A DNA stretch of 34,153 bases. Source: Hyphomicrobiales bacterium. Lineage in GTDB: Bacteria; Pseudomonadota; Alphaproteobacteria; Rhizobiales; Xanthobacteraceae. Each line of letters starts with the position of its first letter. Position 1 is the first letter of the stretch. Shown here piece by piece: positions 1 through 34,153 of the stretch. Where the stretch lies: assembly GCA_016210825.1 (NCBI GenBank), contig JACQTM010000058.1:1-34153 (forward strand), read 5' to 3'. The position numbers and the translations under genes are program-made. The notes under the pieces are model-generated. The model was not told where the DNA came from. It ran no database searches and worked only from the letters and a program-made list of their open reading frames with translations.

Positions 1-230
1 GTGTTTGAGGCTTGCTCCGTGTTCGCCCCCGGTGGACACAGGGTTCCTATCCACCGCTAGTGCCCGGACCGCACTCCAGGCGGGATGCCACGGCTTGGGC
101 CTCCACGAACGCGCTGCGTCGGCAACGCGCCCATGGCCACCGCCTCCCACCCCACGCCGCGTGACGAGCGCTTAACGTCCCCGGTAGCCGGGGCGGGATC
201 ATGTGAATATAATCCTAGATCGCGGCGGGA
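1..230. other. Left-edge stretch with no recognised gene
   Basis: No reading frame here looks like a real protein; the open frames are short and low-complexity. A small hairpin, CCCCGG-TAG-CCGGGG at 179-193, lies just past the merR stop. It could help end merR transcription, but no T-run follows it in the merR direction. Nothing else is recognised. The far left could be the edge of an element lying outside the window, but this cannot be shown from here. Confidence 0.4.
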
Positions 231-695
231 TTATGACGGGCGAATTCCCGATCGCCCGCGCGGCCGCGGCGTGCGCGCGGTGTCGAGAACGTCGAGCACC
301 GGGCAATCCGGCGCCGTCTTGCCGGTGCAGCGCGCGACCGTGCGCGACAGCAGGCGTTCGAGCTTGCCGAGGTCGGACATTTTCGCGCGGATGTCGTGAA
401 GGTGACGCGTGGCGATCTTGCGGACGTCGCCGCACGACGCCTTGCCCGGTCCGCCAAGGTCGAGCAGCGCACGAATCTCAACGAGATTGAAGCCGAGTTC
501 ACGCGCGCGGCGGATGAAGGCGAGAATGCGAACGTCGTCCCGGCCGTAGAGCCTATGGCCGCCTTCGGTGCGGCGCGGTGCGGCGAGCAGCTTGATGCGT
601 TCGTAATAGCGGATCGTCTCGATATTCACGCCGGACAATCGGGATAACTCACCGATCGGCAACCCTAGCGCTCGCGAAGCCGTGATCGGGGCCAT
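231..695 (-). CDS. merR: MerR, mercury-responsive transcriptional regulator
   Basis: A 154-residue MerR-family regulator. The N-terminal winged helix-turn-helix runs from about residue 12 to 80 (IGELSRLSGVNIETIRYYE, then GGHRLY). A dimerisation helix and a C-terminal metal-binding loop follow. Three cysteines at 88, 123 and 131 match in spacing the three Hg(II)-binding cysteines of classical MerR (82, 117, 126), which separates it from copper, zinc and redox paralogues. The ATG at 695 was chosen because it gives the usual family N-terminus; an upstream in-frame start at 782 would run through the operator. It is divergent from merT with the operator between them. By analogy with the family it represses without mercury and activates merTPFA when mercury is bound. 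A short Arg/Pro-rich tail ends the protein. Confidence 0.93.
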   Translation of the reverse strand: MAPITASRALGLPIGELSRLSGVNIETIRYYERIKLLAAPRRTEGGHRLYGRDDVRILAFIRRARELGFNLVEIRALLDLGGPGKASCGDVRKIATRHLHDIRAKMSDLGKLERLLSRTVARCTGKTAPDCPVLDVLDTARTPRPRGRSGIRPS

Positions 696-706
696 GCGGA
701 ATATCC

Positions 707-737
707 TTGATCCTGTAGCGGCTACAGGATGCACGAT
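707..737 (+). promoter_or_regulatory. mer operator/promoter (MerR binding site)
   Basis: A perfect inverted repeat, ATCCTGTAGC-G-GCTACAGGAT, lies at 710-730 between divergent merR and merT. A -35-like TTGATC (707-712) overlaps its left end. A -10-like CACGAT (732-737) follows 19 bp later, giving the over-long spacer typical of promoters that MerR proteins activate by DNA distortion. The merT start is 32 bp downstream. The palindrome is certain from the sequence; the exact promoter hexamers are inferred. Confidence 0.85.
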
Positions 738-768
738 AGTCCCAATCACGATCAAGGAGAATGACCGC

Positions 769-1182
769 ATGAGCGATCTCATTCATTCGGCCGATACAAC
801 CCGGGATTTGCCGCTTAGCGCGTCGGGTACGATCGGCGGACGGCAAAAGTTGGCCGCAATTGGCGGCATTCTCGGCGCGCTTGCCGCATCGTCCTGCTGC
901 ATCCTGCCAATCGTGCTGTTCAGTCTAGGCGTCAGCGGGGCGTGGATCGGAAAATTCACCGTGCTTGCGCCCTATCAGCCGTACTTCATCGCCGCGACCG
1001 TGGCGTTCCTTGGCTATGGTTACTGGCTCGTCTACCGCGCGTCGAAAGTCGTCTGCGCCGGCGGCGAAGCCTGTGCGCGGCCGGTGCCGAACCGGCTGGT
1101 CATGACCACGCTCGTCCTCGCGACGCTGCTCGTCGTTGCCGCGCTCGGGTTCAATCTCGTCGCGCCCTATCTCTTCGCATGA
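769..1182 (+). CDS. merT: MerT, inner-membrane mercuric ion transporter
   Basis: A 137-residue inner-membrane protein that carries Hg(II) from periplasmic MerP into the cytoplasm. Three hydrophobic segments are visible at about 28-55, 70-90 and 108-134. The first contains the vicinal pair Cys43-Cys44 (SSCCILP), the signature of MerT. A second pair, Cys96 and Cys102, lies in the loop between helices 2 and 3 with the same six-residue spacing as Tn501 MerT (76/82). The N-terminus is about 20 residues longer than classical MerT. The ATG at 769 was chosen because AGGAG at 755-759 precedes it at normal spacing and it lies just downstream of the operator. It is the first gene of the operon, 17 bp before merP. 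Confidence 0.95.
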   Translation: MSDLIHSADTTRDLPLSASGTIGGRQKLAAIGGILGALAASSCCILPIVLFSLGVSGAWIGKFTVLAPYQPYFIAATVAFLGYGYWLVYRASKVVCAGGEACARPVPNRLVMTTLVLATLLVVAALGFNLVAPYLFA

Positions 1183-1199
1183 TGAATGGAGACACGCAG

Positions 1200-1484
1200 A
1201 TGACCAAGTTGCTCACCTCCGCGGCCTTTGGTCTTGGCCTCCTGGCTTCGCCGGCGGCAATCGCGGGCGAGAAAACCGTCACGCTTGCGGTGCAGAACAT
1301 GTTCTGCGCGGCGTGCCCGCAAATCGTCCAGAAAAGCCTCGAAGCCGTGCCCGGCGTCGCCAAGGTTGCCGTGTCCTACAAGGAAAAGACCGCAGTCGTA
1401 ACCTTTGACGACAGCAAGGCCGACGTGAAGGCGCTCACCGCCGCGACCACGAATGCCGGCTATCCGTCGGCGCCAAGGAGCTAG
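1200..1484 (+). CDS. merP: MerP, periplasmic mercury-binding protein
   Basis: A 94-residue exported protein. A signal peptide (about residues 1-22, ending near PAAIAG) is followed by a single heavy-metal-associated domain. The metal site is NMFCAACP with Cys36 and Cys39, equivalent to the GMTCAAC motif of the family; Phe replaces the usual Thr before the first Cys. In the family this protein binds Hg(II) in the periplasm and hands it to MerT. The start at ATG 1200 has GGAG just upstream (about 1188-1191) and gives a clean signal sequence. A longer start within the overlapping frame would pass through merT and was rejected. merF follows after 7 bp. Confidence 0.94.
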   Translation: MTKLLTSAAFGLGLLASPAAIAGEKTVTLAVQNMFCAACPQIVQKSLEAVPGVAKVAVSYKEKTAVVTFDDSKADVKALTAATTNAGYPSAPRS

Positions 1485-1491
1485 TTACACC

Positions 1492-1743
1492 ATGAACGAC
1501 CGCGCACTCATCGGAACCGGCGGCGTTGGCGCAACCATTGCGGCGATCTGCTGTGTGACGCCGATCCTCGCAATTACATTTGGCGCGCTCGGCCTTACAG
1601 CTTGGCTCTCCATTGCCGATTACGTGGTGATTCCGGCACTGATTATCTGCCTCGGACTGGTTGGCTTCGGGCTCTATCGGCGACGCGCAGCGATGCAAGC
1701 TTGTTGCGATCCGACCGTTCCCAAGCAGGTGACCAGGCCATGA
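1492..1743 (+). CDS. merF: MerF, small mercuric ion transporter
   Basis: An 83-residue inner-membrane protein with two transmembrane helices (about 10-33 and 43-64). It carries the two vicinal cysteine pairs diagnostic of MerF: Cys20-Cys21 in helix 1 (ICCVTP) and Cys71-Cys72 near the C-terminus. Family knowledge assigns it to Hg(II) uptake, with metal passing between the pairs toward MerA. The start at ATG 1492 gives the canonical length; an upstream in-frame ATG at 1453 lies inside merP. Its TGA overlaps the merA ATG (ATGA at 1740-1743), so the two are probably translationally coupled. MerT and MerF together mean two Hg transporters in the operon. Confidence 0.93.
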   Translation: MNDRALIGTGGVGATIAAICCVTPILAITFGALGLTAWLSIADYVVIPALIICLGLVGFGLYRRRAAMQACCDPTVPKQVTRP

Positions 1744-3167
1744 GCGATTGTTGTGTGCCAAATAACAACGGCAAGGGCTACGATCTGGCGGTCATAGGCG
1801 CCGGCTCGGCCGGGTTCTCGGCCGCAATCACGGCAGCGGAGCAGGGCGCGCAGGTGGCGCTGATCGGCCACGGCACCATTGGCGGTACCTGCGTGAATAT
1901 CGGCTGCGTGCCGTCGAAGACGTTAATCCGCGCCGTCGAAACGCTGCATCAGGCAAACACTGCTGGCCGCTTCGCCGGCATTTCAGCGAGGGCGCGCGCC
2001 AACGATTGGGCCGCGCTCGTACACCAGAAAGACGAGCTCGTTGCCGAATTGCGGCAGTCGAAATACGCCGATCTTTTGCCGGCCTACAACGGCATTAGCT
2101 ACATCGAAGGGCAGGCGCGACTGGCCGAAGGCGGCGTTGCCTTGAACCGCGACCTGATCAGGACGGGACGCGTCGTCATCACCACCGGCGCACGGCCGGC
2201 TTTGCCAGCCATCCCCGGTATCGAGGATGTGGAGTATCTGACCAGCACGTCCGCGCTTGCGCTCGAAACGCTGCCGAAATCGCTGCTGGTCGTCGGCGGT
2301 GGCTTCATCGGCGCGGAGCTCGCGCAGATGTTCGCCCGGATGGGTGTGAAAGTTACGATCGTCTGCCGCAGCAAGCTCTTGCCGGCAGCGGAACCGGAGA
2401 TCGCGGAGGCGTTGTCGAAGTACCTGCAAGATGAAGGTATCAAACTGGTTTGCGGCATCACGTACGAGCGCATTAAATACACTGATAACGGTGTCTCTCT
2501 CATCGTACGAGAAGGCACGCGCGAGATGATGCTAGATGCTGAACGCGTTCTGATCGCGACCGGCCGCGCGCCGAACGTCGAGGGGCTCGGTCTCAAAGAT
2601 GCCGGAATTGCGCAAGCGCCGAACGGCGGCATTAAAGTCGACGACCGGATGCGTACAACGCGGCCCGGTATTTATGCGGCGGGCGACGTAACCGGCAGCG
2701 ATCAGTTCGTCTACATGGCCGCCTATGGCGCCAAGATCGCCGCAAAGAATGCCCTCAATAGCAACAGCCTGCGCTACGACAATTCCGCCATGCCGGCTGT
2801 CGTATTCACCGACCCTCAAGTGGCGAGCGTCGGCTTGACTGAGGCTGCAGCCCGCGCTGCGTTCCATCATGTGCGGGCCTCGGTGCTGCCGCTGAGCTAC
2901 CTGCCTCGCGCGTTGGCCGCGCGCGATACGCGCGGGCTGATCAAGCTCGTCGCCGAGACCGGCAGCGGCAAATTGCTCGGCGCGCATATTCTGGCACCCG
3001 AGGGCGCGGATTCGATCCAGACCGCCGCGCTGGCGATCAAACACGGCATGACGGTGCAGGATCTCGGCGCGACCATCTTCCCGTATCTGACGACGGTTGA
3101 AGGGTTGAAACTTGCGGCGCAAACCTTCGACAAGGACGTGGCAAAGCTTTCGTGTTGCGCGGGGTGA
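1740..3167 (+). CDS. merA: MerA, mercuric reductase (form without NmerA domain)
   Basis: A 475-residue FAD- and NADPH-dependent flavoprotein that reduces Hg(II) to volatile Hg(0). An FAD-binding GAGSAG lies at 20-25. The redox disulfide GGTCVNIGCVPSK has Cys51 and Cys56. A second Rossmann motif (VVGGGFIGAELA) marks the NADPH site, and AAGDVTG is the second FAD contact. The vicinal Cys472-Cys473 near the C-terminus (LSCCAG) are the Hg-acceptor cysteines that separate MerA from dihydrolipoamide dehydrogenase. The N-terminal heavy-metal domain of many MerA proteins is absent; only a Cys4-Cys5 pair precedes the catalytic core. The start at 1740 overlaps the merF stop; an upstream in-frame start at 1602 would overlap merF deeply. 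Confidence 0.96.
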   Translation: MSDCCVPNNNGKGYDLAVIGAGSAGFSAAITAAEQGAQVALIGHGTIGGTCVNIGCVPSKTLIRAVETLHQANTAGRFAGISARARANDWAALVHQKDELVAELRQSKYADLLPAYNGISYIEGQARLAEGGVALNRDLIRTGRVVITTGARPALPAIPGIEDVEYLTSTSALALETLPKSLLVVGGGFIGAELAQMFARMGVKVTIVCRSKLLPAAEPEIAEALSKYLQDEGIKLVCGITYERIKYTDNGVSLIVREGTREMMLDAERVLIATGRAPNVEGLGLKDAGIAQAPNGGIKVDDRMRTTRPGIYAAGDVTGSDQFVYMAAYGAKIAAKNALNSNSLRYDNSAMPAVVFTDPQVASVGLTEAAARAAFHHVRASVLPLSYLPRALAARDTRGLIKLVAETGSGKLLGAHILAPEGADSIQTAALAIKHGMTVQDLGATIFPYLTTVEGLKLAAQTFDKDVAKLSCCAG

Positions 3168-3177
3168 GAGGAGCACA

Positions 3178-3432
3178 ATGAATACGGGCGACAAGGTGTT
3201 GGCGCTGCTTGGAGTAAAGGTCATCTGTTGCGGCCTGCTCATCCTCGCTGCGACCGGCGCGCTCGGCGGCGTTGGGGCTTGGTTGATTGACGGCTCCGGC
3301 CGGTGGCTCCTCGCTGGCGCGTTTGTTGCAGCCATTGCGGCGATTATTCTCGGCAAGCGCGACCGCATTGTCACGCACGAGCAGCAAGCCGCGGCGCACG
3401 CCAATATCGAGAATAAGAAGCGTGCGGGCTAG
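3178..3432 (+). CDS. Two-helix membrane protein with vicinal Cys pair, mer-linked
   Basis: An 84-residue protein not recognised by name. It starts 10 bp after merA behind a GAGAGGAG-type ribosome site, so it is almost certainly in the same transcript. Two hydrophobic helices are seen (about 9-36 and 42-60), followed by a charged tail. The first helix contains a vicinal Cys-Cys (VKVICCGLLILA), the arrangement MerT and MerF use to accept Hg(II) within the membrane. Unlike MerF there is no second Cys pair. The inference is a small mercury-transport or mercury-relay protein; it does not look like MerC, MerE or MerH as I know those families. A general small membrane protein with incidental cysteines remains possible. 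Confidence 0.75.
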   Translation: MNTGDKVLALLGVKVICCGLLILAATGALGGVGAWLIDGSGRWLLAGAFVAAIAAIILGKRDRIVTHEQQAAAHANIENKKRAG

Positions 3433-3441
3433 GGGGCCGTC

Positions 3442-3672
3442 ATGCGGCTTTGGTCTCGAAATCCTTGGTCGGTGTATGGCCTGATGATCGTTGGACTTAT
3501 TCTCGTCATCGAGCCCGCGCTGCCTTGGTATCACTTCTCGCTGTTTTGGTTTTCGCTTGGGATCATCGCTGTGGCTATCGCGTTATATGACCTGCTCCGT
3601 AAGTCTTCGTGGGCGCGCGCCAACGAGCAGAGCACGCCAACAGGCGGAGCAAATGACAAAGGAAAACGATGA
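3442..3672 (+). CDS. Small two-helix membrane protein, unknown
   Basis: A 76-residue protein of unknown function. Two hydrophobic helices (about 11-28 and 32-51) are joined by a short turn containing Pro-Trp-Tyr-His, and a polar, Gly/Asn-rich C-terminal tail follows. There is no cysteine, so direct mercury binding as in MerT is unlikely. It begins 9 bp after the preceding gene, and its TGA overlaps the next ATG (ATGA at 3669-3672), which strongly supports co-transcription and coupled translation with the DUF3237 gene. The product may be an accessory or scaffold membrane protein of the module, but the sequence does not say more. Confidence 0.65.
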   Translation: MRLWSRNPWSVYGLMIVGLILVIEPALPWYHFSLFWFSLGIIAVAIALYDLLRKSSWARANEQSTPTGGANDKGKR

Positions 3673-4121
3673 CGAACGAGAAGTATGGTGCGTTCGATTA
3701 CTTGTTCTCGCTGGAACTTAATTACAGGGGTCCGGTGGAATTGGCTCCGATCGGTGGGAAAAATGCCACCCTTATTGGCGGCGGCGATGGAACGGTGGAC
3801 GGTCCCAGCATCTGCGGGACCGTTCGCTGGTCAAACTATGAGACGACCGGTGACGACATGGTCTGTGATTTGCAAGTGCCAGGAATAATCGAGACGCAAG
3901 ATGGCGCCGAGATTCGTTTCGAGGGCCGCGAATATGCGATGCCGCTCGCGAACGGGCGTAAGCAGTGGAAAATTGTGGGCGTCATGCGATTCAAGACCGA
4001 CGACCAGCGCTACCAATGGTTAAACGAGACCTTTGCCGTCACCAGCGGAGCGTTCGACTACGACACCGGACGGGCTCGCTGGCAGGCTTATATTCCGAGC
4101 GGCGCAGCGCCAATCCCTTGA
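3669..4121 (+). CDS. DUF3237 family protein
   Basis: A 150-residue soluble protein without signal peptide or membrane segment. The pattern matches the DUF3237 family: an N-terminal strand (FDYLFSLELNYRGPVEL), a central stretch on the theme GGGDGTVDGPSICGTVRWS, and the C-terminal YQWLNETFAVTSGAFDYDTG, where the family usually has Y-x-W-L-N followed by a strand and turn. Family members are small single-domain proteins of no established activity. It overlaps the preceding small membrane gene by 4 bp and is followed 20 bp later by the Cys-rich membrane gene, inside what looks like one mer transcript. Linkage to mer genes is unusual in my knowledge. Function is unknown. Confidence 0.8.
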   Translation: MTNEKYGAFDYLFSLELNYRGPVELAPIGGKNATLIGGGDGTVDGPSICGTVRWSNYETTGDDMVCDLQVPGIIETQDGAEIRFEGREYAMPLANGRKQWKIVGVMRFKTDDQRYQWLNETFAVTSGAFDYDTGRARWQAYIPSGAAPIP

Positions 4122-4141
4122 CGATTTCGGACGAGCCCGTC

Positions 4142-4510
4142 ATGACGAACACACTCTCACGCTCTCGCGATTGGGTCGGCAGCGCGCGCGGCTATGGGTT
4201 GGCGTGGGGGCTTCCCCTTGCCGCGATTGTGGCGGGGTTGCTCGTCGATGTACCAGCGCGAACGGTGATCTGGATCATCGCGCTTGTCTGGATGGGCACG
4301 GCCTGCCTGCTCAATGCGCGGCGCTGCGGGCGCACCCATTGCCGGTTCACCGGGCCGTATTACCTAGTGATGATTCTTCCGGTGCTCGTACTTGGCTTCG
4401 GAATTGTTGCCGCCAACATTTACGGTTGGATTGCGCTGGCGGTCCTAATCGTTCTCGGCAGTAAGATAGTCTGGTGGGCGACCGAGCGGGCGTGGGGCAA
4501 ATTCTCCTGA
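4142..4510 (+). CDS. Cys-rich membrane protein, last gene of mer cluster
   Basis: A 122-residue membrane protein with four likely helices (about 17-34, 38-54, 70-90 and 92-112). Between helices 2 and 3 lies the cluster ACLLNARRCGRTHCRFTGPYY, holding three cysteines and a histidine next to the membrane. This looks like a metal or redox site. The start at ATG 4142 follows the DUF3237 stop by 20 bp; longer in-frame starts would overlap that gene. No family name is recognised with confidence, though the compact CGRxHCxxTGP pattern looks like a conserved signature rather than chance. Its position as last gene after merA suggests a role in mercury handling, by inference only. No terminator is visible in the 26 bp before the convergent gene's stop. 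Confidence 0.72.
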   Translation: MTNTLSRSRDWVGSARGYGLAWGLPLAAIVAGLLVDVPARTVIWIIALVWMGTACLLNARRCGRTHCRFTGPYYLVMILPVLVLGFGIVAANIYGWIALAVLIVLGSKIVWWATERAWGKFS

Positions 4511-4536
4511 CCTCGAATAAACGCGTTGCTGCGCTT

Positions 4537-5322
4537 TCAGTTGGGAAAATTTTCCGCAATTGCCTCCAGCACCGCCAATGACGCGGCGGTGCCGTCGGCT
4601 TCGCCTTTTTCGAAATCGTCGCCCGCCCGTCCCATCGTGTTGGTGACATGGGCGAGGCAGAGGATTTTCACGCCCGCCGTTCGTGCGAACGTATAGAGCG
4701 CGGCGGCCTCCATCTCGACGGCGAGCACATTTTTCGATTTCGCCAATTCGATCGCGGCAGCCGTTTCGCGGAACGGCGCATCGGTGGTCCAACTTGCGCC
4801 GACGATCGCATGAAGCTTTTTCGCCGCGAGCGCATCACGTGCCGCGGCAACCAGTTGCGGGTCGGCCGTGGCGAATTCGCCCGCGTTCGCGGGCGCGTAG
4901 TGATAGCTCGTGCCCTCGTCGCGCAGCGCACGGTCGATGATGACGAAATAGGGCGGCGGTCCGGCAGCGACGATCTGCCCCGCCGAGGTCAAACTCACAA
5001 GCAGCTTGCAACCGCTCGCGAACAATTCCTCGGCGATCAGCACGGCGAAGGGCGCGCCGACGGCGCAGCCGATAATGCCGGCGGTCTTCCCCGCTAGCGT
5101 GAAGGTATCGAGCTCGGTGTGATAGCAGGGCCAGGCGTCGAATATTTTCGCCTGTCCGGTTTGGCGCAGCCGGCGCACGATATCTCCATCGGGATCGAGA
5201 ATGCACAGCGGCGGCACGTCGATTGCGGCAATGCCCTTTTGCCGCCGCGCCTCGCGCAGCAATGCCTTCGGCGCAAACACCGAGGGCGCGGAATGGTCTT
5301 TGTTGTCGAGAATGGGCGGCAC
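4537..5322 (-). CDS. Nucleoside phosphorylase (PNP/UDP family)
   Basis: A 261-residue cytoplasmic enzyme of the PNP_UDP_1 superfamily, which cleaves a nucleoside with phosphate to a base and ribose-1-phosphate. Seen are the internal GIIGCAVGAPFAVLIAEEL segment, the SLTSAGQI loop, and the late motif AVEMEAAALYTFA, whose Glu-Met-Glu binds the ribose in this family. The overall shape resembles uridine phosphorylases more than MTA phosphorylases; the substrate cannot be fixed by eye. The start is GTG at 5322, 5 bp after the stop of the methyltransferase gene, so the two form an operon. It is convergent with the mer cluster. No ATG gives a better N-terminus. Confidence 0.8.
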   Translation of the reverse strand: MPPILDNKDHSAPSVFAPKALLREARRQKGIAAIDVPPLCILDPDGDIVRRLRQTGQAKIFDAWPCYHTELDTFTLAGKTAGIIGCAVGAPFAVLIAEELFASGCKLLVSLTSAGQIVAAGPPPYFVIIDRALRDEGTSYHYAPANAGEFATADPQLVAAARDALAAKKLHAIVGASWTTDAPFRETAAAIELAKSKNVLAVEMEAAALYTFARTAGVKILCLAHVTNTMGRAGDDFEKGEADGTAASLAVLEAIAENFPN

Positions 5323-5327
5323 GGTTG

Positions 5328-5933
5328 TCAGGATGGTAAGCGTTCGAACACAGCGGCATAGTGGTAGGGCGGCACTTCGACAAGCTGTAACAGGCGCAAG
5401 CCCCCAGCCTCGACGGCGTCGATGGTCTGCTCTGGCGATAGCCGCAAGTCCGTTCGCGGTCCGCGCGGCTCACCCAGGATCACCGTCTCCTCGCGCGGCC
5501 GCTGATGCCAATTAACGATGGCGAATTTACCGCCCGGCGCGAGCGCCGCCTTAACCGCGCGCGCGAGGCGCGACTTGTCGGGAACACCGTGAAAGGCGTT
5601 GGCGAGAAAAATAAAATCGGCCGGCTGCTTGAGAAGTTTGTCAACGTTATACGCATCGTCTTCGACATAATCGCAATTCGACAGGCCGCTTTCGGCGAGA
5701 CGATGGCGCGCTACGTCGAGCAGCTTGCCGTCGATGTCGATGGCCGTAACGCGGCGCGCGACTCTCGCGATCTGTAATGTGAACCAGCCGTCGCCGGAGC
5801 AAAGATCGACCACATTCATGCCGGGCGCGATACCGGCGGCCGCCAGCACGCCGGCCGGATCGGGAAACAGCGCCTCCCACCAGCCGGCGGTCGGCATTTC
5901 GGTACCTTCGAAGAAACCGGGTGGATGGGTCAT
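5328..5933 (-). CDS. SAM-dependent methyltransferase (class I)
   Basis: A 201-residue class I methyltransferase. Motif I, VVDLCSGDGWFT at about 41-52, forms the glycine-rich SAM loop. VTAIDID supplies the acidic residue after strand 2, and the following segments (YVEDDAYNV, ADFIFLANAFHGV, LAPGGKFAIVNWH) match motifs II to post-III. The acceptor substrate is unknown; no arsenite-methyltransferase cysteine set is present. ATG 5933 was chosen over an in-frame TTG at 5963, which would add ten residues lacking any family pattern. It is co-directional with, and 5 bp upstream of, the nucleoside phosphorylase. Proximity to mer genes may be coincidental. Confidence 0.8.
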   Translation of the reverse strand: MTHPPGFFEGTEMPTAGWWEALFPDPAGVLAAAGIAPGMNVVDLCSGDGWFTLQIARVARRVTAIDIDGKLLDVARHRLAESGLSNCDYVEDDAYNVDKLLKQPADFIFLANAFHGVPDKSRLARAVKAALAPGGKFAIVNWHQRPREETVILGEPRGPRTDLRLSPEQTIDAVEAGGLRLLQLVEVPPYHYAAVFERLPS

Positions 5934-6030
5934 CTGTGTCGCGCAGTAAAAGATTGGTGGCAATCGCCGGGCTCTCTAGCACATCGGCGATCTGCGCGAT
6001 CTCACATTGGCGGGATGATCCGCGCGGTAG

Positions 6031-6189
6031 CTTCATGTTTCCCCTCTCCCCTTGTGGGAGAGGGTGTCCGAGCCGCGCGAGCGGCGAGGGCGGGTGAGGG
6101 GTTGTCTTCGAAAGAGTCTTGCGAAGCGACCCCCTCACCTGGCTCGTGCTTCGCACTCGCCACCCTCTCCCACGAGGGGAGAGGTGAAG
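6031..6189. repeat. Long imperfect palindromic intergenic repeat
   Basis: The left arm CCCCTCTCCC... (6041-6066) and the right arm ending ...GGGGAGAGGTGAAG (about 6161-6189) are near-complementary over some 28 bases. They enclose secondary hairpins, so most of the 159 bp can fold back on itself. This CCTCTCCC/GGGAGAGG type of element is a familiar dispersed repeat in Bradyrhizobium-like genomes. It sits between the methyltransferase start and the 3' end of a small hypothetical gene, in non-coding sequence. Copy number cannot be judged from this window. Confidence 0.8.
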
Positions 6190-6213
6190 TGAGGTTGGAG
6201 CGAAGTCGCGGCG

Positions 6214-6417
6214 TCACGCCTCCGATGGGCGCTTGCGGCGATTTTGTGTGAGTTTTTTATCCTTAACGCGCGTAGCGATTTCGCCCGGCTGTGTATCGGC
6301 AGATTTCTTGTCTCCGCCGAGTAATGCCGCGAAAAAACCCAGCTCCTCACTTCGAGCGCGCACGCGTTCCACCAGTGCATCAATAATGCTGATCGGAGGC
6401 TTGTCGCTTGGATTCAT
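6214..6417 (-). CDS. Small hypothetical protein
   Basis: A 67-residue protein of unknown function. The N-terminal half (PPISIIDALVERVRARSEELGFF) looks like an amphipathic helix and the C-terminal third is Lys/Arg-rich. No cysteine, membrane helix or signal is present. ATG 6417 was chosen over an in-frame start at 6462; a GGGTGG about 5 bp upstream could serve as a weak ribosome site. It stands alone, divergent from fabD, with its 3' end 24 bp from the palindromic repeat. Codon composition is plausible for a gene, but a chance frame in GC-rich DNA cannot be excluded. Confidence 0.4.
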   Translation of the reverse strand: MNPSDKPPISIIDALVERVRARSEELGFFAALLGGDKKSADTQPGEIATRVKDKKLTQNRRKRPSEA

Positions 6418-6590
6418 GATCCACCCGTCCCAAGACTGAATTATTGTCGCGCTCCGGACCATAATACCAGCCCATTAGTTGCTGTTTTTTTGTGCTTTTT
6501 TCGGTCATACAGGCCCCCCCGATGAACGCCCATGGCTTGACACGGGGCGAAGGGGCAGTGTCTTTCGGCGCGATTTCGCGCAAGGACCCT

Positions 6591-7535
6591 ATGACGGCGG
6601 CATTCATCTTTCCCGGGCAGGGCAGCCAAGCGGTCGGCATGGGCAAGGCCATGGCGCAGGCGTTCGCGCCGGCGCGCGCGGTGTTCGATGAGGTTGATGC
6701 GGCGCTCGGCCAGAAGCTCTCGGCCATCATGTGGGAAGGCCCCGCCGAAACGCTGACGCTGACCGAGAACGCCCAGCCGGCCCTCATGGCGGCGTCGCTT
6801 GCGGTGATGCGCGTGCTCGAAGCCGAAGCCGGAGTCGATCTCAAACGCGATGCCAAATTCGTCGCCGGCCATTCGCTCGGCGAATATTCCGCGCTCGCCG
6901 CCGCGGGCGCACTCACGATTGCCGACACCGCGCGCCTCGTACGCACGCGCGGCCGCGCCATGCAGAAGGCGGTGCCGGTCGGCACCGGCGCAATGGCCGC
7001 GTTACTCGGTCTTGAATTCGACATCGCGGCGGCGGTGGCGCTGGAGGCGGCGCAAGGCCAGGTGTGCCAGGCGGCGAACGATAACGGTGGCGGGCAGGTG
7101 GTGATTTCCGGCAACAAGGCGGCGGTCGAGCGCGCGGTCGAGATCGCTAAAACTAAGGGCGCCAAACGCGCCATGCTTCTGCCGGTGTCCGCGCCCTTTC
7201 ATTGCGCGCTAATGCAACCCGCCGCCGATGTAATGGCGGAGGCGCTGTCGAAGGTGACGGTGAGCGCGCCAATCGTGCCGGTCGTCGCGAACGTGGTTGC
7301 GAAACCGATTTCCGACCCGAAGGACATTGTGCGTAATCTCGTCGCCCAGGTGACGGGTACCGTGCGCTGGCGCGAATGCGTGAGCTATATGGCGGGGCAG
7401 GGTGTGATGAAATTCTACGAAGTCGGATCGGGCAAGGTGCTCACCGGCCTCGTCAAGCGCATCGCCGATGGCGCCACGGGACAAGCCATCGGCACGCCGG
7501 ATGACGTTGTCGCATTCAAGGCCGCGCGCGGCTGA
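6591..7535 (+). CDS. fabD: FabD, malonyl-CoA:ACP transacylase
   Basis: A 314-residue cytoplasmic enzyme that moves malonyl groups from CoA to acyl carrier protein, supplying the extender unit for fatty-acid synthesis. FPGQGSQ at 7-13 is the N-terminal signature. The nucleophile Ser95 sits in GHSLGEYS, and His204 in PVSAPFHC is the catalytic histidine. The start is ATG 6591 with AAGGA at 6582-6586. An in-frame upstream start at 6492 would add 33 residues with no family counterpart. It is first in the series fabD-fabG-acpP-fabF, separated from fabG by an 81-bp gap holding a perfect hairpin. Confidence 0.97.
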   Translation: MTAAFIFPGQGSQAVGMGKAMAQAFAPARAVFDEVDAALGQKLSAIMWEGPAETLTLTENAQPALMAASLAVMRVLEAEAGVDLKRDAKFVAGHSLGEYSALAAAGALTIADTARLVRTRGRAMQKAVPVGTGAMAALLGLEFDIAAAVALEAAQGQVCQAANDNGGGQVVISGNKAAVERAVEIAKTKGAKRAMLLPVSAPFHCALMQPAADVMAEALSKVTVSAPIVPVVANVVAKPISDPKDIVRNLVAQVTGTVRWRECVSYMAGQGVMKFYEVGSGKVLTGLVKRIADGATGQAIGTPDDVVAFKAARG

Positions 7536-7550
7536 GTTGAACTCATGGCA

Positions 7551-7591
7551 CCATCCTTCGAGGCCGGCTGAAAGCCGGCCTCGAAGGATGG
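7551..7591. repeat. Perfect 19-bp inverted repeat between fabD and fabG
   Basis: The arms 7551-7569 and 7573-7591 are perfect reverse complements (CCATCCTTCGAGG... and ...CCTCGAAGGATGG), separated only by GAA. The CATCCTTCGAGGC core resembles a dispersed Rhizobiales palindrome. There is no T-run, so it is not a standard intrinsic terminator. In the fabD-fabG message it would form a very stable hairpin that could stabilise the upstream part or modulate read-through. Confidence 0.92.
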
Positions 7592-7616
7592 CGGCGAGAA
7601 AACGAGGAGAGCGTTA

Positions 7617-8354
7617 ATGTTCGATTTGACCGGCAAGACCGCGCTTGTCACCGGCGCGACCGGCGGCATCGGCGGCGCCATCGCGCGCGCGCTGCACGCC
7701 CAGGGCGCGACCGTCGCCATTTCCGGCACGCGGCGCGAGGTGCTCGACCAATTGGCCGGCGAATTGGGCAGCCGCGTGCACGTACTGCCATGCAATCTCG
7801 GCGACAAGGACGCGGTCGAGGGTCTCGTCCCCGCTGCCGAGAAAGCGATGGAGAAGCTCGACATCCTAGTCGCCAATGCCGGTATCACCCGCGATAACCT
7901 GTTTGTGCAATTGCGCGACGAGGATTGGGACGAGGTGATCGCGGTCAATCTTACCGCCACCTTCCGCCTCGCACGCGCGGCGATGAGGGGCATGATGCGC
8001 CGGCGTTCGGGACGCATCATCGGCATAACGTCCGTTGTCGGGGTCACCGGCAATCCGGGGCAAGGCAATTACACCGCCGCCAAGGCCGGCATGATCGGCA
8101 TGATTAAATCGCTCGCCGCCGAATATGCACGGCGCGGGGTGACCTCGAATTGCGTTGCGCCAGGTTTCATTGCCACCGCGATGACCGACAAGCTCAATGA
8201 CAAACAGCGTGAGGCAATCCTTGCACGCGTGCCGGCTAATCGCCTGGGCGCTCCCGCCGACGTCGCTTCGGCGGTCGTGTTTCTCGCTTCCGACGAGGCC
8301 GCCTATATCACCGGGCAGACGCTGCACGTGAATGGCGGTATGGCCATGATTTGA
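7617..8354 (+). CDS. fabG: FabG, 3-oxoacyl-ACP reductase
   Basis: A 245-residue short-chain dehydrogenase that uses NADPH to reduce 3-oxoacyl-ACP in the first reductive step of each elongation cycle. The cofactor loop TGATGGIG lies at 12-19. Asn111, Ser139 (GITSVVG), Tyr152 and Lys156 (YTAAK) make the catalytic tetrad. NAGI at 87-90 and the C-terminal TGQTLHVNGGMAM are standard for FabG. The start at ATG 7617 has GAGGAG about 7 bp upstream. Length and gene order between fabD and acpP make the specific assignment firm among the many SDR paralogues. Confidence 0.97.
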   Translation: MFDLTGKTALVTGATGGIGGAIARALHAQGATVAISGTRREVLDQLAGELGSRVHVLPCNLGDKDAVEGLVPAAEKAMEKLDILVANAGITRDNLFVQLRDEDWDEVIAVNLTATFRLARAAMRGMMRRRSGRIIGITSVVGVTGNPGQGNYTAAKAGMIGMIKSLAAEYARRGVTSNCVAPGFIATAMTDKLNDKQREAILARVPANRLGAPADVASAVVFLASDEAAYITGQTLHVNGGMAMI

Positions 8355-8373
8355 GTGGGAAAATACCTCCGGT

Positions 8374-8396
8374 GCGGCATTGGGAAATGATGCCGC
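8374..8396. other. Hairpin after fabG
   Basis: GCGGCAT (8374-8380) and ATGCCGC (8390-8396) form a 7-bp stem with a 9-nt loop in the 228-bp gap between fabG and acpP. No T-run follows, so a terminator is only a possibility. A TATGAT at 8422-8427 could be the -10 of an acpP promoter, but no convincing -35 is seen. Nothing else is recognised in the gap. Confidence 0.35.
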
Positions 8397-8582
8397 GCAA
8401 TGCTGGTCAAGGGTTTTGAAGTATGATAACCGAACCCACTGGCCGGGCTGGGGAGGCTTTCTGGGAGCGCGTCGCAAACGCAGCGACCCGAAACCCGCCG
8501 TCACCACGACGCGGCCCAACCGCCATGGTTCCGACCGCGACGCCGGTCGGGCTGAAATCTTGAAAATGCAGAGGTTCGAACG

Positions 8583-8822
8583 ATGAGTGACATTGCCGAG
8601 CGGGTAAAGAAGATCGTCGTGGAGCATCTGGGCGTCGAGCCCGACAAGGTGACCGAAGCCGCCAGCTTCATCGACGATCTGGGGGCCGACAGCCTCGACA
8701 CCGTCGAGCACGACATGGCCTTTGAGGAGGAGTTCGGCTGCGAGATCCCCGATGACGCCGCCGAAACCATTCTCAACGTCGGCGATGCCATCAAGTTCCT
8801 CGAAAAAAACGCCAAGAGCTAA
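8583..8822 (+). CDS. acpP: Acyl carrier protein with altered recognition helix
   Basis: A 79-residue acidic carrier protein that holds growing acyl chains on 4'-phosphopantetheine. The attachment site is Ser37 in [11 protein letters not shown], and length and N-terminus ([20 protein letters not shown]) are canonical. One feature is odd: the sequence after the DSL motif reads [12 protein letters not shown], whereas AcpP proteins almost invariably have TVELVMAFEEEF. His43 and Asp44 therefore replace Leu and Val in helix II, the face that docks FabD, FabF and other partners. CAC GAC differs from CTC GTC by one T-to-A change in each codon. This gene lies between fabG and fabF, so it should be the housekeeping copy. 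Sequencing error is an alternative. Confidence 0.95.
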
Positions 8823-8956
8823 CTTCGACTTACCATTTGCTGGACCGCGCCGCAGCGATTGCGCGGGTCGATCGATAATCGCGCGCGTCGTCCGCGCTTG
8901 GCCGTTGCCGCTTCACACCATAGTTAAGGGAAGCGTCCGGCGAATTTGAGCCGATC

Positions 8957-10222
8957 ATGAGACGGGTTGTGGTCACGGGTCTCGGCATGGTTACGCCGCT
9001 CGGTTGCGGCGTGGAGGCGACGTGGCAGCGTCTGCTCAAGGGTGAGAGCGGCGCGCGTAAGGTCGAGACCTTCGATGTTTCCGATCTGCCGTGCAAGATC
9101 GCCTGTGTCGTTCCGCGCGGCAACGGCGCCAACGGCACCTTCAATCCCGACCAGTGGATGGAGCCGAAGGAGCAGCGCAAAGTCGATGACTTCATCGTCT
9201 TCGCCATGTCTGCCGTGCGCCAGGCGCTCGACGACGCGAAATGGAAACCGCAGTCTTATGAGGACCAAACCACGACCGGCGTGCTCATCGGCTCAGGGAT
9301 AGGCGGCATCGGCGGCATCGCCGAAGCCGCGATCACGCTGAAGGAGCGCGGGCCGCGGCGCATCTCGCCGTTCTTCATTCCCGGGCGGCTGATCAATCTC
9401 GCGTCGGGCTACGCCTCGATCGAATTCGGTCTGAAGGGTCCGAACCACGCGGTGGTCACCGCATGCTCCACCGGCGCGCACGCCATCGGCGACGCCGGCC
9501 GCCTTATTGCGCTCGGCGACGCCGAGGTGATGGTCGCGGGCGGTACGGAATCCCCGGTCAACCGCCTTTCGCTCGCGGGATTTTCCGCCTCGCGCGCGCT
9601 GTCCACCGGCTTCAACGACACACCAGAGCGCGCCTCGCGACCCTACGACCGTGATCGCGATGGCTTCGTCATGGGTGAGGGCGCGGGTGTCATCGTGCTC
9701 GAGGAATTGGAGCATGCGAAGAAACGCGGCGCGAAGATCTATGCGGAACTGATCGGCTATGGCCTTTCCGGCGACGCCTATCACATCACCGCGCCGGCGC
9801 AGGACGGCGACGGCGCCTACCGCTCCATGCAGGCCGCGCTCAAGCGCGCCAATGTGACGCCGTCGGAGATCGACTACATCAACGCGCATGGCACTTCGAC
9901 GCCGCTCGGCGACGAGATCGAGCTCGGCGCGGTCCAGCGTCTCGTCGGCAACGCGGCCGCCCGCATCGCCATGTCGTCCACGAAGTCCTCGGTCGGCCAT
10001 CTGCTTGGCGCCGCGGGGGCGGTGGAGGCGATTTTCTCAATCCTTGCGATCCGCGACAAAGTAGCGCCGCCCACGATCAATCTCGATAATCCGTCGGTCG
10101 AGACCGCGATCGATCTCGTTCCGCACCAGGCGAAGAAACGCGAAATCGACGTTGTGCTGTCAAATTCCTTCGGATTTGGTGGAACCAATGCCTCGCTGGT
10201 ATTCCGGCGCGGTGTGGATTAG
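8957..10222 (+). CDS. fabF: FabF, 3-oxoacyl-ACP synthase II
   Basis: A 421-residue condensing enzyme that joins malonyl-ACP to an acyl chain. The active site shows Cys170 in TACSTGAHAIGDA, His311 in INAHGTSTPLGD and His348 in SSVGHLLGAAG, with Lys343 nearby: the complete KAS II Cys-His-His set. The C-terminal SNSFGFGGTNASLVF is typical. The ATG at 8957 yields MRRVVVTGLGMVTPLG, the standard start; the ribosome site is weak. It lies 134 bp after acpP and 165 bp before mltG. Length is normal for the family. Confidence 0.97.
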   Translation: MRRVVVTGLGMVTPLGCGVEATWQRLLKGESGARKVETFDVSDLPCKIACVVPRGNGANGTFNPDQWMEPKEQRKVDDFIVFAMSAVRQALDDAKWKPQSYEDQTTTGVLIGSGIGGIGGIAEAAITLKERGPRRISPFFIPGRLINLASGYASIEFGLKGPNHAVVTACSTGAHAIGDAGRLIALGDAEVMVAGGTESPVNRLSLAGFSASRALSTGFNDTPERASRPYDRDRDGFVMGEGAGVIVLEELEHAKKRGAKIYAELIGYGLSGDAYHITAPAQDGDGAYRSMQAALKRANVTPSEIDYINAHGTSTPLGDEIELGAVQRLVGNAAARIAMSSTKSSVGHLLGAAGAVEAIFSILAIRDKVAPPTINLDNPSVETAIDLVPHQAKKREIDVVLSNSFGFGGTNASLVFRRGVD

Positions 10223-10387
10223 CGCGGGAATTCGATCCACCCTTTCGCCATATTCACCTATAACCGTCATACCTGCCTTTATGTCTGCTACGTTCATTGC
10301 GCCGGAACTTCGTCGAGGTGACTTGGCCGTGCCGTATTGTCGGTGTGCGATCGATGCGGCGGTGGCGGCGAATGTGGGAGTGTTGTG

Positions 10388-11713
10388 GTGAGCATGCCAC
10401 CAGGAAATGACGGCAGAAGCCCGCTGCGGCCGGGTACAACTTTACCGCAGGCGCCGGAACGCCCGCGTTCCATGCAGAAACTTTCCGACGTGGAGCGGCA
10501 TTACTACGCCACGAACCGGAGCGGCAATCCGCAATCGGGAACGCCGCAGCGCATGCGGCCGCCGCCGCGTGTGCGCTCGCGGCGCGTGCGCCATCCGATC
10601 GTCATGGTTGGCAACGCGATCTTCACGCTAATTTTGTTGCTCGCGATCGCCGTCGGCGCGCTGCTCGTGGTTGGTAAGCAGCGTTTCGACGCGCAGGGGC
10701 CGCTCGCCCAGGACCGGATCGTCAACATTCCGCGCGGCGTCGGCATCCGTGACATCGCTGATCTGCTGGTACGCGAAGGCGTGATCGAGCAACCTTACGT
10801 GTTCATGGGCAGTGTCATCGTACTCAAAGCGCGCGATGACCTTAAATATGGCGAATACCAATTTCCGAAACAGGCGAGCCTGCGCGACGTGGTCGATCTC
10901 ATCACCAGCGGGCGCGTGGTGCAGCACAATCTCACCCTCGCTGAGGGTTTGACCTCCGAGCAGATCGTGCAGCGCCTCCTCGAAAACGACATTCTCAGCG
11001 GCAACATCCGGGAAATTCCGCGCGAGGGCACGCTGCTGCCGGAGACCTACAAGTTCACCCGCGGCATGACGCGCGAGCAAATGATTCAGCGCATGCAGCA
11101 GAGCCAGCGCCGCACCTTGCAGGAGATCTGGGATCGCCGCGCGCCCGATCTGCCGGTCAAGTCGCCGGAGCAGCTTATTGTGCTCGCATCCATTGTCGAA
11201 AAGGAAACGGGCAAGTCGGAGGAGCGAACGCGCGTTGCCGCCGTGTTCGTCAATCGCCTGCGCCAGAAGATCAAGCTGCAGTCTGATCCGACCATCATCT
11301 ATGGCCTGGTCGGCGGCAAAGGCTCGCTCGGCCGTCCGATCTTGAAGAACGAGATCGATCAGCCAACGCCGTACAACACTTATGTCATCGAAGGGCTGCC
11401 GCCGGGACCGATCGCCAATCCGGGTCGCGCCTCGCTCGAAGCCGCCGCCAATCCGGCGCGCACCAAGGAACTGTTCTTCGTCGCTGACGGCACCGGCGGT
11501 CATGCGTTCTCCGACACCTACGAACAGCATCAGAAGAATGTCGCGCGCCTGCGCGTCATCGAGCAGCAGGCGAAAGATCCAACCCCCGCGCCGGCCGCTG
11601 CCGATCCAAAACCCGCGCCCGCGCGTCCCGCCGCCAAGCCAAACGTGAAGCCGGCGGCGCAAGGCAATACGCAACCGGCCGCGCAAAAGCCCGCACCAAC
11701 GCAGACGCAGTGA
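10388..11713 (+). CDS. mltG: MltG, endolytic murein transglycosylase
   Basis: A 441-residue inner-membrane enzyme that cleaves nascent glycan strands in the periplasm and so sets strand length. A Pro/Arg-rich cytoplasmic N-terminus (1-69) precedes one transmembrane helix (about 71-95). A LysM-like region follows, then the YceG catalytic domain, with the essential Glu in LASIVEKETGKSEER (EKET at 271-274), then LQSDPTIIYG and TYVIEGLPPGPIANPG. A tail of about 50 residues rich in Ala, Pro and Lys is low-complexity. The GTG at 10388 was chosen because GGGAG at 10376-10380 is spaced 7 bp from it; ATG 10394 is only two codons further. It follows fabF and precedes yicC, as often in Rhizobiales. Confidence 0.95.
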   Translation: MSMPPGNDGRSPLRPGTTLPQAPERPRSMQKLSDVERHYYATNRSGNPQSGTPQRMRPPPRVRSRRVRHPIVMVGNAIFTLILLLAIAVGALLVVGKQRFDAQGPLAQDRIVNIPRGVGIRDIADLLVREGVIEQPYVFMGSVIVLKARDDLKYGEYQFPKQASLRDVVDLITSGRVVQHNLTLAEGLTSEQIVQRLLENDILSGNIREIPREGTLLPETYKFTRGMTREQMIQRMQQSQRRTLQEIWDRRAPDLPVKSPEQLIVLASIVEKETGKSEERTRVAAVFVNRLRQKIKLQSDPTIIYGLVGGKGSLGRPILKNEIDQPTPYNTYVIEGLPPGPIANPGRASLEAAANPARTKELFFVADGTGGHAFSDTYEQHQKNVARLRVIEQQAKDPTPAPAAADPKPAPARPAAKPNVKPAAQGNTQPAAQKPAPTQTQ

Positions 11714-11817
11714 TCGCGCGATTGGCGTGCGGCTTGTGAGCCGGATGCGCTGTCGTTAAGGTCCCTCACCGATTCCGGCGTTCCGATAAATATTCCGCGA
11801 GGCGAGAGATCCGGCCG

Positions 11818-12705
11818 ATGGCGCTGTCGAGCATGACCGGCTTCGCGCGGAGCCACGGCGTGAGCGGGACCTATGTATGGTCCTGGGAGCTTAAATCCGT
11901 CAACGCCAAGGGCCTCGATCTGCGGATGCGCTTGCCGACCGGTTGGGACGCGGTTGAGGTGCCGGTGCGCCGCCGCGGCGCCGAGGCGTTATCGCGCGGC
12001 AACGTCTATGTGACGCTCACCGTCAAGCGCGAAGGCGTGACCCCGATGGTGCGCATCAACGAGCCGGTGCTGGATGCCGTGCTTGCCGCCATGAAAAATC
12101 TCACCGGCCGCGTTGATGCCGAGGCGCCGCGCCTCGATGGCGTACTCGGCTTGAAAGGCGTCATCGACGTCATCGACGAAGAGGAAGATGAGAACACGCG
12201 CGCCGCCGCGGAAGCCGCCGTCGTTGCGGGCTTCGACGTTGCGCTCTCAGGGCTCACCGAGATGCGCAAGCACGAAGGCAAGGCGATCGGCGACGTGCTC
12301 GGAGAACGATTGAAGGAGATCGCGGCCTTGGCGAAGCGCGCCGACGCGGCGCCGGGACGAAAGGCCGAAGCGATCAAGGCCCGGCTCGCCGAGCAGATCG
12401 CGGCGTTGCTGCAGACCTCCGACCGCTTCGACGCCGACCGCCTGCACCAGGAAGCAATCCTGATTGCCACCAAGGCCGATATTCGCGAGGAACTTGACCG
12501 GCTTGGCTCGCATGTGGCCCAGGCTCGCCGGTTGATGTCCGAGGGCGGGGCAATCGGCCGGCGGCTCGATTTCCTTGCACAGGAACTTAACCGCGAGGCG
12601 AATACGCTGTGCGCCAAGGCCAACGACGTCGAGCTGACCAATATCGGCCTCGAATTGAAAAGCGTGGTCGAACAGTTCCGCGAGCAGGTGCAGAACCTGG
12701 AGTGA
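11818..12705 (+). CDS. YicC/YloC family endoribonuclease
   Basis: A 295-residue protein of the YicC family, members of which are endoribonucleases in RNA turnover. The N-terminal SSMTGFARS and WELKSVNAKGLDLRMRLP and the C-terminal block (EGGAIGRRLDFLAQELNREANTLCAKAND, then LKSVVEQFREQVQNLE) are the two conserved ends of the family. The middle part is charged and helical. The start at ATG 11818 gives the family's usual MxLSSMTGFAR beginning. It lies 104 bp after mltG and 231 bp before gmk; that last gap is filled by a palindromic repeat. Linkage to gmk is common across bacteria. Confidence 0.93.
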   Translation: MALSSMTGFARSHGVSGTYVWSWELKSVNAKGLDLRMRLPTGWDAVEVPVRRRGAEALSRGNVYVTLTVKREGVTPMVRINEPVLDAVLAAMKNLTGRVDAEAPRLDGVLGLKGVIDVIDEEEDENTRAAAEAAVVAGFDVALSGLTEMRKHEGKAIGDVLGERLKEIAALAKRADAAPGRKAEAIKARLAEQIAALLQTSDRFDADRLHQEAILIATKADIREELDRLGSHVAQARRLMSEGGAIGRRLDFLAQELNREANTLCAKANDVELTNIGLELKSVVEQFREQVQNLE

Positions 12706-12754
12706 CGGCGGCGAGAACAAACGATGAAGTGCATTTTTGAATCGCCTCCCCCCG

Positions 12755-12921
12755 CTGAAATCGGATGTATCCGATTTCAGCCACTCCAATCATGGTCCAA
12801 GTCGGAAACATCCGACTTGGACTGGGGGAGGCCGGCGCGAAGCGCCGGGAGGGGGGTAAGCCGCAAATTCCCGGCTTGCCGCTTACCCCCCTCCCTAACC
12901 CTCCCCCGCAAGGGGGGAGGG
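12755..12921. repeat. Composite of four hairpins between yicC and gmk
   Basis: Four consecutive inverted repeats are seen. First, 12-bp arms 12755-12766/12769-12780 (CTGAAATCGGAT). Second, 12-bp arms 12795-12806/12811-12822 (GTCCAAGTCGGA). Third, 15-bp arms 12847-12861/12881-12895 (GGGAGGGGGGTAAGC). Fourth, CCCTCCCCC-GCAA-GGGGGGAGGG at 12899-12921. The last type is a common dispersed repeat in Bradyrhizobium-like genomes. The first two share TCGGA...TCCGA cores and may be related copies. All lie in untranslated RNA between yicC and gmk if these are co-transcribed. Confidence 0.85.
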
Positions 12922-12936
12922 AAAAGGGATTAAGCA

Positions 12937-13638
12937 ATGGCCGTGAAGCGAACGCTAAATCGAAAGCAGAAAGATACGTCAAAGCCGAAAAGTAAGGCAG
13001 CGCACCCCACGGCCATCGCGCGGCGCGGTTTGATGTTTGTATTGTCCTCACCGTCCGGCGCCGGCAAGACGACGATCTCGCGCATGCTTTTGCGTGATGA
13101 GCCGGGGCTCAAGCTGTCGATCTCGGTGACCACACGTCCGAAGCGCCCGGGTGAAGTCGAGGGACGTGACTATCGCTTCGTTACCGCGGCTAAATTTGAA
13201 AATATGGTGCGTGCGGGTGAGCTCCTGGAGTTCGCCAAGGTGTTCGGCAACCATTACGGCACGCCACGCGCGCCAGTTGAGGCAGCGCTGACGGCGGGCC
13301 GCGATGTGCTGTTCGACATTGACTGGCAGGGCACGCAGCAATTACGCGAAAAAGCCGAGGGCGATCTGGTCAGCGTTTTCCTGCTACCGCCGTCGATCGA
13401 GGAGCTGCGCCGCCGCCTGAAGCGCAGGGCACAGGACAGCAATACGGTGATCCGGGACCGCATGTCGCGAGCAGGCCATGAGATGAGCCATTGGGCGGAA
13501 TACGACTATGTCGTCGTCAATCTTGATCTCAAGCGGACCTTCTCCGATATCCGCGCCATCCTGTACGCCGAACGGCTCAAGCGGACGCGCCAGAGCGGCT
13601 TGACCTCGTTCGTGCGCCGGCTTCAGGCGAAGCTTTAA
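12937..13638 (+). CDS. gmk: Gmk, guanylate kinase
   Basis: A 233-residue cytoplasmic enzyme that converts GMP to GDP with ATP. The P-loop SSPSGAGKTT begins at residue 37. GMP-binding elements follow (SVTTRPKRPGEVEGRDY, FAKVFGNHYGTP), then DIDWQGTQQL, LLPPSIEELRRRLKRR and the C-terminal YDYVVVNLDL. The first 30 residues form a Lys-rich extension beyond the usual start. ATG 12937 is the first start after the hairpin repeat; a shorter version starting near residue 33 (GLMFVLSSPSG) cannot be excluded. It is convergent with the alcohol dehydrogenase, only 5 bp between stops. Confidence 0.96.
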   Translation: MAVKRTLNRKQKDTSKPKSKAAHPTAIARRGLMFVLSSPSGAGKTTISRMLLRDEPGLKLSISVTTRPKRPGEVEGRDYRFVTAAKFENMVRAGELLEFAKVFGNHYGTPRAPVEAALTAGRDVLFDIDWQGTQQLREKAEGDLVSVFLLPPSIEELRRRLKRRAQDSNTVIRDRMSRAGHEMSHWAEYDYVVVNLDLKRTFSDIRAILYAERLKRTRQSGLTSFVRRLQAKL

Positions 13639-13643
13639 GTTGC

Positions 13644-14711
13644 TCAACCGTTTTCTTCGCAGTTCAGAACAAGGCGGCCGACCACGCGGCCGGCGCGCAG
13701 GTCGTCAAGAGCCGCCTGCGCCTGCGACAGCGGCCGTTCGCTGAACGGGATGGCCGAAACAATTCCGGTGCGAGCCAAGGCCAGCATCTCCCTGGCTTCG
13801 GCAAGGGTGCCGGTCATCGTGCCTTCGATGGTCATCGCTTTGAGTGGAATCATTGCGATCGGGGTTGAGAAAGTGCCGCCAAGGAGTCCCGTGACCACGA
13901 CTTTCCCGCCTTTGACAAGCACGCCGGTGGCGAAGGCGAGCGACTGATCGGAGCCGACGAAATCGCAGGCGCCATAGACGCCGCCGGTCGCGGCGAGCAA
14001 GGCTTTTCGCGCGCTCGTATCGGCGGGGTCATAAGCCGCAGCCGCGCCAGCCTTCAGTGCCGCCTCGCGTTTCGCCGCATCGATGTCGGTGACCACCGGC
14101 GCGTGGGCGAACATCGCGCGCGCGAGCGAAAGCCCCATCATGCCGACGCCGCCGAGGCCGACGAGGAGCAGCGGCCCGCGTGCCGCTTGTGCCGAAAGCC
14201 GCTTGAGCGCCGCATAGGCGGTGAGGCCCGAGCACATGAACGCGCCGGCGAGCGCCGCCGGCAGTGGCGCGTAATCGAGCAAGTAGCGCGGATGCGGCAC
14301 GAGCACGTGGCTTGCGAATCCGCCATCGACCGTAATGCCGAGATGGCGCGGCGCGGCGCAGATGTTTTCCTCCCCGGCGACGCAAGCCGCGCATGTCCCG
14401 CAGCCGATCCACGGATAGACCGCAACATGGCTGCCGATCGCCGCGCCAGCCGCCTCCGGCCCCGCACGCTCGACCGTGCCGGCGATCTCGTGGCCGAGCG
14501 TGAAAGGGAGCGTCCGCCCGCCGCGGACGTCGAGATTCTTGTCGGCGCCGAGCTTGAAATAGCCGTCCTGCATGTGCAGGTCGGAATGGCAGACGCCGCA
14601 GCGCGCGATGCGCAGGAGCACCTCGCTGCCGCGCGGCTGCGGCGCCTCCACCACCGTCTCGCATAGCGACGCGCCATAGGCGGTCAGCGATTGCCGATGC
14701 ATCTGCGTCAT
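13644..14711 (-). CDS. Zinc-dependent alcohol dehydrogenase (MDR family)
   Basis: A 355-residue medium-chain dehydrogenase. Catalytic zinc ligands are Cys41 (RCGVCHSDLH) and His74-Glu75 (GHEIAGTV). The structural zinc is held by Cys104, Cys107, Cys110 and Cys118 (GCGTCAACVAGEENIC). The Rossmann loop VGLGGVGMMG binds NAD(P). The substrate is not deducible; the closest general type is the AdhA/propanol-preferring group. ATG 14711 and ATG 14702 are both usable. Only 9 bp upstream lies the stop of an rsmA 3'-end remnant, so this gene probably once directly followed an rsmA gene in the same operon. Confidence 0.9.
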   Translation of the reverse strand: MTQMHRQSLTAYGASLCETVVEAPQPRGSEVLLRIARCGVCHSDLHMQDGYFKLGADKNLDVRGGRTLPFTLGHEIAGTVERAGPEAAGAAIGSHVAVYPWIGCGTCAACVAGEENICAAPRHLGITVDGGFASHVLVPHPRYLLDYAPLPAALAGAFMCSGLTAYAALKRLSAQAARGPLLLVGLGGVGMMGLSLARAMFAHAPVVTDIDAAKREAALKAGAAAAYDPADTSARKALLAATGGVYGACDFVGSDQSLAFATGVLVKGGKVVVTGLLGGTFSTPIAMIPLKAMTIEGTMTGTLAEAREMLALARTGIVSAIPFSERPLSQAQAALDDLRAGRVVGRLVLNCEENG

Positions 14712-14720
14712 GCAGGAAGG

Positions 14721-14828
14721 CTAGCCGATTTTTCCTGCAAAGGCGCGGGTCAGCGCGACAAAACCTTCAACCGGAATGTCCTCCGCCCGCGCGGTCGGCT
14801 CGACTTCGTGCGCGGCTTGCAAACGAAG
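14721..14828 (-). pseudogene. Remnant of an rsmA 3' end
   Basis: On the minus strand the last 35 codons before a TAG at 14721-14723 read LRLQAAHEVEPTARAEDIP followed by VEGFVALTRAFAGKIG. This aligns with the C-terminus of the intact RsmA at 16117-17013 ([19 protein letters not shown], then [12 protein letters not shown]). By eye the DNA match is roughly 70 percent over about 70 bases, in the same orientation. Upstream of this stretch the similarity ends abruptly. It is an orphaned, diverged copy of the end of rsmA, standing 9 bp before the alcohol dehydrogenase. The plus-strand esterase gene lies between it and the intact gene. Confidence 0.8.
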
Positions 14829-14877
14829 CTCTAGGCGGCGCATTGTAAGCACCCAGGGTCTCGCTTGGGTGCACGCG

Positions 14878-16077
14878 ATGGGAAGCTTCTTACGTCTTTT
14901 GTCGCTGTTGATACTTGTCATTTCAACCGACATTCGCGGCGCTAACGCGGAGTCGCTGACGTTCGCAATTAATGGTCAGACCCGGACCGTCATGCTGGAG
15001 CGTGCCGCAGGAACTGGCCCGCATCCGACAATCATCGTGCTTCACGGCGCCGCGGCGACCTTCGCTGCGGAAGCCCGCGCCACGGAACTTGCCGAACAAG
15101 GCCCGCGCCAGGGATACGCGGTGGCGTTTCCGCAAGGGCTGGGCTTGCGCTGGAATTTTTTTCCGCCGGGGCGGGAAACGGCTAGTACAGTGACGTTTTT
15201 TGCGCGCTTTGGCGGGCCGCCCGACGATCTCGGCTTTCTGAAAACGCTGGTCACCGAACTCATCCAGCGCGGTATTGCAGATCCGAAACGAATTTACTTG
15301 GTCGGCCGCTCGTTGGGCGGCGTTATGGCGTTGCGCATGGCTTGCACCAACACAAACATGTTCGCCGGTATTGCTTTGCTGATTTCGGCGATGCCGGAGG
15401 TACTCGGCGCAGACTGCGCCTTCGCCAAACCCCTGCCGGCGATCGTCATCAATGGGACGGAAGACTGGGTGCTGCCCTATCAAGGCGGGCTTAGCCGAGG
15501 CGGCGACAACTTGTGGCCGACCGAACAGATGGTGTCGTTCTTGCGCAAGACCAATGGCTGCACCGGAAATGCCGAACGAAGCGTTTTACCGTTCGGTCCG
15601 CAAAGAGCCGAAATCGAGCGTGCGGCAGCCTGCGCGGGCGGCCCGGTCGTTTTTTATCGGATAGTTGGCGGCGGTCACGACGTTCCTCTTTCGCTCAAGC
15701 CGGCGACGGCGCTGCTCGCATTCTTCGGACCCGGTGCCAATCCACCGCCGGTACAAATCGCCAAGCCGCGATGCACCCGCTTGGAAACGCGCATGTTCAC
15801 CGACTTTTGCAATGGCTGCACACGGCCACCGTTCAATCAGCAAATCGTCAGAACGGCCGACAATGAATGGACGGTCACTTACGTCGATGGCAATAAAGTG
15901 CAACGCACCTCCAAGTATAGCGCGTTGGCCGAAAGCAGTTCCGAAATTTTGATGTATGACGGCAGCCGCGATATCCAGGCGAAATTTGACTTGAAATCCC
16001 GAACAGGTTTCGTCCGCAGAGGTCAGCGGGGTGAATGGACGCCGGTGCTGAACATTCTCAAGGACGACTGTTCGTAA
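14878..16077 (+). CDS. Secreted esterase of the PHB-depolymerase/LpqC type
   Basis: A 399-residue exported alpha/beta hydrolase. A signal peptide occupies residues 1-24 (ending RGANA). IIVLHGAAA supplies the oxyanion-hole HG. The nucleophile is in GRSLGG, the acid probably in NGTEDWVLPY, and the histidine in GGGHDVP, in the right order for the triad. The layout matches the COG3509 polyhydroxybutyrate-depolymerase/feruloyl-esterase-like family. A C-terminal extension of about 110 residues with several cysteines has no known counterpart. ATG 14878 gives the clean signal sequence; an upstream in-frame start at 14776 lies in the rsmA remnant. It is the only plus-strand gene between gmk and pepA and is flanked by two rsmA 3' ends, so it looks inserted. 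Confidence 0.83.
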   Translation: MGSFLRLLSLLILVISTDIRGANAESLTFAINGQTRTVMLERAAGTGPHPTIIVLHGAAATFAAEARATELAEQGPRQGYAVAFPQGLGLRWNFFPPGRETASTVTFFARFGGPPDDLGFLKTLVTELIQRGIADPKRIYLVGRSLGGVMALRMACTNTNMFAGIALLISAMPEVLGADCAFAKPLPAIVINGTEDWVLPYQGGLSRGGDNLWPTEQMVSFLRKTNGCTGNAERSVLPFGPQRAEIERAAACAGGPVVFYRIVGGGHDVPLSLKPATALLAFFGPGANPPPVQIAKPRCTRLETRMFTDFCNGCTRPPFNQQIVRTADNEWTVTYVDGNKVQRTSKYSALAESSSEILMYDGSRDIQAKFDLKSRTGFVRRGQRGEWTPVLNILKDDCS

Positions 16078-16116
16078 AACGGACGATCCGGTACATCACA
16101 GCTAGCGGGCTCGTTC

Positions 16117-17013
16117 TCAAGCGCCGGCGTTAGTGGATGCCCGGCGCTTGGGCGTGGAGTTATTTGCGAATGCGCGCGCGAGCGCAACAAAGCCTGCCAC
16201 GGAAATTTCCTCGGCGCGTGCGGTTGGTTCGAGGCCCGCGGACGCAACCAGTTTCAACGGATCGGCGCCTAGCGATTTCAAACTCTGCCGCAACATTTTA
16301 CGGCGCTGACCGAAGGCGGCGGCGGTTACGCGCTCGAGCGCACGCCGGTCGACCGGCAGCGGCTCAGCGCGCGGGACGAATTGCACCAGCGAGGATTTTA
16401 CCTTTGGCGGCGGCACGAATGCCGATGGCGCGATATCGAATAGAATCTTCGCCTCGCAACGCCACTGCACCAGTACGGAGAGCCGGCCGTAGGTCTTGCC
16501 GCCCGGCGCGGCGACAATACGCTCGGCCACCTCGCGCTGGAACATCAGCACGAGACGATCGTACCAGGGCGGCCACGGCTCGACGGTGAGCCAACCGGTT
16601 AGCAGCGCGGTGGCGATATTGTAGGGCAGGTTGGCGACGATGCGCGCGGACCCGCCGTCGAGATAGGGTCGCGGATCGAAGGTGAGCGCGTCGGCCTCGA
16701 TCGCTTCAACGCGGCCGGCGTGGCATTCGGCGATCTCCACGAGCGCCGCGATGGCGCGGCGGTCGCGCTCGATCGCGACGACGCGGCGCGCGCCGTTTGC
16801 CAACAGCGCGCGCGTCAAACCGCCGGGACCGGGGCCGACCTCGATCACCGTGACACCGTCAAGCGGCCCCGCCGCGCGCGCGATGCGGCCGGTGAGATTG
16901 AGATCGAGAAGGTAATTCTGGCCAAGAGATTTTTTCGCCTGCAGGCCGTGGCGCCGGATTACCTCCCGCAATGGCGGAAGGTCATCGATGGCCGCGTGAT
17001 CGTCCCGTGTCAT
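16117..17013 (-). CDS. rsmA: RsmA (KsgA), 16S rRNA dimethyladenosine transferase
   Basis: A 298-residue SAM-dependent enzyme that dimethylates two adjacent adenosines near the 3' end of 16S rRNA during late small-subunit assembly. Visible are [11 protein letters not shown], the SAM loop [12 protein letters not shown], the acidic motif VVAIERD, the catalytic NLPYNIA, and the late [12 protein letters not shown]. The ATG at 17013 overlaps the pdxA stop (ATGA); an adjacent TTG adds only one residue. The last 15 residues ([15 protein letters not shown]) extend past the family core and differ from the remnant copy near 14721. It closes the lptF-lptG-lptD-surA-pdxA-rsmA run. Confidence 0.96.
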
Positions 17014-18035
17014 CAAACGGCGTGAGCAGGCGCTCGCTCTGTGGCGGAAAGCCGCGCGGCGAGATTAAGCGCCGCGATGAGGCTCGATGGGCCGGCGCGC
17101 CCGGTGCCGGCGATGTCGAAGGCGGTGCCGTGGTCGGGCGAGGTGCGCACAAAGGGCAACCCCAGCGTGACATTGACTGCGTGATCGAAGGCGAGCGTCT
17201 TGATCGGGATCAGCGCCTGGTCATGGTACATGCATAAAGCCGCATCATAGCGCGCGCGCGCGGCCGGATGGAACATGGTGTCGGCGGATAGCGGACCGCG
17301 CACGTTGACGCCTTCGGCGGCGAGCGCCGCGACCGCAGGCGCAACAATCGAGGCATCCTCTTCGCCCATGCTGCCTTCCTCGCCCGCGTGCGGGTTGAGG
17401 CCGGCGATGGCAAGGCGCGGCCGCGCAATGCCGAAACGCGCGATGAGATCGCGCGCGACGATGCGTCCGGTTGACACGATCAACTCGGTGCTGAGCGCCC
17501 GCGGCACGTCCTTGAGCGCAAGATGAATGGTGACAGGCACAACGGCGAGGTCCGGCGACCACAGCATCATCACCGGGCGGACATCGCGCCCGCCGATCTC
17601 ACGGGCAAGCGCCGCGAGATATTCGGTGTGGCCCGGCTCGGCGAAGCCCGCGGCATAGAGAATCGATTTCGCGACCGGATTGGTCACCAGCGCTCGTGCC
17701 CGGCCGGCGACAACGTCGGCAGTCGCACGGCGGATCGATGCGATCGCCGCGGGTGCGCTCGAGGCATCTGGCTTACCTGGCGCGGCGGTGATCGCGACGC
17801 CAAGCGGCACGATCGGAAGCGCTGTCGCGAATACTGCCGCGGCGTGCTCCGGCTCGACCTCTTTGAGCGGGATCGCGGTGCCAAGCTGCGCGGCGCGGCG
17901 GGCAACGAACTCGCGTTCGCCGAGAAGATAAAACGGCGGTAGCGCCAGCGCTGCGCGGCGCTGCCATGTGGCGATGGTAATGTCCGGCCCGATGCCAGCG
18001 GGCTCGCCGATCGTCAGCGCCAGGGGCCGCATCAT
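17013..18035 (-). CDS. pdxA: PdxA, 4-hydroxythreonine-4-phosphate dehydrogenase
   Basis: A 340-residue metal-dependent NAD enzyme of the DXP-dependent vitamin B6 pathway, giving the amino ketone that PdxJ uses. [12 protein letters not shown] is the N-terminal signature. Metal-ligand histidines appear in the expected contexts: [17 protein letters not shown] and [30 protein letters not shown] is the C-terminal signature. Two ATG codons stand in tandem (18035, 18032). The surA stop is 4 bp upstream and the rsmA ATG overlaps the stop, so all three are probably co-translated. The pdxA-rsmA pairing after surA is conserved widely in proteobacteria. Confidence 0.96.
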
Positions 18036-18039
18036 TGAA

Positions 18040-18987
18040 TTAGTTTCTGTACTCGATCATGGCGGCGCTCCGCAGTTCCTTCAGAAAACGCTTCGAGTGT
18101 GTATCAAACTGCTCGGAGAACATTTCTTCGCGTACTTTGCGCTGACCCGGCGTTTCCGCTTTCGAGTCTTTCTTTCCGCACACCGCGAACATCTCAATGC
18201 CATTCGGCGTAACTTCCGGCGGCGTCAGACGTCCGGTCTCCACGTTATCAATCACCGCGCGAAGTTGGACGCTGAGATCGGCGGACGTACGCGTGATCGC
18301 GTCGCGAACGGCGACATCCCTGAGCGCGCGGACAAAGGGAATGCCTTCTTCACAATTGGTAAATCGTGCGCGCAACGCCTCGGCTTCGCGGCGCTTGGCC
18401 TCGATGGCCGCTTCGGTCGACCCGCGCGGCAGTACGAGTAAAACCGGGCGCAGCGAGTAGTCGAAGCTGGCTTCCTTTTCGCTAGCCTTGCGCGAATCCG
18501 CCGCTGCGAGCACGTCCTTCTCGCGGATCTGCAGGCTCGCGCCAAATTTACCGCGGACCATTTGCCCCCACGCTATGTCGGATTTCAGACGCGCCTTGAG
18601 TGTTGCTGCCTTGATGCCGGACGATTCCAGGCGTTGCGCGAATTGCTGCGGCGTGGCGCGCATGCGCTGCGCGATGGTGGCAAATGCGGTGTCGACTTCC
18701 TTCTCGGTAACTTCCAGGTTGTAACGTTTGGCGATGTGAAGCTTCAGCTTATCGTCGATCAGTAGGTTGACGATCTCATCGCGCGTCGGCGGCTTCGTCG
18801 AGCCCGATCGTTCGAGCCGCATGCGCTGCTCGATATCGAAGACCGTGATCGGGTCACCGTTGACGATGACGGCTACCTGAGCCCGCGCTGGCATGCCACC
18901 GGCCATCCAGGCGAATGCGCAGATCAGAGCCGCCGCGATGAACCGGGTGATCGAGAGAGGTAGAAATAGGGTCAATGTCTTCGGCAT
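18040..18987 (-). CDS. surA: SurA-type periplasmic chaperone
   Basis: A 315-residue exported protein with a signal peptide (about 1-36, ending MPARAQ). A SurA N-terminal domain starts VAVIVNGDPITVFDIEQRM and runs through DDKLKLHIAKRYNLEV. One parvulin-like region follows, more degenerate than in enterobacterial SurA, which has two. In the family it escorts outer-membrane beta-barrels, and LptD, encoded just upstream, is a known client class. ATG 18987 was chosen because it starts the signal peptide; the open frame extends to 19218 but that part lacks family pattern. It lies 92 bp after lptD and 4 bp before pdxA. Confidence 0.9.
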   Translation of the reverse strand: MPKTLTLFLPLSITRFIAAALICAFAWMAGGMPARAQVAVIVNGDPITVFDIEQRMRLERSGSTKPPTRDEIVNLLIDDKLKLHIAKRYNLEVTEKEVDTAFATIAQRMRATPQQFAQRLESSGIKAATLKARLKSDIAWGQMVRGKFGASLQIREKDVLAAADSRKASEKEASFDYSLRPVLLVLPRGSTEAAIEAKRREAEALRARFTNCEEGIPFVRALRDVAVRDAITRTSADLSVQLRAVIDNVETGRLTPPEVTPNGIEMFAVCGKKDSKAETPGQRKVREEMFSEQFDTHSKRFLKELRSAAMIEYRN

Positions 18988-19079
18988 TGTCGTATCAACT
19001 CGAGGGTCTGTTGGCGTTCGCGGCGCCCCATGCAGGACAGACCGCCGCGGCCGTATTTTACGCCATGCCGGCGCGGACG

Positions 19080-21593
19080 CTAGTTGCCGCTGATGTTTCG
19101 GGACACCGCTGTGCCGCCGAGTGTCCGCAGGCTTATCTGCAGCGAAATACGGTGATCGATCTGCGTGGTGTTCGTATAATTGTAGCTGGCGGTGTAGTTG
19201 AGGCCCCAGAGAATGCAATCGTTAATATAGCCGATACCGACGCGGGTCTGGTCGATCCTGGACGCATCGAGATCGTAACGCGCAGCGCCGCTCAATACCC
19301 AGTTGGCATCGAGCTTGACGGAAGCGCTGCCGAGAATGCCCTCGCGGCGCGTCAGGAATCCGAGCAACGGCTGGGCGTCGTAATTGCCGTAGAGCAGCGT
19401 CGTTGTCCACCGGTCGAAATTTGCACGGCCTTCGATCTCAAGACGCCGCAATGTGAAGTCCTCCTCGTCGAACCGGAATCGGGAGGTGAATGTGAATACT
19501 TTGTCCGGCTGATAGGAGACGCGCGCTACGTAATCCGAACGGCGGGTATCGAGACCGCTTTCGAGCCCGGTATTGGCGATGTCGCCAACCGCGAAGGAAT
19601 TGGTCCCGAATAGATGATAGGATTGCCCGAACAGTGCGCTGGCGAAGCCGCCTTGGTTAAATTGCGTCGTGTACTGGACACCGGCATTGATTCGTCCACC
19701 GCCTTCTTCGCGGTCCAAACCCGAGAATTTATCCACGCGGAACAGATTGCTGTCGTCGAAAATTAAGCTTTGCGCATCCTCATTCGGGAGCTTGCCGATG
19801 TTGGTCTCGTTGGGGCGCACGATGAGTTGCGCGATCGGCTCGATCGTTTGCGTGCCCCAGGATTGCACGCCAATGAAGGGGTAACGATATTCAAGACCGA
19901 CCGTCGGCATCGCGCGAACGATCTCGTTATCCCCGGTCTGGATGAAATTCGCGACGCCGGGCTGCGCTCGGATATTGACGGCGGCGGCATCGGCGCGCAC
20001 CGAAGCGAACGGCGTGAAAACCTGGCCAAAGGAATCCGTAATCGTGCGCTTCCATGTTGCTTCGGCGGTGAAGCGCGTGTATTCGCCGGGTATTCCGCGC
20101 AGTAGGCAATTGGCCGGAATCTTGACCGCCGGATCGGCTGTCGAGGGCGAGCACGGGCCACCGGCAAGATTGGTAACCACACTGGTGTTGCCCGTGGTTT
20201 GCGAAATTTGGTCGAAGGAGGCGCTGTCGCGACTCAGACTGGTCACGTTGACACGGTATCCAAGTTCGCCGCCGAACACCGGCTGTCCGAATGTGTAGTT
20301 GTAGTCCACGACCGGATGGATGATCGGCAATTGATCCTGACGGTCGGCCGACGAGAAGCCTTTGTAGTGGATCGTGCGCACGTCGAAGTAGCTGCGCTCG
20401 CCCTTGCCCGTGAGATAAACCTGCGACACGCCGGCATCGACGACAGGCTTGAACGGATCGATCGACCGGAAATGCGACAGGCCGTAATCTTGTAAGTAGG
20501 TGCGATCCGATACAAGGATACCATCCCAGCCCCATAACCACTTGTTCGAGAGCGCGAACTGGCCCGAAGTCTCCACGCTTCCGCGCCAATCGCGATAGCC
20601 GGGATTGTTCGTGCCAAGGCCGTCCGAGGCAAAGGCATCCTTGTCGAGCTGGTAGATTCCGCTGCCGCGAATCGAATATGAGCCATTGACCAGGCGCTGA
20701 CGCCATTCCGCCTGCAACAGCGGTCCTTGCTTCGTGGTGATCAGCGGGGTGAGCGTAACGTCATAGTCGGGCGCGAGCGCCCAGTAATAGGGAATCTCGA
20801 CGCCGAAGCCGTAAACCGAGGACGATTTAAATTCAGGTACGAGGAAGCCAGTTTTACGCTTGACCGTCGGATCGGGCGTCGAAAAGTAAGGGAAATAAGC
20901 GATCGGCGCGCCGAAGAATTCCAGGCTGCCGTTCTCGAAATAGATCATCTTCTCAGATTCATTATGGATAATCCGCGCCGCCTTGACCTGCCAGAGCGGC
21001 GGCTTTTTTGGATCGTCCTTGCATGGCAAGCAGGCAGTATAGACGCCGTTTTGAAACACGGTGTAATTGCCGCCCGACCGATCCGCACGCGTGGCCGCAA
21101 AGCGCGTCTGATCAGGCGCTTCGAGCCGCAGCGAATCGACGAAGCCGTCCCGGTAGTCATCACTCAGGTCGAGGATTTCACCGTAGGTGATCTTGCCGTC
21201 GCGTTCGGTGAGCCTGACATTGCCTTCCGCGTGCAGGCGTTTGGTTTTTTGGTTGTAGACGATCTTATCGGCCTCGACGGTCGAACCGGAATAATACATC
21301 TGCACATTGCCGACGGCGGAGACGCGGTCGTTGGTGTAATCGTAATTGATCTCGTTGGCCTGAACGAGCATCTGTTCCTGGCCGGCGCCCTTCTTCTTCA
21401 ATGTATCGAAGGCGCTCGGCTGCCCCGCAGACCGCTGCGGTCGCTTGGGGAACTGCAGAAAATCAGTTTGCGCGAATGCCGAGGTGCAATCGATCGCGCC
21501 GAGCGCGACGAAAGTCGCGGCCAGGATCAGAACGACGCGGCGAACTGCGCGTGCGCGCGTTTTTAGCCGATGGGAAAAGGCTTCGCGTGCCAT
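19080..21593 (-). CDS. lptD: LptD, LPS-assembly outer-membrane protein
   Basis: An 837-residue outer-membrane barrel that inserts lipopolysaccharide into the outer leaflet. A signal peptide (ending SAFAQ) leads to a periplasmic jellyroll of OstA type (QANEINYDYTNDRVSAVGNVQMYYSGSTVEAD split over two repeats), then a large Tyr/Gly-rich beta-barrel. Cysteines occur in ACLPCKDDP, in an extracellular-loop-like pair (GGPCSPS, ANCLLRG) and near the C-terminus (NDCILWG), the last in the place where E. coli has its Cys724-725. The ATG at 21593 overlaps the lptG stop (ATGA), which fixes the start. It follows lptF-lptG and precedes surA. Confidence 0.96.
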   Translation of the reverse strand: MAREAFSHRLKTRARAVRRVVLILAATFVALGAIDCTSAFAQTDFLQFPKRPQRSAGQPSAFDTLKKKGAGQEQMLVQANEINYDYTNDRVSAVGNVQMYYSGSTVEADKIVYNQKTKRLHAEGNVRLTERDGKITYGEILDLSDDYRDGFVDSLRLEAPDQTRFAATRADRSGGNYTVFQNGVYTACLPCKDDPKKPPLWQVKAARIIHNESEKMIYFENGSLEFFGAPIAYFPYFSTPDPTVKRKTGFLVPEFKSSSVYGFGVEIPYYWALAPDYDVTLTPLITTKQGPLLQAEWRQRLVNGSYSIRGSGIYQLDKDAFASDGLGTNNPGYRDWRGSVETSGQFALSNKWLWGWDGILVSDRTYLQDYGLSHFRSIDPFKPVVDAGVSQVYLTGKGERSYFDVRTIHYKGFSSADRQDQLPIIHPVVDYNYTFGQPVFGGELGYRVNVTSLSRDSASFDQISQTTGNTSVVTNLAGGPCSPSTADPAVKIPANCLLRGIPGEYTRFTAEATWKRTITDSFGQVFTPFASVRADAAAVNIRAQPGVANFIQTGDNEIVRAMPTVGLEYRYPFIGVQSWGTQTIEPIAQLIVRPNETNIGKLPNEDAQSLIFDDSNLFRVDKFSGLDREEGGGRINAGVQYTTQFNQGGFASALFGQSYHLFGTNSFAVGDIANTGLESGLDTRRSDYVARVSYQPDKVFTFTSRFRFDEEDFTLRRLEIEGRANFDRWTTTLLYGNYDAQPLLGFLTRREGILGSASVKLDANWVLSGAARYDLDASRIDQTRVGIGYINDCILWGLNYTASYNYTNTTQIDHRISLQISLRTLGGTAVSRNISGN

Positions 21594-22687
21594 CACCCAT
21601 CCTCCAGATACAGCAGCGCCATCAATCCGGTCAGCCCGCCGACGACGACGGGAATCCATGCGGCGGCAAAGGGATGCAGCAGTTCCGCCTTGCTGATGTC
21701 TTCGGTGACTTTGGAGAAGACGTAGAGCAAGAAGCCCGAGAGAATTCCGCCGAGCACCATTTTCTGCACGCCGCCGAAGCGGAAAAACCGAAGACTAAAT
21801 GCGGCAGCCAGCAGCACCATTGCGGCCAACAGGAACGGGCGCGACAAGAGTTTCTGGTATTGCAGCCGATAACCTGCCGCCGCGAGCCCCGCATGCTCGG
21901 CGGTCTCGATATACGAGGGCAGTTGCCAGAACGGCACCGTCTCCGGCGTGGCGAAGCTCTCGCGTACCTGCTCGGGTGTCAGATTCGTGTTCAGCAGGTA
22001 AGTGTCCTTGGATTGCGGAAGAATTCCGGGGGCAAAAATGCGCGCCTCCGACAATCGCCAGGCTCCCGGCTGTAGCAATGCAGACTTCGCCTCAATTCGC
22101 TCCTTGAAGGCGCCGGATTGATCGAACGTGAAGATCGTTAAATTGGCGAGCCGGACGCCTTGTTCCTGGCTCGACGCCGCGTTGATGATCGATTGACCAT
22201 CCACGCTCTTCTGCCGGATCCAGAAGCCGCTGACACCATAGGTTCCGAAAAATTGCGCATTGCCGAAAATTACCCCTTCAAGACGCTTCGAGCGCTCATG
22301 CATCGCCGCCGAGATCGGATTGTAAATCGTAGTTGCAAGGATGCCGATGCCGAGCGCAACGATGACGGCGGGCGCAATAAACTCCCAGGCCGACACGCCG
22401 GCGGCGCGCGCCACAACCAGCTCGTTGCGCCGCGATAGCGAAAGATAGCAGCTCATCGCGCCGATCAGAACGCAGAACGGCATGATTCGTTCTGTTACCT
22501 GCGGTACGCGGAAAATCGACGTCTGGAAAACCATCAGCGCGGTGGCGTGCGGGATATCCGCGGTTCGCCGCACCAATTCGACGTAATCGATCAAGGCGAC
22601 AAGCGCCATCACGCCGCCAAGTGCCGCGAGTGTCGCGAGCAGGAAGCGGGTTCCAAAATAGCGTGACAGCGTTTGTCCTACTCGCAC
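21593..22687 (-). CDS. lptG: LptG, LPS export permease
   Basis: A 364-residue inner-membrane protein which with LptF and the LptB ATPase extracts LPS from the inner membrane. Six hydrophobic segments are grouped three and three around a periplasmic jellyroll. Diagnostic stretches are LSRYFGTRF at the N-terminus, the SLSRRNELVVARAAGVSAWEF coupling-helix region and FRFGGVQKMVLGG. The start is taken as GTG 22687, 10 bp after the lptF stop, because AGGGGG sits about 6 bp ahead of it; an in-frame start at 22750 would overlap lptF by 53 bp. Its stop overlaps the lptD ATG. Confidence 0.94.
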   Translation of the reverse strand: MRVGQTLSRYFGTRFLLATLAALGGVMALVALIDYVELVRRTADIPHATALMVFQTSIFRVPQVTERIMPFCVLIGAMSCYLSLSRRNELVVARAAGVSAWEFIAPAVIVALGIGILATTIYNPISAAMHERSKRLEGVIFGNAQFFGTYGVSGFWIRQKSVDGQSIINAASSQEQGVRLANLTIFTFDQSGAFKERIEAKSALLQPGAWRLSEARIFAPGILPQSKDTYLLNTNLTPEQVRESFATPETVPFWQLPSYIETAEHAGLAAAGYRLQYQKLLSRPFLLAAMVLLAAAFSLRFFRFGGVQKMVLGGILSGFLLYVFSKVTEDISKAELLHPFAAAWIPVVVGGLTGLMALLYLEDG

Positions 22688-22697
22688 GCGCGCCCCC

Positions 22698-23858
22698 TCA
22701 GGTCGGTGCCAAGCGGCGCACGAGGCGCTCGGAGATTGCGGTGATCGCATTAGCGATGAACGCCGGGGTCTCGATGATGGTGCCGCGCGAAATCGCGACC
22801 AGGGCAGCCCCGGAGACCGTTGCCATCAGCAGATATTGGAAGAACGGCGCGACGGGAAAATTCACGCTCAAGATGATGCTGATGAAGCCGAGTAGGCGAA
22901 TGAGCGAAATCGCACCGCCGGCCGCAGCGATCGAGAGGCCGCGACTTTGCCGCGTCGTGCGCGGAGCGCCGAGATAGGCGTAGGTGATGATAACGAAGAC
23001 GATAGGGTAGAGCGGCGCCATCAGCCGGTCGTGTAACTCGGCGCGATATTGCGACGCCTGGATTTTATAGGACGGTTCGTCGACGTTGGGCCAAATCAGT
23101 TCGGACAATAGCCGTTCGCGCACCGATATCTTGTCGTATTGCTGCGTGCCGGAGAATTGCGAGAGATCGAAGGGATAACGGTCGTAGAAGACGAGCGCGG
23201 GGTCGCTCTGATTATCCTCGCGGCGTTGAATGCTGCCATTTTCGAGCAGCAGGAACGTGCCGGATTCATTGTTGACGATCGATCCCTGTTCGGCGAGGAA
23301 AGTGGCGCGTTCCTTGGGATTACGGCGGTCGTCGATGAAGATGCCGAGCAGGAGCCCGTCGCCGCGCCGCTCGCGGATATGGAACGTCAAGCCGCGCTCG
23401 AACGTGGAGAAGCGGCCCGGTTGGGCGATGTTGGTGACGAGATCGGCGCGTACCTCGGCCGCCCATCTGTGCACCTTTTGCAGGCAGAGCGGCACCACAT
23501 AGGTGCTCAAAGCCGCCACCACCGCGCTGACCAAAAGCGCGACGTAAAGAAACGGGCGAAACAACATCCATGGCGACGTTCCAGCGGCGCTGATGACGAT
23601 AAGTTCGGAATCACCCGAGAGCTTGTTGAGGACATGCGCGACGGAGATCATCAGTGCAATTGGCGCGATCACGAGAATCAGCACCGGAACCACGAGACCG
23701 GTGATGCCGATGAAGACCAGAATGGTCTGGCCCTTGTTGGTCATCAGGTCGATGTCGCGCAAAGCTTGCGTCACCCAGACCACGGCGGTCAGGCTGATGA
23801 CGACGATTAGGAACGCACCGAGGGTGGTGCGAAAAATATACCGGCTGATCGACCCCAT
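22698..23858 (-). CDS. lptF: LptF, LPS export permease
   Basis: A 386-residue inner-membrane partner of LptG. It begins MGSISRYIFRTTLGAFL, with helices at about 11-30, 47-75 and 95-125, a periplasmic domain in the middle, and three more helices near the C-terminus. LSGDSELIVISAAGTSPWMLFRP is the conserved segment that contacts LptB in the family. It is the first gene of the minus-strand series, so its promoter should lie in the 349-bp gap shared with pepA. The start at ATG 23858 gives the normal N-terminus. Confidence 0.95.
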   Translation of the reverse strand: MGSISRYIFRTTLGAFLIVVISLTAVVWVTQALRDIDLMTNKGQTILVFIGITGLVVPVLILVIAPIALMISVAHVLNKLSGDSELIVISAAGTSPWMLFRPFLYVALLVSAVVAALSTYVVPLCLQKVHRWAAEVRADLVTNIAQPGRFSTFERGLTFHIRERRGDGLLLGIFIDDRRNPKERATFLAEQGSIVNNESGTFLLLENGSIQRREDNQSDPALVFYDRYPFDLSQFSGTQQYDKISVRERLLSELIWPNVDEPSYKIQASQYRAELHDRLMAPLYPIVFVIITYAYLGAPRTTRQSRGLSIAAAGGAISLIRLLGFISIILSVNFPVAPFFQYLLMATVSGAALVAISRGTIIETPAFIANAITAISERLVRRLAPT

Positions 23859-24207
23859 CGTCCCCTGACTCGATACTGCTGGGTGCCGGACCCTCCCAAG
23901 GCCCTAACGCGGCACCCCGTCTCGACCCACCCCGCAGCCCCCTTGATTGGGTGCACAAAATGGCTCTGGCAAGGCAAAACCTGTTGTAAATGCACCACTA
24001 AAAGTTAAATCCCTCCGACCATGAATTAACCATGCCGTGGCTCCCGGGGGTGGCTAGGAAGCGCCGGCGCGGGAACCTGCGGAAAAGGCTGGCATTGCAG
24101 GGTTTCCACCGCCGGGTCATATGATCCGCCGGCGGCGCAAGCCGCCCCCGCCGTCCGCGTCAAAACTGTTTCATCCACAGGAACTTGCTCGAATAAGGAC
24201 CCCGCCC
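23859..24207. promoter_or_regulatory. Divergent lptF/pepA control region
   Basis: This 349-bp gap must hold promoters for lptF (leftward) and pepA (rightward). For pepA, TTGCAG (24095-24100) with CATATG 17 bp later (24118-24123), within palindromic TCATATGA, is a possible promoter. A locally AT-richer stretch at about 23985-24035 is the likely lptF promoter region, but no clean hexamers stand out. No RNA gene or other reading frame is recognised. Confidence 0.4.
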
Positions 24208-25713
24208 ATGGCTGACGCCCCGAAGCTCGTGTTTGCACCCTTCGGGGCCGCAAAAGTCCCGCCCAAAACCGGCGTTCTTGTGGTGTTCTGCGACGAGGAG
24301 CTCAAACTCGGCTCGGCCACCCGCCAGGCGCTTAAAGGCGCGGGCGACCTGATCGCGCGCGCGGCCGCGTCGGATCGCTTCACCGGAAAGAGCGGGTCGG
24401 CGCTCGATATCGTGGCGCCAACAGGACTCAAGGCCGCGCGGCTGGTCGTGATCGGCACGGGCAAAGAGGCACTCAAAGCGCAGGACCTGGTCAAGCTCGG
24501 CGGTGCCGCCACCGGCCGCATTCCTGCTAACGCGGCGCACGCGACGATCATTGCCGAAATGCCGGGCGGCGCAATGAAGCCCGACCAGGCCGCCGAACTC
24601 GCGCTCGGTGCGACGCTGCGCGTTTACGCCTTCGATCGCTACAAGACGAAGCGCAAGGAGGGCGAGGAGCCGCCGAGCCGGCGCGATATCGTTATCGCGG
24701 TGGGCGATGTCGCGCGCACACGCAAGGCCTGGAGCCGGAATGAGGCGGTGGCGAACGGCGTCGTGTTCGCGCGTGATCTCGTCAATGAGCCGGCCAACGT
24801 TCTCTACCCAGAGGAATTCGCCCGCCGCGCCGGAAAGCTGCGCAACCTCGCCGTCAGCAACGACGAGCTTGACGTAACCGCGATGAAGAAACTTGGCATG
24901 CACGCGCTGCTCGGCGTCGGCCAGGGTTCGGCGCGCGCGAGCCGCGTCGTCGTCATGCGCTGGAAGGGCGGCAAATCCGGCGCCGACCCGGTCGCCTTCG
25001 TCGGCAAGGGCGTGTGCTTTGACACTGGCGGCATCTCGATCAAGCCGGCGGCGAGCATGGAGGACATGAAGGGCGACATGGCGGGCGCTGCCTGCGTTGT
25101 CGGCTTGATACAGGCGCTCGCCGCGCGGAAAGCCCACGTGAACGCCGTCGGCGTCATCGGCCTTGTCGAGAACATGCCCGCCGGCAACGCGCAGCGGCCG
25201 GGCGACATCGTCAAATCCATGTCGGGGCAGACGATCGAGATCATCAACACCGACGCCGAGGGCCGCCTCGTGCTCGCCGATGTGCTCTGGTACACGGCGA
25301 AACGCTTCGAGCCGAAATTCATGATCGATCTCGCGACGCTGACCGGCGCGATCATCGTCTCGCTTGGCCACGAATATGCCGGGCTGTTCGCAAACGACGA
25401 CAAGCTCGCGGAACGTTTGACTAAGATGGGGGAGGCGACGGGTGAGAAAGTCTGGCGCATGCCGCTCGGACCGGAATACGACAAGCAAATCGATTCGAAA
25501 TTCGCCGACGTGAAGAATACCGGCGGGCGCATGGGCGGCGCGATCACGGCGGCGCAATTTCTCCAGCGCTTCGTCGGCAAGACGCCATGGGCGCATCTCG
25601 ACATCGCCGGCACCGGCTTCGCCTCGCCGCAGAACGACATCAACAAAAGCTGGGGCTCGGGCTTCGGCGTTCGCCTGCTCGATGCATTGGTGGCGGAGTA
25701 TTACGAGAAGTGA
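24208..25713 (+). CDS. pepA: PepA, leucyl aminopeptidase (M17)
   Basis: A 501-residue cytosolic metallopeptidase that removes N-terminal amino acids. The N-terminal macro-like domain (1 to about 160) is followed by the catalytic domain. Metal ligands are visible in [19 protein letters not shown] (Lys, Asp), MKGDMAGAA (Asp) and the signature [14 protein letters not shown] (Asp, Glu), which also includes the catalytic Arg. The start at ATG 24208 has AAGGA at 24195-24199; an in-frame start at 24121 would add a low-complexity stretch. The last 53 bp of the gene have a near-copy 354 bp downstream. In many Rhizobiales pepA is followed directly by holC, but here about 1 kb intervenes. Confidence 0.96.
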
Positions 25714-25722
25714 GATTCGGCC

Positions 25723-25986
25723 ATGAAACCGAAACGCAGCGAAGTTATCGACGTTCTCGAAACCCTCATGCAACGCATCGCTGGCTATCCAGACGCGGCA
25801 CTGCGGGAATTGATGCAGGCGATGGATAAAATCGAGAGGAAGCATGACCTGCTCTATCGCCTCAGCGATGACGAGCGGGCGGCAGTGCAGGAAGGTCCTG
25901 CCCAAGCGAAGCGAGGCGAGTTTGCGACGGACGAAGAAGTTGAGGCGATCTTTGCACGTCATCGCAGGCGAAAGATTCGTAAGTGA
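25723..25986 (+). CDS. Orphan antitoxin-like protein
   Basis: An 87-residue acidic-to-basic helical protein. The C-terminal half, YRLSDDERAAVQEGPAQAK followed by RGEFATDEEVEAIFARHR, matches the common pattern of small antitoxins paired with ParE/RelE-type toxins (LS-x-E-E-R-A-A-x-x-E-G-L-x-x-x-x-x-G-E). A Pro replaces the usual Leu after EG, which may disturb the helix. No toxin gene follows: the next 70 bp hold a displaced pepA end. It begins 9 bp after pepA and may be co-transcribed with it. The assignment rests on pattern similarity only; a stand-alone regulator is the alternative. Confidence 0.6.
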   Translation: MKPKRSEVIDVLETLMQRIAGYPDAALRELMQAMDKIERKHDLLYRLSDDERAAVQEGPAQAKRGEFATDEEVEAIFARHRRRKIRK

Positions 25987-26003
25987 CAGATACTCGTTGC
26001 AGC

Positions 26004-26067
26004 TAAAGCTCGGAGCTTCGGCGGGCGCCTGCTCGATACGCTCGTGGCGGAGCATTATGAGAAGTGA
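26004..26067 (+). pseudogene. Remnant of a pepA 3' end
   Basis: The segment 26015-26067 matches the last 53 bases of pepA (25661-25713) with about 8 mismatches and no gap, including the TGA stop. It would encode FGGRLLDTLVAEHYEK against [16 protein letters not shown] in pepA. A weaker match extends about 10 bases further up, broken by one extra base at 26014. The differences are a mix of synonymous and replacement changes, as between orthologues of two species. It is not part of any intact gene. The antitoxin-like gene lies between the two copies. Confidence 0.85.
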
Positions 26068-26113
26068 TGCGCGAATTGCTTCGCGTTTACGTACCAGAGA
26101 CGGAACAGCACGA

Positions 26114-26704
26114 ATGTTTTTGGCCGACGACCGTCCAAGGACGCTCCGAGACGCAACGGAAATAAAGCGTCGTCGAAAATTGCTTGCTGAGCCACATATG
26201 CGCGGACTGCGCGAATACGTCGAAAGCCTGCGGTCAAGAGAAATCCAGGTGCCTGATTTTGACCCTATGGACGCGGGTATCGATGCACAGGCCCTTTTTC
26301 TATTTGAAAAGCCCGGCCCTCTAGCCGCTGCATCCGGCTTTATTAGTCGCAACAATGACGACCCGACTGCCGAGGCTACTTTCAATTTTATGGTCGAGGC
26401 TGAAATCCCTCGCAGCAAAATTGCGATTTGGAATGTCATTCCGTGGTGGGATGGACAAATTCAGCTAAACGTGGAGCAAAGAAATCGCGGCATAGAAAAG
26501 CGTTTCGTGCTCGTTTCGCTTCTTCCTCGTTTGACAGCGATCATGTTCGTAGGTCGAAACGCAGCTCGGGTATTACCGCTGTTCGCCAACGTAAAGTACT
26601 GCTACGAATCTGCGCATCCGTCCGCGCGCGTGCGAGCTAGATACCCCAAGCGTTGGCGTTCAATTCCCAGCAAATGGGCCCAAGTGAAGTCGCATTTCAC
26701 ATAA
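26114..26704 (+). CDS. Uracil-DNA-glycosylase-like protein
   Basis: A 196-residue protein resembling a bacterial group in the uracil-DNA glycosylase superfamily. The conserved elements are VPDFDPMDAGIDAQALFLFEKPGP (split motif near 46-69), GFISRNNDDPTAEATFNFM, IWNVIPWW at 105-112, and the late ESAHPSARVRARYP, where HPS corresponds to the DNA-intercalation motif of UDGs. Catalytic competence cannot be judged by eye. The start is uncertain: ATG 26114 gives the usual N-terminal length, while ATG 26057 overlaps the pepA remnant. Base composition is visibly less GC-rich than the neighbouring genes, which with the location between pepA and holC suggests acquisition by transfer. Confidence 0.7.
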   Translation: MFLADDRPRTLRDATEIKRRRKLLAEPHMRGLREYVESLRSREIQVPDFDPMDAGIDAQALFLFEKPGPLAAASGFISRNNDDPTAEATFNFMVEAEIPRSKIAIWNVIPWWDGQIQLNVEQRNRGIEKRFVLVSLLPRLTAIMFVGRNAARVLPLFANVKYCYESAHPSARVRARYPKRWRSIPSKWAQVKSHFT

Positions 26705-26774
26705 AGCTCATCGTTTCGTTTCTACAAATGACTTGTCATCGTTTCTGAACGCTGCAGCTAATGCAAAGTTACCC

Positions 26775-27227
26775 ATGACCGAAGTCCTCTTCTACCACCT
26801 GCACCGTCAGCCGCTGGAGCGCGTGCTACCGCCGCTCTTGGAAAAATCGCTCGAACGTGGCTGGCGCGTGGTTGTGCAGACCTCGTCGGAGGAGCGTGTC
26901 GAGGCGCTTGACGCGCATCTTTGGACCTATCGCGACGACGGTTTCTTGCCGCACGGCTTGGCAAGCGAGACGGAAGCCGCGGTTCAGCCGGTGCTGCTGA
27001 CGACGACCGAGCAAAATCCTAATTCCGCGAATGTGCGCTTTCTTATCGACGGCGCGCCGGTGCCGGATAATGTCAGCGCCTATCAACGCATCGTCCTTAT
27101 CTTTGACGGCGAGGATGAAGAGGCGGTCACCGCCGCGCGCGCGCATTGGAGCGCCGTGAAGGCGAAAGGGTTCGAGGCGACCTATTGGCAGCCGGATGAA
27201 CAGGGGCGCTGGGTCAAGAAAGCTTAG
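26775..27227 (+). CDS. holC: HolC, DNA polymerase III chi subunit
   Basis: A 150-residue clamp-loader accessory subunit that links the polymerase holoenzyme to single-stranded-DNA-binding protein. The pattern EVLFYHLHRQPLERVLPPLL, then GWRVVVQTSSEERVEALDAHLWTY (in two parts), FLPHGLA, and IVLIFDGEDEEAV is characteristic of alphaproteobacterial HolC. ATG 26775 gives the standard MTEVLFYHL start; an in-frame start at 26733 has no support. It is normally the gene directly after pepA in this bacterial group, so the insertion between them stands out. Confidence 0.93.
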   Translation: MTEVLFYHLHRQPLERVLPPLLEKSLERGWRVVVQTSSEERVEALDAHLWTYRDDGFLPHGLASETEAAVQPVLLTTTEQNPNSANVRFLIDGAPVPDNVSAYQRIVLIFDGEDEEAVTAARAHWSAVKAKGFEATYWQPDEQGRWVKKA

Positions 27228-27321
27228 AGCATGATGAAGATTGCAGTAGGAGCGGCATCATCTCCCCGCACGTGCGAGCCTAGCGATTAATGAATACATA
27301 AATTCGTCGCCATCGCCCCGG

Positions 27322-27642
27322 TCACTCCTTGCCAAATTGCTTGCGCAATTCGCCCTTGGCGGCATTGAGCACGCGCTTTCGCGAGGCTGGTAGATTCCTT
27401 CCGGCGCGGTTGATGAAAAATGTCAGCATCGACAATGCCGAGTGGTACGGATCGGACTTCCGTCTGCGGCTACGTTCGGCGGAGCGTTTGAGCGAGGCCG
27501 CGATCCGCTTCGGATCATTCAGGGTGAATACGCCCCGCCTGAGATCGAGAGCGTTGCTATGTTCGGTCACTGCCTGCGACCATCGCCGCCGCGCGCCTGG
27601 CCGACGTACATGCAGGGCCTTCGCAGTTGCTTTCGACGCCAT
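27322..27642 (-). CDS. DUF3175 family protein
   Basis: A 106-residue basic protein of unknown function. The core RRRWSQAVTEHSNALDL, VFTLNDPKRIAASLKRSAE, KSDPYHSALSMLTFFINRAG and KRVLNAAKGELRKQFGKE matches the DUF3175 family end to end. Members are small, soluble and highly basic, often encoded near genes for DNA repair or stress; that association is general knowledge, not visible here. It has no signal or membrane segment. ATG 27642 gives about 16 residues ahead of the family core. It is convergent with holC and divergent from the lipoprotein gene. Confidence 0.85.
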   Translation of the reverse strand: MASKATAKALHVRRPGARRRWSQAVTEHSNALDLRRGVFTLNDPKRIAASLKRSAERSRRRKSDPYHSALSMLTFFINRAGRNLPASRKRVLNAAKGELRKQFGKE

Positions 27643-27759
27643 GGTTACGTAGCGCCATCCATTTTGGTGCGTTCCAGCTTGCCCGCGCCTAAGGCGGCTG
27701 TCCCCGGTAACTATGCCGCAGGTATTGCCTTGCTCGTGACGTAAAGACCGTTTTGCGTT

Positions 27760-28572
27760 ATGAAAAATACGATGACGGGCAAGACCCGGGGCTTGGCCGT
27801 GCAGGGTATGTTGTATAACGCGAAAATCTGGCTGCGGGGTCCGCGAACGGCACTTTTTGTGGTGCCGGCGCTATTTCTTACGGCTTGTGCTGCCGACCAG
27901 ATCGTCGCCACCAATACCAAATCCAGCGTTTTTGATAAGCCCGACTGGGCGGTCTCCAGCTGGGATCTGGCGGGTTCGCAGAAAAAGTCTGCCCGTGAGG
28001 TCAAGCCCGAGGAGCTCGTCGGTGCCGACGGGCTATGTGCCAGCCTGGCCCCGGCGCAGCCGCCGGAACCCGCTCCGCCTTTGCCATCTGATGTGGCCCC
28101 AACACCGCCACCTGTCATTTCTATGTCCAACAGCTTCACCAGTGAGGGACGAAGCCCGGTGGCCGCAGCTCCGGCACCAGCACCCGGACCTCAGTCGGGC
28201 GGCGCGCCATCACTGACCGGCGGGATCGCGTTGGACATGACCGAGTGCCAAGTGGTGCAGCGCGCCGGCATAATTGCCGATCGCGTTGAGATCGGTGCCA
28301 ACGAGCGCAATGAGCGCGCGGTGACGCTGACCTTCATGCGCGGCGAGCGGCCGGGCATTTATCGCTTTGTCGCCGGCCGCCTGGTGTCGATCGAGCGCGG
28401 GCCCACTCCGCCGCCCGAGCCAAAGCCCGTCAAGCAAGCCAAACCCGCCAAGAAGATTGCAAAGCCGGCCGCGCCCAAGCCGGCGGATAACTGGCCTTCA
28501 GATCCCAAGCCGTCGAATGCCGTCCAATCGGCGCCGCTGAGGGAGCCGACAAAGATTACCGTCGGGCGTTGA
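27760..28572 (+). CDS. Proline-rich lipoprotein, conserved hypothetical
   Basis: A 270-residue predicted lipoprotein. A hydrophobic segment ends in LFLTACAAD with the lipidated Cys43. A Pro/Ala-rich linker (about 98-150) leads to a compact conserved region, ALDMTECQVVQRAG and VEIGANERNERAVTLTFM, then GERPGIYRFVAGRL, and a Lys/Pro-rich tail follows. I know this ensemble as a hypothetical protein of Rhizobiales, function unknown. The signal is long if translation starts at ATG 27760; ATG 27808 (MLYNAKIW) would give a more typical length. No clear ribosome site separates the choices. Confidence 0.75.
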   Translation: MKNTMTGKTRGLAVQGMLYNAKIWLRGPRTALFVVPALFLTACAADQIVATNTKSSVFDKPDWAVSSWDLAGSQKKSAREVKPEELVGADGLCASLAPAQPPEPAPPLPSDVAPTPPPVISMSNSFTSEGRSPVAAAPAPAPGPQSGGAPSLTGGIALDMTECQVVQRAGIIADRVEIGANERNERAVTLTFMRGERPGIYRFVAGRLVSIERGPTPPPEPKPVKQAKPAKKIAKPAAPKPADNWPSDPKPSNAVQSAPLREPTKITVGR

Positions 28573-28680
28573 TCGCATCCCGTGATCGGCAGCTGGGCGT
28601 TGCGCGTCGCCGCGCGCGGCGCGATCCCCGCCTGGGCGGATGTAAAGATGCCGCCGCATTCAATTTCGCAGGAGGCCATC

Positions 28681-29499
28681 ATGTGTGTTCCGGGATGCGA
28701 GCAAGCCGTACGGCACGCACTGTCGCGCCGCGGCTTTTTCAAGAGCGCTGCGGCGGCGAGTTTCGCCGCGACATTCGTTTCGCCCGTGTTGGCTGAGGCT
28801 GCGCCGCGCCGGTTCAAATCCGCAGTCGACCTTACCCACACCATGTCGCCGGAATTCCCAACCTACTTCGGTGTGCCGGGGATCGAGTTCGAGAAGAAAT
28901 TCGATTTCAAAAAAGACGGCTTCAATCTGAATTGGTGGCGGATCATCGAGCATGCCGGCACGCATATGGATGCGCCGATCCATTTCTCCGAATCCGGGGC
29001 CACCGTGGAGAAGATCACGGTTGACGCGCTCGTTGTGCCACTCGCGGTGATCGACGTCTCCGCCAAGGCGGCGAAAGATCCCGACTATCTGCTCTCGCGC
29101 CAGGATCTCGGGATTTACGAAAAGCGGCACGGGCGGCTGCCGGACAATAGCTGCGTCGCCATGCATTCCGGCTGGGCGCGTCACGCAGGCGACGCGGTGA
29201 AATTTACCGGCAAGGATGTTGCGGGTGTCTTCCATTTCCCCGGCTTTTCACCCGAGGCGGCGCAATGGATGCTGACTTCGCGCAGGGTGGCAGGGCTTGC
29301 CGTCGATACGCTTTCGCTCGACCACGGCCCCTCCAAGGACTTCAAGACCCACTATCTTTGGCTGCCGTCCGGCCGCTGGGGGCTCGAAAACGTTGCCAAT
29401 CTCGACAAGGTTCCGCCTGCTGGCGCAACCCTCGTAGTCGGCATGGCCAAAGTGAAGGGCGCGACCGGCGGCCCAGCACGGCTGATCGCATTGGTCTAG
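28681..29499 (+). CDS. Tat-exported cyclase/metal-dependent hydrolase
   Basis: A 272-residue protein of the cyclase family (PF04199), which includes kynurenine formamidase. The N-terminus carries a twin-arginine signal, SRRGFFKSAAAASFAATF with Arg16-Arg17, so it is folded before export. The metal motif HAGTHMDAPIHF gives His91, His95, Asp97 and His101. The family core continues with VIDVSAKA, HSGWARH and VAGLAVDTLSLDHGPS. ATG 28681 is fixed by a strong AGGAGG at 28670-28675; an in-frame start at 28582 would hide the Tat motif. The substrate is unknown. It is convergent with the DinB gene, 4 bp between stops. Confidence 0.87.
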   Translation: MCVPGCEQAVRHALSRRGFFKSAAAASFAATFVSPVLAEAAPRRFKSAVDLTHTMSPEFPTYFGVPGIEFEKKFDFKKDGFNLNWWRIIEHAGTHMDAPIHFSESGATVEKITVDALVVPLAVIDVSAKAAKDPDYLLSRQDLGIYEKRHGRLPDNSCVAMHSGWARHAGDAVKFTGKDVAGVFHFPGFSPEAAQWMLTSRRVAGLAVDTLSLDHGPSKDFKTHYLWLPSGRWGLENVANLDKVPPAGATLVVGMAKVKGATGGPARLIALV

Positions 29500-29503
29500 C
29501 GGT

Positions 29504-30037
29504 CTAATCGAGCTTGCGCATCGCGCCCATCCCGCTCTCGCGCTGAAAGACGATGAGGTCGAGGGATTGGGCGTCGCCGGTGATCGCCGTGAGTAGGCAA
29601 TGCGCCTGGCCGCGATGGTGGGTCTGGTGGTTGAAGAAATGGTCGAGCGCGGGGGCGAGTTCTTGTTCAATGGTCACGGGGTTGACGATGGTGCGATAGC
29701 GGAAGGGCTTCGTCAGATCGCTTTCGGAAAGTCCATCGATATAGCGCGAGATGCGCGCGTCCTCAGCGCGCCGCGCTGCGCGCAAAGTCGCAAGATCATC
29801 GTAGATGATGGCGTCGAGTTTGGTCAGGCCCTTGCCTGGTCCTTCGCCGGTGAAGCGGTACATCCAGATCAGGTCGCCAACGAGGAGATGATTGAGGGTG
29901 CCGTGCATCGACTTGAAAAAGGCGCCGCGATTGGCGCAGTAATCGGCATCGGCAAGCGCGGCCGCACCATCGTAGATGCGTTCGTTGGCCCAGTGGTTAT
30001 AGGCGGCAAACATCACGTAGCGGGATTTCATCGTCAT
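29504..30037 (-). CDS. DinB family protein
   Basis: A 178-residue four-helix-bundle protein of the DinB/YfiT superfamily. Metal-binding histidines are visible in HGTLNHLLVGDLIWMYRF (His50) and in the late HFFNHQTHHRGQAH, matching the usual His triad. Members act as thiol-dependent transferases or have no known role; the name is historical and does not imply DNA polymerase IV. Start choice: ATG 30037 or ATG 30031; both are close and the upstream residues to 30073 lack family pattern. It is divergent from the aquaporin gene. Confidence 0.87.
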   Translation of the reverse strand: MTMKSRYVMFAAYNHWANERIYDGAAALADADYCANRGAFFKSMHGTLNHLLVGDLIWMYRFTGEGPGKGLTKLDAIIYDDLATLRAARRAEDARISRYIDGLSESDLTKPFRYRTIVNPVTIEQELAPALDHFFNHQTHHRGQAHCLLTAITGDAQSLDLIVFQRESGMGAMRKLD

Positions 30038-30167
30038 CTCGCATGCGATCGAACCAAAACACGATATCAACACAGCTTGTTGCGAATTGCGACGAATGAT
30101 GACGGCTCTGCTACGGTCGCATACCGCACGTCACCGATTCGCGAACGCGCGGGCAGAAGAGGACACC

Positions 30168-30896
30168 ATGGCCAAAAGAGCTTCAAGGATCCCCGCCACT
30201 GCGCGGAAGGACTTTATCGATCAGAAATTCATCGCCGAACTCGTCGGCACGCTGGTGTTAATACTTGTAGGATGTGGCGCGATCGCAATCGGCGGCGGCG
30301 GAACCGCACTGCAGATCGGGCTCGCGTTCGGTCTTGCCATTACCGCGATGGCGTATTCGGTCGGCCCCCTTTCGGGCGGCCATTTTAATCCAGCGGTGAC
30401 GGTTGCCATGTGGGCCGCGGGCCGCACCACCGGGTGGGAAGTGTTACGCTATGTGATCGCGCAGGCGATCGGCGCTGTTATCGGTGCCGGCATCCTCGTC
30501 GCCATCCTCAAAGGGCGCGTGGCGGATTTCAACGTCATCGGCTCCAATCTCGGCCAGAATGGATTCGGCCCCGGCGTTCTCGGTGGCTATGGTCCTTTCG
30601 CCGCGATGTTCACCGAGATCGTGGCGACGCTGATCTTCACGCTTGTTATTCTCGGCGTCACCGGTCGTCGCGGCACGCCGGCTTTCGCCGGCTTGATCAT
30701 CGGGCTGACGCTGGCGCTGCTGCATCTGCCGTTCATGAATGTCACGGGCTTGTCGGTGAACCCGGCGCGCAGCCTCGGCCCCGCGGTCTATGCGCAGGGT
30801 GCGGCGCTGACACAACTTTGGGTGTTCATCGTGATGCCGGTGGTCGGTGGCGCGTTAGCAGGCTGGCTGGTGAAAGCGAAGACAATCGACATCTGA
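30168..30896 (+). CDS. aqpZ: Aquaporin (AqpZ type)
   Basis: A 242-residue six-helix channel with the two half-helix motifs GGHFNPAVTVA (NPA 74-76) and GLSVNPARSLGPA (NPA 198-200). The aromatic/Arg filter is largely AqpZ-like: Phe54 region, His186 (ALLHL) and Arg201. At the third filter position, three residues before the second Asn, Leu195 stands where AqpZ has Thr and AQP1 has Cys. This may narrow or hydrophobically tune the pore. ATG 30168 has AAGAGGA about 5 bp upstream; the longer frame from 30087 was rejected. A strong terminator follows. Glycerol facilitators are less likely given His in the filter. Confidence 0.92.
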   Translation: MAKRASRIPATARKDFIDQKFIAELVGTLVLILVGCGAIAIGGGGTALQIGLAFGLAITAMAYSVGPLSGGHFNPAVTVAMWAAGRTTGWEVLRYVIAQAIGAVIGAGILVAILKGRVADFNVIGSNLGQNGFGPGVLGGYGPFAAMFTEIVATLIFTLVILGVTGRRGTPAFAGLIIGLTLALLHLPFMNVTGLSVNPARSLGPAVYAQGAALTQLWVFIVMPVVGGALAGWLVKAKTIDI

Positions 30897-30932
30897 TCCG
30901 CGCGCCAATCGAGCGGCGAAAAAGCGCAACGC

Positions 30933-30966
30933 AAAACCCCGGCCTCGCGAACGAGACCGGGGTTTT
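30933..30966. terminator. Bidirectional intrinsic terminator
   Basis: AAAACCCCGG-c-CTCG, loop CGAA, CGAG-a-CCGGGGTTTT: a 14-pair stem with a single mismatch, flanked by A4 and T4. It ends aqpZ on the plus strand and can equally end the Tyr-rich protein gene arriving on the minus strand, whose stop is at 30990. Confidence 0.92.
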
Positions 30967-30989
30967 CGACTACTAAATTGGATCGGTGC

Positions 30990-31238
30990 TTAGTAGCAAA
31001 CCCAGTACTTCTTCAGAACCGGGCCATACGGGGTATCAACCCAGTACTTCTTCCAGCAGCTATAGCCATAGCCGTACGAGACGTACGCAGGGGCGCTGTA
31101 GGTGTAGTAGTTCTTGTAGCCGTAGCTGTAGCCGCCCCAATACTTGTGCTTATAGCTGGCCGAGGCCGTGGTCGGGGCGAGCGCCGCCGCGCCAATCGTG
31201 GCGATGGCAGCAATCGCGAGGGTCACCTTGCGGAACAT
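30990..31238 (-). CDS. Small secreted Tyr-rich protein
   Basis: An 82-residue exported protein. A signal peptide (residues 1 to about 28, ending TASASY) precedes a mature chain of about 54 residues with at least 17 tyrosines, several Trp and Lys, and two cysteines (SCWKKYW and KKYWVCY). The near-repeat KKYWVDTPYGPVLKKYWVCY frames both. No enzyme motif is present; such short Tyr/Gly-rich secreted proteins occur in Bradyrhizobium relatives without known function. AGGAGA about 10 bp ahead of ATG 31238 supports the start. It shares the terminator at 30933-30966. Confidence 0.8.
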   Translation of the reverse strand: MFRKVTLAIAAIATIGAAALAPTTASASYKHKYWGGYSYGYKNYYTYSAPAYVSYGYGYSCWKKYWVDTPYGPVLKKYWVCY

Positions 31239-31372
31239 CGTAGTGTCTCCTGTGTGTTGGATGTGTTCTCACATCCTGGGCATTCGTCGCGTGGGGGGTG
31301 TGGTCGGTTCAGGCCGTTCCGGCGGATAACGCAAGCGTGACCACGAATCCGAATAATGCTCTAAGTCATTAT

Positions 31373-31393
31373 AAATACAGAGATATTGTATTT
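31373..31393. promoter_or_regulatory. AT-rich inverted repeat upstream of ndk
   Basis: AAATACA (31373-31379) and TGTATTT (31387-31393) form perfect 7-bp arms around GAGATAT, in a markedly AT-rich patch of the 259-bp gap between the Tyr-rich gene and ndk. TATTGT within it could be a -10 element for ndk. It has the look of an operator or promoter core, but no known regulator consensus is recognised. The rest of the gap shows nothing. Confidence 0.4.
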
Positions 31394-31497
31394 GGTGGGG
31401 GACCATGCGGGCTCGCCCGGCTCGGCTTGCCGCTCAAGGAGACCGCCGCTATAAGCCGCCGACCCTGGTTTCTACCCGCAAAATGAAGGACGATCCG

Positions 31498-31920
31498 ATG
31501 GCGGTCGAGCGGACTTTTTCCATCCTCAAACCCGACGCGACCACGCGCAATTTGACTGGCGCCATCAATGCCATGATCGAGAAGGCGGGCCTGCGCATCA
31601 TCGCGCAAAAACGCATCCGCATGACACTCGCCGAGGCCGAGACGTTCTATGCCGTGCATCGCGAGCGGCCGTTCTTCGGCGAGCTCGTGCAATTCATGAC
31701 CTCGGGACCCGTGGTTGTGCAGGTACTCGAGGGCGACAATGCCATCGCCAAGTATCGCGATGTGATGGGTGCGACCGATCCAGCGAAGGCGGCCGCGGGC
31801 ACAATCCGGAAAGTCCACGCCATGTCAGTTGGGGAGAATTCCGTGCACGGATCCGATGCGCCGGATACCGCGGCGAAGGAAATTGCGCAGTTTTTTTCCG
31901 GCAACGAGATCGTCGGATGA
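31498..31920 (+). CDS. ndk: Ndk, nucleoside diphosphate kinase
   Basis: A 140-residue enzyme that balances nucleoside triphosphate pools by moving phosphate through a phosphohistidine. The active His117 is in [12 protein letters not shown]. The N-terminal [18 protein letters not shown] and the middle [25 protein letters not shown] (in two parts) are canonical. ATG 31498 has AAGGA at 31486-31490 with normal spacing; the longer frame from 31405 was rejected. Sequence [16 protein letters not shown] replaces the usual IRADFAESIEANAVHG, a mild divergence just before the active site. A terminator is not evident in the 118 bp before the TerC gene. Confidence 0.96.
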
Positions 31921-32038
31921 TTTTCCACTCAGACATCGCTGGCCAAGTTTGCAATGAGGCCGATAGACTAGACGGGATGTCGCGATAGACGCCACCCGGT
32001 CGGATTAGGTAAAAAAATCGAAAGAAGGGGGAATTCAG

Positions 32039-32824
32039 GTGGAGGGACTCTGGGCCGACGTGCTGTCGACGACATTTTGGATCGGCGTCGGCAAGATCAT
32101 TGGCGTCAACATCATCCTGTCCGGCGACAATGCGGTCGTTATCGCGCTCGCTTGCCGGATGCTGCCGCCGCGGCAGCGTATGTGGGGAATGATTCTCGGT
32201 GCCGGCGTCGCGGTTCTGCTGCGCATATTGTTCACGCTCGTCGTCGCGCAGGCGATGGAATACCCCTACCTCAAGTTGGTTGGCGGCATCCTTCTGTTGT
32301 GGGTCGCGATTAAGCTCGTCGTGCCGGAGGAGAGTCATGGCGAGGGCAAGATCGAGGCCGCTGAGAATCTCTGGCGCGCGGTGCGTATCGTCGCTATTGC
32401 CGACATCGTCATGAGTTTAGACAATGTGATCGCCATCGCCGCGACTGCCGAGACAGCGGCAGCCTTGGTGGATCCCGCGCATGCGAGCACGATCAAGGCC
32501 ATCCTGATCATCATCGGTCTTGCGACCAGCATTCCCATGATCGTCGCCGGCAGCGCGCTGCTAATGATGCTGCTCGAACGCTATCCGATCCTGGTCTGGG
32601 CTGGCGCCGGTTTGCTCGGCTGGGTCGCCGGCGACATCATGATCAAAGATGACGCTTTGTATCGCTGGTTCCCGGCAACGGTGGTCGATCTAATCCATCG
32701 CTATCCGGTCTTCGGCTCGCTATACTTAAACATTGCAGCGATTGCCGGTGCGATTTTCGTCATCGCATTCGGCTATATCGTAATGCGAATGCGGCGGCCT
32801 GCCGCGGAGGTCGGCGACGCGTAG
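32039..32824 (+). CDS. TerC/YjbE family integral membrane protein
   Basis: A 261-residue membrane protein with about seven helices. Two inverted halves each carry the family Asp signature: GVNIILSGDNAVVIALA near the N-terminus and IADIVMSLDNVIAIAA in the middle. The family moves or handles metal ions (manganese efflux is established for some members), and tellurite resistance named it. The start is GTG 32039, with AAGGGGG at 32025-32031 spaced 7 bp away. No yybP-ykoY manganese riboswitch pattern was seen in the 118-bp leader. The next gene begins 13 bp downstream and is probably co-transcribed. Confidence 0.88.
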   Translation: MEGLWADVLSTTFWIGVGKIIGVNIILSGDNAVVIALACRMLPPRQRMWGMILGAGVAVLLRILFTLVVAQAMEYPYLKLVGGILLLWVAIKLVVPEESHGEGKIEAAENLWRAVRIVAIADIVMSLDNVIAIAATAETAAALVDPAHASTIKAILIIIGLATSIPMIVAGSALLMMLLERYPILVWAGAGLLGWVAGDIMIKDDALYRWFPATVVDLIHRYPVFGSLYLNIAAIAGAIFVIAFGYIVMRMRRPAAEVGDA

Positions 32825-32837
32825 CTGAGAGCGAACG

Positions 32838-34118
32838 ATGCACGAGCCCTTGCAAAAAACGGTCCGTGCATCGGTCTGCCCGCACGATTGTCCCTCGACC
32901 TGCGCGCTCGAGGTCGAGGTCATCGACAAGCACACAATTGGCCGCGTGCGCGGTGCCGCGGACAACGCCTATACCGCGGGCGTGATCTGCGCCAAGGTCG
33001 CGCGTTATGCCGAGCGCATCCATCATCCCGATCGCTTGACGCGCGCACTGCGCCGCAAAGGCGGGAAGAGCTCGGGCGAATTCGAGCCGATCGCCTTCGA
33101 CGACGCGCTCGATCTCGTTGCCGAGAATTTCATGCGCGCGGAAGCGCATCACGGGCCTGAGGCGGTTTGGCCCTATTACTATGCCGGCACCATGGGCCTC
33201 GTGATGCGCGACGGCATCAACCGATTGCGCCACGCGAAGAAATATTCCGGCTTCCATTCGACCATTTGCGTCAATCCGGCCTGGACCGGCTTCATCGCCG
33301 GCACCGGCCGGCTTGCCGGATCCGACCCGCGCGAGATGGCAAAATCCGACCTCGTGATCATCTGGGGCACCAATGCGGTGAACACCCAAGTCAATGTGAT
33401 GACGCACGCCGTGCTCGCGCGAAAGGAACGCGGCGCCAAAATCGTCGCCGTCGATATCTATATGAACGGAACGATGGAGCAGGCCGATCTCGCGGTGATG
33501 GTGCGCCCGGGCACCGACGCGGCGCTCGCCTGCGCGGTTATGCATTGCCTGTTCCGCGACGGCAAAGCCGATTGGGACTATCTGGAAAAATACACCGACG
33601 CGCCGCGTGAACTCGCCGAGCACGTGCGCACGCGCGGTCCGGAATGGGCGGAAAAGATCACCGGCTGCCCGGCGGCGACGATCGAGGAGTTCGCGCGCCT
33701 CGTCGGCGCGACGAAGCGCGCCTATTTCCGTCTCGGTTATGGCTTCGGACGCTCACGCAACGGCACGGTCAACATGCATGCGGCAAGCTGCATCGCCGCG
33801 GTGACGGGCGCATGGCGCTACGAAGGCGGCGGCGCCTTTCACAACAACGGCGCCATTTACCATTGGGACCGCACCATGATCGAAGGCCTCGATGTCGTCG
33901 ATCCGAAGGTTCGCGTGCTCGATCAATCGCGCATCGGGCCGATCTTGTGCGGGGACCGCGACGCGCTTACCGGCGGCCCCCCGGTCACCGCATTGCTGAC
34001 GCAGAATACTAATCCGGTCTCGGTCGCGCCCGAGCAGGAACGCGTCAAGCGCGGCTTCGCCCGCGATGATCTCTTCGTCTGCGTGCACGAGCAGTTCATG
34101 ACCGAGACCGCGCGCTAG
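32838..34118 (+). CDS. Molybdopterin oxidoreductase, broken by in-frame TAG
   Basis: The N-terminal 426 residues of a Mo/W-bis-MGD oxidoreductase of the formate-dehydrogenase/DMSO-reductase superfamily. Cysteines 14, 18, 22 (VCPHDCPSTC) and 51 (GVICAK) form the 4Fe-4S site. WPYYYAGTMG, IIWGTNAVNTQVN and LLTQNTNPVSVAPEQ are cofactor-domain landmarks. Members run to roughly 700 residues. The frame ends at TAG 34116-34118, yet the same frame continues past it as AEVVLPATMYM, which matches the family continuation TETAR(Y)ADIVLPATMFME. The TAG thus replaces one residue, probably Tyr. It may be a nonsense mutation, a sequencing error or the sign of a decaying gene. The remainder lies beyond the window. 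Confidence 0.88.
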   Translation: MHEPLQKTVRASVCPHDCPSTCALEVEVIDKHTIGRVRGAADNAYTAGVICAKVARYAERIHHPDRLTRALRRKGGKSSGEFEPIAFDDALDLVAENFMRAEAHHGPEAVWPYYYAGTMGLVMRDGINRLRHAKKYSGFHSTICVNPAWTGFIAGTGRLAGSDPREMAKSDLVIIWGTNAVNTQVNVMTHAVLARKERGAKIVAVDIYMNGTMEQADLAVMVRPGTDAALACAVMHCLFRDGKADWDYLEKYTDAPRELAEHVRTRGPEWAEKITGCPAATIEEFARLVGATKRAYFRLGYGFGRSRNGTVNMHAASCIAAVTGAWRYEGGGAFHNNGAIYHWDRTMIEGLDVVDPKVRVLDQSRIGPILCGDRDALTGGPPVTALLTQNTNPVSVAPEQERVKRGFARDDLFVCVHEQFMTETAR

Positions 34119-34153
34119 GCCGAAGTTGTGTTGCCGGCAACGATGTACATGGA

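Follow-up and report, generated by a model that had tools for sequence, protein, structure and literature searches.

A divergent, cysteine-bearing DUF3237 gene inside a mercury-resistance operon and its possible accessory role

A gene for a divergent DUF3237 protein of 150 residues (positions 3669 to 4121, plus strand) was found in a mercury-resistance (mer) operon of the 34,153-nucleotide stretch of DNA analysed here, hereafter the window. We assign a probability of about 0.45 to the explanation that this gene is a true member of the MerR-controlled operon and encodes an accessory protein; the figure covers the whole explanation, that is, membership, accessory barrel and mercury role together. 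The protein family, the operon layout, its single operator, the operator in front of a related gene in a second operon and the predicted fold are observed or computed. Our preferred inference from these is a rare accessory, a cytosolic lipocalin-like barrel that is co-expressed under MerR and probably handles mercurials or some other hydrophobic ligand. Few resistance systems have been studied as closely as mer operons, and proposals of new soluble components for them are rare.

The operon combines a mercuric reductase gene, a MerR-family regulator and transport genes in one tightly packed unit, in which a divergent merR is followed by merT, merP, merF, merA, sm84, sm76, the DUF3237 gene and sm122. 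The merR-like gene (231 to 695, minus strand) matched PF13411 and PF09278; its best NCBIfam model was MerR, at 116 bits, which is under that model's cut-off of 151. The genes that follow lie on the plus strand: merT, for an inner-membrane Hg(II) transporter (769 to 1182; PF02411, 85 bits); merP, for a periplasmic Hg(II)-binding protein (1200 to 1484; TIGR02052, 102 bits, cut-off 92.6); merF, for an Hg(II) transporter (1492 to 1743; NF033565, 71 bits, cut-off 50); and merA, for the reductase (1740 to 3167; TIGR02053, 550 bits, cut-off 454). The window MerA gave no PF00403 match for an N-terminal HMA domain, and no merB was found in the window operon. Between merR and merT, the first structural gene, lies a MerR-type operator/promoter dyad, TTGATCCTGTAGCGGCTACAGG (707 to 728, plus strand), the only such operator of the run. 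No chance matches are expected in the window, as shuffled sequence never gave one, and the pattern was present in 33 fetched loci, chiefly mer loci. The intergenic gaps from merA to sm122 are 10, 9, -4 and 20 nucleotides, with no terminators above chance expectation in this stretch, and no Rfam elements were found in window positions 1 to 6500. Past sm122 lie other units, a phosphorylase gene on the opposite strand and then fatty-acid synthesis (fab) genes.

The DUF3237 reading frame is intact, and its product, which has cysteines at positions 49 and 66, matched PF11578 in Pfam at 40 bits against a gathering cut-off of 24 (E = 4e-10). No transmembrane segment was predicted by hydropathy. The AlphaFold model (pLDDT 88.9) shows a closed beta-barrel of the kind solved for DUF3237 proteins, with 3g7g, 4pux and 3c5o as the best Foldseek matches (probability 1.00, TM 0.7-0.8); cyclase barrels such as PloI4 were a weaker fold match. 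An AAAGGA ribosome-binding site stands shortly 5' to the start codon, which overlaps the TGA of the 76-residue membrane ORF sm76 by 4 nucleotides, read as ATGA at 3669 to 3672. Two claims of the earlier note are thus borne out, that a DUF3237 protein is encoded within a mercury operon, here flanked by merR, merT, merP, merF and merA, and that its start overlaps the small membrane gene upstream. The note had also taken stoichiometric co-production to be likely; the overlap supports translational coupling but does not show equal stoichiometry.

Compared with DUF3237/UPF0311 proteins in general (PF11578; 3g7g, 4pux, 3c5o, 6jjs, 9m2y), the window protein shares the predicted barrel and the above-cut-off Pfam match, but it is far diverged. 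It is at most about 33% identical, over the whole alignment, to any DUF3237 member found, and its Pfam score of 40 bits compares with 130-160 for most ordinary members. It lacks GGADW and RHGPP, two segments shared by most of the aligned ordinary members, and carries C66, at a position where the ordinary members aligned have no cysteine; its gene sits in a mer operon. The view that DUF3237 has no established function is out of date, because PinX, which carries the domain, and its homologues PhcF and PhcG decarboxylate lignin-derived dimers (PMC12607616, PMC12997858). The two segments were used as a proxy for proteins of the PinX, PhcF and PhcG type and are found neither in the window protein nor in its relatives L142 and L143; the proxy was taken from most ordinary members in an alignment that left out PinX, PhcF and PhcG themselves.

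In the tree, the window protein groups with L142 and L143 as one clade (support 95/92), and all three have in common C66, G39-x-G41, W54 and E58 in window numbering. The L142 protein was the best match after the window itself in 347 genomes of the class (E = 1.3e-9). Its genome, G684, belongs to a different alphaproteobacterial family, and its gene lies in a mer operon unrelated to that of the window, in the order divergent merR, dyad, DUF3237-like gene, merB, merT, merP, merA and merF. The DUF3237-like gene is an intact ORF of 137 codons and the first gene of this operon; some 44 nucleotides 5' to its start is a dyad, CCTGTAG-N3-CTACAGG, as in the window. The adjoining merB was identified by PF03243 at 101 bits. 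Although the L142 protein is not recognised by Pfam and is only 27% identical to the window protein, DUF3237 crystal structures were the best matches to its model (TM 0.70), which was built from its own separate alignment that also held DUF3237 relatives. The two genes thus share the clade, the conserved Cys, GxG, W and E residues, a MerR-type operator and adjoining mer genes. They differ in place, L142 being first and the window gene near-last, and in company: the L142 operon has merB and no detected sm122, whereas the window operon has sm122 and no merB. L143 is near L142 in sequence and showed no mer linkage.

The linkage does not extend to the DUF3237 family as a whole. A merA relative above threshold was found in 33 of 300 genomes of the window's family, its own among them. 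Seventeen of the other 32 carry DUF3237 genes, at 21 loci after split pieces were merged; no locus is close to merA, and the shortest same-contig distance is about 45 kb. Fourteen further DUF3237 loci likewise had no mer relatives in their flanks (about 8 kb per side where the contig allows). The neighbourhood survey that the earlier note had proposed therefore leads us to reject a general tie to mercury, ordinary members being unlinked to mer genes at the loci examined. It leaves the tie standing for one divergent, cysteine-bearing clade, two of whose three known members are in mer operons. Besides the window, 1 of 39 DUF3237-type loci lies in a mer operon, against roughly 0.03-0.04 by chance if a mer operon is taken to be about 0.1% of a genome. 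Because the chance estimate is approximate and the clade was chosen after the fact, an association beyond chance is only suggestive.

Among mer operons the gene is very rare, its type having been seen twice, in the window and at L142. No relatives of the DUF3237 gene or of sm76 were present in 40 fetched merA regions, where the sole sm84 match was a weak one that overlapped merF in a single region, and no window-type DUF3237 gene was found in about 61 other mer loci. Plasmids gave no match either: a merA relative is present in 4508 of the 72,556 records searched, the DUF3237 gene in none. Searches for close relatives returned only weak matches in 398 genomes of the order (29-35% identity) and in the 300 family genomes (at most 36%), and none in plasmids, phages and viral contigs or in a single-sequence scan of genome contigs. 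Our literature search found no paper tying DUF3237 to mercury resistance, and the accessory names tabulated in a catalogue of 272 mer operons include no DUF3237 gene (PMC3466566). The catalogue's tabulated merB, merC, merD, merE, merF, merG and merH are optional, patchy accessory genes (PMC3466566), and the window gene is likewise optional and patchily distributed. MerG, described as altering permeability to phenylmercury, can be set beside the window protein by description only. Two genes of pMR68 that lie between merR and merT, orf4 and orf5, were considered, but orf5 is described as phosphoribosyl-AMP cyclohydrolase-like and orf4 as hypothetical, and no link was made.

The genes around the DUF3237 gene bear on its status. 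Immediately 3', sm122 (4142 to 4510, plus strand) encodes a membrane protein that is conserved in mer operons, carries the motif CGRTHC and has no significant Pfam or NCBIfam match. In a scan of named genomes, mer genes were directly 5' to its homologues in 21 of 25 fetched loci, with hosts that include Bradyrhizobium, Pseudolabrys, Sphingopyxis and Rhodospirillaceae, and annotated plasmids of Sphingopyxis and Shewanella likewise carry it in mer operons (the sm122 observations cover the window gene, L101-L125, L145 and L146). For these reasons sm122 is itself a mer gene. The DUF3237 gene therefore sits between two mer genes, merA and sm122, and is more than the operon's downstream neighbour. 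The sm122 homologue comes directly after merA in L047 and L050, two of the nearest operons, and the presence of sm84, sm76 and the DUF3237 gene between merA and sm122 in the window is most simply explained by insertion. As a widespread, uncharacterised mer gene, sm122 is better supported than any function for the DUF3237 protein.

The two genes 5' to the DUF3237 gene encode predicted two-helix membrane proteins. That of sm84 (3178 to 3432, plus strand) has a Cys-Cys pair in helix 1, placed as in MerF and MerT. Its likeness to MerF is local only (46% identity over 24 residues, E = 0.002 for one comparison), and no relatives were found in the 300 family genomes; going by its sequence, sm84 may add a further Hg(II) transporter to the operon, one without detectable relatives. 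The sm76 protein (3442 to 3672, plus strand) has no cysteine, and the same genomes gave one match, weak and doubtful. A mobile module of sm84, sm76 and the DUF3237 gene recurring elsewhere was considered and rejected, as neither sm84 nor sm76 has convincing relatives.

The case for an accessory mer protein is built on the tight packing, the ATGA overlap, the one MerR operator and the place between merA and sm122, together with the L142 gene behind an operator in a second mer operon, the 95/92 clade and the DUF3237-like L142 model. Against it stand the rarity of the gene in mer operons, the clade member L143 that is not mer-linked, the single cysteine conserved in the clade, where an Hg(II) site usually needs two, and the lack of merB in the window operon. 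If the accessory reading is right, Hg(II) would induce the DUF3237 gene together with merTPFA. The barrel would then take up a hydrophobic ligand, for which the most plausible candidates are organomercurials and mercurated thiols bound via C66, and would keep it or hand it on to reductase or lyase; alternatively, the barrel might catalyse a reaction of some compound that detoxification sets free. In many MerA proteins the HMA domain relays cytosolic Hg(II) to the active site, and since the window MerA lacks this domain there is room for a relay protein. The accessory protein would in that case be a new kind of mercurial-handling protein, with a barrel instead of an HMA domain. The broader proposal, which we put forward as a doubtful but real possibility, is that the cysteine-bearing DUF3237-fold clade is dedicated to mercury resistance, as a cytosolic, lipocalin-like carrier of organomercurials or an enzyme acting on them, and represents an undescribed, low-frequency mer gene of alphaproteobacteria. 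Were this clade to bind or process mercurials, one branch of a family that is largely uncharacterised would gain a function open to testing.

The main rival, and a serious alternative with a substantial chance of being correct, is that the gene is a passenger: sm76 and the DUF3237 gene would have arrived between merA and sm122 by chance insertion and would be co-transcribed without a mercury role. Base composition suggests a different origin or later arrival, GC3 being 0.60 in sm76 and 0.67 in the DUF3237 gene and 0.75-0.82 in merT, merP, merA and the fab genes, although merF is also low (0.64). The absence of the gene from the nearest mer operons and the consistent lack of mer linkage among the ordinary DUF3237 genes surveyed point the same way. 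A chance insertion accounts less well for the nearest relative by E-value, which lies in another mer operon, at another position, next to merB and with an operator in front, or for one mer-linked case in the survey when only a few hundredths were expected. We regard it as unlikely that the protein is an enzyme of the PinX, PhcF and PhcG kind, carrying out a decarboxylation, isomerisation or cyclisation of a small metabolite tied to organomercurial breakdown or a thiol cofactor. Known DUF3237 members are decarboxylases, the fold also resembles, more weakly, the cyclase barrels, and the L142 gene adjoins that for an organomercurial lyase; however, with the GGADW and RHGPP segments missing from the clade the ancestral active site may be lost, and no substrate can be proposed. 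That the mer linkage arose in metagenome assembly is very improbable. The window makes up an entire contig of a 401-contig alphaproteobacterial genome (3.0 Mb, 80% complete), but the reading frames run without a break, with the 4-nucleotide overlap inside the supposedly joined part, and beyond the DUF3237 gene comes sm122, itself a mer gene.

Several further features were seen in the course of the analysis. Both alpha- and gammaproteobacteria have sm122, and one of the plasmid mer operons that carry it adjoins a Tn3-family transposase gene. Three loci that have no merA close by encode, between merP (or a regulator) and sm122, a Cys-rich protein bearing the motif GDCCVxC (L107, 6687-6968; L112, 6613-6975; L123, around 6347-7369). 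The Pseudolabrys merRTPFA-sm122 operon was also present on three IMG/VR contigs classed as viral (L134, L136 and L138), and in L050 ParB-like and methyltransferase-like genes lie 3' to it; a prophage or some other mobile element may therefore carry this operon. The genome of L050 and L086, G515, has a second mer operon copy about 48 kb off, in which the merA match is only partial. In the window, a long imperfect palindrome on CCCTCTCCC/GGGAGAGGG lies at about 6035 to 6190, between a methyltransferase gene and the fab cluster, and by eye resembles a palindromic repeat of the rhizobial type.
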